Below are positions 1 through 55,985 of a stretch of 55,985 bases of DNA, piece by piece. How positions within the stretch are numbered: position 1 is the stretch's first letter; each line of letters begins with the position of its first letter. Made by a program: the position numbers and the translations under genes. The notes beneath the pieces were generated by a model, which did no database searches, was not told where the DNA came from, and was given only the letters and a program-made list of their open reading frames with translations. The stretch lies in IMG/VR virus record IMGVR_UViG_3300011116_000560, positions 1-55,985 of that record. One strand, 5' to 3'. The stretch comes from a virus.

Positions 1-159
1 GCGCCATATCGGGAAGCTGGTTAAGCACCTCTCCGTTGACTGACGGGTTACCAAGCGCATCGACCGTAACGAGTTCGCCTGTGACGCGGCGCACGTCGGC
101 GTATTTAACGGTGTTGTGGCCATGGATGTTGGCAGCCATGAGCAGTTCGTTAAGCTGTG
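1..159. repeat. Left copy of the terminal overlap
   Basis: These bases recur at 55827-55985 in the same orientation with three differences (window positions 12, 31 and 33). The overlap lies inside one long minus-strand reading frame, and joining the two ends keeps that frame open. The simplest reading is that the sequence is a circular or circularly permuted genome cut at an arbitrary point, not a genome with a 159-bp packaged direct repeat. True terminal repeats are normally identical, and they are not usually placed in the middle of a structural gene. Confidence 0.9.
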
Positions 160-3100
160 CGTACTCTTTCTTATCGAGCCCGGCGCGGACCACGTAGTTG
201 GTACCGGGTACCTTGATCTCACGCTGCAGGGTCAGCCTGCGCATGTGGCTGAACGTGTCACGAAGCTCTTTTAGCTTGTTGTGCATGTTGCTCGTGATCT
301 CGTAGAACTTAGCGAGACCGGGATTCTCACGAGCTATACGATTCAGCGTATGAAGGAATGAGAACAATGTCTTCATCTTGTCCGGGGTGTTTATACCCAC
401 GCTGCGCCACGCAGTGACGAACTTGTTCGCAGCTGGACCCTTCACACCACCGTCGTCCTGCAGACCGATCATGGTCTGCATGGGATTAAGCACGGTGGAG
501 AACCGGCCAGAACCGTCCGGATCGAGCAACTGTTCGAGGTTTGTCAGACGGGTGCCCATGGCAACTGGGTCAAAGAACGAGCCGGTCAGCGCAGCAGGCT
601 GGCCGAAACGGACGTACCGCTTGGACTGGTCCATCAGGTAGCGAGTGATATCGTCATCGAACTTGAAGCCCAGCTTATTCAGAGCGTTCTTAATCATAGC
701 GCTCAGGCGCTTGATAAGGCTCGACTCGATGGACCCGGCGTAGTCCGACAGGTACTCCTCGATGGCTTCCAGCTTGGAGATGTTGCGGTATGCCATGGCA
801 GCATCGACGTTCTGCTGCGCGTGCTCGCTGTTGTTGTACACTTGATTAAGCGCGGAGTTCAGCTCCGACGACGACAAGATACTGCGCAGGCCGAAATGCC
901 CTAGGGCTTCGTGCGCGAGAACAAACCGCAGATGCTGGGAGCCGTAGATGTTGTCAGAGAATACGATGATATTGCCGTTGCCAAACGCATAACCTGCAGC
1001 GTTGGCTGTATCAAAGTCTCCCTGCTGGCGAGCAGCCGCCGCACGCTTGTACAACTCGGGATTCTTGGCCTTGAGGTCAGCTTGGTTGGCGTAGACCGAC
1101 ACCTTCGGCTTAACACGCAGTTTGCTGACGAACGCGTTTACTGCCAGCCGCACCTGTCCAGCGGCCATGGGCTTAATTGGTTTGTCATCGACCAGACTGT
1201 TGAAACCGGGGGCATCCTTCCAGCTGTCGAGGGTGGCTGCACCGGGGCCTTCAGCCGTATGGTTATGGTCGGCAAGCAGCTTCTTCTTTGCAGCGAGGAA
1301 GCGAATACGGTCCAAAGTGCTGACAGCGTTGCGGATAGCGGCGGCATATTCACCGACCGAACCGAACGCCTGCACGATGGCGTTCTGCTCTCCAACCGTC
1401 ATCTTGTTGAAGCTGTCGATCTCACCGACATGGAACCGGTTGACGTTACCATCGGGCATAACGTCCGTATTGGCGAGCTTAGTCGCTTCCGTCAAACGTT
1501 CAGCCTTGAGTTTCTGCACCGGCTTAGGGGTCGACGGTTTTGGCTTTGGAGCAGGTCCGGCGAGGATAACGTCACCCTTCGCGCCATACGACTCAGTGCT
1601 TCGTGCTTCTACTTTACCAGCGCCCTTCTTCAGCTTCTCAGCGACAGCCGTGCGCTCGGTACTCTTTGCAACTTCGTTGGCGATGGTGTTGCGGACAGCA
1701 TCGAGCTTGGCCTTCGGGTTAGCCCGTGTTTTTGCCCACTGCTCTTTGCGCTCGGCTGGCAGAGCGTCGTACTGAGCACCAGCAGCTTCCTCGGTCATAT
1801 TGCCGGGCTCAGCCTGCACCCACGCATCACGGTTTGCTTCGGTAGCAGCGGCCTCTGCGGCCTTACCCTTCTTGAGATCTACTTTTGGAGCCGGGGCTTC
1901 TTTAGCCGCCACCGGTTTCGGCGCGGCTTTAGGAATTTCTACTTTCTCCACCACCGCTTCCGGCGCGGCTTTAGCAGCAGGCTTGCGCGGGCGCTTAATC
2001 TTCTCGCCCTTAGGAGCAGCCGTAGCAGTAGGATTAGAACCCACAGCAGTTTCAGCAACAGGAGCGGCAGCAGAAGCGCCTTCAACATTATTTGAGTTAT
2101 CCACAACTTTTTTTGAAACCGCTAACCTGCTGGCTGCACTAGCCTTTTTAGGCTGAGGAGCCTCAGCAGGGGGCGTTTCCACAACTGGTTGCCCAGAAAC
2201 CTTGCTACGGCGAGCCGCTGCGCGCTCAGCCTGCCTGAGCCGGTCACGCTTGGGGGTGTTCTGCTCATCCGTGGCGATCTTGATGTCAGCCGCTTGATTG
2301 AGCGCCGGTACCAAGGCGGCATCGCGGGCAGCCTGTTCCTGCTGCGCACGCTGAGCCTCAGCCTGTTGGAACGCATACGCGCGTGCGGCGTTGTCTGCAG
2401 CGCGCTTCTCAGCAGCTTGCTGAACCGCTTGTTGCACTGCAGCACGAGCAGCGGCCTGCTCCTGTGCCTTACGCAGTTTTACGGATAGAACAGGATTAGG
2501 AGCCCGCCGTGCAGCTTCATGGGAAATCTGCTGGGCGGACAGTTCTGCGTCAGCCGCAGCAGCGCGATTAGCCGCGACTACACTGGGAGGGAGCCCGACC
2601 GGGGGGCCGAGGTTAAGCTCGCCCTGCTGGCCTTCCAACGGGAGGTTAAGCTGCTGTGGTGTCGATAGCGCCGGTGCCTGCTGTACAGGAGCCCGCTGCT
2701 CCGGGAGATTATCGAACAGCGGAGTTTGAGCACCGGCAGAAGGGGCCTGCCGCTGTTGCGGCGCATCGAACAGCGGCAACCCTGTGGGCGGTTCCGCATT
2801 GCGGAAAAGGTCCAGCTGGGTTGGAGCGGCGTAACCGCCTTGTGGCGTAACACCATTAGACAGACCAGCCTGAGGGGGGGCCATCTGTACAGGCAGCGTG
2901 CCAAACATCGATAGCTGGGCATCGTCGAGGTTCTGATACGTCGGTTCGGCAGTGCTGCTGGCGAGCCGCGCAGCCCGCTCGTTGGCTTCCCGGTTATTAA
3001 CCGCGTTGATCGTGTCACGGTTAAGTAGGTCGTGCGGGACGTACGGCGAGACGGCATGAGCCGCAGCACCCAGCGGACCGCCGACAGCAGCGCCAGCCAC

Positions 3101-4345
3101 GAACGAGTTAAGCAGCCGCTTGCCACCCTCGTGGGTAGCGATGTTCTCTGGCTTGGTAACAGCCATCTGGATCAGATCTTGTGAGGCGTTGGTCACACCT
3201 TCCAGACCACCAAGAACAGCGCCAGCTTTGGCAGCGCCAATAGCGCGCCCCTTGAGACCGGGAGCGGAAGTCATGATCTTGCCGAACAGGGTCGCCATAC
3301 CGGCGAATTCAGGGAGCGATTCCATCGCTGCCCACGGTACAGCAGCGGTCAAGGCCGTCAGGCGGTTACGCCCAGTGCCAGCTTCTTCCTGTTCTTGGGT
3401 GATGGACGACACGCCCATTCCGTAGTTAAGTGCGCCGGAGGACAGAGCCGCGCCAACCATGCCGCTGGCTTCTTTGAGGAGTGTTACTTCTTCCGGAATA
3501 GCCGCCATAGCAGCGGCGCGCTCTGCTGCAGGAAGTGCTTGTGCAGCGGCGTACCGCTGTGCAGCAGAGGTAACCGCTGTCTGGTACTCGGCCTTGCCAA
3601 GCAGACCGCCGATACGACCGGCCACACTGGCAGCACGAGCACCGGCAGCCGTGCCGTAGGCTGCGCTACCGGCTACGTTACCCAGCATCGACGCGCCTAG
3701 GAACGCCAGCAGGTTTGGCCCTTGCTGGGCCAAGTTGTACACAAACCAGTTGAGCACCGACTTCTCACCACCGGCCAGACCAGTATCGGTGAACTCGCTG
3801 CTGTACACTGAGGTCTTGTTCAGGCTCTTTGTGGCGCTGTCGACAATGCCCTGTCCAGTTTGCTCAGCGCCCAAGAACTTAAGACCGTAACCGCCAAGCT
3901 GCTTGGCCTGATCGATACCACTGCTCCAGCCACGGCTGGCTAAGCGCATAATGCCGGGGTCGATTATTTCGTTAACGTGCTGAGCGTAGCTGTTCGAGTC
4001 GAGCGCCGTGAAGCCAGCCGGGATCGGAGCGGTAGTGTTGGCTTTCACATGGCCAAAGGAGGTCGCAGCAGCGGTCTCGTCGTCGGCGGCAAACGTGCCG
4101 TAGCCAGCGACGAACACTTCCTTGGACGCTGGATTATACGCAACAGTAGCCGGTGGAGGTCCTGAGGGGACAGTTGACTGGCTGGGTCCGAAGTTGGAAA
4201 ACGCTCTGGCTACGTCCTGTTCAAACGGAACAGCAGCGCTGGGGGCTTGGAGGCCCGCAGCGATGCTGGAAGCAGGCAGCGCTGGCTGCGTACCAAGCGA
4301 GGAATCAGGGGCACTACCCTCTCCAGTCCAGATAAGCCCAGCCAT
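1..4345 (-). CDS. Giant polyvalent virion protein, N-terminal part (runs off the left edge)
   Basis: The frame opens at ATG 4345 and has no stop down to base 1. Across the circular junction it continues to a stop at 52600, about 2,523 residues in all. Residues 1 to about 60 are Pro/Ser/Ala-rich. About 120-450 contain Ala/Gly-rich hydrophobic stretches that could form amphipathic or membrane segments. About 500-750 are Gln/Ala-rich and likely coiled coil, followed by a Lys/Ala/Pro linker. Near residue 1145 is AHEALGHFGLR, an HExxGHxGLR zincin-like motif (H1145, E1146, H1150), followed by EEYLSDYAG, which may give the third ligand. Such motifs occur in phage large polyvalent proteins that are packaged and ejected with the DNA. 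The start overlaps the stop of the upstream gene (TAATG), indicating coupled translation. The protease-like role is inferred from the motif only. Confidence 0.85.
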   Translation of the reverse strand, partial: MAGLIWTGEGSAPDSSLGTQPALPASSIAAGLQAPSAAVPFEQDVARAFSNFGPSQSTVPSGPPPATVAYNPASKEVFVAGYGTFAADDETAAATSFGHVKANTTAPIPAGFTALDSNSYAQHVNEIIDPGIMRLASRGWSSGIDQAKQLGGYGLKFLGAEQTGQGIVDSATKSLNKTSVYSSEFTDTGLAGGEKSVLNWFVYNLAQQGPNLLAFLGASMLGNVAGSAAYGTAAGARAASVAGRIGGLLGKAEYQTAVTSAAQRYAAAQALPAAERAAAMAAIPEEVTLLKEASGMVGAALSSGALNYGMGVSSITQEQEEAGTGRNRLTALTAAVPWAAMESLPEFAGMATLFGKIMTSAPGLKGRAIGAAKAGAVLGGLEGVTNASQDLIQMAVTKPENIATHEGGKRLLNSFVAGAAVGGPLGAAAHAVSPYVPHDLLNRDTINAVNNREANERAARLASSTAEPTYQNLDDAQLSMFGTLPVQMAPPQAGLSNGVTPQGGYAAPTQLDLFRNAEPPTGLPLFDAPQQRQAPSAGAQTPLFDNLPEQRAPVQQAPALSTPQQLNLPLEGQQGELNLGPPVGLPPSVVAANRAAAADAELSAQQISHEAARRAPNPVLSVKLRKAQEQAAARAAVQQAVQQAAEKRAADNAARAYAFQQAEAQRAQQEQAARDAALVPALNQAADIKIATDEQNTPKRDRLRQAERAAARRSKVSGQPVVETPPAEAPQPKKASAASRLAVSKKVVDNSNNVEGASAAAPVAETAVGSNPTATAAPKGEKIKRPRKPAAKAAPEAVVEKVEIPKAAPKPVAAKEAPAPKVDLKKGKAAEAAATEANRDAWVQAEPGNMTEEAAGAQYDALPAERKEQWAKTRANPKAKLDAVRNTIANEVAKSTERTAVAEKLKKGAGKVEARSTESYGAKGDVILAGPAPKPKPSTPKPVQKLKAERLTEATKLANTDVMPDGNVNRFHVGEIDSFNKMTVGEQNAIVQAFGSVGEYAAAIRNAVSTLDRIRFLAAKKKLLADHNHTAEGPGAATLDSWKDAPGFNSLVDDKPIKPMAAGQVRLAVNAFVSKLRVKPKVSVYANQADLKAKNPELYKRAAAARQQGDFDTANAAGYAFGNGNIIVFSDNIYGSQHLRFVLAHEALGHFGLRSILSSSELNSALNQVYNNSEHAQQNVDAAMAYRNISKLEAIEEYLSDYAGSIESSLIKRLSAMIKNALNKLGFKFDDDITRYLMDQSKRYVRFGQPAALTGSFFDPVAMGTRLTNLEQLLDPDGSGRFSTVLNPMQTMIGLQDDGGVKGPAANKFVTAWRSVGINTPDKMKTLFSFLHTLNRIARENPGLAKFYEITSNMHNKLKELRDTFSHMRRLTLQREIKVPGTNYVVRAGLDKKEYAQLNELLMAANIHGHNTVKYADVRRVTGELVTVDALGNPSVNGEVLNQLPDMA

Positions 4346-6057
4346 TATTGGCTTCTCCCATAATACTGTACAGGCGCAGGCACAGCAGGAGCAGACTTAT
4401 CTACTGGCGGAACAACGAACCGCATTAGCTTACCGTCGTGGCTCACAAACGTCATTCCGTTCGTATCGCTCTGGTTGGGAGCAAACTTATACCCAGCGCC
4501 TTCCGTGGCCTTCCATACATCGATGGCCTTGTTTCTCTCGGCCACGTTCTCGTACGTCTTTTCTACAATCTTGCGCCGTGACTCGGCGTCCTTAAGCTGC
4601 GCCTCGTGCGCGGCAGTAGCGAGCTGACCACGGTAGCCAGAGCTGACGCTGATCTGAGCCCGCTGTGCGATGTCTATGGCCGACATCGGTGTGGCCTTAC
4701 CGGACTTCGCATCCGATACAGCTGTCCACTCACCGGATTTACCCTGCAGCCACATATTGTACGTGGGTTTGCCATCGGCACCCAGCGTGCCAGATGGACG
4801 GATAGCGATAGGCTGGTCAGCTTGCTGGGAGAACACCTTGGAAATCGTTTCTGTGTCGCCGTAAGCGTTCAGGCGATCAGTAGCAAACCCGAGGATATTG
4901 GTCTGGATGGCAGCATCGAACTGGCCAACTTTCCCGACCATATCAGTCTGAGTGCTAATAGCGTTCTGGCGAGCTAGATCGGCTTCATCTCGGTACGTCT
5001 TGGCACCCTGCGGATTGGAGACACGCAGCTGCGCATTAGCCATGATGTCGGCCTCCTGTGCCTTCCGCATGAATATATTGTAATTGCGTTGAGCCGCATT
5101 GATGATTACGTCGCGTTGAGACATCGCCCGACGCAATTCCATATTGAAGTTTGTCGCACCCTCCGCTGCCACAGCAGCAGACGGACTGCCCGGCGCAGCC
5201 AGACCAGCTGTGGTCAGCGCTCCGACCGGCGCGCCCTTAAGCGGGGTACCGGGAACAGCAAGACCGGTAGCAGCCTGCGTGTCTGCAAGTGCTTGTGCAG
5301 CGGGCGTATTGTCAGCAGGAGCCTTAGCTTTCTTCGCGGCTGCTTCATCGGGAGTGGCAAAACCGGTGTTCTTATCCACGATGTATTGCGCGATCCTGTT
5401 AACCGCGTCTGGCTTGCCAGCGTTAACATCGGCAGCTTCCGGGACGACACGCCCCTCTTCCAAAGCCTTCGCATAAATTCTGGAAGGAGCGGAGTATGGC
5501 TCGGATACGCCCCATCCGCCGCCATACGGCATTGGCTTGTTCGGGTCCGCGATACCCGCCCACACACCCGCAGAACGTACAGCGTTGGCCGACTGGCCTA
5601 GGAAGTCGAGACCTGCGCGGATCGGACCGGTAGCAACGTCTGCTGCAGCCCGTGGACCGACCATACCGCGTTCGTACAAAGATGGAGAAACCAAAGGGCC
5701 GCTCAGTCCAGCCTCAGGGATAATGGGGCCATAACCACCGGCGGGGGCCGGGATCATGTCCGGAGGAGCGACAGCAGCAGGGGCAGGAGCGGCGGCGGCT
5801 ACTTGCGTAGCGTTGGGGCCTGAGGGGGTCGCTCCCGAGAGCCAGCCCGGCGTGACTATTCCAGCAGTCCGTATGTCCTGCGTCTCAGGCCGCATGTTGA
5901 GCCGGTCACGGGAAGCCATCTCGTCAGCGGCTATTTTAAGCTCGGCTTCGTTACGTTTCATGGCGATATTGCGGCCAGACTCGCTGAGCTTCATACCCGC
6001 CTCTATACCTTCGTTTACCTCAGGCATTTGAGCAGCAGCATCAAACAGAAAGTTCAT
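4345..6057 (-). CDS. Probable internal virion protein, coiled-coil rich (570 aa)
   Basis: The 570-residue product has no motif that fixes a function. The N-terminal 60 residues are charged and helical. A long Pro/Ala/Gly-rich middle (about 60-300) is followed by a helical C-terminal half rich in Gln, Ala and Lys (for example 'MSQRDVIINAAQRNYNIFMR'). It lies between the Gly/Trp-rich 6054-7496 product and the giant virion protein. It overlaps both neighbours by 3-4 bases (TAATG and ATGA), so these three are translated as a coupled block. By position, and by analogy with T7 gp14-gp15-gp16, this block may encode the internal or ejected proteins; that assignment is inference. It is transcribed late in the structural unit. 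Confidence 0.7.
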   Translation of the reverse strand: MNFLFDAAAQMPEVNEGIEAGMKLSESGRNIAMKRNEAELKIAADEMASRDRLNMRPETQDIRTAGIVTPGWLSGATPSGPNATQVAAAAPAPAAVAPPDMIPAPAGGYGPIIPEAGLSGPLVSPSLYERGMVGPRAAADVATGPIRAGLDFLGQSANAVRSAGVWAGIADPNKPMPYGGGWGVSEPYSAPSRIYAKALEEGRVVPEAADVNAGKPDAVNRIAQYIVDKNTGFATPDEAAAKKAKAPADNTPAAQALADTQAATGLAVPGTPLKGAPVGALTTAGLAAPGSPSAAVAAEGATNFNMELRRAMSQRDVIINAAQRNYNIFMRKAQEADIMANAQLRVSNPQGAKTYRDEADLARQNAISTQTDMVGKVGQFDAAIQTNILGFATDRLNAYGDTETISKVFSQQADQPIAIRPSGTLGADGKPTYNMWLQGKSGEWTAVSDAKSGKATPMSAIDIAQRAQISVSSGYRGQLATAAHEAQLKDAESRRKIVEKTYENVAERNKAIDVWKATEGAGYKFAPNQSDTNGMTFVSHDGKLMRFVVPPVDKSAPAVPAPVQYYGRSQ

Positions 6058-7496
6058 GATGTCTCATCCGTAGTCGGTGTTGGTGCGTTAAGTCTGTTTT
6101 TCATGAACTGGCTATTGAATAGCCCAGTAGTGGCTAGACCGGCCATCTCACCGATGCCCTTCGAAGTAGCGGCAGCACGGGTTCCATACGAATTAGCCAG
6201 CGAGCCATACCCTGAAGCGATTTGCGGGTTAAACGTAGAGGGATACATGCCGGATAACACACCGGCAGCTTTCATTCTGGTAGTCGCAGCATTATCGGAA
6301 GCCGCGTTACCAGCTGTATCAGCTGCGGCGTACTGCATCACATTTCCACGACGCTGTTCAGCGGCACCATAAGTACGACCAGAGCGGGCCATTTCGCGGG
6401 CGTGGGCCACGTTACCGGTATTGGATGAAGTAATAACATCCCCATATGCCCGCTTATAGCGGTCTTCTGGGCTCATAATATTCTGGTAGTCGTTTGATGC
6501 AGAGTTAAACAATTTGGTCTGTTCGGCACGCCTAGCGTTATCCGCAATACTAGCGTCTGCCAACATCTGGCGTTGCTGTTCCATCATAGCAGACTGTGAC
6601 TGTGCTGCAGGACCATACGCTGACAGAGCAGACGATATACCAGAAGTGGCAAGTTTGCCTAGCGTCTCGGCCATATTGAAGCCACCGGCTTTTTTATCGT
6701 CGCTACTTTTGTTGTTGTTGTTGTTACTGCCAGACGGTATCCAGCCGCCGGGTGGGGTATTATTTATGTTGGCCATGGAATAGTTAAATCCAAGAGGATT
6801 GAAAAGAGGACCCCCGCCGCCAGCCCTCGGGGGCGGTTGGCCATTGCCTGTAGTAAAGCCGGGACCAGCGTAGCTGTCCGTGGCACCAGCAAAAATATTG
6901 TAAGGAGGATACCCGCTGCCAGCACTACCAGCACTACCAGCGTTACCAACCGTGCTTAGCAGCGATCTGGTCAATGGCGCGGGATCACCCTCTCTAAGTT
7001 GGTTTGCGGTGTCCCTGATTTCTTCAGGTGTTTGGCTACCGTCTACTGGGACACCGCCTACTGGGACACCGCCTACTGGGACATTAGCTATAGTACTATT
7101 AGGCACGCCCCTATCGGCTGGCTGATATATGTCACTATAAGACTGCTGCGCCGGTACGTACTGAGCGTACGGGAATGGGTTGGTCGGACTGCCTCCGTCA
7201 ACGGGCCAGCCCATTCCCTCAGGCAGTGCGCGGTAGGGCACCGTCATGCTTGTTGGAAATGGAGTGTAGAGCGATGGTAAGCCGGGACTGGGATTTATTC
7301 CGGAATAGTAGTCGGAATAGACCGGATTATACATGTCGTAGTTAGGAGTGTCGGAGGGTTGCGCCGGTTCAGCGTAAGTTGGCAGCGGCGATGTAACGTT
7401 CAATGGTTCGGAGGACCCGCCGCCCCAGCCACCGCCCCAGCCACCGCCGCCGCCCCAGTCGAAACTATCCCAACCGCCACCCCAATCGTCAAACAT
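6054..7496 (-). CDS. Virion protein with Gly/Trp-rich N-terminus (480 aa)
   Basis: The first 30 residues are almost entirely Gly, Trp, Asp and Phe (MFDDWGGGWDSFDWGGGGGW). A Pro/Tyr-rich disordered region (about 35-120) follows. Then come a short Val-Pro-Val-Gly-Gly repeat (about 135-152), an SAG repeat, and another Gly/Asn-rich linker with a run of Asn. The C-terminal 210 residues are a helical, Ala/Gln-rich domain ('MMEQQRQMLADASIADNARR'), of the kind seen in small internal virion proteins of podoviruses. It overlaps the start of the next gene by four bases. A role as ejected or internal core protein is inferred from composition and position. The low-complexity N-terminus suggests phase-separating or sticky behaviour, but nothing in the sequence proves that. 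Confidence 0.65.
   Translation of the reverse strand: MFDDWGGGWDSFDWGGGGGWGGGWGGGSSEPLNVTSPLPTYAEPAQPSDTPNYDMYNPVYSDYYSGINPSPGLPSLYTPFPTSMTVPYRALPEGMGWPVDGGSPTNPFPYAQYVPAQQSYSDIYQPADRGVPNSTIANVPVGGVPVGGVPVDGSQTPEEIRDTANQLREGDPAPLTRSLLSTVGNAGSAGSAGSGYPPYNIFAGATDSYAGPGFTTGNGQPPPRAGGGGPLFNPLGFNYSMANINNTPPGGWIPSGSNNNNNKSSDDKKAGGFNMAETLGKLATSGISSALSAYGPAAQSQSAMMEQQRQMLADASIADNARRAEQTKLFNSASNDYQNIMSPEDRYKRAYGDVITSSNTGNVAHAREMARSGRTYGAAEQRRGNVMQYAAADTAGNAASDNAATTRMKAAGVLSGMYPSTFNPQIASGYGSLANSYGTRAAATSKGIGEMAGLATTGLFNSQFMKNRLNAPTPTTDETS
7043..7087. repeat. Three tandem 15-bp repeats within a virion gene
   Basis: The unit CTACTGGGACACCGC occurs twice exactly and a third time in degenerate form. On the minus strand it encodes a VPVGG-type pentapeptide repeat in the 480-residue virion protein. 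The unit is a multiple of three, so gain or loss of copies keeps the frame and only changes linker length. Confidence 0.75.
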
Positions 7497-7547
7497 GGTT
7501 AACCCCCATTGAAACTTTAGTGGCGCGGCTTACAGTTGATGAAAGGG

Positions 7548-8342
7548 TCATTTGCTCCCCTCATTGTACTTGGTGAGCATACTGTCAAAGAATTCCGTAC
7601 CCTTGGCTTCCACGATGTGCTTCGGAATGACGTACTCGCCACCGGACACCCGGATCGGAACGTCATCCTTGACACCGGTTTTGCTGTTGGTCGGGCTGGC
7701 CGAAATAGGGATACGCCCACCAGCGGCCATTTGAGGCGGTTGCGCGACGGGCGGTGGAGCGGACGGTTGCCCTTCACCGCCTACCATTTTTAGGACCATC
7801 TGACAGGCATCGATAATTGCCTGAACTACTTCCGGGCGAAACTGAGGTGGGAGCCCTTTATCGGGGGCAAGGTTCCGCTGAATAGCTATAGCACGAAGCT
7901 GCGGATATAAATTTGGATTCCGCTGCGCAGCAATGGCCATTTGCATAAGGGTATTGATACGTTGCGGGGTGGTTTTTCCAGATTGCACAGCCCGCATCAT
8001 CGACTGATGGATACGCTCCGTTATCTGTTGCATCGACTGGGGAGCTTGCTGCGGCATAGGGCCACCCATACCGGGTTGTGGCATAAGGCCAACTTGCTGC
8101 GGCACAGGACCACCCATGGCGTAATGAGGAACCCGGCCACCGTACGCGTAGCCCTGCGGGGTCATAGTCTGACCCGCGCGGATGTCAAACGTAGGGCTGC
8201 TCTGGGGCATAAATGGCTGAGGCGGCGTTTGCTGAGGAGTCGGTGTAGTGGGTTGCATGGCAAGGATAGCCTCTACAGCAGGTGGGAGCGGCGGGGCAAC
8301 AAACTCAGCCGGATTAGACGTTGGTACGTTCGGTTTAGCCAT
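7548..8342 (-). CDS. Pro/Gln-rich virion protein with YAxGG and GEYVIP motifs (264 aa)
   Basis: The N-terminal half is Pro/Gln/Met-rich and carries two YAxGG-type motifs (GYAYGGRV, HYAMGGPV). About residues 100-190 are helical with several Arg/Gln residues. The C-terminus has a segment I recognise from many phage virion-associated proteins: 'GVKDDVPIRVSGGEYVIPKH' followed by VEAKGTEFFD. That segment is conserved in marine and environmental podoviruses, with no biochemical function known to me. The gene sits between the tail-nozzle cluster and the internal-protein block in the late unit, so a virion or assembly role is likely. A 51-base gap without a clear hairpin separates it from the next gene. 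Confidence 0.65.
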   Translation of the reverse strand: MAKPNVPTSNPAEFVAPPLPPAVEAILAMQPTTPTPQQTPPQPFMPQSSPTFDIRAGQTMTPQGYAYGGRVPHYAMGGPVPQQVGLMPQPGMGGPMPQQAPQSMQQITERIHQSMMRAVQSGKTTPQRINTLMQMAIAAQRNPNLYPQLRAIAIQRNLAPDKGLPPQFRPEVVQAIIDACQMVLKMVGGEGQPSAPPPVAQPPQMAAGGRIPISASPTNSKTGVKDDVPIRVSGGEYVIPKHIVEAKGTEFFDSMLTKYNEGSK

Positions 8343-8343
8343 G

Positions 8344-8661
8344 TCATGCCCTCATGCGGACTATAAGAGTATTTACGGTTTGTCGTACTGACTCGACATC
8401 ATTTATAAGCGCTTGAACTGTAGAGAGCAAATTATGAAAATCGGTGTAAGTGACAGTAACAGCGCCGGAAAACTGTACAGCTGCAGAGAGAGAAGGGACT
8501 GGGGTAGCGTCTATGTCCCCGCGCAACACAGCGGCTGCACCATGGTCGGCCCTGCGTTGCCCAGTTAACTGTTCCACGTTTTGCTTTACACTATCAAGAT
8601 AGCGAAAGTGCCAGTCCTGCAGACCGGCTTGAGGAACGGGGGGTATGGATGAAAAACTCAT
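8344..8661 (-). CDS. Small tail-associated protein of the 'vKQNVEqLTGQR' family (105 aa)
   Basis: This 105-residue protein has an N-terminal segment ending in DSVKQNVEQLTGQRRADHGA. It matches a widely distributed short phage motif (LKENVELLTGQRG-like) found next to tail or fibre genes. The C-terminal third is a helical heptad-like region (FHNLLSTVQALINDVESVRQ), consistent with oligomerisation. It starts on the last base of the upstream nozzle gene's stop, so it is translationally coupled. Its exact function is unknown to me; tail assembly or a structural adaptor is the most likely role from context. Confidence 0.65.
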   Translation of the reverse strand: MSFSSIPPVPQAGLQDWHFRYLDSVKQNVEQLTGQRRADHGAAAVLRGDIDATPVPSLSAAVQFSGAVTVTYTDFHNLLSTVQALINDVESVRQTVNTLIVRMRA

Positions 8662-11042
8662 CAGGCCTCCCTCAGACTAGTCGGCGTCTCGCCAAAGTGT
8701 ATAGCTTTAGCGCGGGTATTGCCAGATACGGATATCTCAAATGTGTCGGTTTTATACCCGGTAGGAAGCCTAAATGTGGCGTCGGAAGTAATAGTCGTAG
8801 CTATTACTTCCTCTTTCTTTGCCCACATACGGAACGTCAGACTCTTTATGGAGTCAATAGCGATAGGCAGCCGCACCAAGGAAGCTGCACCCCGGTTAAA
8901 CCCAATCGAGTTAAACCCACCGGGAGCGTAAACTTTTGCCCCTGTAGAATTGGTAAACCCAGCGGGGCCATTAAAGCAACCGAATTGATTAGTGATCGCC
9001 CGAATACTTAGATTATATGCTACGGCAGCTGCATTATAATCTTGAATTGCTACCAAATCAGACAGCAAACCTGCGTAATCCGCAAATATCCTCGCAGCAC
9101 CGATATTGGTGTAGCCCTCAGTAATGATAACTTTGGACTTCCATTCAAATGACATAGCGGGCTGGTCTAACCGATCCCACTCTCTAAGTTCTTTAGTTGC
9201 GTTATCTATAAAGAAGAATTTATCAAAAACAGTGTCATAATAGGCTGCGTCAAACTTTGCACTTATGTCTACAAAATACCCGCCAGATTTTTCATCCCGT
9301 TCGAAAATGAACGCTCCTCCGGCATGAGAAGCAAAATACTTGTTTGCAGAAAAAGCAGCCACAATTGTTGTTTGGTCAATCTCATTCCACGTATCCCAAT
9401 CGTAAATTTGTTTGGTGACAATATCAATCCCGCTAGACGGGCTATATATGGCCAACCCGCCGTGAGTTGGATAGATCACGCCATAGCCTAGATTGACTAT
9501 GCCGCGCTTGGATTCGCACGGGTATGGAGCGTCGATACGAGCGTAGGCCATGGCTTCTGGCGAGCTACCGCTAACCAAGTACGGGTAGGAGTCGGTTAGC
9601 ACTAGGATAGCACCTGCAATCGATGCTAATCCAACTATTGTATGAGGGAATACGAGCCTGTACCGCTTAGGCCACGCCCAAGGCTTATCAATCTCCGAAA
9701 AGCACAATTCATTACCCACAAACCCAACAAGGATATTATTCTGAGCTACGATAAGCCCAGTCATATTCTCGTCTGGCGCTTCGTTATATAGCGAATCAAT
9801 GGTAATGGATAAGTGCGTAACCAAGAAATCATCAATGAACGAACTACCAGTATAGAAGCGTGATGAGGTAACCCCCGGCTCTGCCGTGTCCCAGTACTGA
9901 TACCCAGCAGATGTGGCTGTCGTGGCTTTATCTGATCCAGCGGCGGTGTAGGTAAATTTGTATTTATCGACTACCGATAAAACTGCTACGTCCGTCACAT
10001 CGAACGATGTATCAGGTACCCCGCCAAATGTAGTGCTGGTTATTTTTATCTCATCGCCTACTAACAGGTTATGTGGGTATAATGTCGTCATAGTGACAAC
10101 GTTGGACGTTCTGGATGCAGACGCCAAAGGATTAGGGAACCATATCTCTGCGAGCAGATAGTAGGTTGTAGCTACCGAACTAGGAACGGTACGGTACACA
10201 CGAAACCCACGTACAAAATTGGATCCTGCTGGTGGCGCAGTCGGTAGCCCGGAAATAGTTACGGTTTGCCCTTCGCGGACATAAACCTCAGTCGTCGGAT
10301 CGCTTGGTACGGACTCCTCGCCCCACGGTGTAAGCCAGCTGTACACATACGTCCTATTTGCAGGAGTACCCGCTAAACTTACTGAACCGTTTGTATCGCC
10401 AGTTACAGCAACAACCGCGCCTTGGTTATAGTAGGAAAATGACGTGGTATTTAGCACGGTGACGCGTACGTTGGTACTGTTAAACGTAAGTCCTGTTGCG
10501 GAGACGAACGATGTTATTGACACAATCAAATCAGAGCGCAAACCATGCGGGGTCCCGGTTACAATTGTGGCAATATTACCAGAATCACGGGCATACGAAA
10601 CTGTGGTTTTAGACGCAAACGACGCAGCAGACACAGTAGGCACTGTAGTCGGGAGCGGTAGACCAAGATCGTAGGAGGCATATGGATAAGACCCAGCTCC
10701 CTGAACAGCAAGGGCATAGTCGGTTACTTTAGGCGCACCATCCCCCGTGTAGTAGATGCGTTGTTCTTCGCCAGACAACGATGTGGGGCGCACTACATCT
10801 ACATCGGAAACCCAAGATAACCATAAATTACTAGTTGCATCTGCCGGGTCTTGCATAGGGTAAATAGTCTTAACAATACCAGACCGAAGCGGAAGAGCAA
10901 TTGTCAGCGGCTGACGATATGGGATTAAGTCGCCGGAATGCAATTTTACATTCGTAGCAATCTGCGCAGCAGAGTTCGGCAGCAGCTCCGGACCAATCTT
11001 GGGAGCAATACCTAAAAACTTTGTTAACTTTGCTGCGGGCAT
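8661..11042 (-). CDS. Tail nozzle / tail tubular protein B-like (793 aa)
   Basis: This large beta-rich protein begins with LTKFLGIAPKIGPELLPNSA followed by AQIATNVKLHSGDLIPYRQP. The pattern PKI...LLP..AQ.A.N..L.SG.L.P.R opens podovirus nozzle proteins. Further motifs WLSWVSDVDVVRP and RIYYTGDGAPKVTDYA are also typical of that family. A fibronectin-like or beta-sandwich insertion (about 130-350) and a propeller-like region with repeated aromatic strands follow. The protein would form the distal tail tube through which DNA leaves. It is adjacent to the fibre genes on one side and small tail proteins on the other. The nozzle assignment rests on motif recognition, not on a structural comparison. 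Confidence 0.75.
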   Translation of the reverse strand: MPAAKLTKFLGIAPKIGPELLPNSAAQIATNVKLHSGDLIPYRQPLTIALPLRSGIVKTIYPMQDPADATSNLWLSWVSDVDVVRPTSLSGEEQRIYYTGDGAPKVTDYALAVQGAGSYPYASYDLGLPLPTTVPTVSAASFASKTTVSYARDSGNIATIVTGTPHGLRSDLIVSITSFVSATGLTFNSTNVRVTVLNTTSFSYYNQGAVVAVTGDTNGSVSLAGTPANRTYVYSWLTPWGEESVPSDPTTEVYVREGQTVTISGLPTAPPAGSNFVRGFRVYRTVPSSVATTYYLLAEIWFPNPLASASRTSNVVTMTTLYPHNLLVGDEIKITSTTFGGVPDTSFDVTDVAVLSVVDKYKFTYTAAGSDKATTATSAGYQYWDTAEPGVTSSRFYTGSSFIDDFLVTHLSITIDSLYNEAPDENMTGLIVAQNNILVGFVGNELCFSEIDKPWAWPKRYRLVFPHTIVGLASIAGAILVLTDSYPYLVSGSSPEAMAYARIDAPYPCESKRGIVNLGYGVIYPTHGGLAIYSPSSGIDIVTKQIYDWDTWNEIDQTTIVAAFSANKYFASHAGGAFIFERDEKSGGYFVDISAKFDAAYYDTVFDKFFFIDNATKELREWDRLDQPAMSFEWKSKVIITEGYTNIGAARIFADYAGLLSDLVAIQDYNAAAVAYNLSIRAITNQFGCFNGPAGFTNSTGAKVYAPGGFNSIGFNRGAASLVRLPIAIDSIKSLTFRMWAKKEEVIATTITSDATFRLPTGYKTDTFEISVSGNTRAKAIHFGETPTSLREA

Positions 11043-11048
11043 TGTATA

Positions 11049-11510
11049 CTACGGTCTAACAAGTGCATCAGGGTCAACTGGCCAACCATGTTGCTGCCAT
11101 GCGGCGCAAGCAGCTGCGTCGGCTAGGGCATTTATCTCGGTTTCAAGCGCATTGCCGTTAGCCCGAAGAGCTTTGCGATAGGTACGGATAGCATCGCTTG
11201 CCTTTGTGTTTGTTGCATCTTCAAGTTCGCGTGTGATCTGCCAATCGCTTTGCGCGAGAGACGATGCAACGTAGGCCTTAGCGGCTACAATAAGCACTTG
11301 CTTGCACTGAGCAACGTCACGCGGCGAACCAGCGGCGAAGTAGAAGCGGCTATCGAAGGCTTCCGGCTGTGGCGGGTCGTATCGCGTGATGCCTTTCTCA
11401 GCGAGCATTTCCGGGGTGGCGTTACTAAGCCAGATATCGGAGAACTTTTCACCGTCAATAGTGAAGCCGTTACCAGCACTAATAGTAGTACCGTCTGGAA
11501 GCTGAAACAT
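11049..11510 (-). CDS. Probable tail-fibre assembly chaperone (153 aa)
   Basis: The 153-residue product begins with a short beta segment (MFQLPDGTTISAGNGFTIDG). A PPQPEAFDSRFYFA linker and a helical C-terminal half ending in AACAAWQQHGWPVDPDALVR follow. This arrangement (small beta head, then a helix-rich domain with DUF4376-like character) is common in proteins encoded directly downstream of tail fibres that help them fold. Here it lies immediately downstream of the 885-residue LamG-type fibre gene with a three-base gap. The chaperone role is inferred from that order and the architecture. A minor structural role is equally possible. Confidence 0.5.
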   Translation of the reverse strand: MFQLPDGTTISAGNGFTIDGEKFSDIWLSNATPEMLAEKGITRYDPPQPEAFDSRFYFAAGSPRDVAQCKQVLIVAAKAYVASSLAQSDWQITRELEDATNTKASDAIRTYRKALRANGNALETEINALADAAACAAWQQHGWPVDPDALVRP

Positions 11511-11513
11511 TTG

Positions 11514-14171
11514 TTACCTCGCTCGTGCAGTTTTAAAGGGTTGTTCGGCAAATGCAGCAAAAACGAATGTTTGTCCGGACTGATTTAAGTTTACGGACGA
11601 TCCGTCATGGCGGATTTTGAAGCCGTTTGAGGTTATATCCAATAGATTTGTTGCAGTTGAATCTGCTGCTGAGGAACTTGGCACCAGCACGTTAGCAGAA
11701 ACGTTATAAGTGTCACGAACAGCGTCAACTATACCCCATCCACCAGTTGAAGCGCTTTTCCACATAACCCAACGAGGGCGAAATCCACAGTAAACAAAAG
11801 GACCATCAGTGCTGCCATTGCCAGTGTAAGAGCCGAACTTGGAGAAGCCGGAGATTTCGGCAAACAGATATGCGATATAACTTTTTGTGTTCTCGTTTAC
11901 TTCTGGCCAAGACGAACCGCCAAGGCTAAAGACTGATGACGTCGGATCTGTGCTATTCCATTGCCCGCTAGCGCCGCCATTTGCCTGTGCGCCAGTAGAT
12001 TGAAGTTCCAAGCGATAATTCGCGCTGGTCAGGCCTGAATGATAGACAAACCACCCATAAGGGGTTGTTGTGTTTCTCCCTTTGACAATAATCATCTTAG
12101 GTGCAACGCCAAGAGAATGTGCCACGGTACGAGCTGAGCCGGTTCCGGTATATGAGACAATATCAAAGCCCGGTGTTGCACCTTTCTTCCAGCCTGCCAC
12201 AACATAGGCGCGCCCAGTAATACCCGCATTTAAGCTAAACGGCTGCATTGCCAGTACGTTTACACCGGGGGTGCCGTTCCAGTAAAACTCTGCGGACGAC
12301 GTTACTTCCGCTGCTGTGTTGTTTGATGACAGCGTGTTCCCATTTATTGCCAAATCGTTAATCAACAGATGATTTGTCGACCCGTTGCTCCGATCCTTTA
12401 ACCAAGCAAAGTTCGAAATCATTCCGCTAGGCATTGGAATGTTGACGGCAGCACCAGTGCCAGTGATCGTGACAACATCAAAATAAGTATTCGGCTTCAA
12501 GATCGCCGGGTCGGGGAGGTTCTGCGTGCAGAGGGCTTTGCTGCCCGAGGGGGCGGTGTAAGCAAAGGGGCGCTGACCAGCGTTAATTGAAAAGGCCGTG
12601 CTCTGCGAAGCGCCAGAATAGTGCCCCACTGCTGGAAACAATGTTCCAGCCGCGATGCTGGAGTACATCGCCGTTGTTGGCGTGCTATCGTTGCTGTTGG
12701 AGGCATTCATCCAACCGGTATCGTCACGGATGAATATTTCTCTAGTCAAAGCCTTCCAGTAAAACCCATATACAGTAAGGCCGAATGCGGTAGCGAATTT
12801 CCCCCATACGGTCCCGCCCGGTGCGCCGGTGGGATTGTTGGTGAGTTTAGCCCCACGTGTGCCAGAACCATTGTAGGCCGGGCTGAACGCCCATCCGTAG
12901 GCATCACCACCAAGAAGTGCAGCCAAAGATGACCGAGCGTCCGCGACCCCGATCAGGGCGTTAGAGTTAGAGTTCGTGTTGACGCCCACTTCCCAATATT
13001 GGTCGACAGTATCGCTAAGAGCGAACGTCGAGCGCGTCGCTTGCGTAATTGACGCACCAGACCAAGCGGCGTCGAGATTGCCTCCGGTGAGTGCAACACC
13101 TGCGGCCTTATCAAGCGGGTTCCATGTGCAATAATTCCCGCGCACCTCGCCACCAGCACCAGTGTCGGTGCCGTAGTTCGTAGGCGTGTCAACGAGGCTG
13201 TCGTTGGTGACGCCTGCGGCGACAGAGATGCCTGATGGTGTCCAGTTATTGCCCGTGAATACGAGAGCGCCGCCGACCACAGTGGTCGTGGCCGCCGCAG
13301 ACATCGTGGCAGTCCATGCACCGGAGACGCCGCCGACTACCGTGAGGTAAGTGTTGGACGGAATGCCGGAGCCCGTGACAATCTGATTGACCTGCGGCTG
13401 AACTGCGCCCGCGATGGCAGTCAGAGCGGTGCTGGACGCCGTGGTGCCTGTTGTCGAGAGGACGTTTGTTCCCGACGAGTCCTTACCAATGGTTGCTGGA
13501 GTAATGCCTGAGTTGTCGCTGAACTTCAGATAAAACCCGTTCGTGCCGTAGGAGCCGCTGTAAGCCTTTGGTTCCCAAGCGCCTGTCGTGGCGTTGGTTT
13601 GGCCGAAATTTGAAGCGGCTAGTGCCTGCCCGTCGATGTGACGAAAGCTCGCCAGATAACCGTCGAAGAAATTGTAATTGTTGCCGACTTCGCGACCGAT
13701 CTGCTGGACCTTGCCGGAACCCGCGATCTTAAGAGTTTGCGCAGGCGTGACCTCAGTGCTCCATGCCTGCAATGACTGTACGACACCATTCACTTCTATG
13801 ATGAGGCGGCTACCGGAAGCTGCATCCGTGTCGACACGAAGGACAATGTGAAGCCACGCAGACGGGTCGCGGTAAACTGCGGCTGTCTTTACCGAGTTGG
13901 CGTTAGCGTTGGCCCACCAGCGCAACGTGTCGTCGGTGTCGAACCCGAACAGATCGTAACCAGTCGAGTCAGCGGCATACAGGGGTTGCAAGGCCGAGTC
14001 GGAAATCTTGCCGCGCTTAAGCCAGAACTCTTGCGTGTACTTCTTAGCACTCGCCGGAGCTACCCCCGGAGTCCACGCCAGCTTTGCCGATGCGGCCTGA
14101 CGAAGCCGCAGCGAGCGCGCGATCTGGTAACCGCCACGAGTTGATTTTGTGTTTCCAGAGATTACGCTCAT
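11514..14171 (-). CDS. Tail fibre with LamG/concanavalin-like and SPRY-like domains (885 aa)
   Basis: The N-terminal 220 residues read as a LamG/concanavalin-type beta-sandwich ('YTQEFWLKRGKI', 'AWLHIVLRVDTDA', 'FFDGYLASFRHIDGQAL', then NGFYLKFSDNSG). A Gly/Thr/Ser-rich repeat region follows. A SPRY-like segment (YWEVGVNTNSNSNALIGVAD) sits near 390-420. The C-terminal half has repeated domains with the pattern GF.I..YTGTGS.RTVAHSLGV.PK, as in many phage receptor-binding fibres. This is the best candidate for host-receptor binding. The start overlaps the stop of the upstream 210-residue fibre-associated gene by four bases. Receptor specificity cannot be read from the sequence. Confidence 0.75.
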   Translation of the reverse strand: MSVISGNTKSTRGGYQIARSLRLRQAASAKLAWTPGVAPASAKKYTQEFWLKRGKISDSALQPLYAADSTGYDLFGFDTDDTLRWWANANANSVKTAAVYRDPSAWLHIVLRVDTDAASGSRLIIEVNGVVQSLQAWSTEVTPAQTLKIAGSGKVQQIGREVGNNYNFFDGYLASFRHIDGQALAASNFGQTNATTGAWEPKAYSGSYGTNGFYLKFSDNSGITPATIGKDSSGTNVLSTTGTTASSTALTAIAGAVQPQVNQIVTGSGIPSNTYLTVVGGVSGAWTATMSAAATTTVVGGALVFTGNNWTPSGISVAAGVTNDSLVDTPTNYGTDTGAGGEVRGNYCTWNPLDKAAGVALTGGNLDAAWSGASITQATRSTFALSDTVDQYWEVGVNTNSNSNALIGVADARSSLAALLGGDAYGWAFSPAYNGSGTRGAKLTNNPTGAPGGTVWGKFATAFGLTVYGFYWKALTREIFIRDDTGWMNASNSNDSTPTTAMYSSIAAGTLFPAVGHYSGASQSTAFSINAGQRPFAYTAPSGSKALCTQNLPDPAILKPNTYFDVVTITGTGAAVNIPMPSGMISNFAWLKDRSNGSTNHLLINDLAINGNTLSSNNTAAEVTSSAEFYWNGTPGVNVLAMQPFSLNAGITGRAYVVAGWKKGATPGFDIVSYTGTGSARTVAHSLGVAPKMIIVKGRNTTTPYGWFVYHSGLTSANYRLELQSTGAQANGGASGQWNSTDPTSSVFSLGGSSWPEVNENTKSYIAYLFAEISGFSKFGSYTGNGSTDGPFVYCGFRPRWVMWKSASTGGWGIVDAVRDTYNVSANVLVPSSSAADSTATNLLDITSNGFKIRHDGSSVNLNQSGQTFVFAAFAEQPFKTARAR

Positions 14172-14800
14172 GCTGCAACATTACCCGAAGTAGTCGCTAT
14201 GACGTTTGTTCCGTCGTAGCAGTAGTACGAAATCCAGTACGTCCCGCTTGTGCTGATAGTTGCCAAGTCAGCAGTACTCATCTTTGTCGTTGCTGCGGCA
14301 GTGATGGCGTAGTTGCTGCCATTGACGAGGTGTATGTTGCCCGACTGACCAGACGTGATGTTCGTGAACGTCAGCGCACCACCAGCCGTAGGCGTCGAGC
14401 GGAAGTTGTTCGTCACGTTCATGTCGAACGACACGTCGTTGTCCGTCGTCACCGTACCGCGCTGCGATGCCGTGAAGGTCTGAAGGTCAGCCGTCTTGGC
14501 AGTTTCAGCGAACAACGCTGCTGTTGGACGGATTTCTACGACATCCCCGTTGCTGAACGCTTTTGCAGTAGTATTATCCTGCGCCCTGACAATAGTACTA
14601 AACGTATCAGTAGACCGAGCCGTTACCTTGATGATCTCTACGTTGAGAGATGCATCTATCAAGGTGGCGTAGAAATATGCGCCACCGGTCGGGTTTGGGA
14701 ACAGAGCACCCTGTCCCGCGTTTAACGCTAAGCTTACAGCAGATAGGGTGATAGCCCCGTTAAGCGTGCCTGCGGCGTTGTTAGTTATAAGAGCTGCCAT
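14168..14800 (-). CDS. Fibre-associated structural protein (210 aa)
   Basis: The N-terminal 90 residues carry a motif series familiar from phage fibre or upper tail proteins: FPNPTGGAYFYATLIDASLN, then VEIIKVTARSTDTFSTIVRA and GDVVEIRPTAA. This forms a small beta domain that often precedes fibre modules. The C-terminal half is Thr/Asn-rich beta with repeats of the type TFTNITSGQSGNIHLVNG. It is encoded just upstream of the large fibre with a four-base overlap, so the two products are probably made in coordinated amounts. A role as fibre base or short fibre is likely, but its partner is not visible from sequence. Confidence 0.65.
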   Translation of the reverse strand: MAALITNNAAGTLNGAITLSAVSLALNAGQGALFPNPTGGAYFYATLIDASLNVEIIKVTARSTDTFSTIVRAQDNTTAKAFSNGDVVEIRPTAALFAETAKTADLQTFTASQRGTVTTDNDVSFDMNVTNNFRSTPTAGGALTFTNITSGQSGNIHLVNGSNYAITAAATTKMSTADLATISTSGTYWISYYCYDGTNVIATTSGNVAA

Positions 14801-14812
14801 TTTGCGCCTCTA

Positions 14813-15259
14813 TTACGAAACGGTGATAACCCAAGAGATGGTCAGGGTATCCGACGCACCTTTATTGATGACGGAGTAGACCGTACGGCAGAGCATTGTA
14901 CCAGCGGAAGCAGCGTTAAAAATGCCAGCTTCGACAAGCGCGCCGGTGCCAACGCCAGCGCTGAACGTACAGGCGTACGTGACGGTATTGGTCGACACAG
15001 TGGTACTCGTCAACGCGGTACGGCTGGAGCCTACAGCCGCGCCCAACGTAGTGTCGGTGGCGTAGGCAGTCGTCGAGCTGGTGCCGACTTCCATGTGCGA
15101 CATGGCCGTGGCAGTGGCGTCCTTCATACGCGAGGCGATGAAACCCTTACCTAAGGTGGTGACGACGTTGTCATGCTCACGCTTTTCTTTAACTTTACCA
15201 TCTGGGCCAGTAAGGACAAAGATAACCTTACCTTTTACAGTCGTCTGGTCTTGGATCAT
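14813..15259 (-). CDS. Small beta-rich virion protein (148 aa)
   Basis: A 148-residue protein with a predicted all-beta fold. It contains HDNVVTTLGKGFIASRMKD and MSHMEVGTSSTTAYATDTTL. This pattern (NLVt..G...ia.rl, MalGtG....a.dTtL) recurs in small phage structural proteins encoded among fibre genes. It ends TLTISWVITVS, a typical terminal strand. No catalytic motif is present. Its position between the repeat-rich 256-residue protein and the 210-residue fibre protein suggests a role in fibre or tail decoration. The exact function is unknown. Confidence 0.6.
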   Translation of the reverse strand: MIQDQTTVKGKVIFVLTGPDGKVKEKREHDNVVTTLGKGFIASRMKDATATAMSHMEVGTSSTTAYATDTTLGAAVGSSRTALTSTTVSTNTVTYACTFSAGVGTGALVEAGIFNAASAGTMLCRTVYSVINKGASDTLTISWVITVS

Positions 15260-15269
15260 GATAGGTTCC

Positions 15270-16040
15270 TTACTTGTTAAATGCCCTGACGTTGAAGGCG
15301 GATGCGTTCATAATTCCGAGCGGGGCCGAGGTTAGTGTTTCAGTAAGCGCTTCGGTAACAGTGGCTGAATCAGTAGCCACCTTGCTAAAGGTTAGCACAA
15401 TACCCTCAGATAGAGAAATACTGTCCGCCAAGGGGACGGTTATGAAGATAGCCTCAGTAACAGTAACACTGTCCCCGAGGGCGTTTGAGGTGACTGAGAA
15501 AGCTAGAGCTTCCGAAACTGTCGCCGTATCCGTAATAGTGTCTCGTACGAAAGACACTGTTCTATCCAACGCTTCACTCAAACTGGCAGAATCAGCCAAT
15601 ACACTGGACACATCAAATGGGTTCAGGCTATCGGTTGCCCCTACAGTATCCCCAAATTCGCGTCCCCCTGTTAAAGTTACTAGTTCGCTGACGGTAACAA
15701 TATCAAGCCCAAGGGCAATATCAGGTGTACTAAAGGCCTTGGTACCCGCCTCTGAAATTGACACTGTGTCAGGTGTAATAACGATACTTGGCCATAGAAT
15801 AGAGGCTTCGCCTACCGTAATACTATCAAATTCAACGGGGCCGTCATAGATAGTAATTGAATCGAGCAGAAATGCGCTATCCGAATATGTCGGGCTTATA
15901 AGCTTAGTATTTGTATCGGACGGGGTAACAGATTGTTGGAAGCGCGTAATAGGAAACGGCGCAAAAACAAGTTCTGGGTTCGCATATGCGGTAACGCGTA
16001 TGCCGGGGTATGCAGGGATGGTCGACCTAGATGTTACCAT
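15270..16040 (-). CDS. Repeat-rich fibre-like protein with D-S/T-x-x-x-S/T-E-A units (256 aa)
   Basis: The protein contains about eight or nine imperfect repeats of roughly 18-25 residues. Each holds a core such as DSVTVTEA, DSASLSEAL, DTATVSEAL, DSISLSEG or DSATVTEALTETL, separated by hydrophobic beta-prone segments. Such a pattern suggests a stacked or elongated beta structure, as in adhesins or fibre shafts. The C-terminus ends MNASAFNVRAFNK. The start overlaps the stop of the upstream 109-residue gene as TAATG. I do not recognise a named family. A fibre-shaft or decoration role is inferred from the repeats and the neighbours. Confidence 0.6.
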   Translation of the reverse strand: MVTSRSTIPAYPGIRVTAYANPELVFAPFPITRFQQSVTPSDTNTKLISPTYSDSAFLLDSITIYDGPVEFDSITVGEASILWPSIVITPDTVSISEAGTKAFSTPDIALGLDIVTVSELVTLTGGREFGDTVGATDSLNPFDVSSVLADSASLSEALDRTVSFVRDTITDTATVSEALAFSVTSNALGDSVTVTEAIFITVPLADSISLSEGIVLTFSKVATDSATVTEALTETLTSAPLGIMNASAFNVRAFNK

Positions 16041-16369
16041 TAAAACTGCGCCCGTACCCTGAATTTAAGCAGGTCATAGGAACTCTGCACCGCCCCATTA
16101 AAGTTAACTTCTATTTCTCCTTCGTACATTCCAGCGGCAACGCTTAGGACATTCGGGGCAAAGTCAAATGAAACTATGCCGTTTACCGCATCAGTCTTTG
16201 TACAAGTAATTGTGGAGAGCACCGTAGTCGTTCCCGCCGCACGAAAGTATACAAGTATGCTCGTCGTCGCCGCCGATAGATCAACTGCGCTACCCGATAC
16301 GTTATCTGTTAGCTGTAGCGTGATATCCGGCTTCTGATCGCCCTGAACAAGCCTTATTACGTCAACCAT
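16040..16369 (-). CDS. BppU-like N-terminal domain protein (109 aa)
   Basis: A small beta-sandwich protein with the pattern IRLVQGDQKPDITLQLTDNV, then VDLSAATTSILVYFRAAGT and GMYEGEIEVNFNGAVQSSYD. This order (quantity of motion 'GD..P.i...L.D..G.pvDLS.at....f', then 'aG.Y..e.ev.f.g....') is familiar from the N-terminal domain of phage baseplate upper or receptor-binding proteins. Here it stands alone, 109 residues long. It lies between the 217-residue tail-adaptor gene and the repeat-rich fibre-like gene, so it may link fibre to tail. No enzymatic motif is seen. Confidence 0.6.
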   Translation of the reverse strand: MVDVIRLVQGDQKPDITLQLTDNVSGSAVDLSAATTSILVYFRAAGTTTVLSTITCTKTDAVNGIVSFDFAPNVLSVAAGMYEGEIEVNFNGAVQSSYDLLKFRVRAQF

Positions 16370-16379
16370 TGCTATGACC

Positions 16380-17033
16380 TCACGAGAACGGTTGTAAGCG
16401 TACTGTTAAAGACGCTCTTGCCATGCCAATATTAGCCTTGGCGCGCTGCACCCCCGTTTTATAGGCGTACTGTTTCGCGTGAAACGCTGATAATTCCATA
16501 GACGACCACGATTTGTTAGGCAAAGCCAGCAAAGTGTGCAATGCACCATGGAGAATTAGGGGTTCCGCATCGTCAAAGAACCGTTTATCCATAGATGTGG
16601 CCTCTAAAGTAGGTTTTAGAGCCAAAAACATGATTATATTGTAAATTTCGGCATTACCCGGTACCGGAACAAGACAGAATTGGTCCGGATTGAACTGGGT
16701 AACGATGCGCGGCCTGTCGCGCTTAGCCACATCTGCGGATGGCCAGTCGGGGTACCGCGAATGTACGTTTTCCTGCGTCAATGGAAGTAGCGCGTTGTTC
16801 CCTATATGGGCATGGATTATGGCTGCAACGGCTGTTCCGCTAGGAGTGTCGTAGTCGTACTCAAAAACCCCTGCCGTTAGCGTTATTGCTTCCTGTTCAA
16901 ACCGCCATAATAGCGTCCGTTCGCATACGTCGATGGCTGCGGCACGAACATGCTGAATGATCGTTGGCATAGGGCACCCCGGGGCAACCGGGGCTATCTT
17001 ATATTCTAACGAAGAGAACAGCCTGTCAGTCAT
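16380..17033 (-). CDS. Tail adaptor / tail tubular A-like protein (217 aa)
   Basis: A 217-residue protein with an N-terminal helix (AAAIDVCERTLLWRFEQEAI), a beta core around FEYDYDTPSGTAVAAIIHAH, the segment RYPDWPSADVAKRDRPRIVT and FCLVPVPGNAEIYNIIMFLA, and a helical C-terminus. The order of elements recalls podovirus gatekeeper or adaptor proteins (T7 gp11-like). The upstream gene also encodes 217 residues with a similar order of elements. They could be an adaptor/gatekeeper pair that both sit under the portal. Which of the two is proximal is not clear from sequence. Confidence 0.55.
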   Translation of the reverse strand: MTDRLFSSLEYKIAPVAPGCPMPTIIQHVRAAAIDVCERTLLWRFEQEAITLTAGVFEYDYDTPSGTAVAAIIHAHIGNNALLPLTQENVHSRYPDWPSADVAKRDRPRIVTQFNPDQFCLVPVPGNAEIYNIIMFLALKPTLEATSMDKRFFDDAEPLILHGALHTLLALPNKSWSSMELSAFHAKQYAYKTGVQRAKANIGMARASLTVRLQPFS

Positions 17034-17687
17034 TTAGGGACCGTTCTTCTTGCCGGGAGTGGAGGAAGACTCGTCTGTAATTGACTGGTTGGCCAACGTT
17101 GCGCTCATCGTTTGCATAAACGACTGCATGAACATTGCAGCCCGCCCACTGGTAACGCTTTCGTTATCCGTTGACTCGATTAGCCATACTACGCCATCTA
17201 CAACCACAGGGAAATAGGCGTCTGGAAGCTCCGTGACAGTAGTGTTAGCGTCGTATGTGGCTGGCATCTTAGCGTACTCGCCAACAAGTATCTGCCCAGC
17301 CGGTGCTTTTGGGTATATAAAAAACCGATTAGCGTTTTTAACGTGCCGCATCCAATTCAAACAATTTCCATCAGGGTCATCTGCCCATGTGGGGTAGGTC
17401 TGATCGAGGGTAGCCCTGTTGGTTTCGCGTACCCCGGACCCACCTTTTACTCGGAAAATATCTATCAACCGCAAAGAATTAGTAGGCGCGGTTTGAAGAA
17501 CTTCTCCAGTTGCGCATGTAATATCGCCTATGTACGAAAACAGATCAGGCCGCAAGATCGCCATACGTTGCAACACCTGATTGGCTGTTCCAAGCAGATG
17601 TGCGTCAGAGTACCGCCGCAAACTTGCAGCGGCATTCGTATCTTGCAGGAGCCTGCGAGCCTCTGTAAGCACGTCAGCGAGTATCAT
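17034..17687 (-). CDS. Head-to-tail connector / adaptor protein (217 aa)
   Basis: The product begins MILADVLTEARRLLQDTNAA and continues RRYSDAHLLGTANQVLQRMA. This is the opening of a family I associate with phage adaptor or head-completion proteins (DUF6682-type). The centre has a beta segment with SLRLIDIFRVKG and NRFFIYPKAPAGQILVGEYA. The C-terminus is helical and ends in a Ser/Lys/Pro tail. It lies just downstream of the capsid cluster, the usual place for a connector that attaches to the portal. Its stop directly abuts the next gene's start, with no gap between them. Confidence 0.65.
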   Translation of the reverse strand: MILADVLTEARRLLQDTNAAASLRRYSDAHLLGTANQVLQRMAILRPDLFSYIGDITCATGEVLQTAPTNSLRLIDIFRVKGGSGVRETNRATLDQTYPTWADDPDGNCLNWMRHVKNANRFFIYPKAPAGQILVGEYAKMPATYDANTTVTELPDAYFPVVVDGVVWLIESTDNESVTSGRAAMFMQSFMQTMSATLANQSITDESSSTPGKKNGP

Positions 17688-17944
17688 AAGGATACCCTTT
17701 TGACTTTTGGCTTAGCAAATAACCCACGCCCGGCATCCTGAGACAATTCAGGTTTGTCAATTTTTATTTCCTCAAGGACATCAACGCTAATATCAATACG
17801 CGGTGGCTGTCCTTTGCGGTCCTCAGGAATGAACTTCTCCGGGTATGCCTGTTGTTCGCTAACTTCTTCGCAGTTTGGATGTACCGCAAGGATAGGGTGC
17901 CACTCATATATGGTCCCGTCGATCTTGTGGCGAAGATACCGCAT
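17684..17944 (-). CDS. Small structural-cluster protein (86 aa)
   Basis: An 86-residue acidic protein starting MRYLRHKIDGTIYEWHPILA, with a cluster of Glu/Asp and Pro in the middle and a basic C-terminus (AKPKVKRVSL). Proteins that begin with a 'yLrhK.dG.iyew...l' strand are found in head clusters of environmental podoviruses. I know of no assigned function. The start is 23 bases downstream of a strong hairpin. The stop overlaps the connector gene's start by four bases. Confidence 0.6.
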   Translation of the reverse strand: MRYLRHKIDGTIYEWHPILAVHPNCEEVSEQQAYPEKFIPEDRKGQPPRIDISVDVLEEIKIDKPELSQDAGRGLFAKPKVKRVSL

Positions 17945-17966
17945 AAAAACCTCTAGAGTTGGAGTA

Positions 17967-17992
17967 AAGTAGGGGGCCTAAGCCCCCTACTT
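17967..17992 (-). promoter_or_regulatory. Intergenic hairpin 23 nt upstream of the 86-aa gene
   Basis: An 11-bp perfect stem (17967-17977 pairing with 17982-17992) encloses a four-base loop. In the direction of transcription it follows the stop of the 158-residue head-protein gene and precedes the next start by 22 bases. No run of four or more U follows, so it is not a classic intrinsic terminator. It could cap and stabilise the upstream mRNA, or be a processing site. Confidence 0.7.
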
Positions 17993-17997
17993 AGTAA

Positions 17998-18474
17998 TTA
18001 CGAACAGTCAACGCAGACCGCCCAGATGGTGACAACAGCGACATCAGCACCCGAAGTGTTGATGAGAATATCGATAGTATCCGCAGCCGAGTAGTACTTT
18101 CCACCGGTCAAACCGGTGACGGTGTTCGGCGTGGCTTCAGTAAGCGTGAGCGCCGAAGCAATACTGGCAACCGAGTTCAAGCTGAACGCGGTGAGATAGC
18201 CAGAGGTCGAGGTACCGTCGCCAACACCGATGGTGAGGGTAGCGCCTTCGGCAGTGGTACAGTCGGCACCAACGGCGAGAACGAGCGTTTTCGCCGGAAT
18301 GCTGAGAACCTGCAACACGTCGGTAGCAACAAGCGCGGCAGCGCCAGCAGCAGTACGAGCCGCAGCAATCGCAGCAAAGTCGATCTTAACAGCTTGACGG
18401 GACACTTTTTGACCGTTGTACCGCAGAGCAGACGAGCCCCGATTAAAGCCAAGCGTATCGGTATAGGTAGCCAT
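17998..18474 (-). CDS. Small head protein, possible capsid decoration protein (158 aa)
   Basis: A 158-residue protein rich in Ala, Thr and Val. It opens MATYTDTLGFNRGSSALRYN and continues with a beta-rich core containing LQVLSIPAKTLVLAVGADCT and GLTGGKYYSAADTIDILINT. This pattern (dependence on 'vlqvl.IPA.t.V..v...v.taeGatlT.diGdg') is typical of small phage head proteins encoded next to the major capsid protein. It could be a decoration or trimer-cap protein. Hairpins flank the gene on both sides, which may insulate its expression from the neighbours. Confidence 0.6.
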   Translation of the reverse strand: MATYTDTLGFNRGSSALRYNGQKVSRQAVKIDFAAIAAARTAAGAAALVATDVLQVLSIPAKTLVLAVGADCTTAEGATLTIGVGDGTSTSGYLTAFSLNSVASIASALTLTEATPNTVTGLTGGKYYSAADTIDILINTSGADVAVVTIWAVCVDCS

Positions 18475-18507
18475 AATGGCGTACTCCTAGCAGGAAAATG
18501 GAAGTTA

Positions 18508-18529
18508 AGTGGGGGCGTTAACCCCCACT
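18508..18529 (-). promoter_or_regulatory. Hairpin between major capsid and small head protein genes
   Basis: An 8-bp perfect stem (18508-18515 with 18522-18529, AGTGGGGG/CCCCCACT) with a six-base loop. It follows the capsid-gene stop and lies 33 bases before the ATG of the small head protein. The downstream strand lacks a U-tract, so it is more likely an mRNA stabiliser or partial terminator than a full stop. Confidence 0.65.
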
Positions 18530-18532
18530 GGA

Positions 18533-19438
18533 TTAGAGCGTGACTACCGCGACCGCGAGAGCTTCAGGCTTCACAACCTTATAGCCATACACCTGCAACC
18601 CACGAATGATGTTGCCAAAGGTGGATTCCGCCCGAAGGCTTTCCATCTCGGTCATCTGGGAAGCAAACGTAAAGCCCATCTTGTGACCAGCAATAACGCT
18701 AAATTTGCCGGACGACACGTTAAGATTGTGGCTGATGTAGACAGTGAAACGGTCGACCATACCAACGCGACCGTTACGCAGCGGACTGGTGCTATCGCCC
18801 GTGATGAGCGCGCTTTTCAGATCTGATGCTTTGAGGTAGCCAGCCATCTTCGCCGGGATAACAATAAAACGATCAGATTCCGGAGCATTAGCTTCATCAA
18901 GCGCGGTGCCAATGTCGATGATCGTGGTGACAACATTTGACGACGTGATCGCAATTGGCGAGCCAGACGAACCAAGGTTAAGATTGCCTGTGATACGGCC
19001 AGCGGAAGTGCCCTTGTTGTTAGCCGAAACATCCGGGAGGAGATCGGTTAGAACGCGTGCGTCGATGGCGAGCTTCATACGCTCAGAAGCATCCTTCGAC
19101 CACGTGTCCATCATATTAATATCGGTCTGCACCTTATCAACATCGTCCTCGATGCAAGCAAAGTACTCGCCTTTGTCAATAAGAAGCTGCAGTTTAGCTT
19201 TCTCTGGCTGTTCAACCGTCAGAGTCTGACCTTTGGTGTAGCTACGTACCGTAATGGTCGGAGTACCACGGATGTTAACCGTGTCGCCAAGGCTCTTGAT
19301 CTCACCCTCGTATGAAGTATTCGAGATAGCGGACAGAACCGAGGCGTCATAGAAGTTCTCGATCAGTTTACCCGACCAGATTTCAGGAATAAAATTCCCG
19401 CTGTAGGACGGATGACCGGGGGAGGTAGGATAAGCCAT
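18533..19438 (-). CDS. Major capsid protein (301 aa)
   Basis: The product begins MAYPTSPGHPSYSGNFIPEI and continues WSGKLIENFYDASVLSAISN, then GEIKSLGDTVNIRGTPTITV. This is the E-loop/N-arm region of an HK97-fold coat protein family common in environmental podoviruses. The middle contains 'DKGEYFACIEDDVDKVQTDI' and helices 'ASERMKLAIDARVLTDLLPD'; the C-terminal A-domain has DRFIVIPAKMAGYLKASDLK and a terminal VYGYKVVKPEALAVAVVTL. Length, position between scaffold and connector genes, and the small intergenic spacing all fit. It should be the most abundant virion protein. The preceding scaffold gene is only 17 bases away. Confidence 0.85.
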   Translation of the reverse strand: MAYPTSPGHPSYSGNFIPEIWSGKLIENFYDASVLSAISNTSYEGEIKSLGDTVNIRGTPTITVRSYTKGQTLTVEQPEKAKLQLLIDKGEYFACIEDDVDKVQTDINMMDTWSKDASERMKLAIDARVLTDLLPDVSANNKGTSAGRITGNLNLGSSGSPIAITSSNVVTTIIDIGTALDEANAPESDRFIVIPAKMAGYLKASDLKSALITGDSTSPLRNGRVGMVDRFTVYISHNLNVSSGKFSVIAGHKMGFTFASQMTEMESLRAESTFGNIIRGLQVYGYKVVKPEALAVAVVTL

Positions 19439-19455
19439 AGTAGAAGTTCCTTATT

Positions 19456-20502
19456 TTAACTGTTTGCGACTATGCGTCCATCCCGCTGCGCAGCGAAGAT
19501 GTCGCGTTCAATACGGTCACGCTCAGTTTCTTTCCCCTTATACTTCCCTTTGCGGACATCACTGTAGAAATCAGCGAGATCGGCTGGCGTATACGTGGCT
19601 GTTCTCTGGCCCGTAGGAGCGCCCGCACTACGTGAGCGACCGGGAGAAACCTGACGTTCCAGTTCTGAAGCGGACCGAGTGGATTGAGCACTGGCTTGAG
19701 CACCGTTGGCTGCTCCACCACTCGAACCATACATGTTGAAAATGGATATCACGCGATTAGGGTCCAGCTGTTTCTGGGCCTGATCTAGATACGCTTGCCG
19801 TGTGTTTCCGGTAAGTGGGTCAATGTCCAACAACCATGCTTGAAAGTTTGGATTGTTGTTGATCTTTTGCCAATCCGGAATACGTTCCGAAAGCGCCATC
19901 CAGAACCGTTCCTCAGTGCTTTGGGCTTGCTGTTGAGCAACCCGCTGAACCTGCGGAACGACCGAGTTGATATTGTTCATCGCACCACCGAGGGCCGATT
20001 CCAATTCTGAAATCTTGTTCAGAAGCGGATATAGCTCCTCACGGGACACCTTGCGCATCACATCTAGCGATTCACCATACTCGGTCTTGTCCGTATCGGA
20101 AACCAAGTCCAAAGACTGAGGACGTTGATTGCCTTGTGGCCTAGGAGCGGCAGGTGGGGCACTAGATATCGAAGCAATAAGCTGTTCCAGATGCGCTGTA
20201 CGAGCGGCTGAGTCGCGCAACTGCGCTTGCATCCGCCCCATGTCAGCATTGTACATTCCCTGAAGCGTACGCCATTTCTGGGCATACGTGTCAGAGTTAG
20301 GATCGTCGTCCAAAACGCGCGGCTCTACGATTTCGGACGAAGCAGGCGTAACACTGTCGGCAGAAGTTGTATCACCTACAATAGGATTACTGTTAGAATC
20401 GGATTTGGCGGGCACGGTGCCGCCTTCCTCATCAGCATTAATCTGTTTGTATAGTTCGCGGACTGCCTCAGACTGTTTACGAATCTGCTCTGGTACTGCC
20501 AT
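19456..20502 (-). CDS. Scaffolding protein (348 aa)
   Basis: A 348-residue acidic, Gln/Ser-rich, mostly helical protein. It starts MAVPEQIRKQSEAVRELYKQ and has a Ser/Asp/Val-rich disordered segment (about 30-80). Coiled-coil stretches follow around 'GRMQAQLRDSAARTAHLEQL'. The C-terminal region is Arg/Lys-rich and ends with a run of basic residues near 'YKGKETERDRIERDIFAAQR'. The N-terminal 'VPE.IR.QSEAV.elY' motif and the basic C-terminus are typical of podovirus scaffolds that bind coat subunits. It lies directly upstream of the major capsid protein, as in most HK97-fold phages. Confidence 0.75.
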   Translation of the reverse strand: MAVPEQIRKQSEAVRELYKQINADEEGGTVPAKSDSNSNPIVGDTTSADSVTPASSEIVEPRVLDDDPNSDTYAQKWRTLQGMYNADMGRMQAQLRDSAARTAHLEQLIASISSAPPAAPRPQGNQRPQSLDLVSDTDKTEYGESLDVMRKVSREELYPLLNKISELESALGGAMNNINSVVPQVQRVAQQQAQSTEERFWMALSERIPDWQKINNNPNFQAWLLDIDPLTGNTRQAYLDQAQKQLDPNRVISIFNMYGSSGGAANGAQASAQSTRSASELERQVSPGRSRSAGAPTGQRTATYTPADLADFYSDVRKGKYKGKETERDRIERDIFAAQRDGRIVANS

Positions 20503-20774
20503 TATACGCTCCCCCCGGGTGTGCGTTCAGATGAAGACAGCTTTCCATTACCGTTCTGGTAAGGCTTTGCTGCTAATTCAGGAGCTGCTGAGATGAACCT
20601 ATAAAGCTCACCTAATACCTGACACCGCCCCTGTGCGAGTGCCGGGTTACTTATTGCCTGCGGTAGTTGTTCAAGCTCATGCATGTACGCTGTGCGTAGG
20701 AAATCCATAAACTCTGGATTCCTCTTGGCCACAATCGCCATGGCTTCAACAACTTTGGGTGATGGCCGGATCAT
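20502..20774 (-). CDS. Small head-cluster protein (90 aa)
   Basis: A 90-residue helical protein beginning MIRPSPKVVEAMAIVAKRNP with a 'LAQGRCQVLGELYRFISAAP' segment. Small proteins with the 'G.aq.L.el...i..a' pattern are encoded between portal and scaffold in related podoviruses. Function is unknown to me; head assembly is likely from context. It overlaps the portal stop and the scaffold start by one to four bases. Confidence 0.6.
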   Translation of the reverse strand: MIRPSPKVVEAMAIVAKRNPEFMDFLRTAYMHELEQLPQAISNPALAQGRCQVLGELYRFISAAPELAAKPYQNGNGKLSSSERTPGGSV

Positions 20775-22861
20775 GGCTGACCGCTCACCGCGCTGGACAC
20801 TACGTTACCTTCTTGCCCGCCTTTTGGCGAACCATCGGGGAACGTAGGTGTGGACGACGGAGCAGCGTTAGGCGCTCCGTGTGAAAGTTGTAGCCCGCCG
20901 GGAGGCTGCTCTTGCGGCATAGGCGGTTTCTGCTGTTGCACCCATGCGTCTAAAGCTGCCTTCTCACGCGTTGGCACAATTTCCTCAGACGGAAGCTGCA
21001 AGCTCTTGGATACTTCGCGTAGTATCGCTGCACGACCGCTGCGGCCCATAATTTCAGCGTCGATTGGGTTAGCCGTCGCGGTCAAGAATTCAACACGGCG
21101 GGCGTTCATCTGCTCCTTCATTGCCAAGTTAGCAGCGCCACGCGGTACGATATTAATATCACCCTTAATTTTTTCATCCGGATCATAGCGCATATTGTAA
21201 ATAAATTGCCGCCTGATGATAGGCTTTATTGTGTCGGCATCGATGTACATGACGACCTGACGAATGCCCTTGCCCGCAGACCCCATCAACATCGATAGAC
21301 CAGATGAGGTACGACCAGCGCCATGCACGTTAGTGTCGCCGTACAGATATGCAGGAATACCGGAATGGTCATCCGCCATACGAGCAAACCGCTCGTACAC
21401 GGCTATAAGCTGAGACGAATTATCGTTTGGCTGATTGAACCGCACCGCAGGAGCACTAGACCCGGCAGGATCATTAGTTACCTGCCAAATCTTCCACGGG
21501 TGCATTTGCGTAATGTCTTCATTAGGCGGCAAGCGCTCAAGGTTAACTTCCACCTGAGGACCAGATGCAATTCCCATGTTGTTAACCAAAGCGCGTACAG
21601 CCGCGTTACACACGTTCTGTACGTCTTCGATAATCTCAGGGATACCCTTTCCCCAAAACGCGCCGGGGCACTTGATAAACGAAGTCTTAGAATACGGCTT
21701 CTCACCCAGCGGATCATAGTTAAGCTCTGCCTTAATTATATAGTTACCAATTAGCCAAACATTGGCGTCGTACTCTTGCGCTTCGTCGGGTATTTCCTGT
21801 TCGGTCATGCCCCATTCGCGCAGCATCTTGCCAGATATTTTACCCCAGAATTCAAGTGCGTCAAACATATCTGTCGGGCGCAGCACAGCGTTAAACTTAC
21901 GCTCTTCCTGCTCCTTGGCATACATCTGAAAACTGGAAACCCATGAATTGCTTGTACTGCCCTGATCCAGAACGGTACGGACGGCATCCTCGTTATAGCC
22001 CGGTACGCCTATCAAATCGGCCAATTGTGTACGCGTCATCGGATGATGCTGAAATAAATAACCCTCGTTAAGAGTAGTAATCCCGGGTTCTGGATAGATG
22101 CGGAACGGATCAACGCGCTCAAACTCAGGCGCAATCACATCAGTCGGTTCTGCAATAGTAGCACCATTCTCGTCTTTACCCCACCCAAGCACACGTTGGC
22201 GGCGTATGACCGGGCCTTTAATGAATGCCGCCGGGAACGTAACCAAGTCTGTGATAAAGTCAGTAAACGCCTGATCCCAGCCGCCCTGCGCAAACTGATC
22301 CGCAATCTTTTCCTTCATCAGATCGGCGCGATCCTGTGCTTCTTGCAACTGCTTGAAGCGATACTGCTGCTGAAGAAATTCCTTTATTTCGCCCATATGC
22401 TCCGGCGTCGGAGCCTGACCAGTGTGCTCGGCAAACTGCATCACCATGGCCGCAACGGCTTGCTGTACTTGTGCGAGCAGTTCTGGAACCAGATCAGGGA
22501 TTGGCGTTGGGTCAATAGTCCACGGCGGGGTGCCGCTATCTAAAAGAATATCGCGCAACCAACTCTCAGCTGCGCGACACTTGACCTCGGTAATCATCAT
22601 GTAGACTTCAGCGCCGCCTTGCTTGCGGATAGCTGAAAGCTTATCTGCTTCATACTCGCCGTTGCGCTGCCGCATAGCGCGTAACATAATATACTCAATG
22701 GGCTGCTTAGCCCGTCTTGCTGCTTCCCAGCATAGTTTCAAGTGAGCTGCGATGCCCAGCATGAGAGGCGTGTTGTTCTTTTCGTCAGCCGCTTGCTTAG
22801 CCGCCGCTTGCTTATCAAGCTCGGAATTGCTCACGACACGAAGAAGGGACAGACCTGCCAT
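20771..22861 (-). CDS. Portal protein (696 aa)
   Basis: A 696-residue protein of the long portal type. Recognisable segments are 'VKCRAAESWLRDILLDSGTP' with PWTIDPTPIPDLVPE (the wing start), 'DQAFTDFITDLVTFPAAFIK'-like helices, and 'PSFIKCPGAFWGKGIPEII'-like core text. Others are the 'SSGLSMLMGSAGKGIRQVVM' stretch and the long crown helices 'EQMNARRVEFLTATANPIDA'. The Pro/Gly/Gln-rich C-terminus ends in GQEGNVVSSAVSGQP. It forms the dodecameric DNA channel and motor docking site. Upstream lie the small YAxGG proteins and the large terminase. The start is in a TAAATAAATG junction with the preceding stop. Confidence 0.85.
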   Translation of the reverse strand: MAGLSLLRVVSNSELDKQAAAKQAADEKNNTPLMLGIAAHLKLCWEAARRAKQPIEYIMLRAMRQRNGEYEADKLSAIRKQGGAEVYMMITEVKCRAAESWLRDILLDSGTPPWTIDPTPIPDLVPELLAQVQQAVAAMVMQFAEHTGQAPTPEHMGEIKEFLQQQYRFKQLQEAQDRADLMKEKIADQFAQGGWDQAFTDFITDLVTFPAAFIKGPVIRRQRVLGWGKDENGATIAEPTDVIAPEFERVDPFRIYPEPGITTLNEGYLFQHHPMTRTQLADLIGVPGYNEDAVRTVLDQGSTSNSWVSSFQMYAKEQEERKFNAVLRPTDMFDALEFWGKISGKMLREWGMTEQEIPDEAQEYDANVWLIGNYIIKAELNYDPLGEKPYSKTSFIKCPGAFWGKGIPEIIEDVQNVCNAAVRALVNNMGIASGPQVEVNLERLPPNEDITQMHPWKIWQVTNDPAGSSAPAVRFNQPNDNSSQLIAVYERFARMADDHSGIPAYLYGDTNVHGAGRTSSGLSMLMGSAGKGIRQVVMYIDADTIKPIIRRQFIYNMRYDPDEKIKGDINIVPRGAANLAMKEQMNARRVEFLTATANPIDAEIMGRSGRAAILREVSKSLQLPSEEIVPTREKAALDAWVQQQKPPMPQEQPPGGLQLSHGAPNAAPSSTPTFPDGSPKGGQEGNVVSSAVSGQP

Positions 22862-22865
22862 TTAT

Positions 22866-23078
22866 TTAGCGACCCGTCATCTTGTAAGGCTTACCGCCTT
22901 TAGCATAACCCTTGTTCTTGCTGGCTTTTACCGACCCGCCCATGGCATATCCTTCGCCCGGCTCCATGCCTTCGCTGGCTTCCTTAGCCTTGCTTTCGGC
23001 CTTCTCATGAGCAGGGCCTTCGGAATCCGTCATACTCAGTTTTGGATTAGATGATTTAAACGAGTATTGTTTTGCCAT
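22866..23078 (-). CDS. Small basic YAxGG-motif protein (70 aa)
   Basis: A 70-residue Lys/Gly/Ala-rich protein beginning MAKQYSFKSSNPKLSMTDSE. It contains 'GYAMGGSVKASKNKGYAKGG' and ends KPYKMTGR. The YAxGG repeats match those in the neighbouring 94-residue gene and in the 264-residue virion protein. The next gene shares the 'DGKPYKM' signature. It lies between portal and terminase in an abutting row of three short genes. The protein is likely a virion or head-cluster component. I cannot assign a function. Confidence 0.55.
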   Translation of the reverse strand: MAKQYSFKSSNPKLSMTDSEGPAHEKAESKAKEASEGMEPGEGYAMGGSVKASKNKGYAKGGKPYKMTGR

Positions 23079-23363
23079 TTATTTTACAATCCGTTGTGGG
23101 GCATCAGAGCCCGGCCTAGGGACAGCATCGGAGATACTGAGAGCTTCATCTGCTTGCCGCTCTTGGTTCATCTTGTAAGGCTTACCATCTCGAGAGATGT
23201 ATTTTGACGATCTATCGTCGTCGGCAAACTCACGTTCCATTGTCTTTTTGGCTTCGGCCAACAAAGCTGGAACCTCGCCGCCCTCGGCATAGCCCTTACC
23301 CTGCTGCGGTCCGTGGACCGGCAGGTAACAACGATACGAACCCTTGGTTTGCGGTATTTTCAT
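23079..23363 (-). CDS. Small YAxGG-motif protein (94 aa)
   Basis: A 94-residue charged protein with KGYAEGGEVPALLAEAKKTM near residue 23 and 'SRDGKPYKMNQERQADEALS' in the second half. It shares the YAxGG element and the KPYKM motif with the downstream 70-residue gene. This suggests a common ancestor or a shared binding role. The gene abuts both neighbours with no gap. It may attach to the capsid or portal, but this is inference. No catalytic motif is seen. Confidence 0.5.
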   Translation of the reverse strand: MKIPQTKGSYRCYLPVHGPQQGKGYAEGGEVPALLAEAKKTMEREFADDDRSSKYISRDGKPYKMNQERQADEALSISDAVPRPGSDAPQRIVK

Positions 23364-23648
23364 CTAACACTTCCATGCCCGGAGTGATTTGTTTATGCGC
23401 GAGTTTGGATCGTGAGCCGTCGCGGCGCTGGTTAGCTTCTTCTTCATGCCTTCCATTCTCGCGCAAAATGAATCCCGCCGAGACCCGCCTTCCGGCTGCG
23501 GGCGCTTAAGTGTCCCGCCGGTTTCCTCATGGTACGACCGCCGACCCTTTTCGTTCAGGCCCCCATTGGGGTTCTTACCCTCGGCGCGTTGCCACGCTGG
23601 TGTGCCACTTGTCGCTTTCCGCGAACCTCTCGCGTCTTTAGTTTTCAT
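23364..23648 (-). CDS. Small basic 'GLNxKGR' family protein (94 aa)
   Basis: A 94-residue basic protein with 'PAWQRAEGKNPNGGLNEKGR', then RSYHEETGGTLKRPQPEGGS, RRDSFCARMEGMKKKLT and a C-terminal RINKSLRAWKC. The WxRxEGKNPxGGLNxKGRxSY...TGG.LK.P....RR.SFCARM pattern is one I recognise from many environmental phages (possibly the family catalogued as DUF6321, unverified). No function is established to my knowledge. It may bind nucleic acid, judging from the high Arg/Lys and conserved Gly. It lies next to the large terminase, so a packaging-associated role is plausible. Confidence 0.6.
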   Translation of the reverse strand: MKTKDARGSRKATSGTPAWQRAEGKNPNGGLNEKGRRSYHEETGGTLKRPQPEGGSRRDSFCARMEGMKKKLTSAATAHDPNSRINKSLRAWKC

Positions 23649-23663
23649 GGTGATTTCTTTCTA

Positions 23664-25052
23664 TCACGTCCAACCCATTGCTGCAACTGGGCGGATTTCA
23701 CGCTTGGCTGCGACTAACGACCCAGCTGAGGCGCTGGCAATGTGAAGGCATAGGTACTGCAGGGCCTCGGCCACGTGGGACGCCTTGTTCTTGTCGATGT
23801 CGCCGTCTCCCTTGGGTTTGTAGCGATACCCCCCCATCATCGCCGCTTTAAGCTGCGTGCATCCGGGGTCCAGCAGGAACGCTGGCTCTCCGTCGACCTG
23901 CCGCATAAGGAACTCGTCGACTGCGTTAATCCGGGCCGACACGGAGTTAGTTCTAGCAGGCATAACCCGCATTCCCTCGGCCTTGATGATATCTACCGCA
24001 CTGCGTTCGTCGGTCTGTGCCCGCTGGACACCGGCGGGGTCGACCACCACGAGGATGGGCGCACCGGCGAACCGCTCGAACAGCAGCGGCTTGAGCATGG
24101 TGCGTACAAACCGTTGTACCCCCATGTCAAAGCTGACGCACTCGGCGTAGACCAATGCCCGGCCACGCGGGTCAAGCTGGCCTATGACGGCAGCGGGAGT
24201 GAGGCCGAGGTCCATTCCGACAACAATGGGACGGATGCCGTTATTGATGTGGCGTAGTTTTTGCCGCGCCATATGGTAGTCTGGTTTGAAATATTTATAA
24301 ACGGGCATACCGGCGAGGCTAAGTCCGTACTCACCGTCGATGTAAACGCGTATGTATTCTTCGCTTCTTCCCTGAGTATCGTAGTATCCATCGGGTAGAT
24401 TATCGATATTCTCAGCACTCTGGCTGCGTCCTGAGGGCTGCTTGAACACCGCCCATCCATTGTCATTGGCGCTCACTCCGTCAATTGAGCTGAGATGTTC
24501 GAGCTGGTAGTACCACCACGTATCCATGGTGGGCGGGTTGGTGTCCCCCCACATGCCGTACCACGTCGGCCCACCGTCCTTGGCAGATGGAAAACGTCCT
24601 ATGCGCTTGGACATAGCGTCAATGATGTCAGGGTGGATGTCGCGGCACTCATTGAACCACGCGCCTGTCAGTTCGAGCGAGTTGAGGTTGGCCACGTCGT
24701 CGCTATCGTCCAGCGCTCTGAACATGATCTCGGACTCGACGTCACCCACCTTGAACAGATAGGTCTTGGTGGTGCGCATGAACTGGCCACACGCCCCCGG
24801 AGGGAACCAGTCGAGGAAAGTCTTGATGGTCGTATCCTGCAGCTGCCGAGCCGTTTCGCGGACGACCGCGAATCGCGTCTTGCGTATGCCGTTGGCGGAC
24901 GGCTCCTGCTGACTAGCCCGGCGTACGATCTCGAAGCTGCACCCCACCGACTTGCCGCTGCCGACCGGCCCCATGACGACCCTCATGCGGCTATCGTCCT
25001 CCATGAAGCGGAGGACGACCGGAGGCGGGGTGTAGTCAATCTCTAGTGCCAT
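23664..25052 (-). CDS. terL: Terminase large subunit (462 aa)
   Basis: The packaging motor ATPase-nuclease. Walker A GPVGSGKS is at residues 28-35. A Walker B-like segment LTGAWFNE ends in the catalytic Glu at about 135. The 'KYQ'-type adenine motif is less clear. The RNase H-like nuclease domain begins around residue 275 with IVVGMDLGLTPAAVIGQ (D281) and has VVVDPAG (D338). A C-terminal 'ASHVAEALQYLCLHIAS' supplies the last acidic position as Glu. Length (462) is normal for podovirus terminases. The small terminase gene lies just upstream. The packaging strategy (cos, pac or repeat) cannot be read directly. Confidence 0.9.
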   Translation of the reverse strand: MALEIDYTPPPVVLRFMEDDSRMRVVMGPVGSGKSVGCSFEIVRRASQQEPSANGIRKTRFAVVRETARQLQDTTIKTFLDWFPPGACGQFMRTTKTYLFKVGDVESEIMFRALDDSDDVANLNSLELTGAWFNECRDIHPDIIDAMSKRIGRFPSAKDGGPTWYGMWGDTNPPTMDTWWYYQLEHLSSIDGVSANDNGWAVFKQPSGRSQSAENIDNLPDGYYDTQGRSEEYIRVYIDGEYGLSLAGMPVYKYFKPDYHMARQKLRHINNGIRPIVVGMDLGLTPAAVIGQLDPRGRALVYAECVSFDMGVQRFVRTMLKPLLFERFAGAPILVVVDPAGVQRAQTDERSAVDIIKAEGMRVMPARTNSVSARINAVDEFLMRQVDGEPAFLLDPGCTQLKAAMMGGYRYKPKGDGDIDKNKASHVAEALQYLCLHIASASAGSLVAAKREIRPVAAMGWT

Positions 25053-25056
25053 TGAA

Positions 25057-25194
25057 TCAATGCCATGTGTAATTACCGGGCGGGTGGAAAATCTCTATAG
25101 TGTACGTATCGTCCACTTCCCGGGTGGTCCGGTAGGACACGTAGTGGCTGGCCAGCCCGTCCTCAATGGCCTTGACGTTAAGCGGAGCTGTCAA
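25057..25194 (-). CDS. Possible 45-aa protein between small and large terminase
   Basis: A reading frame overlaps the end of the small terminase gene and ends 5 bases before the large terminase start. The most credible start is TTG at 25194 with an AAGG-like site upstream, giving MTAPLNVKAIEDGLASHYVS and ending in FHPPGNYTWH. A longer frame opens at an ATG inside the small terminase gene, but would then overlap it by more than 100 bases. The 'Y..sYRTtrEvDdtYtieiF' pattern looks protein-like. It is a small gene or leader; whether it is expressed is not decided. Confidence 0.4.
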   Translation of the reverse strand: MTAPLNVKAIEDGLASHYVSYRTTREVDDTYTIEIFHPPGNYTWH

Positions 25195-25630
25195 GCCTTG
25201 CAGGATACGCGTCGATGAGCTTGGCTGAGGACTCACTCGCGCCAAGATTAATCGTGATTTTAACCCCGCCACCCGCATCCCCTGTCTGTGCACCATCTTT
25301 TGGCTCCAACCCAGCCCACTTGACGGTTGATTTAATGAGATCGGCTTTTACCGTGGGGCTTACTTCTGGGGCGTGGATTAACTTCCACGAAGTTAGAAGC
25401 AGCTCCTCGGCCTGCGCTCTGGCTTTGAGCCGAAACGTCAGGCCACGCTCATGGATTTCGTCACGGTAATTTGCCACCTGCTTGAGGAACACGCTGTCGC
25501 CGTTGAGCGCCAACAGGTCCACCGTGGTGATGCGGTGCTTGTCCAGCAGGTCGTTTAGCTCGTCCCCGCTGCCTTCGAGGCGCAGGGCGATATCAAACGC
25601 CAGTTTGTCAGACCACTTGGAGTTATCCAT
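25178..25630 (-). CDS. terS: Terminase small subunit (150 aa)
   Basis: A 150-residue helical protein with 'FRLKARAQAEELLLTSWKLI' and TVKADLIKSTVKWAGLEPKD near the middle, then a Gly-rich linker and short beta tail (VKITINLG). This pattern, an N-terminal helical DNA-binding part and a central 'F..K...qAee.l...w..ih....s...kad.ik..vkwagLepk', is typical of phage small terminases next to a large subunit. It should form a ring that binds the packaging site. The stop is 125 bases from the large terminase start. Confidence 0.65.
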   Translation of the reverse strand: MDNSKWSDKLAFDIALRLEGSGDELNDLLDKHRITTVDLLALNGDSVFLKQVANYRDEIHERGLTFRLKARAQAEELLLTSWKLIHAPEVSPTVKADLIKSTVKWAGLEPKDGAQTGDAGGGVKITINLGASESSAKLIDAYPARLDSSA

Positions 25631-25669
25631 GGAAGGTGAGCCTACAGTATGTGGTGGGTATAAGGCAAC

Positions 25670-26608
25670 CTACGTCGAATAGCTTCTCAGGAGAGCAAGG
25701 TCTTCCTCAGTAAGCACTGGCCATGGTGGAGTGACCCTGCCGAGGTCCTCAATGTTGGTAATACCATTATTAAGCCTGTAGTACACCGTCGCCTTCGAGA
25801 TACCCCTACTTTGCGCAAAATCCTTCACAGACACCCCACCGAGCAGAGTGGAAAAATCGCGCATTGGAGCTAGTGCCTGCGAATCCGATAGCCCGCGCCT
25901 ACGCCTGTGTCGTATGGCCGTGGCTGGTACCCCGGAGCGTTCCGAAGCTTCAGCCATCGTTATCTTACCCCAAGGTGTGCCCATAAGAACGTTATTACGC
26001 TTGTTACGGTTCTGCTGGGTGGGCGTTTCCCAGCGCACGTTATGCGGGGCATAGTCTCCGTCGTTATCGATCCTACCGAGCGACAGTTTAATAGAAGATT
26101 GCGGTCTTGGCGGGCACTCTGCGATAAACGTAGCTACGTCATGCCACCGCTGGATTACCGCAATGCCCCTACCCCCATAAGAGGCAAAGTGTACAGCACT
26201 AAGATTATAACACCTATCCATCATACCAGCGTGGGTGCTGTAGAGGGGGTGTCTGCTAAGGCCGTGTGATGCCGGGGCTAGACAGCCACAATGCAGACTG
26301 ACCCCTCTACGAAGCTTTGCCGTAGATGCCACCGCTGTGCCACCGCAACTACAGCTACACTTCCAGCGTATGGGATGAGATGCCACCCACTTCTCTACCG
26401 TCAACTCTCCAAATACTATGCCAGCTAGGCTGGTTCGGGGTCCAACGTTTCTGTGGCACCCGCATGACGTGACATGCCCCGTTCTAAGCGCGGAGCCGCG
26501 TACATCAACCGTCTTCCCACAGAGGCAAAGACAGCGAAAAACCGTACCTTTCCCCCTGCTGGGAGCTGGGGATACTACGGTGAGCCGCCCAAAATTTTTC
26601 CCTATCAT
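25670..26608 (-). CDS. HNH-type endonuclease with zinc ribbon and HTH (312 aa)
   Basis: A probable free-standing homing-type endonuclease of 312 residues. The N-terminal 100 residues have two Cys-rich knuckles ('FRCLCLCGKTVDVRGSALRT' with CGCHR; 'WKCSCSCGGTAVASTAKLRR' with HCGCL). Then comes an HNH-like region (CYNLSAVHFASYGGRGIAVI, IDNDGDYAPHNVRWETPTQQ, NRNKRNN). The C-terminus has two repeat-type DNA-binding segments with SGVPATAIRHRRRRGLSDSQ and GISKATVYYRLNNGITNIED. Such genes move between phages. It lies at the very head of the late unit, upstream of the terminase, where it may also help set a DNA end. No intron or intein is seen beside it. Confidence 0.75.
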   Translation of the reverse strand: MIGKNFGRLTVVSPAPSRGKGTVFRCLCLCGKTVDVRGSALRTGHVTSCGCHRNVGPRTSLAGIVFGELTVEKWVASHPIRWKCSCSCGGTAVASTAKLRRGVSLHCGCLAPASHGLSRHPLYSTHAGMMDRCYNLSAVHFASYGGRGIAVIQRWHDVATFIAECPPRPQSSIKLSLGRIDNDGDYAPHNVRWETPTQQNRNKRNNVLMGTPWGKITMAEASERSGVPATAIRHRRRRGLSDSQALAPMRDFSTLLGGVSVKDFAQSRGISKATVYYRLNNGITNIEDLGRVTPPWPVLTEEDLALLRSYST

Positions 26609-26822
26609 CTGAAGAAACTAGCATACCCCCCACTGATATGCAAGAGATTTGTAAGTGTACGTGTTAGAAAGGGTTTTGGGGGTCTTATCGTAAGAAGTTG
26701 GGTACTCATGGGGGCGGCCTTGGCCTGCTTGTCCATGTGGGGGGGTAGCATGGACAAGCCTCGCAACAGCGCACATCACATGGTGCAATGCACAATGATC
26801 TGAGCAATAGGCAAAGCATAAC

Positions 26823-26850
26823 TTGACAAACTGTAAGGTTATGTCATTAT
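26823..26850 (+). promoter_or_regulatory. Candidate sigma-70-type early promoter
   Basis: TTGACA at 26823-26828 is followed after 16 bases by CATTAT (four of six to TATAAT). Transcription would begin near 26857 and give a leader of about 70 bases holding the 26879-26902 hairpin. It drives the early small-gene operon. Strength is uncertain because the -10 box is imperfect. Confidence 0.5.
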
Positions 26851-26878
26851 GTATTTACCGGATCGATACCGAGCCGGG

Positions 26879-26902
26879 ACAGCCCAGCTAGGGCTGGGCT
26901 GT
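26879..26902 (+). promoter_or_regulatory. Leader hairpin before the first early gene
   Basis: ACAGCCCAGC pairs with GCTGGGCTGT around a four-base loop, a perfect 10-bp stem. It ends 26 bases before the start codon of the next gene. Only UUU follows, so it is not a strong terminator. It is the first of several similarly placed leader hairpins. Confidence 0.75.
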
Positions 26903-26928
26903 TTGAAAACCAAATATGGAGACTTCAA

Positions 26929-27273
26929 ATGGCCACCAATGCTAAAGCTGTTGCCCAAATGCTCCCCACTTATCACGTTGCCGCCAAGGGCAAAAACGTG
27001 GGGCAAGAGGTTCCTACTTGGGTTAGCATCGTCATCGATCCTAAAGATGTTGAAGCTAACAAGGCGCTGCAAGATGTGAAGGAAGCCGCCGCCAAAATGA
27101 ATGCGGCAAAGGAAGGGTTCGAGGCGCTCATCATCGCTCGACACGGGAACAGTGTTCCTCCGGGCCATGTCCTCAAGACTTCCTTCCTTCGCGGGTTCGA
27201 CAATGGAGTGATGGGCGCCATCCGCGAGGATGCCCCGGCCAAGTCGAACAGCAAGACGGGCTTCAGGCTCTAG
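26929..27273 (+). CDS. Early hypothetical protein (114 aa)
   Basis: A 114-residue protein with a good TGGAGA ribosome site. The sequence MATNAKAVAQMLPTYHVAAK is followed by a segment WVSIVIDPKDVEANKALQDV, a helix rich in Ala/Lys/Glu, and a C-terminal part with PPGHVLKTSFLRGFDNGVMG. No family is recognised. As the first gene after the early promoter it may act on the host soon after infection. This is context inference only. It has no signal peptide or membrane segment. Confidence 0.7.
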   Translation: MATNAKAVAQMLPTYHVAAKGKNVGQEVPTWVSIVIDPKDVEANKALQDVKEAAAKMNAAKEGFEALIIARHGNSVPPGHVLKTSFLRGFDNGVMGAIREDAPAKSNSKTGFRL

Positions 27274-27286
27274 TACCCTAGAACTA

Positions 27287-27311
27287 CCTGCCGGGCATTA
27301 TGCCCGGCAGG
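27287..27311 (+). promoter_or_regulatory. Leader hairpin before the 50-aa gene
   Basis: An 11-bp perfect stem (CCTGCCGGGCA with TGCCCGGCAGG) with a three-base loop. It ends 27 bases before the ATG at 27339. The following text CTTCCTTCAACC is similar to that after the next hairpin. No U-tract follows. Confidence 0.75.
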
Positions 27312-27338
27312 CCTTCCTTCAACCCATATGAGGTCAGC

Positions 27339-27491
27339 ATGTCACGTTCAAGGTGCTTTACCACCATTCAAGTCCCTATGAAGAATGGAAAGTATCGAAC
27401 CGTTCAACTGGAAATACGTCCAAAACGCCATCGTGAAGCAATATTGGCGCGGCTTAAAGTGAAGCACGCAATGATCGAGATAAAAGAATAG
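27339..27491 (+). CDS. Early hypothetical protein (50 aa), basic
   Basis: A 50-residue basic protein. The start at 27339 follows a GAGG site (ATGAGGTCAGCATG); an upstream in-frame ATG at 27300 lies within the hairpin loop and lacks a site. The sequence MSRSRCFTTIQVPMKNGKYR then TVQLEIRPKRHREAILARLK is rich in Arg/Lys. It could be a small nucleic-acid-binding or host-takeover protein. No homologue comes to mind. Confidence 0.65.
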   Translation: MSRSRCFTTIQVPMKNGKYRTVQLEIRPKRHREAILARLKVKHAMIEIKE

Positions 27492-27497
27492 GCTCAG

Positions 27498-27521
27498 AGG
27501 GAGAGGCGCAAGCCTCTCCCT
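27498..27521 (+). promoter_or_regulatory. Leader hairpin before the 56-aa gene
   Basis: A 10-bp stem (AGGGAGAGGC with GCCTCTCCCT) closes on a GCAA tetraloop, a GNRA-type loop. It ends 25 bases before the ATG at 27547. The following TCCTCTTCAACC resembles the sequence after the previous hairpin. Confidence 0.75.
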
Positions 27522-27546
27522 TCCTCTTCAACCAAACGAGGATAGC

Positions 27547-27717
27547 ATGAATACAGAAGCATTCAATGAACTAGCAGCGTGGCTTATTCGACGCGTGGCC
27601 TTACGCGAGATGGACCCGCTAAAGGCGCAGAGCTGGCTATATATGGCCTTTCAGCAGGTCAAAGACGGCTCTTACGTGGACTACCATCGAGCGGAAGACG
27701 CGCTATTCAAAGCCTAA
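27547..27717 (+). CDS. Early hypothetical protein (56 aa)
   Basis: A short gene starting ATG after an ACGAGGATAGC site. Its product reads MNTEAFNELAAWLIRRVALR, then EMDPLKAQSWLYMAFQQVKD and a C-terminal YHRAEDALFKA, predicted wholly helical. No family is recognised. It is the last gene before a classic terminator, completing a three-gene early operon. Its leader (hairpin, TTCAACC, GAGG, AGC-ATG) parallels that of the 50-residue gene. Confidence 0.7.
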   Translation: MNTEAFNELAAWLIRRVALREMDPLKAQSWLYMAFQQVKDGSYVDYHRAEDALFKA

Positions 27718-27725
27718 ACACAGAG

Positions 27726-27752
27726 AACCCCAGCGAAAGCTGGGGTTTTTTT
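27726..27752 (+). terminator. Intrinsic terminator of the early operon
   Basis: A perfect 9-bp GC-rich stem (AACCCCAGC/GCTGGGGTT) with a GAAA tetraloop is followed directly by a seven-base T run. This is a textbook rho-independent terminator and ends the three-gene early transcript 9 bases after the last stop codon. Confidence 0.95.
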
Positions 27753-28423
27753 GTTGCCTTTTTGCAGGACTGCCGCTCTGCGCAGCGAGATTTGGCTTAC
27801 TTTATAGGCACTTAGACCATACTTCGGGGGGATATAGCCCTAAGACGCGCGCACACGTTTAACGCGCAAAATCGAGGGGTATTTAGCCGCCTAAAATAGC
27901 TTTACACTTTGGGGAAAATGTAAAGTTATAACTTGACGGTTTACTGTCCTAAAGTGTAAAGCGCGTTGGTAATACTCCTTGTGGAACAAGGGGTTAGAAA
28001 ATCCACTATCTGCTATATATGCACTATATATGTTTTTCGCGCTAGGACCGGAAGCATTAACTTTACAATGAAAGTGTAAATATACCAATGATTTCAATAG
28101 GTATATACCAGCAGAAAGGGTATATATATATGTTTTATCTATAATATATATAATAATACTATTCGGGGAGCTTTTTTTAGTTTTTTTATAACTTTACACA
28201 CTGGGGGTGACCTCTTTTCCCCTCCTCTCTCGCCTAAAACATATATAAAATAGATAAAACATATAGTCGCTTCCTTCCCCTCACTGGTATTATTACGGAA
28301 TTAAGTGTTTTTTCGTATAGTTTAGGATTACGGACCTAGCTCAAAATCGTAGATAGTTCATAGATAGTTTACACTTTCATATATAGTTGACACAAATGGT
28401 CTAACCCTTTGAGCACGCAGGCA

Positions 28424-28490
28424 AATTTCGCTTGCGGGCCGGGCCGCGCCGTGCTACGCTGGTCGCCGGGCCGGAATTTCGCCCCGCGCC
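28424..28490. other. GC-rich island in the AT-rich region
   Basis: A 67-bp block (GC above 70 percent by eye) interrupts the AT-rich non-coding region. It carries the direct repeat AATTTCG at 28424 and 28475 and several GGGCCGG units. I see no convincing simple hairpin over its whole length. It may be a structured RNA, a protein-binding block, or a remnant of acquired DNA. Confidence 0.4.
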
Positions 28491-28542
28491 TTACAAGTTT
28501 ATGTCCAGTTAGCCGTAGATATTTCTAGCCTAGCGTAGATAG

Positions 28543-28571
28543 TTGACACCGCCATAAAGTGTCCAGTTAAT
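28543..28571 (+). promoter_or_regulatory. Candidate promoter for the AAA+/VWA set
   Basis: TTGACA at 28543-28548 is followed after exactly 17 bases by GTTAAT (four of six matches to TATAAT). Transcription would start near 28578, about 30 bases before the ATPase gene's AGAAGGAG ribosome site. Another GTTGACAC at about 28387 has no fitting -10 box. Confidence 0.45.
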
Positions 28572-28609
28572 AGCCTAACGATACAACCACAACAGAAGGA
28601 GACCATCTA

Positions 28610-29620
28610 ATGCGTCCGACCCTGCTCAAAGAGACCCTCAAGGCTCATTTCAACTCTGTTCGCCAACGATCCATCCTCGTTATTGGCGATCCGGGCTGCG
28701 GTAAGACCAGTGTAGCTGAGGAAACAGCCAGAGAGCTTGGCGTTCCTTGTATCACGCAGCATGTCCCGACCATGCTGGTCGAGGACTTCGGTGTGCCGTA
28801 CTTCGAGGCGGGTAGCCCCTCGTTTGGCTACAAGATGCCGGGCTGGTATCCCTACAAGGGCAAGGAAGGCACCGAGAAGGGTGGCGTCCTGCTGTTCGAT
28901 GATCGTGGCCAAGCCAGCAGCGACATACAGAAAGTAATCGCCAACATCGAGCAGGCCCGTACGCTCCATGGTGTGCATCTTGCAGATCGCTGGACGGTGT
29001 GGAGTACTGGTAACCATGTGTCTAACCGGGCAGGAGCGAACCGAGTGCTTAGCCATCTGGCTGACCGTGAGACGACCTATACCTTCGAGGCACATCTGGA
29101 CGACTGGACCAGCTGGGCGCTTGCTCATGGAGTGCACAAGATGGTTACCGGATTTATCCGGATGCGTCCGAGCGCCCTGCACGACTTTGACCCGCAACGC
29201 GACAAGAACGCCACTCCCCGTGGCTGGGTGGAAGGCGTTAGCGATGCCATCGGCATCGTGCCTGCCGAGGCTGAGTACGAGACCTATTGCGGTGCAGTAG
29301 GCGAGGGTCGTGCGGCTGAGTTCGCTGGGTACTGCAAGATCTACCGTACCCTGCCCGATCCCATGAGCATCCTGCTTAACCCCGACAAGGCAAAGCTGCC
29401 TGAGGACGTGGCAACGCTGTACGCTCTGGCAGGTGTGCTTAGCGAGGTGGTCACCGAGACTAACTTTGGCCGGATGACGCAGTACTTCGACCGGTTGCCT
29501 GAGGACAAGCAGGATATCAGCGTGCTTGCCGTCAGCTACGCCGTGCGTGGCAAGCCTGAACTTGGACACACTGCTGAGTTCACCGATTGGGCCGTTAAGC
29601 ATTCCAACGTATTATTCTAG
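28610..29620 (+). CDS. MoxR/CobS-like AAA+ ATPase (336 aa)
   Basis: The ATPase of a two-component AAA+/VWA set. Walker A GDPGCGKT is at residues 26-33, Walker B GVLLFDD at about 92-98, and a sensor-1 Asn in WSTGNHVSN at about 135, followed by an Arg-rich segment NRVLSHLADR that could give the arginine finger. Length is typical of MoxR or CobS-type ATPases. Such ATPases remodel substrates together with a VWA partner, here encoded at 30810-32003. The ribosome site AGAAGGAG is strong. It is the first gene after the putative origin region. Substrate is unknown; a role in metal insertion (as for CobS) or host-protein remodelling would both be possible. Confidence 0.85.
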   Translation: MRPTLLKETLKAHFNSVRQRSILVIGDPGCGKTSVAEETARELGVPCITQHVPTMLVEDFGVPYFEAGSPSFGYKMPGWYPYKGKEGTEKGGVLLFDDRGQASSDIQKVIANIEQARTLHGVHLADRWTVWSTGNHVSNRAGANRVLSHLADRETTYTFEAHLDDWTSWALAHGVHKMVTGFIRMRPSALHDFDPQRDKNATPRGWVEGVSDAIGIVPAEAEYETYCGAVGEGRAAEFAGYCKIYRTLPDPMSILLNPDKAKLPEDVATLYALAGVLSEVVTETNFGRMTQYFDRLPEDKQDISVLAVSYAVRGKPELGHTAEFTDWAVKHSNVLF

Positions 29621-29626
29621 TATTTT

Positions 29627-29653
29627 TGCAGGGTAGCAGTGTGTTACCCTGCA
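29627..29653 (+). promoter_or_regulatory. Hairpin between the ATPase and the 62-aa gene
   Basis: A 9-bp perfect stem (TGCAGGGTA/TACCCTGCA) with a nine-base loop. It ends 31 bases before the next start and is followed by GTTTGTCC, too poor in U for a strong terminator. It fits the recurrent leader-hairpin pattern. Confidence 0.65.
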
Positions 29654-29684
29654 GTTTGTCCATTTAGGATAGGGAGGAGATATT

Positions 29685-29873
29685 ATGGCGACCGGTAAGA
29701 AGTGGAAGAAACTGGACGAAGTGCGTGCTGAGCGCGAGGCCGTTGCGGCCAAAGCTCGCCAGCGCATCGAGGGTGTCGTTGAGTACGGACTTGAGCCAAC
29801 GAATGTTCTCGATAAGCTCCTTAATAAGGATGAGTGGGTCATATTTGACGTAGTACTAAAGGAGACAAAGTGA
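29685..29873 (+). CDS. Small charged hypothetical protein (62 aa)
   Basis: A 62-residue protein with an excellent GGGAGGAG ribosome site. The first half is a charged helix (MATGKKWKKLDEVRAEREAV then AAKARQRIEGVVEYGLEPTN); the second ends DEWVIFDVVLKETK. No family is recognised. Its stop overlaps the start of a 26-codon frame (TGATG). Position between the ATPase and its putative partners suggests an accessory or adaptor role in that set. This is inference only. Confidence 0.6.
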   Translation: MATGKKWKKLDEVRAEREAVAAKARQRIEGVVEYGLEPTNVLDKLLNKDEWVIFDVVLKETK

Positions 29874-29953
29874 TGACTTACGAAGAATTTCGAGCCAGAC
29901 TGCCAGCTGAATGCGATATTCCTCTACCAACACCAGAAGGAGAAAGCCAATGA
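29873..29953 (+). CDS. Very small coupled reading frame (26 aa)
   Basis: ATG at 29873 overlaps the preceding stop and has a GGAGA site 10 bases upstream. The product MTYEEFRARLPAECDIPLPT then PEGESQ is 26 residues. Its stop overlaps the next gene's start (AATGA). It may be a real micropeptide or only a device for translational coupling to the 287-residue gene downstream. Confidence 0.45.
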   Translation: MTYEEFRARLPAECDIPLPTPEGESQ

Positions 29954-30813
29954 CTAACCCGCTATATGATCGAGCCGTGCTTGCTCAGCTCACCATTACC
30001 CAGTGGTCGGCTCGCAAGCACGACAAGAATGTGAGCAAGAAGGCCGCTGATATCAGCCACGCGAACCAAGCGGCTGGGCGGTATCACAAGGCACTGTTGC
30101 CCATGAACAGCCACCTTGAGGCGGTGCACAGCAGCACCAGCGCCATCCGTGGCTGGCATGACGAACGAACCTTGCCGTGGGAGGGCCGTGGCGTGCGTAT
30201 GCTGCCGTCCCTGTCGTACTTGGAATACACGTCTGGGTTCAACACGCGGCGATCCACTCACGAAGCACTTGTGGAGCGGTTCCTCGATCAGTACGAGGTT
30301 GCCCGGCAGGCTGCGCCGTTCGCCTTAGGCGACATGTACGACGCCAACGACTACCCCCCACTGAGCGAGGTGCGGGGTAAGTTCTCCATCGATCTGGTTA
30401 TCAGCGCCGTGCCAGCCACAGACTTTCGCTGTCTGCCGTCAACTTTGCCGCAGAGCGCCATCGACGAGATCACCCGCAACGCCGACAGCCGCCTGTCCTC
30501 TGGGCAAGCAGCTGCGGAACGGGCGCTGTGGGAACGGTTGCTGGAGCGCGTCGAGAACATCGTCGAGCGTACTGGACACCCTGACCACAAGTTCCACAAC
30601 TCCCTGTTCGATGGAGCCGAGGAGCTGTGCCTGTTGTTGCCCAAGCTGAACTTCAACGACGACCAGAACCTCGTTATCCTCTGCAACGAGGTGCGGACCC
30701 ACCTGTGTAAGCACGCCCCTGAGGTCGTGCGAGCGGACCTGTTGGTTCGTAGCGACGTGAACGACAGTGCAACGCGCCTTGCGGCGCTTATCAAGGAGAC
30801 CATGCCATCATGA
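29950..30813 (+). CDS. Middle protein of the AAA+/VWA set (287 aa), possibly DUF3150-like
   Basis: A 287-residue, largely helical protein. The start at 29950 has an AGAAGGAG site and overlaps the preceding micro-frame. It has a Trp/Arg segment ('WHDERTLPWEGRGVRMLPSL'), a central 'YEVARQAAPFALGDMYDAND' helix, and a long helix near 'AAERALWERLLERVENIVER'. Proteins of this size lie between CobS-like ATPases and CobT-like VWA proteins in several phages and plasmids, and are often called DUF3150. I think it belongs there but cannot confirm this by eye. No enzymatic motif is seen. It overlaps the VWA gene by four bases, so the three are co-expressed. Confidence 0.6.
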   Translation: MTNPLYDRAVLAQLTITQWSARKHDKNVSKKAADISHANQAAGRYHKALLPMNSHLEAVHSSTSAIRGWHDERTLPWEGRGVRMLPSLSYLEYTSGFNTRRSTHEALVERFLDQYEVARQAAPFALGDMYDANDYPPLSEVRGKFSIDLVISAVPATDFRCLPSTLPQSAIDEITRNADSRLSSGQAAAERALWERLLERVENIVERTGHPDHKFHNSLFDGAEELCLLLPKLNFNDDQNLVILCNEVRTHLCKHAPEVVRADLLVRSDVNDSATRLAALIKETMPS

Positions 30814-32003
30814 ACAGCCCGATGCCTAAATCGATGAAGCTGCCCGACGACAAGGAGCTGCTCCTTAAGCTCGCTAAGGCTCGATCCAGCCTTGCGCTGG
30901 ACCATCCGTTCTTTGGTGCGCTGGCCATGGGTATTCCCCATGTGCTCGCCAACGTGCCAACGGCGCAGACAAACGGTAAGCGTGTCCAGTATGGTCGGAA
31001 GTTCTTGGCCAACCTGTCTGCTGCCGAGGTCAAGTTCTTGGTTGCCCATGAGTGTATGCACCCCATGCTGGGGCATCCGTGGCGTAGGGGCAACCGTAAC
31101 CCCAAGAAGTGGAACTATGCCGGTGACTACATCATCAACGGCATCCTGACTGCTGAGGGTATCGGTAAGATGATCGAAGGCGGTCTGCTTAACCCTGACA
31201 TTGTACAGCAAGGTGGCGGTACTACCGATGGCGTTTATGCTGCGCTGCCTGAGAACTACGAAGGCGACGAGCCGGGCGAAGGCGGCGAAGGTGGCGAAGG
31301 TGGCGATGGGCCGTATAACGGCACGCCGACCGACGAGTGCACTGACGACGAAGGTACACCGGCTGAGCTGAAGCAGGCTGAGGACGACTGGAAGGTTAAG
31401 ATCGCACAGGCTGCACAGGCTGCCCGCACTATGGGCAAAATGTCAGCCGGTGTAGAACTGCTTGTGGAGCAGATACTCACGCCCATCGTTGATTGGCGCG
31501 ACGTATTGCAGCGGTTCTTGGTTCGTCAGCGCACCGACGAGCGCACGTTCGCCCGGCCTAATCGCCGCTTTGCATCGCAGGGCCTATACTTGCCGAGCAC
31601 GACCGGCGAGGTAATGGGCGAAGTGGTGTTCTACATCGATTGCTCAGGGTCGGTGCTTAGCGTCATACCGCGTTTCGCTGCTGAGGTTAAAGCCGTGAAG
31701 GAGTGGCTTAATCCCACCAAGCTGCACGTTGTCTACTTCGACAGTGAAGTGTCGCATTATGAGTGCTTCGACCGCGATGCAGAACTGCATGTGGAGCCAC
31801 ACGGTGGCGGTGGCACAGCATTCTCGCCATGCTTCCGCTACATCGAGGAGCTTGGTGTCGAGCCGGTAGCCGCTGTGTTCCTCACCGATCTGTGTTGTAG
31901 CGACTTCGGACCTGCGCCTAGCTACCCGGTACTGTGGGTATCTATCTGCGAAGGCACCGCACCGTTCGGTGAAATCATCGTCATGAAGGAGGCGGCGCAA
32001 TGA
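30810..32003 (+). CDS. VWA-domain protein with N-terminal HExxH metallopeptidase-like domain (397 aa)
   Basis: The N-terminal domain contains VAHECMHPMLGH (HECMH at about 80-84, with a further His at 89), the zinc-binding signature of the DUF2201 metallopeptidase-like family. A Glu/Gly-rich acidic linker (about 150-175) is followed by a C-terminal VWA-like domain. Its metal-ion site begins VVFYIDCSGSVLSVIP (DxSxS). VWA proteins of this type act with MoxR-like ATPases, here the 28610-29620 product. Function of the pair in phages is not established to my knowledge. Chaperone, protease or metal-loading roles are all possible. The start overlaps the upstream gene as ATGA. Confidence 0.8.
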   Translation: MNSPMPKSMKLPDDKELLLKLAKARSSLALDHPFFGALAMGIPHVLANVPTAQTNGKRVQYGRKFLANLSAAEVKFLVAHECMHPMLGHPWRRGNRNPKKWNYAGDYIINGILTAEGIGKMIEGGLLNPDIVQQGGGTTDGVYAALPENYEGDEPGEGGEGGEGGDGPYNGTPTDECTDDEGTPAELKQAEDDWKVKIAQAAQAARTMGKMSAGVELLVEQILTPIVDWRDVLQRFLVRQRTDERTFARPNRRFASQGLYLPSTTGEVMGEVVFYIDCSGSVLSVIPRFAAEVKAVKEWLNPTKLHVVYFDSEVSHYECFDRDAELHVEPHGGGGTAFSPCFRYIEELGVEPVAAVFLTDLCCSDFGPAPSYPVLWVSICEGTAPFGEIIVMKEAAQ

Positions 32004-32076
32004 TGCGCCGTCTAACTAAAGCGCCTGTGGGCTATTTTGTCTATAAACAATGTTAGTGAACAAAAGGGATACCGAA

Positions 32077-32292
32077 ATGGATACCGAAATGGTTAAAACT
32101 TGCCTTGATGGCACCGGGCTCAAGATTGTGCAGGAACTTTATAAGGCTGTTAATTCAGTGACGCCTGATCCTGGGTTGCTTTCTTGTATCGGTAGTTGGG
32201 GTGACACGCTGGACGATTCAGAAATTCTTGAAATGCTTAAAACGTGGAATGAGATGGGTGAGCCGTTTCATCCCAGCGTGTCAGTGCATTAA
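32077..32292 (+). CDS. Small hypothetical protein (71 aa)
   Basis: A 71-residue acidic protein. ATG at 32077 follows AAGGGATACCGAA at good spacing; an ATG at 32050 in the same frame lacks a ribosome site. The product begins MDTEMVKTCLDGTGLKIVQE and is predicted helical with a short Ser/Asp-rich middle. No homologue recognised. It follows the VWA gene after a 73-base gap and may belong to the same transcript. Confidence 0.55.
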   Translation: MDTEMVKTCLDGTGLKIVQELYKAVNSVTPDPGLLSCIGSWGDTLDDSEILEMLKTWNEMGEPFHPSVSVH

Positions 32293-32325
32293 GATGTCGA
32301 TAGTGAACAGAAGGCAGTTTAGCGT

Positions 32326-32350
32326 GTGGGTAGCGATCATAGCTACCCAC
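32326..32350 (+). promoter_or_regulatory. Leader hairpin before the 62-aa gene
   Basis: A perfect 9-bp stem (GTGGGTAGC/GCTACCCAC) with a seven-base loop ends 18 bases before the start at 32369. The intervening TAACAATAGGAGTGTAGC holds the ribosome site. No U-tract follows. Confidence 0.7.
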
Positions 32351-32368
32351 TAACAATAGGAGTGTAGC

Positions 32369-32557
32369 ATGAACGAGCTTTTACTAACCAATGCTGCCGC
32401 GATGATAGTGGCAGGACTGTATATCCATGCGCTGCACAAGCGACTGGGCAATGCGGAAGAGGCCAGCGAAGCGCTTGTTGGTGCTATATTGTTGCTTGCT
32501 CAGGACAAGGCCGTGCTGGAGATCAATGACACCGGCATAAAGGTGGTGCCGAAATGA
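32369..32557 (+). CDS. Small protein with one hydrophobic segment (62 aa)
   Basis: A 62-residue protein. The first 20 residues (MNELLLTNAAAMIVAGLYIH) may form a membrane-associated or signal-anchor helix. The rest is a short amphipathic helix ending in EINDTGIKVVPK. The TAGGAG ribosome site is good. Function unknown. It overlaps the next gene by four bases. Confidence 0.55.
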   Translation: MNELLLTNAAAMIVAGLYIHALHKRLGNAEEASEALVGAILLLAQDKAVLEINDTGIKVVPK

Positions 32558-33147
32558 ACAAGGAGCTTATCGAGAAGTATCGAGATATAAACGTCGAACA
32601 TAACGATTGGTGGGAGCATATCGAAAACTGTCTCATAGATCGTTTGCGAGACGAGTACGGCTTCGCCATGTACGGGCTTAAATGGACCGGGTTTAGTTCA
32701 CAGGGGGACGGAGCCTCGTTCACCGGCGAAGTATGGGAGTTCGACACGCTTGTTAACAAGCACCAAGAACTGCTGGGCGTTGCGCCAGTACTCTGTAAAC
32801 TGATACGCGCTAGTAAGGCTGATCTGTCGTTCCGCTTAGTTCGAGGAGGTAGCCGTTACTCCCATGAGAACACCGTAGCAGCTGAGATGAGTTTCACCAT
32901 GAAGTTTGCTAATTTCTTCGATGACTACGACTCTCCAGCGCTGCTTATTGAGAATGCAGTCAAGGCTTACGTTGGCGCAAACGAACTGGGTAAGTTCGAG
33001 AAAGCTGTACTGGATATGCTCAAGGACGAGATGCGTAAGGCGTATCGAGAGCTTGAAGCTGAGTATGACCACCTGACCAGCGATGGAGCTGTGTGGGAAA
33101 CCATCGTAGCCAATGAGCTACATAAAGAGGAGGAGGAGGAAGCATGA
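32554..33147 (+). CDS. Conserved phage protein of the 'GFxSQGDGASFxG' family (197 aa)
   Basis: A 197-residue protein with KWTGFSSQGDGASFTGEVWE near residue 46 and RGGSRYSHENTVAAEMSF near 100. The pattern 'GF.SQGDGA.F.G' followed by 'R...RY.H...' is shared by many phage proteins of unknown function. The C-terminus is a charged helical region ending in a run of Glu (EEEEEA). The gene is translationally coupled to both neighbours. I know no experimentally determined role. A DNA-modification or host-interaction function has no support in the sequence. Confidence 0.7.
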   Translation: MNKELIEKYRDINVEHNDWWEHIENCLIDRLRDEYGFAMYGLKWTGFSSQGDGASFTGEVWEFDTLVNKHQELLGVAPVLCKLIRASKADLSFRLVRGGSRYSHENTVAAEMSFTMKFANFFDDYDSPALLIENAVKAYVGANELGKFEKAVLDMLKDEMRKAYRELEAEYDHLTSDGAVWETIVANELHKEEEEEA

Positions 33148-33452
33148 GAACTCATCTTGAGGTGTTACGCGATCTGTACACCGCCAAGAATAAATTGCGG
33201 CGTACAGATAGGCTGGCGAAGGATACACCTAAGCGGTCCACGGCGGCTATCTGCGATGCTGTGCGCCCGTCACTGGTGCGTACGATTGCAAAGCTGGAAG
33301 CCGAGTTGGCCGCCACTCCAGAACTACCCGCTGAGCGACCGGCCAGCCCGGCCAGCACGTTCACCTATACGCCTAACTGCAACCCTCTTACCAAAGAGGA
33401 ACTGGAAGCTCTCTATATCCCCGAATTTCTCAAACGAGTGAAGGAGAACTAA
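33144..33452 (+). CDS. Small helical hypothetical protein (102 aa)
   Basis: A 102-residue basic protein: a helix 'HLEVLRDLYTAKNKLRRTDR' at the N-terminus, a Pro-rich linker (PELPAERPASPASTFTY), and a C-terminal helix 'PLTKEELEALYIPEFLKRVK'. Strong GGAGGAGG ribosome site within the end of the upstream gene. No family recognised. The pattern suggests a small adaptor. Confidence 0.55.
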   Translation: MRTHLEVLRDLYTAKNKLRRTDRLAKDTPKRSTAAICDAVRPSLVRTIAKLEAELAATPELPAERPASPASTFTYTPNCNPLTKEELEALYIPEFLKRVKEN

Positions 33453-33454
33453 TC

Positions 33455-34102
33455 ATGGCTACCGTACGTTTCAGCGAAGAACTTCGAGAGACGATCCTCA
33501 AAAATGCTGGAGGGCTGTATGTTGCTAGGGAGGTAGCGGCTATGGCCAATAGACCAGTTTACGTTGTCGAGCGTGTGTATGATCTAGTCATGGCTCCGTA
33601 TGCTGCGGGCATAGCCAAGCTGCCTGCAGTATTCTTCAGGTCTGCCAGTATGATTGTTATATCTACTGTAGCCGATGTGGCTATCCCTACCTCGTTGGAG
33701 TCTGCCAAGATCGAAAATCGTTACATTACGCCGTATGAGTTTCCTGCGTTAGGTCATGTGACGGTTAGCGGGGGCTACTACGGCTCGAACCAGTGGAAAC
33801 TGGAGAACACTCCGGAAACGGCTCCTATCATTGACGAAATCCGCGTCTGGGCAGAGGGCATATATAAAGTGCGTGCCGAGCGCGACAAGTTCGTGGAAGG
33901 CGTTAAGTCTATCATCACGGCATACGAGACGTTAGGCCCGGCCATCAAAGTTTGGCCCGCGCTTATCGATCTTTTGCCACCCCAAGCAAGGGAGAAGCAC
34001 GAACTGGTAGTGGAACGCAAGAAACGTGATGAGGTGGTCGTTGACGCTGATCTCAGCACGCTGACCAGTGCCGTTGTCCGTAGCAAACTGGGAGGTATGT
34101 AA
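33455..34102 (+). CDS. Hypothetical protein (215 aa)
   Basis: A 215-residue protein with an N-terminal helix-rich part ('FSEELRETILKNAGGLYVAR'), a beta-rich middle around SASMIVISTVADVAIPTSLE, and a C-terminal helical region ('IKVWPALIDLLPPQAREKHE'). The arrangement 'LP...REKH......K' recalls a phage protein family of unknown function that often lies in early regions of T4- and T7-like phages. A GGAGAA site precedes the start. It is probably co-transcribed with the genes on both sides. No function can be assigned. Confidence 0.6.
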   Translation: MATVRFSEELRETILKNAGGLYVAREVAAMANRPVYVVERVYDLVMAPYAAGIAKLPAVFFRSASMIVISTVADVAIPTSLESAKIENRYITPYEFPALGHVTVSGGYYGSNQWKLENTPETAPIIDEIRVWAEGIYKVRAERDKFVEGVKSIITAYETLGPAIKVWPALIDLLPPQAREKHELVVERKKRDEVVVDADLSTLTSAVVRSKLGGM

Positions 34103-34103
34103 C

Positions 34104-34889
34104 ATGGGTAACTACCCGCGCATCGATAGCTATGACATAGCAGCTCGTTACTTCGCTGGTGCACGTAGTCAGAAGGATGGTCGTCCGTTGTGCTCTGGCA
34201 CTCGTTTGGTTAAGGACGAGGAAGGCTACGTAATTACAAGGTATATAATTCCGGTGTGCCGCATCACACCGGATAACCGTATCACGTTCATAGTGCCAGA
34301 GGGTAAGCTGCGGTTAATCGCGGCGTCTCTCAGCTCAACGCTGCATAATGTGCTGCCGTTTTACATCAGGCGTATCGGCGTGGGCCGGTACAGGCTGCAC
34401 CATGGCGAGAAGGCGGTTAACTACTCCGCTGGTAAGATTTCTGGTGACGAGATGTTCTATGGCATCGTGTTCAACCTGAGCACGGGCGAGTGCACCAATC
34501 CAATGCCACCCAAGGAGCCGCGCAAGGTCAATAAGGACAAGCGCAAGGTGTGGCTACAGCGCAAGAAAACATTCGATCAGCACTTGTCGCTGTTCGAGCG
34601 CATGGGTGTGATCGATGGGCATATCAGCACCATCTTTCCTCAGCGAGCAGATATCGCACACAGGTGGGGGTACGCTACCGATCCCGACGTGCTCGTTGAC
34701 TTGAAAGATGTGTTCATGCGCGATGGTGTACCTACCGAGGATTTTCTTATCTCCGCTGTAAAAGTAGTAATTGCGCGCAGAAAGTATGACACTTCAAAAC
34801 TGAGTACTCGTCTTGTCGTTGAATACATCGAACGGATTGTTCGTCGTGAGAGTGTGGTGCTGCGTGAAGAACTGGGGGTATTCATATGA
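34104..34889 (+). CDS. Hypothetical protein (261 aa)
   Basis: A 261-residue protein. The start at 34104 has a GGGAGGTATG site; an in-frame ATG at 34068 lies inside the upstream gene. The N-terminal half has a beta-rich segment with CSGTRLVKDEEGYVITRYII and CRITPDNRITFIVPEGKLRL. The C-terminal half is helical and basic. It resembles phage proteins that contain a 'R.T.L..d..gYvir.....V.ri.pdn.itF.' segment, with no function known to me. It overlaps the DnaA-like gene by four bases, and so may support replication initiation. Confidence 0.55.
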   Translation: MGNYPRIDSYDIAARYFAGARSQKDGRPLCSGTRLVKDEEGYVITRYIIPVCRITPDNRITFIVPEGKLRLIAASLSSTLHNVLPFYIRRIGVGRYRLHHGEKAVNYSAGKISGDEMFYGIVFNLSTGECTNPMPPKEPRKVNKDKRKVWLQRKKTFDQHLSLFERMGVIDGHISTIFPQRADIAHRWGYATDPDVLVDLKDVFMRDGVPTEDFLISAVKVVIARRKYDTSKLSTRLVVEYIERIVRRESVVLREELGVFI

Positions 34890-35428
34890 GTGAGACTTTG
34901 CATAAGCTCCGTCAGGCGCACCTTGAGCGCAGAGCGCGCTTCGCTGCGGCGGCGGTGCCTGACACCGCTCCACAACGGGTTGTCACGCGGGAGATCAGCC
35001 ATCTAGCCGCTCCATACGGCAAAAAGAAAGAGCAGGTGCCACCGGCACCTGTTCCCCCTCCTGTTGTCCTTGCTGCTCCCGCACCGATGGAGCTACCAGA
35101 GGTACAGCCTTCATCTATATTGTTCATCAACTATGTGCAGCGTTACATAGCAGCGCACTACGGGTTTTCACGCGAAACATTAGTCGGACGTAGCCGCGCA
35201 TACAGCGTAACCCATGCGCGGCACGTTGCTATGTATATAGTCGAGACGCTCACCCGCCGTAGCCGTGCGGATATAGGATTGCGGTTCAAACGCGACGCAT
35301 CAAGTGTGTTCCATGCCACGGATAAGATGAGGAAACAATTAGAGCACGATGCCCGACTTCGTGGGGAAGTGGGTACTCTTATGGCTCATATAGTTGGGGA
35401 ACTCAAAAACAAAGGAGCTATGCCGTGA
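34886..35428 (+). CDS. DnaA domain-IV-like DNA-binding protein (180 aa)
   Basis: The C-terminal 105 residues read like DnaA domain IV: INYVQRYIAAHYGFSRETLV, then a Arg/Ser-rich turn, HARHVAMYIVETLTRRSRAD, IGLRFKRDASSVFHATDKMR. The DnaA signature 'R...AR.iAMyl.relt..s...IG..F..RdhstV.hA..ki' is well preserved, including the position of the HTH and the 'SSVFHA' box-binding loop. No AAA+ domain is present. The N-terminal half is Ala/Pro/Val-rich and disordered. It may bind iterons at the phage origin or mimic host DnaA. It overlaps the upstream and downstream genes by four bases. Confidence 0.8.
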   Translation: MSETLHKLRQAHLERRARFAAAAVPDTAPQRVVTREISHLAAPYGKKKEQVPPAPVPPPVVLAAPAPMELPEVQPSSILFINYVQRYIAAHYGFSRETLVGRSRAYSVTHARHVAMYIVETLTRRSRADIGLRFKRDASSVFHATDKMRKQLEHDARLRGEVGTLMAHIVGELKNKGAMP

Positions 35429-35955
35429 AAAAACGCATACGGTATACACCCATTGAATATCTCTTGGCCAACCCGCTTGCTCAGCCAAAGGAAGTGGCTG
35501 CGGCTACCTACTGCACCATTGGCCATGCTGCGAAACTGATTACGCAGCGCGGCACTCCGCGAGAAGTTTTTGAGAAGAAGCTAGAAGGCCGTAAGGACGA
35601 CACGGGAAAGCTACCGTGGCATCTGTTGCCCGGTGATGCCCTAGAGGAGATCGTCAAGGTGCTCCAGTTTGGTGCTAACAAGTACGCCGAGCGTAACTGG
35701 GAAGCCGGGATGAAATGGAGCCGTCCCTTTGCAGCACTCATGCGCCACATGTGGGCATGGTGGAAGGGAGAACAGCTAGACAAAGAAACGGGACTAAGCC
35801 ATCTGGCTCACGCCGGATGTTGTATTCTATTCTTGTTGGCTTACAGTGTGCGTAACAAACAGGGCGATGACCGCCCAAAGGAAAATGAAAATGCTACGAA
35901 AAGTACAGATAGAAAAAATAGTGGAGCCACTTGGATGCACGTTGGTGGAAATTAA
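35425..35955 (+). CDS. MazG/MazZ-like dATP/dGTP pyrophosphohydrolase (176 aa)
   Basis: A GTG start with AAAGGAG upstream. Residues 57-140 hold KDDTGKLPWHLLPGDALEEI, VKVLQFGANKYAERNWEAGM and LSHLAHAGCCILFLLAY, the pattern of the all-alpha NTP pyrophosphohydrolase family that includes the phage dATP/dGTP diphosphohydrolases (DUF5664) and MazZ. Such enzymes convert dNTPs to monophosphates or prune nucleotide pools. The N-terminal 55 residues form a small helical domain with a repeat-like segment. The C-terminal tail is Asn/Lys-rich. It lies two genes before the DNA polymerase. No PurZ or DatZ homologue was found, so a Z-base genome is not supported. Confidence 0.7.
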   Translation: MKKRIRYTPIEYLLANPLAQPKEVAAATYCTIGHAAKLITQRGTPREVFEKKLEGRKDDTGKLPWHLLPGDALEEIVKVLQFGANKYAERNWEAGMKWSRPFAALMRHMWAWWKGEQLDKETGLSHLAHAGCCILFLLAYSVRNKQGDDRPKENENATKSTDRKNSGATWMHVGGN

Positions 35956-36112
35956 AACAGGCGGTAAGCACGCGAAGGTGCACTTGGATTACAACGGTCA
36001 TAGGTTTATGACCACGTTTCCTCGAACACCTTCCGACCAGCGCTTTGAGAACAACAAACGACAAGATATAAAACGTCATCTCAAAGAGCGCGGCCTCTGG
36101 AGGGGGGAATAA
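35891..36112 (+). CDS. Small HicA-like RNA/DNA-binding protein (73 aa)
   Basis: A 73-residue protein, start chosen at ATG 35891 with AAAGGA at good spacing; an ATG at 35885 is too close to it. The text EIKTGGKHAKVHLDYNGHRF, then TPSDQRFENNKRQDIKRHLK matches a small phage family with the 'G.KH.KV...nG..f....TPSD.R...N...DikR.L' signature. It has a dsRBD-like or HicA-like fold. No HicB-type antitoxin lies beside it. It overlaps the MazZ-like gene in a different frame by 65 bases and ends on the DNA polymerase start. Confidence 0.55.
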   Translation: MLRKVQIEKIVEPLGCTLVEIKTGGKHAKVHLDYNGHRFMTTFPRTPSDQRFENNKRQDIKRHLKERGLWRGE

Positions 36113-37914
36113 TGGACTTAGTTACCATCGACTTCGAGACGTTTTACAGTAAGGAGTATAGCCTCCGTTGCATGACGACGGAGGCATACATCCGCGATCC
36201 GCGCTTTCAGGTTATTGGTATGGGCATCAAGGTCAACGATGGTCCTACCGAGTGGCTGACGGATCATTTCCTTATACAAGCTCGACTGGCGCAGCACCTA
36301 GGTAAGTGTGCCATGCTGTGCCACAACACAGCGTTCGATGGCTTGATTGCCAACAAGCACTTCGGGTTTAACCCTGTGTTCATGCTGGATACCATGTCCA
36401 TGGCCCGGCCCAAACACGCTCTCACAATCGGCGTCTCTCTGAAAGCACTTGCCGAGCACTACGGGCTGGAGAGTAAAGGCTCAGTGCTTGCCGACACGAT
36501 GGGCCTCTTACAAAAACAGTTTAATTTCATACAGCTTGCCGCCCTTGGTGCGTACTGTAAGACGGACGTTGAGCTTACCTACAAGCTGTTCAAGATACTC
36601 AACAAGGGCTTCCCGCCGTCAGAGCTTAAGCTGATCGACCAGACCTTGCGTATGTACACCGATCCGGTGCTTACGCTTGATCGTGACTTGCTTAGAGACC
36701 ATGCCGATGCTGAGCATAAACGTAAGCAGGATTTGCTGGACACCTTCGGAGGGGATACCAGTGTGCTCATGTCCAACCCGAAGTTCGCAGAAGTCCTTAT
36801 TTCATTAGGCGTTAGCCCGCCTGTTAAAACAAGCAAGACCACCGGCAAGGAAACGTGGGCCTTCAGCAAGACCGACAAGGGTATGTTGGCGTTGCTCGAA
36901 CATCCTGATTCCATGGTACGAGTAGCTGCTGGGGCGCGGCTAGGGGTTAAGTCGTCCATCGAGGAGACACGGGCCATCGCTCTGAGTGGTGTGGCGCGGC
37001 GTGGAACGTTGCCGATCATGCTCAACTATTACGGCGCTCACTCCGGGCGCTTCAGCGGCGGAGACAAACTTAACCTGCAAAACCTGCCGCGTGGGGGGGT
37101 ACTTAGACAGTGCATCCTGTCGCCAAACGCCTACCAGATGCTGGTAGCTGGCGATAGCTCGCAGATCGAAGCTCGTATGCTGGCCTACATAGCCGGGCAG
37201 GACGATCTGGTTGAAGCATTCCGGCAGGGGCGCGATGTGTACAGTGAGTTCGCATCCGATGTGTACGGACGGATGATAACCAAGGCCGATAAGGTCGAGC
37301 GGTTCCTAGGCAAGACCTGTATCCTAGGGCTGGGCTACGGCATGGGGCATGGCCGCTTCCGTGAAGCGCTCGCACTTGGCGTGGGCGGGATGAAGGTCAA
37401 CATCGAGGAGCATGAGGCCAAGCGCATCGTCGGCCTCTATCGGGAGAAGAACTTTAAGATAGCATCACTCTGGAACGAAGCTGGTACCATGCTTCGCAGT
37501 ATGGTCAACGGCGAGACGGGTGCGTTCTCCGCTCTCCAGTTGCCGTTCGACAGCGAGCACATTACCTTCCCGAACGGTCTGGGGCTTACCTATCCTAACC
37601 TGCGTATGGACCAAAACAACTTTGTGTACGATAGTAGGAAGCTGCCCGTTAAACTTTTCGGTGCAAAGGCTGTAGAGAATGTGGTGCAGGGGCTTGCCCG
37701 AATCGTTGTTACCGATCAAATGTTGGAGATCGGTAAGCGGTATCGCGTAGTGATGCAGGTGCACGACGAGATCGTGGTGGTAGCTCCTGTCACCGCAGTC
37801 TCCAGTGCTCCTGAATATATTGAAGAAGTCATGTCTACACCACCTGCGTGGGCACCGGACCTGCCGGTTGCTTGCGAGGTTGCATGTGGGGGAAATTACG
37901 GAGAATGCAAATGA
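36112..37914 (+). CDS. polA: Family A DNA polymerase with 3'-5' exonuclease (600 aa)
   Basis: Replicative polymerase. The proofreading domain shows ExoI DFE (D7, E9), ExoII HNTAFD (D76) and ExoIII YCKTD (D152). Polymerase motif A is GDSSQIEAR (D348), motif B 'FLGKTCILGLGYGMGHGRF' (K401, Y409), and motif C VHDE (H551, D552, E553). Motif A has Ser in the usual Tyr position (DSS rather than DYS). No 5'-3' exonuclease domain is present, and the length is short for the family. The start overlaps the upstream stop (TAATG). The PD-(D/E)XK nuclease two genes downstream probably supports the same replication and recombination module. Confidence 0.92.
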   Translation: MDLVTIDFETFYSKEYSLRCMTTEAYIRDPRFQVIGMGIKVNDGPTEWLTDHFLIQARLAQHLGKCAMLCHNTAFDGLIANKHFGFNPVFMLDTMSMARPKHALTIGVSLKALAEHYGLESKGSVLADTMGLLQKQFNFIQLAALGAYCKTDVELTYKLFKILNKGFPPSELKLIDQTLRMYTDPVLTLDRDLLRDHADAEHKRKQDLLDTFGGDTSVLMSNPKFAEVLISLGVSPPVKTSKTTGKETWAFSKTDKGMLALLEHPDSMVRVAAGARLGVKSSIEETRAIALSGVARRGTLPIMLNYYGAHSGRFSGGDKLNLQNLPRGGVLRQCILSPNAYQMLVAGDSSQIEARMLAYIAGQDDLVEAFRQGRDVYSEFASDVYGRMITKADKVERFLGKTCILGLGYGMGHGRFREALALGVGGMKVNIEEHEAKRIVGLYREKNFKIASLWNEAGTMLRSMVNGETGAFSALQLPFDSEHITFPNGLGLTYPNLRMDQNNFVYDSRKLPVKLFGAKAVENVVQGLARIVVTDQMLEIGKRYRVVMQVHDEIVVVAPVTAVSSAPEYIEEVMSTPPAWAPDLPVACEVACGGNYGECK

Positions 37915-38174
37915 GCCTTGATATCAACGAGAGCATATATAGACTTCGCACGCTAAAACGCGGCGAGCGATACGTCTATCATACAGGTTACTTGGCTATG
38001 GACCGCGCTTCGTACCCTATATATACGCATAAATATACTAAAGAAGAAGCAGCTGTGATTAGTACAATAGCAGACGAAGCGCTTGCCCTAAGCAATAAAC
38101 GTAGGGTTCATTTGGTCCAAAGACGCTTAAAAGATTTTACCTATGACTACATTGCGATTGGAACAACGATATGA
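37911..38174 (+). CDS. Hypothetical protein (87 aa) downstream of polymerase
   Basis: An 87-residue basic protein. ATG at 37911 overlaps the polymerase stop (ATGA), so it is translationally coupled; an ATG at 37848 lies further inside the polymerase gene. The product MSLDINESIYRLRTLKRGER, then IYTHKYTKEEAAVISTIADE is alpha/beta. No family recognised. Its stop overlaps the next gene's start. Confidence 0.6.
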   Translation: MSLDINESIYRLRTLKRGERYVYHTGYLAMDRASYPIYTHKYTKEEAAVISTIADEALALSNKRRVHLVQRRLKDFTYDYIAIGTTI

Positions 38175-38830
38175 CAGTCCGTCTCGCTCATTCTTATAGT
38201 GCGCTTAAGCTGTACGAGAACTGCCCGCTTCGTTACTACCGCCAACGTGTGCTTAAGGATGTGCGGGACAAGGGCGGCGAAGCCTCCATGTACGGAGAGC
38301 GCATACACAAGCTGCTCGAAGTACGTCTCAAAGGGTCTCAGGACGATGCACAGGAGATTGCTCCGTATCAGCCACTCGTGGAGAATATCCTAGAAAATGT
38401 TGGGGATGGAGAAATACTTGTAGAACAAGAGCTAGCGTTGAACGAGGAGCTGACCCCTACGGGTTGGTGGGACGCTGATGCGTGGATGCGATCCAAGTTA
38501 GACGTACTTGTATTGCACGGAGAACGCGCTACCATGCTGGACTGGAAGACAGGCAAGCGTCGTCCTGACTTCAATCAGTTAGAGTTGTTCGCCCTGCAAG
38601 TGTTTGCTCACTATCCGGACGTAACAACAGTTACATCTGGATTTCTTTGGCTCAAAGATTTCACGATGGACAGAAAGACGTACACCAGAGACATGGCCCC
38701 TGCACTGTGGGCGTCCTTGCTTGAACGTGTACGGCGCATAGAGAAATCGCTGGCGACCGAGACATGGCCAGCTAAACCAAGTGGGCTGTGCGGTTGGTGT
38801 CCGTGCAAACCAACTTGTAAGTACGCTTAA
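38171..38830 (+). CDS. PD-(D/E)XK nuclease of the RecB/Cas4 type with Fe-S Cys cluster (219 aa)
   Basis: A 219-residue nuclease. N-terminal LAHSYSALKLYENCPLRYYR (Cys18), then GGEASMYGERIHKLLEV (the 'G..iH' element), a catalytic core ending in MLDWKTGKRRPDFNQLELFA (D, then the characteristic WKTG and Q-x-x-x-Y-like element). The C-terminal CGWCPCKPTC has Cys207, 210, 212 and 216. A lone N-terminal Cys plus three or four C-terminal Cys is the pattern of 4Fe-4S clusters in AddB, Cas4 and related phage exonucleases. It would trim DNA ends during recombination or replication. It overlaps the upstream gene by four bases. Confidence 0.8.
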   Translation: MTVRLAHSYSALKLYENCPLRYYRQRVLKDVRDKGGEASMYGERIHKLLEVRLKGSQDDAQEIAPYQPLVENILENVGDGEILVEQELALNEELTPTGWWDADAWMRSKLDVLVLHGERATMLDWKTGKRRPDFNQLELFALQVFAHYPDVTTVTSGFLWLKDFTMDRKTYTRDMAPALWASLLERVRRIEKSLATETWPAKPSGLCGWCPCKPTCKYA

Positions 38831-38864
38831 TAACGCCAGATGACCAATCATTCAGGAGATGAAA

Positions 38865-39269
38865 ATGAACCTGTCTAAGCGCAGACTTTTGAAGCTAGCT
38901 GACCTTCTGGAAGCCGACGCCAAGAACAAGAAGGGCGTCAAATTCTCGATGCCAACATGGGGCTACGTCCGTGATGAGTCCGCTCCTGTTTCTTGTGGGA
39001 CGCAAGCATGCGCGATGGGCCTTGCCGCGCTCAGTGGTGCGTTCAAGCGCGCGGGCCTCGACTACTATCTTTCTGATGGCCATGTGCAGTTCACCGTCAA
39101 TGGCGTGAACATGCACGGCGCTTCCGCAGCCGAGGCGATTTTCGAGATCACCCACGATGATTCCATGCACCTCTTTGAGGTTTGGAAAGGCAACGGCATC
39201 GGGAGAGCCGCAGAGATAGCGAAGGCGAAGCAGATCAGGCAGTTTGTCAAAACCGGCAAGTTCACCTGA
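38865..39269 (+). CDS. Conserved protein of the 'CGTxACAMGLAA' family (134 aa)
   Basis: A 134-residue protein; AGGAGA gives the start at 38865. LLKLADLLEADAKNKKGVKF is followed by PVSCGTQACAMGLAALSGAF and a beta-rich C-terminal half with ITHDDSMHLFEVWKGN. The Leu-rich N-terminus and the CGT.ACA.G.A motif recur in phages of rhizobia and other proteobacteria, of unknown function. Base composition is a little higher in GC and codon choice differs slightly from the preceding genes. It may be a recent acquisition. Confidence 0.65.
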   Translation: MNLSKRRLLKLADLLEADAKNKKGVKFSMPTWGYVRDESAPVSCGTQACAMGLAALSGAFKRAGLDYYLSDGHVQFTVNGVNMHGASAAEAIFEITHDDSMHLFEVWKGNGIGRAAEIAKAKQIRQFVKTGKFT

Positions 39270-39302
39270 CCTTCATTCGGGCCGGTGAGCGCGAGCGCAT
39301 CG

Positions 39303-39338
39303 CACAGATGGTTGGACGCGCCGAAATTCGCATCTGTG
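39303..39338. promoter_or_regulatory. Inverted repeat before the 39.35 kb promoter
   Basis: CACAGATG (39303-39310) and CATCTGTG (39331-39338) form an 8-bp inverted repeat with a 20-base gap. It lies between the stop of the CGTxACA-family gene and the promoter at 39351. It could form a weak terminator stem or bind a regulator. No U-run follows. Confidence 0.4.
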
Positions 39339-39350
39339 ATAAATATCTTC

Positions 39351-39378
39351 TTGACATAACGTAAAGTCAGTTTATATA
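39351..39378 (+). promoter_or_regulatory. Strong sigma-70-like promoter
   Basis: TTGACA (39351-39356), a 16-base spacer and TATATA (39373-39378) fit the consensus well. Transcription would start near 39385, a few bases before the GGAGGGA ribosome site of the next gene. It likely gives a second start for the replication block (nucleases, helicase, primase). Confidence 0.75.
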
Positions 39379-39399
39379 TCAAACATGGAGGGAACGTCG

Positions 39400-39615
39400 A
39401 TGGATAATACAGAGGCTAATGAACGTTATGCAGCGGAGCAGACGAAGAAGTTTATGCACGCTGCAATAGAGATGTTATTTGATGATGTAGTAGCTTACAG
39501 CACACGCCTCGCATTATTGAGTAAGGGTGAGCACAGCGCCCTAATAGGTGCGTTGGTTACCTCTCAAGCGCTCGTGTTCATAGACGCTGAGAATTACGCG
39601 GAGAGACACCGGTGA
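39400..39615 (+). CDS. Small hypothetical protein (71 aa)
   Basis: A 71-residue protein. The start at 39400 has GGAGGGA at good spacing; an ATG at 39385 overlaps the probable transcription start. The sequence MDNTEANERYAAEQTKKFMH, then LLSKGEHSALIGALVTSQAL is helical. No family recognised. It overlaps the VRR-NUC gene by four bases. Confidence 0.6.
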   Translation: MDNTEANERYAAEQTKKFMHAAIEMLFDDVVAYSTRLALLSKGEHSALIGALVTSQALVFIDAENYAERHR

Positions 39616-39953
39616 CACCGGAAGGACTTGTTAAAGCGCGTATCGACAAGCTGCTTAAGAAAAATAACATCTGGTACTACAGTCCACAGTCAGGACCGTT
39701 TGGTAGATCAGGTGTGCCGGATCGAGTTGCGATAATAAACGGTAGGTTTATTGGCATAGAAGCCAAGGCTGATAAGACCAAGAAGCCTACCAGACTACAG
39801 TTACACTGCATGTCCGAGATAGAACATGCAGGTGGTAAGTGCTTTGTCGTCTGTGATGAACAAACACTGAAAGAGTTAGAATTATACATAACAAGGGAGC
39901 AGGGAGAAAAGAATGAACACCGAAATAGACGAAATCAAGCGCGACCATTTTGA
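39612..39953 (+). CDS. VRR-NUC domain nuclease (113 aa)
   Basis: A GTG-started 113-residue protein. It reads GLVKARIDKLLKKNNIWYYS, then GVPDRVAIINGRFIGIEAKA, a beta-strand with D and E-x-K, and AGGKCFVVCDEQTLKELELY. That is the stand-alone VRR-NUC fold (PD-(D/E)XK-like) of phage nucleases that may process Holliday junctions or replication intermediates. The C-terminus is Arg/Asn-rich. Its 3' end overlaps the next gene by 41 bases in another frame. Confidence 0.75.
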   Translation: MTPEGLVKARIDKLLKKNNIWYYSPQSGPFGRSGVPDRVAIINGRFIGIEAKADKTKKPTRLQLHCMSEIEHAGGKCFVVCDEQTLKELELYITREQGEKNEHRNRRNQARPF

Positions 39954-40194
39954 ATTGCTCAAGGGCCGCAGGATCATCATCCTAGTCGAATCTGACTACG
40001 GATTTAACGTAGAGCAATGGCTTCCTGATGGTGTCGCGCCGACGAGCTGCTATGATACTGCGCAAGAGGCCGGAGCCCGCGCGCTACAATTGCTTGGACT
40101 GACAAAGCCTGTAGTACCTCAAGATTGGCCCGAAGTCGCACAAATCGGCGGACCACCAAGCCCGCCACCAGCGCCCGCGCCAAAGGCTGTTTGA
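39913..40194 (+). CDS. Hypothetical protein with Pro-rich tail (93 aa)
   Basis: A 93-residue protein with a GGGAGAAAAGA site. The N-terminal 70 residues include RRIIILVESDYGFNVEQWLP and AQEAGARALQLLGLTKPVVP, an alpha/beta pattern. The last 20 residues are a Pro/Ala-rich tail (GGPPSPPPAPAPKAV). Function unknown. A Pro-rich tail is a possible protein-binding element. Confidence 0.55.
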   Translation: MNTEIDEIKRDHFELLKGRRIIILVESDYGFNVEQWLPDGVAPTSCYDTAQEAGARALQLLGLTKPVVPQDWPEVAQIGGPPSPPPAPAPKAV

Positions 40195-40242
40195 TGTTTG
40201 GAGACATCGGCAGAACAGACTTGAAGGAATAGGAGAGAGAAA

Positions 40243-40272
40243 ATGAAACAAACTAAGAGAACTCCATGCTAG
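40243..40272 (+). CDS. Nine-codon leader frame overlapping the helicase start
   Basis: ATG at 40243 follows a strong AGGAGAGAGAAA site and encodes MKQTKRTPC, ending in TAG at 40270-40272, which overlaps the helicase ATG at 40266 in another frame. The helicase has no clear ribosome site of its own. The mini-frame may deliver ribosomes to it by termination-reinitiation, or the helicase start may simply use the same distant site. Confidence 0.45.
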   Translation: MKQTKRTPC

Positions 40273-41822
40273 TCGTTGAAGATAAACAGGCACTGGTAAT
40301 GCAGCTTAAGAACGCTACCCGCGTTCTGAGTGCGGTGCCGACAGCGGCTCCTCTATATCTAGGTGACAAGCAGCTTACCACCGTGCACCACGGTATCGAT
40401 GAAGTGCGTGTGCTGCGTAACCTAGGCATCGATGCGCCGTCACCGATCCTGCACTATTACGACTGGCCGGGCAGGTTCGCTCCGTTCGAGCACCAAAAGG
40501 CAACGGCTGCATTCCTCACGCTGACGCAGCGCGGGCTTGTCCTCAACGAGATCGGTACCGGCAAGAGCAACAGCGCCCTGTGGGCTGCTGACTACCTCAT
40601 GAACGAGGGATATGCGAAGCGCGTGCTGATTGTCTCTCCACTATCAACTCTGGAGCGGGTCTGGCACGACGCAATCTTCGAGCATCTCAGCCACCGTACA
40701 GCCGTTGTGCTGTATGGATCGGCGGCACGTCGCAAGAAGATGCTCGACCGCGAAGCAGACTTCTACATCATCAACCACGATGGCTTCTCTATTTTGTCCA
40801 ACCAGATGAACGATATGTTTGATATCGTCATCGTCGATGAAGCTGCCGTGTACCGTAACCCGTCGACAAAGCGGTTCAAGATACTCCGTAAGTGGATGGA
40901 CAATCAGCCAACGGCCACTCGCCTGTGGCTTATGACCGGAACGCCTACACCAAACGAGCCTACCGACGCGTGGGCACTGGCCAAGCTGGTTAACAGCCCA
41001 TTCATTCCGCCTTCGTACCATGCCTTCCGCGATCAGGTCATGTTCAAGCACGGCATGTACACATGGCTACCGCGACCGAACAGCGCCGAGCTAGTCAAGG
41101 ATGTGCTGCAGCCGTCTGTCAGATACACACGCGACGAATGTTTAGACCTGCCTGACACCATCGTGCAGGCTCGTAGGGCCGAACTGACTGCGGAGCAGGA
41201 GAAGCACTACAAGGATATGGTGCGTAACCTCGTCACCGAGGCTGCTGCCGGTACGATAACTGCCGCTAACGAAGCAGTTAAGTTGCAGAAGCTGATCCAG
41301 ATTGCCTGCGGTGTGGCGTACGACACCAAGGGTAAGCACCTTCAGCTCGACTGTTCGCCGCGCATTAACCTAGTTAAGGAGATCATCGAGGAGGCTGGCG
41401 AGAAGGTCATCATCTTCGTACCGCTTACCGGTACGCTTAATATGCTGGAGCAAGAACTAGCCAAACACTGGACGGTTGCTGTGGTTAACGGCGCGGTGAG
41501 CGCGGCTAAGCGCAACGTGATCTTTGATGATTTTCAGTCCAAGCCTGATCCACGAGTACTTATTGCGCACCCTGCGACAATGGCTCACGGACTGACACTG
41601 ACAGCGGCTTCTACCATCATCTGGTACGGGCCGATCAACAGCAACGAGCAGTACACCCAAGCCAACGGGCGTATCGAGCGCACCGGTAAGAAGCATACCT
41701 CTAACGTCATACACATAGAGTCTACGACGCTAGAGCGAAAGATGTACACGCGTCTGCAGCATAAGCAGAAACTACAAGGCGTACTGCTTGATCTAATCCA
41801 ACAGGAAATGGAGGTTATGTAA
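40266..41822 (+). CDS. SNF2/DEAD-type DNA helicase (518 aa)
   Basis: A superfamily 2 helicase. Motif Q-like FAPFEHQKATAAFLTLTQR near 71-89. Walker A LNEIGTGKS ends at K100. Motif Ia LIVSPLSTLERVWHD near 121. Motif II VDEAA (D191). Motif III 'LMTGTPTPNEPTD' follows, then motif IV and V regions, and motif VI YTQANGRIERTGKKHTSNVI. Such helicases occur in phage replication blocks and unwind or remodel DNA, possibly at forks. Start choice depends on the mini-frame overlap described above. Its stop precedes a ribosome-site cassette that is reused downstream. Confidence 0.85.
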   Translation: MLVVEDKQALVMQLKNATRVLSAVPTAAPLYLGDKQLTTVHHGIDEVRVLRNLGIDAPSPILHYYDWPGRFAPFEHQKATAAFLTLTQRGLVLNEIGTGKSNSALWAADYLMNEGYAKRVLIVSPLSTLERVWHDAIFEHLSHRTAVVLYGSAARRKKMLDREADFYIINHDGFSILSNQMNDMFDIVIVDEAAVYRNPSTKRFKILRKWMDNQPTATRLWLMTGTPTPNEPTDAWALAKLVNSPFIPPSYHAFRDQVMFKHGMYTWLPRPNSAELVKDVLQPSVRYTRDECLDLPDTIVQARRAELTAEQEKHYKDMVRNLVTEAAAGTITAANEAVKLQKLIQIACGVAYDTKGKHLQLDCSPRINLVKEIIEEAGEKVIIFVPLTGTLNMLEQELAKHWTVAVVNGAVSAAKRNVIFDDFQSKPDPRVLIAHPATMAHGLTLTAASTIIWYGPINSNEQYTQANGRIERTGKKHTSNVIHIESTTLERKMYTRLQHKQKLQGVLLDLIQQEMEVM

Positions 41823-41824
41823 TG
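41808..41824 (+). repeat. Translation-start cassette A (first copy)
   Basis: ATGGAGGTTATGTAATG is repeated exactly at 42314-42330. Each copy ends in the ATG of a gene (41822 and 42328). Seventeen identical bases at two gene starts 506 bases apart suggests duplication or shared control. Confidence 0.8.
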
Positions 41825-42280
41825 CTGTCTAGCGAACGGGCATGGCTGGCCACGGAATATTTATCTGGTCGTACACAGCGCCTAATTGCTAAGGGCATCC
41901 GTAGAGGTTCAGCAACGGTGTGTATAGAACTTAAATTGTTCTGTGATGAATGGTCCGGTGTTCGTGTAATGGAAGATAGAATTTATAGCGATGAGCGTAA
42001 GAAGTGTTTATGCCGCGCTCTGAAAAATTATCTTCGTACGAATGGCGCGGCTATAAAGAAACCAGCCGACCCTAAAGAGCCATATGCAATGGTTCTAGGG
42101 AACAAGTCTCCTAGACACGAACACGCGTGGTTGTTGCGTGTGGAAGGTAAGACCTACAAGGAGATAGGTGAACGACTAGGCGTAAGTAAAACACGAGCTG
42201 GTCAAATGATCGCTCAGTTTAGTCGTGTAATGGGTAGAGCACTTAGACGTGTTATAATAACAACAGGGAGAGTAACATGA
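41822..42280 (+). CDS. HTH protein, sigma-region-4-like C-terminus (152 aa)
   Basis: A 152-residue basic protein. The C-terminal 45 residues read AWLLRVEGKTYKEIGERLGV then SKTRAGQMIAQFSRVMGRAL, a clear helix-turn-helix of the sigma-70 region 4 or GcrA type. The N-terminal 100 residues contain a Cys/Arg-rich part. It may bind a promoter or the host polymerase; it lacks region 2, so it is not a complete sigma factor. It could be the late activator, but no direct evidence exists. The start follows repeated cassette A. Confidence 0.6.
   Translation: MLSSERAWLATEYLSGRTQRLIAKGIRRGSATVCIELKLFCDEWSGVRVMEDRIYSDERKKCLCRALKNYLRTNGAAIKKPADPKEPYAMVLGNKSPRHEHAWLLRVEGKTYKEIGERLGVSKTRAGQMIAQFSRVMGRALRRVIITTGRVT
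42265..42279 (+). repeat. Translation-start cassette B (first copy)
   Basis: AGGGAGAGTAACATG is repeated exactly at 42593-42607. The first copy ends in an ATG that opens only a ten-codon frame; the second begins the 132-residue gene. Confidence 0.8.
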
Positions 42281-42309
42281 CACTTGAGAAGAAAGCCGAG
42301 TGGTACTAA
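42277..42309 (+). CDS. Ten-codon reading frame behind a perfect ribosome site
   Basis: ATG at 42277 has the same ribosome site as the real gene at 42605 but stops after MTLEKKAEWY. It may be a functional micropeptide, a coupling device, or the remnant of a gene whose start cassette survived. The next gene starts 19 bases after its stop behind cassette A. Confidence 0.35.
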   Translation: MTLEKKAEWY

Positions 42310-42327
42310 CAACATGGAGGTTATGTA

Positions 42328-42594
42328 ATGACAAACGTACCGAGACTGCCGACTAAATTCGGTCAAGGCCATACAGATTCTATCGCGTTCTTCCAAGACG
42401 AAGTTCTGCCGTCGCTGATCAATAATAAGATTGTATGTCTTGCGCTACGCGGGTTCCTTGAGGACGGAACTGAACTGGATTTTACTATTGTCGATGGTGC
42501 TGGTGGCAGGGGCAATAATACTCGGTTGCTTGGGCAGATCGTAGAACTGCAATCCATCTTAATGGCTGAACTGCGAGCACAAGCAGCAAAATAG
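42328..42594 (+). CDS. Hypothetical protein (88 aa)
   Basis: An 88-residue protein with MTNVPRLPTKFGQGHTDSIA, then IVCLALRGFLEDGTELDFTI and a C-terminal helix QIVELQSILMAELRAQAAK. It is alpha/beta with no motif recognised. The start is behind the second copy of cassette A, and the stop precedes the second copy of cassette B. It may be a small regulator or accessory replication protein. Confidence 0.55.
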   Translation: MTNVPRLPTKFGQGHTDSIAFFQDEVLPSLINNKIVCLALRGFLEDGTELDFTIVDGAGGRGNNTRLLGQIVELQSILMAELRAQAAK

Positions 42595-42604
42595 GGAGAG
42601 TAAC

Positions 42605-43003
42605 ATGCCAACAGTAGATGAAGTCGTAGCGACTTACGTTAAGTTGCGCGACAAGAAGGAGGCTCTGGAAGCAGCGACCAAGGAGAAGACCAAGGGAATT
42701 GCTGCCCAGCTGGATAAGATGGAAGCGTGGCTTATCGAACAGGCGCAAGCTCAAGGTGTTACGTCTTTCAAGACCGCGCATGGCACGGCGTTCCTTGCTA
42801 CTACCGACTTTGCCAGCGTTGGTAATTGGGACGAGGTGCTCAAGTTTATCCGAAAGCATGAGACATATGAAATGTTGGAGCGGCGCGTTAGCAAGAAGGC
42901 CGTGCGCAGCTACATCGATGAGTACAAAGCCGTGCCGAACGGTGTTAACTACGGCACACAACTTAACATGCAGGTTCGCAGACCTGCCGCAAGCGCGGAG
43001 TGA
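42605..43003 (+). CDS. Conserved phage protein, coiled-coil N-terminus (132 aa)
   Basis: A 132-residue protein: TYVKLRDKKEALEAATKEKT forms a coiled coil, then TSFKTAHGTAFLATTDFASV, GNWDEVLKFIRKHETYEMLE, RRVSKKAVRSYIDEYKAVPN. The pattern 'YvklRd...l', 'tAhGTA.....', 'Dw..vl.fi......lleRRvsk.aV..yi.e....P.GVny' is widespread in phages and usually of unknown function. Its position before the ssDNA-binding-like gene suggests a role in replication or annealing, but I cannot prove it. The start uses cassette B. Confidence 0.65.
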   Translation: MPTVDEVVATYVKLRDKKEALEAATKEKTKGIAAQLDKMEAWLIEQAQAQGVTSFKTAHGTAFLATTDFASVGNWDEVLKFIRKHETYEMLERRVSKKAVRSYIDEYKAVPNGVNYGTQLNMQVRRPAASAE

Positions 43004-43008
43004 TTAGT

Positions 43009-43194
43009 ATGCCGTGGACCGCCAAAGACGCAAGCAAGCATATCAAGAAAGCCAAGAGCGCTGTTGCCAAGCGGCAGTGGGCGCACGTTGCCAATAGCGT
43101 ACTTGCCAAGACCAAGAACGAAGCGACTGCTATACGCGAGGCTAATGCGGTCATAGATCGCCGCAAGGAAAACCAAAAAACAGGGGATAAATAA
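43009..43194 (+). CDS. Small conserved 'RQWAHVANSVL' protein (61 aa)
   Basis: A 61-residue basic protein. MPWTAKDASKHIKKAKSAVA then KRQWAHVANSVLAKTKNEAT and AIREANAVIDRR match a small family seen in many phages and some bacteria: 'A.kH.kka.s...rkqWa.VANsvL....dE..AIReANavi'. Function unknown; it is probably nucleic-acid or protein binding. The start at 43009 follows GGAG; an earlier GTG at 43000 is less likely. Confidence 0.7.
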   Translation: MPWTAKDASKHIKKAKSAVAKRQWAHVANSVLAKTKNEATAIREANAVIDRRKENQKTGDK

Positions 43195-43197
43195 CAG

Positions 43198-43542
43198 ATG
43201 TTTAAGAGCCATATAGAAAGGGTAATTCGGAACTACCTTAACTCCCCCTCGTTCGGGAGCCCACCGGATGTGTCTAATCAGCAGCACAACTTGTTTAATG
43301 TCAATCACCATCACCTATCGGTGCGCAAGATCACTAACGGTTTTCTTATGGCGTACAACGACGGTAACGAAATCATATATTGCGCTAATGAAAAAGACCT
43401 AGCGGATCAGATCATCGCTAGAGCTGCTCGGTCCAAAGTGCACGGTGATGCTGAGGCTAAGGCGTCCCGCGCAGGGGCCAGTATCGCTGCTCCCTCCACC
43501 AAAAGTAACTCATACAATAATATAATCGCAGGAAAGCTATAA
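43198..43542 (+). CDS. Hypothetical protein (114 aa)
   Basis: A 114-residue protein with MFKSHIERVIRNYLNSPSFG, a His-rich segment (HHHLSVRKITNGFLMAYNDG), and an Ala-rich C-terminal helix ('EKDLADQIIARAARSKVHGD'). It resembles phage proteins of unknown function that carry the 'h..vrkitnGflva.' element. GGGGATAAATAAC provides a modest ribosome site. It ends four bases before the next start. Confidence 0.55.
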   Translation: MFKSHIERVIRNYLNSPSFGSPPDVSNQQHNLFNVNHHHLSVRKITNGFLMAYNDGNEIIYCANEKDLADQIIARAARSKVHGDAEAKASRAGASIAAPSTKSNSYNNIIAGKL

Positions 43543-43546
43543 AACC

Positions 43547-44614
43547 ATGAACGCAATTACCAAGACTACCATGAGCATCCCGGCGCATCTGGCCGGGCGT
43601 ATCGGCAAGGCTTCCAAGCTGGCTGACGTTGCTGCCGCTGGTATCGGTACGGGTGGTATCGACTACCCCCGTATCAGCATCAAGGGCGGTCGCTTCCGTA
43701 TCGTTGAAGGCGGTGCCGAGACGGTGATGGATAGCTCCACCATCGAGGTCATTGTTGTTGGTGCCAGCCGTCTGCTCACCAAGCAGTGGTACGCTAAGGC
43801 ATGGACACCGGACGCAGAGGCCGTCGCTCCTGATTGCTTCTCTCTTAACGGTGTGCGTCCCGATCTGGCCAGCACCAGTCCGCAAGCGGATATGTGCGCC
43901 GAATGTGAGCACAACGTGTGGGGTTCCAAGATCACCCCGCAGGGTACCAAGATCAAAGCCTGCCCCGACCAGAAGCGTATTGCAGTCGTGGCTGCTGACG
44001 ATCCAGCTGGTCCAGTGTACCTGCTCACCATCACCCCGACGGCTCTCACTCCGTGGGCGCAATACAGCAAGAAGCTTAAGATGCACGGCGTGTCACCAGA
44101 CCTGCTGCGCACCAAGGTCTCCTTCGATACGTCCGCTTCGTTCCCCAAGCTGATGTTCTCCAACGGTGACTTCAACGACGCCGACACTATGGCGATCATC
44201 GACGGCGTGGTTGGTAACGATGCTGTCCGTCACGTGCTTGGCGACGACGATAATGGCGATGTCGCAGAGGTACCGAAGCCTGCTGCAAAGCCTGCTCTTG
44301 TCCGTGCGGCGAAACCCGCTCCGGTCGAGGAAGTCGTGGAGGAGGAAGAAGCTGCTCCCGTCGAGGATCCTGCCAAGCCTGCCGCTCGCGGTTTTGGTAA
44401 GGCCAAGGCGGCTGCTGCAGAACCCGCTGAGGAAGTAGCTGCCAAGCCAGCTGCCCGTGGGTTCGGTAAAGCTGCTCTCGCTAAGGCTGCTCCTGCCAAG
44501 GCTGCACGCCCTGCCGCCAAGGCTGCGCAGGTTACCAGTGCAGCGACACTCAGCATGGATATCGAGAACATGATCCGTGCCAACACCGTGGGAGACGAAG
44601 CCGATGACGCGTAA
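43547..44614 (+). CDS. Probable ssDNA-binding protein with Cys cluster and AKP-rich tail (355 aa)
   Basis: A 355-residue protein. The N-terminal 230 residues are beta-rich and contain 'RISIKGGRFRIVEGGAETVM', then CFSLNGVRPD, CAECEHNVWGSKITPQGTKI and KACPDQKRIAVVAADDP, a probable zinc site (C-x2-C with a later Cys). The C-terminal 125 residues are Ala/Lys/Pro/Glu-rich with two PAARGFGKA repeats and end in an acidic DDA. This resembles a conserved phage protein, sometimes annotated as ssDNA-binding. The acidic tail is like that of ssDNA-binding proteins that recruit replication proteins. Its role next to helicase and primase genes agrees with this. Confidence 0.6.
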   Translation: MNAITKTTMSIPAHLAGRIGKASKLADVAAAGIGTGGIDYPRISIKGGRFRIVEGGAETVMDSSTIEVIVVGASRLLTKQWYAKAWTPDAEAVAPDCFSLNGVRPDLASTSPQADMCAECEHNVWGSKITPQGTKIKACPDQKRIAVVAADDPAGPVYLLTITPTALTPWAQYSKKLKMHGVSPDLLRTKVSFDTSASFPKLMFSNGDFNDADTMAIIDGVVGNDAVRHVLGDDDNGDVAEVPKPAAKPALVRAAKPAPVEEVVEEEEAAPVEDPAKPAARGFGKAKAAAAEPAEEVAAKPAARGFGKAALAKAAPAKAARPAAKAAQVTSAATLSMDIENMIRANTVGDEADDA

Positions 44615-44915
44615 TGTCGTAGCAGCTGTACGCAAGCGTATGCCGCTCGACTTCGATAAGATCGAGGCTCTGCGGTACCAGATGGGACTAACTTCCACTG
44701 GTATGGCACGCGCTTTGGGTGTGTCGCGTATGACATACTATAGCTGGGTTAAAGGTACCCCGCCTCGCCGCAGCAGCGAGGATGATGTAAAGAAAAAGAT
44801 CAAGGCACTACTAGCTGTAGTGACTGAGACGAACTGGCCTACTAAAGCCACCATGGACCTCCCTGCATCTGCTCGTGCAGAACGTGTGCTTGCCTTGATG
44901 CGGCAGTACGAATAA
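44604..44915 (+). CDS. HTH DNA-binding protein, Cro/Xre-like (103 aa)
   Basis: A 103-residue basic protein. The start at 44604 has GGGAGACGAAG and overlaps the upstream gene by 11 bases. A helix-turn-helix is visible in LRYQMGLTSTGMARALGVSR, MTYYSWVKGTPPRRSSEDDV. The C-terminus has a helix 'SARAERVLALMRQYE'. It may repress an early operator or act in copy control. No partner operator is evident. Confidence 0.7.
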   Translation: MTRNVVAAVRKRMPLDFDKIEALRYQMGLTSTGMARALGVSRMTYYSWVKGTPPRRSSEDDVKKKIKALLAVVTETNWPTKATMDLPASARAERVLALMRQYE

Positions 44916-44921
44916 TCTTAT

Positions 44922-44947
44922 CGATGGGGGGAGCAATCCCCCCATCG
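44922..44947 (+). promoter_or_regulatory. Leader hairpin before the primase gene
   Basis: A perfect 10-bp stem (CGATGGGGGG/CCCCCCATCG) with a six-base loop. It ends 21 bases before the ATG at 44969. Only UAUCUUU follows. It may insulate or stabilise the primase mRNA. Confidence 0.75.
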
Positions 44948-44968
44948 CTATCTTTACATGGAGGGAAC

Positions 44969-47866
44969 ATGGACACGCTGGATTTCTTCCAGCACGTATT
45001 ACCGTCAGATGGTGTATACGTTGCTGCGCAGTTGTTTCCTAATAAAAAATTTCGTCATAGATTTTTCCGTACCACCGAAGACCTTGCTGCATACGTCCTG
45101 CGTATGAGCGATGATGGTCATAATATGTACTACGCTGTCAGCGCATTTGCGACAGCAAAAGATCGTACACAAGCCAACGTCCGCGCTACCAAGGTTTTGT
45201 TTCTCGATCTCGATGTGGGTGCACATAAAGACCCGAAGCTGTCTTACCTCACGTTGCGAGAAGCGGTTTATGCACTGAAGGGATTTCTTACAGCATTCAG
45301 CCTGCCGCCTCCGATGTTCGTTCACTCAGGAGGTGGCTTGCATCTGTACTGGGTGCTCGACCGTGAGCTGAGCCGCGCTGAGTGGAAGCCGCTCGCGCTG
45401 GCGTTCAAGGCTGCTGCCGTCAGCTTTGGTTTTCGCATTGATACCGCTGTGCCATCCGACGAGTCCCGCGTTCTGCGCCCGGTTGGTGTGCGCAATCCGA
45501 ACTACACAGTAGACAACATTGCTGCGGTGAGGATGGGAGCTCCGGATGTATCCGTGGAGCAGATGCAGTCGCTGCTGGCCCGCTTCGTAGGGGTAACGCC
45601 TAGCCCGTTCATGATGATGCGCCCGCCCAAGGGCAGCAAGGTTAACCTCGCACTGCTCGACAGCATATCCGTACCGACTGCGGAGTATGAGCCAGCCGAT
45701 CCAATACTAGTTGCGGAGGGATGCCAGCAGATCAAGTGGGGTATCGACAACCCGGAGAAGGTGTCTGAACCATTCTGGTATTCAATGATGGGCGTGGCCT
45801 CAGCCTGTGCCGACCCTGAGAACACCGCCATCGAGTGGAGCAAGGGCTACTCTGGCTTCTCCGAGGACGAGACCTTAGCCAAGCTGCTTCACTGGAACAC
45901 CGCCACCTCTGGCCCGGCCACCTGCTCCAAGCTTGAAGCCGACAGGCCGAAGGGCTGTGACGGTTGCCCGCTCAAGGGTCGCATAGCTACCCCCTGCGGC
46001 ATTGGCCACATGACCGAGGAAGTGCCACCCCCTGCTGACGCTCCCGACGCCATCATCCATACCGTCCCGCTGCCCGGTAACCACAAGTGGAATAAGGACG
46101 GGGGTATCGATGTGATCATCAACAACACAGCTATCCCGCTGTGCCCATGGCCCATCTATCCGGTCAGCTACGGCCACGATGAAGTGCTGGGCTACGAGGT
46201 GTGTCGCTTCAAGTGGAACCGTCCGGGTGCCGGATGGAAAGAGCTGACGCTGCGCAATGCCTTGCTGGTCGAAGGCAACAAGGAGTTTGATACCATCGTT
46301 GCCGATCAAGGCATTATCTTCAACAACTCCAAACTGACGGGATACTTTCACACCATGCTACGCGCATATATGGAGGAGCTTAAAAAGATACGCTCCGTAA
46401 CCAACCTGTATACGACCATGGGGTGGAAGGAGAGCCACACCCAGTTCCTTCTTGGCAGCACGCTGTTAAAACGTATGCCAGATGGTAGCGTTGTTGAAGA
46501 AGACGTTACGCTGGCTGGTACTACCAGAACTACTGACCATATGTACGGCACAGCTGGGTCAGAGGATGTCTGGATACGTAGCACAGCTATCCTTGAGACG
46601 CACAAACTCTATGTCCATCAGTTTATGCTTGGCGTTAGTCTGTCTGCCCCCCTGCACGATCTAACTGGGCTATCCGGTTGCGTCATCAACCTGCACGGAC
46701 CGACTGGTACGGGCAAGACCATCGCACAACGGTGGATGCAGTCAGCATGGGGTAGCCCGGACAAGCTGCACTTTGCAGCCAAGTTTACCCACAACGCGTT
46801 CTTCAATCGCCTTGGATTCCACAACCACTTACCAGCTACCATTGATGAAGCGACCATGATGCCAGCCAAAGATGTTGGCGACTTTATCTACAGCGTGTCG
46901 CAGGGCGTGGACAAAGCCCGTCTCACCAAGAACGCTGAGGCCCGCGAAGCTCGCACATGGGCAACGACCGTCACCACATCATCCAACAAATCGTTTGAGT
47001 CCATGCTGGTAGCGTCTGGGTTCGAGACCGACGCACAGAGAGCGCGCCTCATAGATATCCCTGTACCAGAGAGCAAACTGTTCTCGCAAAATTCAGAGGC
47101 TGGCCGCACGATATACGGTCTGACCAACACCAACTACGGCTGGCTGGGCAAGTGGTTTATTACGCTCTGCCTGAGTAAGGGACGTGATGTTGTCGTTGCC
47201 GAGATGGAAGCCTACCGCATCGAGTTCTTCAAAAGGTTCAACGTGAAGTTCTCCGGTAACGAGCGGTACTGGGAGCAGGTGTTTGTCCATACCGCCTATT
47301 CGCTGAGCATGGCCAAGGCTCATGGCAAGATACAGTTCGACTATGAAGAAGCTATACGTCACATACTGAAGCAGATCGGTGTCCTGCGCGCAGCGGTGCA
47401 GTCGAATATCCGTGACGCTTTCGACGCTATCGCAGAGTACATGAGCGAGAAGGTTAACTCCACTATCTCCGTCATGCACATCGGAAGTGCTCGCGGAGTG
47501 GCTCTGTTTGATAGGGTGCCGTACGAGGGTGTCAGTGCAAGGCTCGACGTGTACCGCGCCACAACTTCCGCACCGTGCACTTCCGGTACGCTTATGATGG
47601 ACCGCAAACACTTCCGTGAGTGGCTTGCCAAGAAGGGTCTTGACTATAACGACATAATGACCGAGCTTAATTTGCACGGAATAATAATTACACCGGCCAG
47701 CAATAAGGCCAGCCTTGGTAAGGATACCATGATACGCCTACCGCAGACATATGTGGTGGTGGTTAATCTTGTGCACCCTCGCTTATCTATGGCGATCAAT
47801 AACGCAGATGACCAATCGCTTAATTCAAGTGTTAGCCAGTTCAAACTGGTAGGGAAGGGAGAGTAG
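44969..47866 (+). CDS. Primase-polymerase and SF3/AAA-type helicase fusion (965 aa)
   Basis: A 965-residue replication protein. The AEP-type primase part has LFLDLDVG (D80, D82), then SGGGLHLYWVLD (H125) and SRVLRPVGVR near 167-175. A Cys set at about 319, 330, 333 and 343 forms a likely zinc ribbon. The helicase part has Walker A GPTGTGKT (577-584), a Walker B-like LPATIDEATMM (D626, E627) and a sensor segment TVTTSSNKSF. The architecture (RepB-like primase plus DUF927-type ATPase) is known from phage and mobile-element replication proteins. The start at 44969 has GGAGGGA; an earlier in-frame ATG lies in the hairpin loop region. It likely primes and unwinds at the fork with the family A polymerase. 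Confidence 0.85.
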   Translation: MDTLDFFQHVLPSDGVYVAAQLFPNKKFRHRFFRTTEDLAAYVLRMSDDGHNMYYAVSAFATAKDRTQANVRATKVLFLDLDVGAHKDPKLSYLTLREAVYALKGFLTAFSLPPPMFVHSGGGLHLYWVLDRELSRAEWKPLALAFKAAAVSFGFRIDTAVPSDESRVLRPVGVRNPNYTVDNIAAVRMGAPDVSVEQMQSLLARFVGVTPSPFMMMRPPKGSKVNLALLDSISVPTAEYEPADPILVAEGCQQIKWGIDNPEKVSEPFWYSMMGVASACADPENTAIEWSKGYSGFSEDETLAKLLHWNTATSGPATCSKLEADRPKGCDGCPLKGRIATPCGIGHMTEEVPPPADAPDAIIHTVPLPGNHKWNKDGGIDVIINNTAIPLCPWPIYPVSYGHDEVLGYEVCRFKWNRPGAGWKELTLRNALLVEGNKEFDTIVADQGIIFNNSKLTGYFHTMLRAYMEELKKIRSVTNLYTTMGWKESHTQFLLGSTLLKRMPDGSVVEEDVTLAGTTRTTDHMYGTAGSEDVWIRSTAILETHKLYVHQFMLGVSLSAPLHDLTGLSGCVINLHGPTGTGKTIAQRWMQSAWGSPDKLHFAAKFTHNAFFNRLGFHNHLPATIDEATMMPAKDVGDFIYSVSQGVDKARLTKNAEAREARTWATTVTTSSNKSFESMLVASGFETDAQRARLIDIPVPESKLFSQNSEAGRTIYGLTNTNYGWLGKWFITLCLSKGRDVVVAEMEAYRIEFFKRFNVKFSGNERYWEQVFVHTAYSLSMAKAHGKIQFDYEEAIRHILKQIGVLRAAVQSNIRDAFDAIAEYMSEKVNSTISVMHIGSARGVALFDRVPYEGVSARLDVYRATTSAPCTSGTLMMDRKHFREWLAKKGLDYNDIMTELNLHGIIITPASNKASLGKDTMIRLPQTYVVVVNLVHPRLSMAINNADDQSLNSSVSQFKLVGKGE

Positions 47867-47867
47867 T

Positions 47868-48029
47868 ATGGGATTCCACAGGCCGTACCGTTTTCGCCAC
47901 CTAAAGCCTGACCCCGGCGTGCATACTCACCCGTTTGTGGGGTGGGTTCTTATTGCGCTCACAAGTTTTGTTGCAGGCGTAGTGCTGTTTTGTGTAGGGG
48001 CTGTCGTATGGATTACGATACGGTTTTAG
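47868..48029 (+). CDS. Small membrane protein (53 aa)
   Basis: A 53-residue protein beginning MGFHRPYRFRHLKPDPGVHT with a long hydrophobic segment (WVLIALTSFVAGVVLFCVGA, VVWITI), ending in basic residues. It has GGGAAGGGAGAG directly upstream and overlaps the primase stop region. One transmembrane helix is predicted. It may be an early membrane protein or superinfection factor; no homologue comes to mind. Confidence 0.65.
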   Translation: MGFHRPYRFRHLKPDPGVHTHPFVGWVLIALTSFVAGVVLFCVGAVVWITIRF

Positions 48030-48041
48030 GGGTGGTTAGCG

Positions 48042-48143
48042 ATGAATACGAGCGCGCGAGACTCCCAACTCATTCGGCTGGATAATTTGGAAGCCGACGC
48101 AAATGCCAAACTAAGTTCAGTCACCGCCGCAGACCAAACATAG
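48042..48143 (+). CDS. Micro-gene (33 aa)
   Basis: ATG at 48042 after AGGGGTGG encodes MNTSARDSQLIRLDNLEADA, then NAKLSSVTAADQT, a hydrophilic helical peptide of 33 residues. It ends 8 bases before the next gene. The site is only moderate, so expression is uncertain. Confidence 0.45.
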   Translation: MNTSARDSQLIRLDNLEADANAKLSSVTAADQT

Positions 48144-48151
48144 GAGCCAAC

Positions 48152-48658
48152 ATGCATTACCGAAAAAAGACGACTATCGAAGCTACGCAATGGTTTTGCA
48201 ACGGTCAGTGTCCGACATGGGGTCAATCTGCCGTGCGAGAATGTGGCGGCCATTTTGAAATAGATACACGCGAAGGAACCTTGAAAGGAGTCCCCGGTGA
48301 TTGGATCGCTCGCGGTGTCGAAGGCGAGGTCTATCCGATAGGGGCGGATATTTTCTTTAAGACCTACGAGCCCTCAATTAGTGGTCATGGCTCGCGTCAT
48401 ATGCAGGAGATTGAAATGCCGAACGATAATACGCCTCCCACACCTCAAGCCGAAATGCTCGACTCAGAAAATCCTCTTGGCTTTGACAGTGCCGCCGAAA
48501 TTAAACCGGCCTTCAATATGCGCCAATGGGTGGAGCAGGCCCTCGTAGCCAAGGGCGCGAAACAAACTGGCGCTGGTATCGGATTTGGCGAAGCTGATAT
48601 CGATATCGAACTTGAAGGATGCCACTACAACATCAGAATCAAGGCGATTATGCGTTAA
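48152..48658 (+). CDS. Conserved phage protein of the 'PGDWIxxGVxGExYP' family (168 aa)
   Basis: A 168-residue protein. The N-terminal 75 residues contain TIEATQWFCNG, then GTLKGVPGDWIARGVEGEVY and PIGADIFFKTYE. That is a signature (PGDWI..Gv.GE.Yp...diF..tYe) I recognise from a very common small phage protein of unknown function. The C-terminal 85 residues are a second domain (WVEQALVAKGAKQTGAGIGF). It may be a fusion of two small proteins. GGAGCC precedes the start. Composition is a little different from the replication block. Confidence 0.65.
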   Translation: MHYRKKTTIEATQWFCNGQCPTWGQSAVRECGGHFEIDTREGTLKGVPGDWIARGVEGEVYPIGADIFFKTYEPSISGHGSRHMQEIEMPNDNTPPTPQAEMLDSENPLGFDSAAEIKPAFNMRQWVEQALVAKGAKQTGAGIGFGEADIDIELEGCHYNIRIKAIMR

Positions 48659-48686
48659 CAGCCAGTGACCATTGAAGGAATGAAAA

Positions 48687-48905
48687 ATGGCTAAGAAACC
48701 CGAACCCAAGATCATCCACCCAATCGAAATGATCGAAAGCCTGCGGGCTTACCGGGACGACTGCAACGACCTCCTGACCTATGCCCAATTCACGCTGGAC
48801 CTGATTAAGGACGGATCAATCGGCAATAAGGCGGCGCTGGAAACATTGCAGCCCCGGCTTGAGGCGGCGGTTTTGAAGGTTCGCCGCTGGAACGAAGCCG
48901 ATTAG
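48687..48905 (+). CDS. Small helical protein (72 aa)
   Basis: A 72-residue protein, MAKKPEPKIIHPIEMIESLR then AYRDDCNDLLTYAQFTLDLI and QPRLEAAVLKVRRWNEAD, predicted as two or three helices. No family recognised. It is the last clear gene of the rightward unit; the terminator 130 bases later serves the opposite strand. Confidence 0.6.
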   Translation: MAKKPEPKIIHPIEMIESLRAYRDDCNDLLTYAQFTLDLIKDGSIGNKAALETLQPRLEAAVLKVRRWNEAD

Positions 48906-49034
48906 CCCATTCAGCCAGAGAACGAACATGATCGCCGCCGCCTATGTGGCGAATGCCACTCTTACCGTGGATGAGGCTACGGAAGCCTGATGCACGGATG
49001 CGGAATAAATTGAACTGCACACAGATGGGCCAAT

Positions 49035-49068
49035 AAAAAAGAGCCCGCGCGCCGTGAGGCACGCGGGC
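49035..49068 (-). terminator. Terminator of the late/lysis unit
   Basis: An 11-bp GC-rich stem with one mismatch (49043-49053 with 49058-49068) and a GTGA loop. On the minus strand it is followed by a run of U (A tract 49035-49040 on plus). It ends the leftward late unit 52 bases after its last gene, and on the plus strand may give weak convergent termination. Confidence 0.85.
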
Positions 49069-49119
49069 CAAGTCGGGTGATCGAACGAAACTGGTGGGAG
49101 AACCGCCCCGCCCGATTTA

Positions 49120-49428
49120 TCAGCGGACGATCAAGGCACCCAATGCGCCAGTGACCCCGCCGATGACCGCACCAGCGCCAGCCGTATTGGCGATGGTGGC
49201 TGAATAAGTAACCACCCCAGTAGCCGCGCCTGCTGAACCGATGATGGCACCAACGCCAGCCGTCAGGATAGCCCCACCAATGACGCGCTCTTCAAGAGAG
49301 CAGCCAGCGGTAGGCACAATCCAAATGGCGCACCGCAACAGGCTTGGGCGCTCAGCACGAAACTTTGTCTTAGCCAAAGCGGGGGTGGTAGCGAACATAG
49401 CGACAAGAAGAACGACAAGATATTTCAT
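49120..49428 (-). CDS. Secreted/outer-membrane glycine-zipper protein (102 aa)
   Basis: A 102-residue protein with a signal peptide (MKYLVVLLVAMFATTPALA, cut before KTKF). The C-terminal half is Gly/Ala-rich with repeated small residues: VIGGAILTAGVGAIIGSAGA and GAGAVIGGVTGALGALIVR. Glycine-zipper segments can insert in outer membranes. It is the last gene before the terminator, in the lysis cassette. It might act as a spanin-like partner or be a moron that alters the envelope. A hairpin ends 20 bases before the start. Confidence 0.6.
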   Translation of the reverse strand: MKYLVVLLVAMFATTPALAKTKFRAERPSLLRCAIWIVPTAGCSLEERVIGGAILTAGVGAIIGSAGAATGVVTYSATIANTAGAGAVIGGVTGALGALIVR

Positions 49429-49448
49429 TGAGCTAACTCCATTGTATA

Positions 49449-49472
49449 GTACTGCCCGGAATGGGCTAGTAC
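49449..49472 (-). promoter_or_regulatory. Leader hairpin before the glycine-zipper gene
   Basis: GTACTGCCC and GGGCTAGTAC pair as a 9-bp stem with one bulged base and a five-base loop (49449-49472). On the minus strand it follows the peptidase stop and ends 20 bases before the ATG at 49428. No U-tract follows. It fits the leader-hairpin pattern. Confidence 0.6.
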
Positions 49473-49473
49473 G

Positions 49474-50163
49474 TCAGGGCTGGTAACTTGACGTGGATAT
49501 TTCACTCTTAAATTTAGCTAGTGAGGCGTAAAGGTTTGGCTTCTTGTTGTAAAGCCCCCGCACTGCTTCGACATGCCCGCAGTCACCAAATGAGCAACCG
49601 TCATAAAGACCCGCTTGACGGATTAAATCGCCCACGTGAAACATGAAATCGGGGGCACGGTTCCATCCTGTTTGGATATCACAAGCGCGACCGATATGGT
49701 GATTTGACCCCGGTTTGTGGCCGCCTGAAGCGTAACAGCCAACAATTCCCCAATTGATCTTGTAACCGCGCTCATGTAGCAGCGCAAAAAACTTCAAGAA
49801 CTTTGAAGCGTCAATAGGGTTTACTGTTATCGGTTTGCCATAGGCCGTGATGACACGAATCATTCCTGCGCGAGTTAGTTCATAGTCTTCTCGCTTAATA
49901 AGACCGCCGTCCTTCTTGACAACGTACTCTTGAGATTTGTCAATTCGCAGAGCTGTGCTGTTACGGCCAGCGACGCGCCTATAAGATTGTTTTTTAACAA
50001 CTGGTTCAACGCCAATTTGATGGTACTCGCCACTTCTTGGGTTGTATGTGTGCGCAACAATAGCATCTTCTTGGGCTGCCTTGTAACGGCGTGCCTCAGC
50101 AGAATTGGCTAGGAATAGAACAGCGAGCGTTGCTGCTACAAATAAAATCGTGTGTTTTAACAT
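49474..50163 (-). CDS. Secreted LAS-type (M15-like) peptidase, putative endolysin partner (229 aa)
   Basis: A 229-residue exported protein. The start at 50163 has an AAGGAGGGG ribosome site; a longer frame from 50202 lacks one. A signal peptide (MLKHTILFVAATLAVLFLAN, SAEA) is followed by a disordered basic region. The catalytic part has INWGIVGCYASGGHKPGSNH, HIGRACDIQTGWN (His then Asp, the zinc-binding H-x6-D of LAS peptidases) and FGDCGHVEAVRG (the GHxE element). Such proteins cut peptidoglycan crosslinks (D,D-carboxypeptidase or extensin-like). It likely acts in the periplasm during lysis or envelope rebuilding. No close partner lies in the same frame. Confidence 0.7.
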   Translation of the reverse strand: MLKHTILFVAATLAVLFLANSAEARRYKAAQEDAIVAHTYNPRSGEYHQIGVEPVVKKQSYRRVAGRNSTALRIDKSQEYVVKKDGGLIKREDYELTRAGMIRVITAYGKPITVNPIDASKFLKFFALLHERGYKINWGIVGCYASGGHKPGSNHHIGRACDIQTGWNRAPDFMFHVGDLIRQAGLYDGCSFGDCGHVEAVRGLYNKKPNLYASLAKFKSEISTSSYQP

Positions 50164-50302
50164 GATGTTGGCCCCTCCTTTAGGGCGCGTCGTGCTACGC
50201 ACACGCTTCTGGATTGAAGCGCATTACGGTCTTGCTGGGTCACTCCTTTGGTTGTTGGGGGGAAGTGTCAGTATTGCCTATTTGGAGGAAGAAGGGAACC
50301 CC

Positions 50303-50701
50303 CTACGTTCCTCCATTTTGAACGTAACATAACACCTCATCCGCACTACTCAGAAATATTACTGTGTGCCCGGTAGGGTTTCCTCGGTCCCACTTTATTT
50401 TATGGTTAGGCACTAGAATCTTGGTACCGACTGGCACATGCCGTCGACCTAGCGGCGCATCTGGTCTGTCGTCTGTGATGATGGCGTATAACTCGCCACT
50501 AGACCCGGTCGCTGTTTTGTCGGCCCAATAGGCGTCGGCCTCTCCGCAACAGAACATCCATTTATTGTCTGGTTGTCTGAGTTCCTTAAACCATTCGCTG
50601 ATATAAGGGTCGACTGTGTTCCATTGCCCTAGGTCGCGCGCCGCCGCTGTTGGTTCCAGCAGGGCCAAGATCAGCATAATGTGAAGGACTAGTTTAGCCA
50701 T
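50303..50701 (-). CDS. Secreted protein with WFKxLxxP...CC motif (132 aa)
   Basis: A 132-residue exported protein; the start at ATG 50701 overlaps the upstream stop. A signal peptide (MAKLVLHIMLILALLEPTAA, ARD) precedes YISEWFKELRQPDNKWMFCC, GEADAYWADKTATGSSGELY. The WF..L..P....CC..aD pattern is common in secreted small proteins of Rhizobiales. Function unknown. It is encoded inside the lysis cassette and may be a host-derived moron. It supports an alphaproteobacterial host. Confidence 0.65.
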   Translation of the reverse strand: MAKLVLHIMLILALLEPTAAARDLGQWNTVDPYISEWFKELRQPDNKWMFCCGEADAYWADKTATGSSGELYAIITDDRPDAPLGRRHVPVGTKILVPNHKIKWDRGNPTGHTVIFLSSADEVLCYVQNGGT

Positions 50702-50976
50702 CACTTTTTAATATTGTTTTCGATACTATCTACGCGACGGATCAGTGCTTTGAGTTGCTCATCCTGACGAATGCCGAGTTCAATAACGGAGATCAGTTTT
50801 CCAAGCTGGTTCTCAACAAGAGACAATCTTGAGCTGAAGCTATAATACATTCCAATCAATGTCGCAGCTGACACGGCTAGCGTTATGACATGGTTTACAT
50901 TAAGTGTTCCATCAAACCACTTTTTTGACTGTTCGTCCATCGTTGCAAGGCCTTCCATGTGCTGCGCCTTTGACAT
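50701..50976 (-). CDS. Membrane protein with C-terminal coiled coil (up to 91 aa)
   Basis: A small membrane protein with a transmembrane segment (VNHVITLAVSAATLIGMYYS) and a coiled-coil C-terminus ('NQLGKLISVIELGIRQDEQL', KALIRRVDSIENNIKK). The longest frame starts at 50976 without a ribosome site; ATG at 50958 or 50940 has better context. Such proteins accompany holins (XhlA-like) or serve as spanin-like parts. Function is assigned from context only. Confidence 0.55.
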   Translation of the reverse strand: MSKAQHMEGLATMDEQSKKWFDGTLNVNHVITLAVSAATLIGMYYSFSSRLSLVENQLGKLISVIELGIRQDEQLKALIRRVDSIENNIKK

Positions 50977-51025
50977 TGGCTATTTTGCTAGTTTAATTTT
51001 CCGGCCTTGTGCTAAGCTAAAGATA

Positions 51026-51415
51026 TCATCTTTTGAATATTCTTGCTACTTTTTCGATAGTACGCCCACCAAAATAGGCACCGACGACAAGCATGAAAAC
51101 ATCCCACATGCGGGCATCGAGTGCGTCGGTCACACCCCAACCAAGAACCTTATCCCAGACTACGACCTTAATTGTAAAAACAATGAACGGCAGAGCAAAC
51201 AATGGGCGGATCATAGCCGTTACCCACCAGCCTTGCTCAGCAAGCAGAATTGAAGCCTCTACTTTGCGGGCTTCAATTTGCCCTTCAATTTCTTTTATGG
51301 CGAGTTCAGTCGCTTTAGCTTCAGTCGTATTGCCTGCGGCCAGCTTGGCTTTGTAGCTGTCAGTCAAAGCCCCAATAATCGGCCCGGCAAACAAATTAGC
51401 GATGAACCCCCACAT
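51026..51415 (-). CDS. Holin of the three-TM gene-transfer-agent type (129 aa)
   Basis: A 129-residue protein starting at ATG 51415 (a longer frame from 51472 overlaps the upstream gene). The first part has MWGFIANLFAGPIIGALTDS, then a charged helix (KAKLAAGNTTEAKATELAIK), then two hydrophobic segments (WWVTAMIRPLFALPFIVFTI, ARMWDVFMLVVGAYFGGRTI) and a basic tail (EKVARIFKR). This matches the GTA-type three-helix holin family of alphaproteobacteria. It would make pores that release the muramidase. Confidence 0.75.
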   Translation of the reverse strand: MWGFIANLFAGPIIGALTDSYKAKLAAGNTTEAKATELAIKEIEGQIEARKVEASILLAEQGWWVTAMIRPLFALPFIVFTIKVVVWDKVLGWGVTDALDARMWDVFMLVVGAYFGGRTIEKVARIFKR

Positions 51416-51416
51416 G

Positions 51417-51749
51417 CTATGCGGTCCTGTTGCGGGCTTTGATCGACACCAGAGAGATGACCAGCATGACACCAGCGATAATTTTTGGATTGCCTATGTA
51501 GATATCAATGGCCGTTTTCAGTTCTGGCATACCGAGGAAGTCAGCCAGACTGTCGAGATTGGCGGTCACACCAGCGACGACAATTACGAACTTGGCCCAG
51601 AGCTTCGTAGCCGATCCATAGGCTGCATCCCACAAGCGCTTGTAGCCGGTGTTGGTCGATGCCTTGTAGTTGAGGGTCAGGTCGTAAGCGACACACACAG
51701 CAATAGCGAGGAACCCAAGGCCGAAGGCCAATTTGATAATGTGTAGCAT
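51417..51749 (-). CDS. Second holin-like membrane protein (110 aa)
   Basis: A 110-residue protein with two or three hydrophobic segments (MLHIIKLAFGLGFLAIAVCV, LWAKFVIVVAGVTANLDSLA, KIIAGVMLVISLVSIKAR) and a basic tail. It lies between the muramidase and the three-TM holin, overlapping the muramidase stop. A holin or antiholin role is likely from context, but no family is recognised. Confidence 0.6.
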   Translation of the reverse strand: MLHIIKLAFGLGFLAIAVCVAYDLTLNYKASTNTGYKRLWDAAYGSATKLWAKFVIVVAGVTANLDSLADFLGMPELKTAIDIYIGNPKIIAGVMLVISLVSIKARNRTA

Positions 51750-52603
51750 CAGGAAGCGTCCTTCTGTCTGGCGATTATAGGTTTCATATTTATTTCACGG
51801 AGGGCAACAATTACGGCCAAGATCAGTGTGGTGCCCAAAAGTATCCACCCCCAGTGCATTCCTTGTACAATTGTTACCGTGGTGACAGTACCAACTACAG
51901 CAGCGCCCGACACTGCACCTTCTGGAACACGGTGCTTAAGCATCGTTTTTGGCTCTTGCGTAGCATTAAGAGCTATGAGGGGGCCCGCCTCTGCGGGCTT
52001 ACTCAATCCAAACTCCCACAGCTTAGCCTCTGATTCACGGCGAATCTGGAGGCCACGCAGTTCTGGCCATAGGCGTTTCATGGCCCGAAAATCATCTGCC
52101 ACAGCGCGTAGACTGCCAGCCAGTATATGCGCTTTGATATTACGCATTTCAGTATAACGAGCGCCACTTGTGTTAAAAGAAGCACCGCGATTATAGGCAA
52201 GACTGACTAACGCGCCAAGGCAGTCGGGCGGCAGTTTACCAGCACCGGGAATAGCATCGCACACACGTTTTACCCACTGTGGGATATCGTTATAAAGAAA
52301 CACTTTACAAGCGGTATCCCACGGGACGCTGATGAGGTTACGAACGGATGGCAACAGCGCAGCCGCAGCCTGACCGCGCACCCCGAGGCACTTCTCCATT
52401 ACTAAGATCATTTGCGCCGGTAGCATACCGTCAAAATCGTTATGAAGTTTGACGGCATCGGAGTACCCCAGATCATAACCGATGCCTACGGTAATGCCTG
52501 ACATACCGCCCGGCCACTCGGGATGCTGATACTTCTTTTCATACTGCGAGTGCGAAGTTACTTCGCACTCTATAATTAAGTCAACAGCGCGCTGCGAGAT
52601 CAT
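51749..52603 (-). CDS. Pesticin/T4-lysozyme-like muramidase with membrane tail (284 aa)
   Basis: A 284-residue lysin. The N-terminal 200 residues start with AVDLIIECEVTSHSQYEKKY (the catalytic Glu of the first helix), then EWPGGMSGITVGIGYDLGYS, in agreement with T4-lysozyme-fold muramidases of the pesticin type. After a linker, about residues 230-268 hold two hydrophobic segments (GAAVVGTVTTVTIVQGMHWG, WILLGTTLILAVIVAL) and a basic tail. A membrane anchor at the C-terminus is unusual for phage muramidases. The start overlaps the stop of the giant virion protein (ATGA). It works with the holins downstream. Confidence 0.75.
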   Translation of the reverse strand: MISQRAVDLIIECEVTSHSQYEKKYQHPEWPGGMSGITVGIGYDLGYSDAVKLHNDFDGMLPAQMILVMEKCLGVRGQAAAALLPSVRNLISVPWDTACKVFLYNDIPQWVKRVCDAIPGAGKLPPDCLGALVSLAYNRGASFNTSGARYTEMRNIKAHILAGSLRAVADDFRAMKRLWPELRGLQIRRESEAKLWEFGLSKPAEAGPLIALNATQEPKTMLKHRVPEGAVSGAAVVGTVTTVTIVQGMHWGWILLGTTLILAVIVALREINMKPIIARQKDAS

Positions 52604-55600
52604 TGGACAGAGCCTCCGCGTGGGTTGATGCCAGCAATGCTCATCTGCTCCAGCATCTTGTTACGAGCCGAGATCGGAGCAGACTTAAGCGAACGCTCGA
52701 CGGTGGACTTCCTAGCTTCGCGCAGCGCTTGAGCAGCATTGGTACCGAAGTTTCTGATCTCCAGCCCGGTGCCCAGCCACTTGGCAGTCTCGTTCCAGTC
52801 CCTGACGTTATCCTTGATGTGCTGCGCCGCTTCGGGGTCACCGGACTGCACGGCCTTGATGTAGTCCGTCTTGAACGCAGCACTGATCTCCTTGGCATAA
52901 TCTATAGAGGTCTTGTTAAGCCGAATCACATCGTTCTGCACCTTGGCAGCACTGGGGTAGAAGCCCATCAGGCGAGCCATGATCGTGGTAGACCCCATGT
53001 CCTTGCTGGCAACGTAGCCGCGCTTGTCCACGATGGCACCGGTCTGATAATACATAGCCGCATCACTCACCGCACGGACCATGGCCGCAGGGGATTCCCG
53101 TGCGACATCGATGGCTTTGTTAAGTGTCGGATCGTGCGCGAACCGGCTAAGTCCGTGGATCGTGGAAGCTGACTGTGACACGAACGACATGACCGGACCA
53201 GCGATGGCTTCCAGCTCACGACCAACGTCCGCACCGGCCTTGAAGATTCCCGTACCCGGCAGGATGTCGCCGTTAGCCACACGTTGACCGAGCGAGATGC
53301 CAAATATCTTATCAATACCGCCATGGTTGACAAAGTCGCCAAGTCCGGGGACGGCTTTCTCCAACAAAGCATAAAACTCAGCTTCCACACTGCCGATTGG
53401 TTTGCCCAAGATACGCTGAGATAGCGTTTCCAATACATCAATAAAGTCGTCTGCGAACGGGATACCGTGCATACCAGCCAAAATTACCAGCGCACCGAGC
53501 ATCATTATTTTGCCCTTGTAGTCCATGTTACGCATTAGTTCTGCGGACGTTACCGGAAATACCTTGTACATGAACAGCAGATGGCCAACGTCGCTCTGGA
53601 ACGCGCGCGGCAGAGCACCCAGTGAGTACTGGCCGAGCGTGTCATCGATCATCTTGTTGGAGAACGCAGTAGCGGTATCAAACGCTTCCTGCATTTTATC
53701 GGCGTACTTAGGATCATTAGGCAGTAGAAGTCTTGTCTGTTTGTCGTACTCCAACCGGAATGCAGCCAGACCGGTAGCGCGCCGTGATGCCTGTTCCGCG
53801 ATATTAAACGGCACCATCATGAGCTGGAAGGCCTGCTGCAGTCTGGAGTCGGTGTCACCACGCGCGTTAGCGCCCTGCGCATCTGCCTGCGCAGCCTGCA
53901 TACGGCCAGACTGCGTTTCCTTGAATAGGAACTCGGCTTCCAGCCGCGTAAGGTGCCATTTGGCACGAAGTGCTTTGGCTTCAGCCGTGTCCGTTTTAGG
54001 GATCATGGCCTTGAACGTGTCGGAGTCCGAAGCACCGATACCAGTGGTCTGCTTAAGCGCCTTATACACCTCGACGTGCGCCCTGCCGATACCAAAGCCG
54101 CCACCGAACGACCGCTTCTGGTTATAAGTCGCCAGTGCAGGGATGACGTTGGTCTGGAGAGCGATGAGCTGGATGGCAGCGGTGGCCATCGACGCACCCA
54201 TCTGGGCCACGGCAGTCCACTGCCGCAGCTGTTTAATGAACGTACCATCAGCAAAGTTGGTGGTGTCGGTGTTCGACTGTGAGTCGATAAAGTGCAGGTT
54301 CTCCAAGGCAATCGACTTGTACGTATTACCAGTGCGCTCAGATTCGTTTACTTTGGTCATGTAGTGGTATAGCTCAAACTTTTCCGCGGCAGCTTTGTCT
54401 GCAGGGTTTGCTTCGTGCGCGGCCTTCAGCGTATTGTACTCACCCTTTTCGCTGAAATCACCGAACCACAACTTATTGCTGCTATCCAGCGAGCCGTCGA
54501 ACAGGGTGTCCAAGAGCGGGCGGTGGATGCGACGAGCGATAGAGGCAGAGACGTTCTGCAAGTACTCTGACGCAGACCGTGCCATATCCGAGTCACCACC
54601 GGGGTGACCACGGCGCTCAAGGCTCTTACGGCTGTTGTCGCTCTGCTTGGTGATTGCCGTGACGAGATCAGCCCGCTTCTCAGGAGGCAGGTTGATGTTG
54701 AACGCAGCGATGGCATCCAAGACAGTGTTGAGGTTACTGGCAGACGGTACCGTGCCGTCCTTAAGCACAGTCCCCTGCACAGCGCGGAACGTGACCGGGG
54801 CGTACTCGTAGTTGTTGCCCACCATGACACGCATACTGATTGGCGGCATGTTCTTGAAGGCCCGGTTAAGGTCTTCCGCTGCAGTCGTGGCGGCAGCTAG
54901 ATCGTTCTTCTGCCAGTACCCCATCATCTGCGAGAACTCGTCGGCAACCTTAACGGCCTTGCCGTTGGAGTCGACAGCCTCGACGCGGATCGAGTGGTCG
55001 CCACGGCGTACGACCGGAATATAGTTGCGGGCGATGTTTAGCTTGGAGTGCATATCCGAGTTCTCACTGGTCTGCTGGAGCAGGCCCATGTTGAGAACGA
55101 GATGCTGTGCGTCGTACCGGGTCTCGTTAACCGCCTCGGCATTGATACGGCTGTCCTCGCGCAGTGAGGTGATGGCGTCCACCACCTCTGCCTTAGTCAG
55201 AGCGGTAGCCTTGAGATCGCCGGTCTTGTCCTCGAAGAACTTGGTTAGGTCTGCGATACGGTCGGTGTCCTTGCCGATAAGCACCTTATTGAACGCAACA
55301 GCCATCTCGTTGGCTGACTTCATCGAGTCGGTATTGTACTCTACGGAGCCACCGGTTTCGTCACGGTTAAGGGCATACATGCGCACGTAGCGTTCAACTA
55401 GATTGTCGATAAACTTCTTTTCATTGTCCTTCAGCTTGCGGCCCATCTCCGAAGCCAGCTTGTCCAGCATATGCGCCTGCTTGACCTTGGCACCACCGAT
55501 ATCAGCGATAACGTGCTGGATGGCAGCGTGGACCATGGCGCTCTGTTGGCCGTTGTCAAAGTGCTCCTTATACGCACGCCACAACTTGCTGTCTTCGGTC

Positions 55601-55985
55601 AGGCCGGGGATGCCCTTGAACGGCATAGGCAGAACTTCGTCCCGGTTACGCGTCTTGAGGATATCCGCTTTCTCTTTCTTGAGCTTCTGAGCAGCCTCAG
55701 GAGTTGTGGCGGCAGCAATAAGCGCATCATACTTGGCGTCTACCGCGTCGATTTCTTCCTTGGTCATGGGGACACCGGCGAACCGCGCCATGTCAAACCC
55801 GTCCCGGAAGTCTGCCATCGGTATACGCGCCATATCGAGAAGCTGGTTAAGCACCTTTTCGTTGACTGACGGGTTACCAAGCGCATCGACCGTAACGAGT
55901 TCGCCTGTGACGCGGCGCACGTCGGCGTATTTAACGGTGTTGTGGCCATGGATGTTGGCAGCCATGAGCAGTTCGTTAAGCTGTG
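52600..55985 (-). CDS. Giant polyvalent virion protein, C-terminal part (runs off the right edge)
   Basis: This frame is open from the right edge to a stop at 52600 and continues the frame of 4345-1 across the circle, with lengths that fit exactly (7,572 nt, 2,524 codons). The first Met in this part (55965) is internal. The C-terminal 1,100 residues are largely helical. A segment with EQASRRATGLAAFRLEYDKQ, then GQYSLGALPRAFQSDVGHLL and MYKVFPVTSAELMRN, followed by MHGIPFADDFIDVLETLSQR, is typical of the C-terminal domains of phage large polyvalent proteins (PLxRFAG/LPD38-like). Such domains are packaged in the virion and enter the host. The stop overlaps the muramidase start. Confidence 0.8.
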   Translation of the reverse strand, partial: QLNELLMAANIHGHNTVKYADVRRVTGELVTVDALGNPSVNEKVLNQLLDMARIPMADFRDGFDMARFAGVPMTKEEIDAVDAKYDALIAAATTPEAAQKLKKEKADILKTRNRDEVLPMPFKGIPGLTEDSKLWRAYKEHFDNGQQSAMVHAAIQHVIADIGGAKVKQAHMLDKLASEMGRKLKDNEKKFIDNLVERYVRMYALNRDETGGSVEYNTDSMKSANEMAVAFNKVLIGKDTDRIADLTKFFEDKTGDLKATALTKAEVVDAITSLREDSRINAEAVNETRYDAQHLVLNMGLLQQTSENSDMHSKLNIARNYIPVVRRGDHSIRVEAVDSNGKAVKVADEFSQMMGYWQKNDLAAATTAAEDLNRAFKNMPPISMRVMVGNNYEYAPVTFRAVQGTVLKDGTVPSASNLNTVLDAIAAFNINLPPEKRADLVTAITKQSDNSRKSLERRGHPGGDSDMARSASEYLQNVSASIARRIHRPLLDTLFDGSLDSSNKLWFGDFSEKGEYNTLKAAHEANPADKAAAEKFELYHYMTKVNESERTGNTYKSIALENLHFIDSQSNTDTTNFADGTFIKQLRQWTAVAQMGASMATAAIQLIALQTNVIPALATYNQKRSFGGGFGIGRAHVEVYKALKQTTGIGASDSDTFKAMIPKTDTAEAKALRAKWHLTRLEAEFLFKETQSGRMQAAQADAQGANARGDTDSRLQQAFQLMMVPFNIAEQASRRATGLAAFRLEYDKQTRLLLPNDPKYADKMQEAFDTATAFSNKMIDDTLGQYSLGALPRAFQSDVGHLLFMYKVFPVTSAELMRNMDYKGKIMMLGALVILAGMHGIPFADDFIDVLETLSQRILGKPIGSVEAEFYALLEKAVPGLGDFVNHGGIDKIFGISLGQRVANGDILPGTGIFKAGADVGRELEAIAGPVMSFVSQSASTIHGLSRFAHDPTLNKAIDVARESPAAMVRAVSDAAMYYQTGAIVDKRGYVASKDMGSTTIMARLMGFYPSAAKVQNDVIRLNKTSIDYAKEISAAFKTDYIKAVQSGDPEAAQHIKDNVRDWNETAKWLGTGLEIRNFGTNAAQALREARKSTVERSLKSAPISARNKMLEQMSIAGINPRGGSVQ
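55827..55985. repeat. Right copy of the terminal overlap
   Basis: Same 159 bases as window positions 1-159, with three differences. This copy encodes VNEKVLNQLLDMA in the giant protein, while the left-edge copy encodes VNGEVLNQLPDMA. The reading frame is intact in both, but only this copy has its flanking upstream codons in place. Confidence 0.9.

Follow-up and report, generated by a model that had tools for sequence, protein, structure and literature searches.

The closest described relatives of the locus analyzed here are gp24 and gp25 of phage N4, whose homologs are two of the 14 core genes of N4-like phages, with no known function listed for either (PMC4193335). The N4 homologs of this pair are middle genes, and some N4-like roseophages encode virion proteins near them (PMC4193335). 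For jumbo phages, Iyer et al. 2021 (PMC7824862) report a MoxR/metallopeptidase-vWA pair, which was proposed to act in virion assembly. An AAA+ ring and a VWA domain are coupled in midasin, as they are in NorQ/NorD (PMC13036017), and an obligate third protein accompanies MoxR and vWA in VMAP, iSTAND, and other MoxR-vWA ternary conflict systems (Kaur et al. 2020, PMC7159879). In the window, i.e., the whole 55,985-nt stretch of a freshwater phage analyzed in this study, we identified three neighboring genes, which encode a motor driven by ATP, a helical partner protein, and a protein predicted to be a metal-dependent protease. While the ATPase and VWA families are already known from phages, the place of the third partner is newly noticed and, as part of a motor-protease system, seems not to have been described before; no paper naming DUF3150, the family it distantly resembles, was found in the literature searched.

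A sequence-only reading of this DNA had recognized an AAA+ ATPase and a VWA protein separated by further frames, and this set proved to be real, with every frame where it had been placed. All are located on the plus strand, namely the ATPase gene (28610..29620, 336 aa), a 62-aa frame (29685..29873), a 26-codon frame (29873..29953), the gene for a 287-aa protein (29950..30813), and the VWA gene (30810..32003, 397 aa). Their overlapping or closely coupled starts were also confirmed: TGATG (29871–29875) joins the 62-aa and 26-codon frames, ATGA (29950–29953) the latter and the 287-aa gene, and a second ATGA (30810–30813) the 287-aa and VWA genes. A hairpin found by folding in the gap that separates the ATPase gene from the 62-aa frame (29628–29652, plus strand) is part of a 76-nt fold (-27.7 kcal/mol, z -4.8). 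The position of the set as first after a candidate origin holds only loosely, because three small frames (26929–27717) and a strong intrinsic terminator on the plus strand (27722–27751; a 13-pair stem followed by a T-rich tail) stand before the ATPase gene. Behind this terminator a separate transcription unit begins, and the GC skew merely tracks the coding-strand switch near 26.6 kb. In regard to its composition, the set was rightly assigned to the MoxR/VWA type and gains the middle protein as a member, while the two small, phage-local frames drop out. For the 62-aa frame, no homolog was found in any of the other collected loci, and the 26-codon frame revealed only two weak matches (E 0.05) outside its own locus; with no convincing homolog in any collected locus, both were rejected as machine parts. 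The genes for the ATPase, the 287-aa protein, and the VWA protein form the conserved unit. A 197-aa protein encoded a short distance downstream of it (32554..33147, plus strand; PHROG_5162, 3.4e-26; 32 phmmer matches) is a conserved neighbor of the VWA gene in the phage clade and elsewhere no part of the trio.

The ATPase matched PHROG_1297, the N4 gp24 family, over its full length (E 5.6e-55, residues 19–335 on 25–353 of 356) and Pfam AAA with 26 bits (cut-off 21.2); the MoxR Pfam model AAA_3 gave no match to it. Walker A, Walker B, sensor N135, R153, and PRxW are conserved across homologs, classifying it as a MoxR-type AAA+ protein (MoxR/CbbQ/midasin-like), and the top relative of its family profile among solved structures in the PDB was midasin, with CbbQ also among the solved relatives. 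Of the Walker motifs, described as intact before, Walker A (GDPGCGKT with K32) is indeed complete, while Walker B reads LLFDD, so that Asp (D98) takes the place of the usual catalytic Glu; the N4 pair displays FDE instead of FDD at this site.

The VWA protein carries an N-terminal zincin-like domain (HExxHxxxxH) and a C-terminal VWA domain with a full MIDAS. It matched DUF2201_N (1.3e-41, 143 bits; cut-off 23.2), DUF2201 (7.9e-22, 78 bits; cut-off 26.4), and PHROG_1314 (4.9e-87), and thus belongs to the gp25 family with both Pfam domains in one chain. The HECMH site noticed earlier is present as H80-E81-C-M-H84, and the DxSxS metal site as D277-x-S279-x-S281, which together with T336 and D360 makes the MIDAS complete. 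Residues H80, E81, H84, H89, R92, D106, N110, D277, S279, S281, T336, and D360 are identical across 25 phage and plasmid homologs, which rules out a chance occurrence; in a set of 32 homologs, HExxH and the exact DxSGS pattern were each missing from one. The structural model has selecase MJ1213 as its closest fold (E 4e-3, prob 1.0) and also resembles VWA domains, the MIDAS of MDN1 among them, and the N-terminal domain is predicted to be a zinc metallopeptidase. The label HNH endonuclease, carried by PHROG_1314 members in RefSeq phage records, was rejected, as Pfam revealed no HNH match and the model is a zincin plus a VWA domain.

Like the window pair, N4 gp24 and gp25 (Schitoviridae core) are both full length, with the same order and the same catalytic and MIDAS residues, and both pairs lie in the early/middle region ahead of the DNA polymerase, though identity is only about 25–33%. 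In N4-like phage EcP1, the two genes are adjacent without a third, and its record revealed no DUF3150-like match. The jumbo-phage pair shares the fusion of vWA to an N-terminal metallopeptidase, while the passage describing it (PMC7824862) mentions no third component. Midasin (Rea1/MDN1) and NorQ/NorD share the AAA+ ring and VWA/MIDAS with the window set, but midasin is one giant chain instead of separate proteins, and no protease domain or DUF3150 partner is known for either.

The same AAA+/VWA architecture would also suit metal loading, named in the sequence-only reading as one activity of MoxR/CobS and VWA partners. The set would then be a CobS/CobT-like cobaltochelatase or a NorQ/NorD-like metal-insertion chaperone boosting a host metalloenzyme, a hypothesis put forward for viral CobST (PMC8651126). 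Canonical DUF3150 genes also adjoin CobS-like and CobT-like genes. However, the window VWA protein matches DUF2201 and not CobT, neither CobT nor CobS was detected by Pfam or NCBIfam, and the scanned proteins included no CobN, so that a CobST cobaltochelatase was rejected. The VWA domain is also short (about 120 residues in the model), apparently with no obvious NorD-type finger insertion, and the HExxH motif, kept in 31 of 32 homologs, would not be needed by a chelatase partner. We regard metal loading as very improbable.

For the 287-aa protein, tblastn revealed matches in cyanophage MinM2 (2e-17) and in 41 plasmids (down to 4e-40). In structure, its AlphaFold model (pLDDT 83) strongly resembled a viral DUF3150 model (E 3.7e-14, TM 0.78), while a fold search against solved structures gave nothing significant. 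Against DUF3150 itself (PF11348), the protein had no match at E 1 and did not reach the curated cut-off, and its relatives matched only marginally (1e-4 and 1.8e-5); it was classified as distantly related to DUF3150 rather than as a member. Seven canonical DUF3150 genes all have VWA (mostly CobT-like) and/or AAA_5 genes as neighbors. This canonical trio (CobS-like AAA_5, DUF3150, CobT-like VWA) is three-part like that of the window, often in the same gene order, but its AAA and VWA proteins belong to other families, and its VWA proteins are 530–730 aa long without the DUF2201 metallopeptidase domain. In the ternary conflict systems (PMC7159879), the third protein is unrelated to that of the window by Pfam scan, and the systems are immunity-like, occur in multicellular bacteria, and have effector domains fused to the vWA, which are absent here. 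A VMAP ternary conflict system was also rejected for the window, where the third protein is without a Pfam match and the VWA protein without an extra domain.

Scans of virus contigs with the window ATPase and the window middle protein as queries gave no matches; the phage clade was reached through a terminase scan and then with the middle protein of a relative. The search profile for the middle protein was built from a close four-sequence alignment, since a wide alignment was too diverse. Within this clade, the trio was present in 14 of 20 terminase-selected records, the identical 14 for each gene search, and its order was constant in 14/14 records spanning the region, the last two genes often overlapping by 4 bp. 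With the middle protein as the only query, 11 bacterial loci were retrieved; ATPase and VWA genes adjoined it in all of them, and the same holds for five further genomic loci from a profile search and for all six plasmids sampled. The trees of the three proteins recovered the same five groups (local support 0.70–1.0), their pairwise distances correlated at 0.89–0.94 (values reached by 0 of 2000 label permutations among non-phage members), and dN/dS of 0.06–0.21 for all three genes indicated purifying selection.

More than 500 phage records contain the ATPase/VWA pair (PHROG_1297/PHROG_1314), most phages having it without a DUF3150-like protein, as in N4-like EcP1, phage G, phiFa, CRP-7, and PA5oct. 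Rhizobium phage relative RHph_TM3_14A likewise has an annotated ATPase and VWA protein with no detectable third protein. In phage G, CRP-7, and phiFa, long proteins encoded close to the pair were tried as middle proteins and rejected, as they did not match the middle-protein profile. Since many phages carry the pair only, the third part is not required everywhere, and the pair might suffice as a two-protein machine with the DUF3150-like protein as a merely frequent passenger; the shift of gene order to ATPase-VWA-middle in Bacteroidota would fit this. However, both partners adjoin the middle gene in 16/16 bacterial loci found through it, in several phyla and despite the change in order, a parallel DUF3150 trio exists with other AAA and VWA families, and the dN/dS of the middle gene resembles that of its partners. 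A two-protein machine thus appears unlikely to us.

In bacteria, the trio is carried mainly by plasmids, conjugative transposons, or phage-like segments, and genes for primase, ParB, or type IV secretion often adjoin it there. Some plasmids harbor PRTRC and T4SS genes near the trio, Bacteroidota elements TraM, DUF4138, ParB, and Prim-Pol, and in some carriers primase/Toprim, PD-(D/E)XK, and Pol A genes adjoin it. The plasmid contexts differ among themselves, and neighborhood is a weak pointer to function.

Virion assembly, in which a chaperone and a protease would mature structural proteins as proposed for jumbo phages (PMC7824862) and by analogy with archaeal virus ATV, draws on the wide distribution of the pair in tailed phages and on the roseophage virion genes near gp24/gp25 homologs (PMC4193335). 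It cannot account for the plasmid copies, as the trio with congruent trees also occurs on conjugative plasmids and conjugative transposons, which have no virion. Moreover, the window trio shares its region with early/replication genes, with the structural genes on the opposite strand, and the N4 homologs are middle genes (PMC4193335). We regard a role in virion assembly as quite improbable. Presence on plasmids and conjugative transposons fits better with counter-defense or modification of a host enzyme than with assembly; both had been raised in the sequence-only reading. Here, the machine would unfold or cleave one host immune or regulatory protein, a narrower form of the explanation we prefer and overlapping with it. 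Unrelated elements that enter new cells and face the same defenses carry the trio, its position is early, a protease is predicted, and the faster divergence of the middle protein in the phage clade (identity 33–39% versus 51–60% for the ATPase) could suit a target-facing part. On the other hand, no defense-associated neighbor was found and PADLOC yielded generic AAA matches only, so that known defense systems were rejected, replication neighbors are at least equally frequent, and selection is purifying, not diversifying. We consider counter-defense a candidate explanation, though rather an unlikely one.

The explanation we prefer, with somewhat better than even confidence, is that incoming mobile DNA uses a three-subunit machine, driven by ATP, for remodeling or proteolysis. 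Our results establish the gene set and its linkage, the conservation of active-site residues, purifying selection, the congruence of the trees, and the predicted folds, whereas complex formation, proteolysis, the adaptor role, and the target class are parts that we infer. An AAA+ ring of the MoxR/midasin kind would couple to the VWA protein, whose C-terminal VWA domain would bind a ligand via the metal of its MIDAS. The DUF3150-like protein would be the constant third subunit, most likely an adaptor that chooses the target or links ring and VWA protein. ATP turnover would pull or twist the captured protein, which may then be remodeled or passed to the HExxH site, the target being a host protein or one that sits on the DNA of the element itself. 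Since the trio stands beside primase, ParB, polymerase, or transfer genes in conjugative plasmids, conjugative transposons, and several phage lineages, the step served would most likely be that in which incoming DNA becomes established or is replicated after entering a new cell. More tentatively, and with considerable doubt on our part, DUF3150-like proteins could be the universal third subunit of a class of AAA+/VWA machines that phages, plasmids, and conjugative transposons carry. Such machines would exist in two or more parallel versions, including one with a metallopeptidase-VWA and one with a CobT-like VWA, each an ATP-driven remodeler or protease aiding establishment of incoming DNA via a host protein.

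The current guesses for gp24 and gp25 (virion assembly, cobalamin, and HNH endonuclease) each clash with some observation made here, and the wrong endonuclease label in many phage records would be corrected. If the machine reading is true, DUF3150 would gain a first role, and the trio offers a small, testable complex. With a third partner that plasmids and conjugative transposons carry as well, the question can be narrowed to those steps that all incoming DNA shares.

The window (55,985 bases, from a virus record) displayed a podovirus-like genome organization. Left of 26.6 kb, the minus strand carries the genes for the terminase, head-tail adaptor/portal, major head, and internal virion proteins; the genes for replication (family A DNA polymerase, helicase, and primase) lie on the plus strand. 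A strong terminator (27722–27751) separated three small upstream frames from a gene trio encoding an ATPase (28610–29620), a middle protein of 287 residues (29950–30813), and a VWA protein (30810–32003). The ATGA couplings among the genes of this region, as described in the sequence-only reading, were indeed seen. For two small frames between the ATPase and middle genes, encoding 62 residues (29685–29873) and comprising 26 codons (29873–29953), no convincing counterpart was found in the relatives' loci compared. The interval from the ATPase gene to the 62-residue frame harbored a strong hairpin (29628–29652, z −4.8), which could be a site of processing or attenuation. Elsewhere, a 215-residue protein (33455–34102) weakly matched Nmad5, a domain associated with nucleotide modification (E 1.7e-5, just under cut-off), and may thus hint that the phage DNA is modified; a 152-residue protein (41822–42280) revealed a weak match to PHROG_645 (phage RNase E-related), and the C-terminal half of a 1121-residue protein (52600–55965, minus strand) matched the last 500 residues of PHROG_11358, a family of 3431 residues of unknown function.

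Both outer proteins belong to already known families. The ATPase was assigned to PHROG_1297 and the VWA protein to PHROG_1314, the latter with Pfam matches to DUF2201_N and DUF2201 well over cut-off, and translated searches matched 523 and 537 phage records, respectively, including N4-like phages. In the latter, the corresponding genes gp24 and gp25 count among the 14 core genes and belong to the middle transcripts (PMC4193335); for jumbo phages, a MoxR ATPase paired with a vWA protein that is fused to a metallopeptidase has been described (PMC7824862). Many PHROG_1314 proteins of phages in RefSeq bear the name "HNH endonuclease", "homing endonuclease", or "DNA repair ATPase", but these are metallopeptidase-VWA proteins; "HNH endonuclease" is wrong for this family, as the conserved residues form HExxHxxxxH...NxAxDxxIN and a complete MIDAS, the metal site of the VWA domain. 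In the predicted structure, the N-terminal part resembled the mini-protease selecase MJ1213 and the C-terminal part resembled VWA domains, among them the midasin MIDAS, with high probabilities but weak E-values (4e-3 to 1e-2). Profile comparison of the ATPase with solved structures placed midasin as best relative and CbbQ/NorQ further down. Its Walker B motif ends in DD (residues 97–98) in the window clade and in Burkholderiales plasmids carrying the third gene, in DE in pair-only phages, and in DY in one clade member; DD is a marker of this branch.

What is new in this set is the middle protein. Pfam and PHROG searches gave no match, and translated searches identified homologues in cyanophage MinM2 and 41 plasmids (Burkholderia 13, Cupriavidus 8, Paraburkholderia 8, Variovorax 4, Caballeronia 4, Rhodovastum 2, Simplicispira 1, Robbsia 1); for each of these genera, the VWA protein was found on exactly as many plasmids. 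In MinM2 and all six plasmids opened, the gene sits between the ATPase and VWA genes. Scanning bacterial genomes with the middle protein as sole query yielded 11 loci, labelled Pseudomonadota, Desulfobacterota, Acidobacteriota, and Bacteroidota plus one phage-group MAG contig, and all 11 possessed both partners, as did five additional loci from profile searches. The middle protein was absent from most pair-carrying phages, including the cultured relative Rhizobium phage RHph_TM3_14A.

Using the terminase, we gathered 80 relatives among environmental viral contigs. Among 20 long clade records, which are linear and possibly fragments, the trio was complete in 14, the same 14 for each protein searched; two others had the ATPase cut at the contig end, and four showed none of the trio. 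Gene order was always ATPase-middle-VWA, and a second scan (27 loci) revealed the same pattern, with gaps only at contig ends. All three genes displayed dN/dS values of 0.06–0.21 (seven pairs each), the middle protein being the most divergent (33–39% identity to the window copy versus 51–60% for its partners). One 62.4-kb relative carried the trio at both ends with an overlap of about 6.6 kb, which indicates a genome of about 55.8 kb, near the window length. Protein trees of 32 loci recovered the same groups for each protein, namely the phage clade, Burkholderiales plasmids, Rhodocyclus/Dechloromonas, Bacteroidota, and MinM2 with a Rhodovastum plasmid. Pairwise distance correlations were 0.89–0.94. 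The trio has mostly travelled as one unit. One contig, assigned to an actinobacterial MAG by binning, fell within the phage clade in each of the trees, which reflects either wrong binning of a phage contig or a clue to a host.

We call the window's middle protein a distant relative of DUF3150. It remained below the cut-off of PF11348, the canonical family, which one plasmid and one phage member matched weakly; its predicted structure (mean pLDDT 83) reached a TM of 0.78 to a viral model annotated as DUF3150. Genes over the PF11348 cut-off adjoin VWA proteins that are mostly CobT-like (530–730 residues), accompanied by a CobS-like AAA_5 gene where tested. Thus, there are two parallel trios of common plan, differing in their ATPase and VWA families. 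No paper found in the open-access literature named DUF3150.

Regarding function, a CobST role was unsupported by the family matches. Since plasmids and conjugative transposons have no capsid, virion assembly is not the general role of the trio branch. Among the genes neighbouring the trio in its carriers were those for Toprim primases, ParB and Prim-Pol, Pol A and PD-(D/E)XK nucleases, as well as PRTRC and type IV secretion proteins. The NorQ/NorD ring twists its VWA partner via a finger placed in the ring pore (PMC13036017), whereas no such insertion was evident in the short VWA domain here; the long helices predicted in the middle protein (residues 87–129 and 168–209) might fill that role. 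Common to the carriers is that their DNA enters new cells and is replicated, and we therefore favour the trio as a putative machine that acts while incoming DNA is being established or replicated, remodelling or cleaving a protein that may belong to host defence, to host replication or transcription, or to the element itself.
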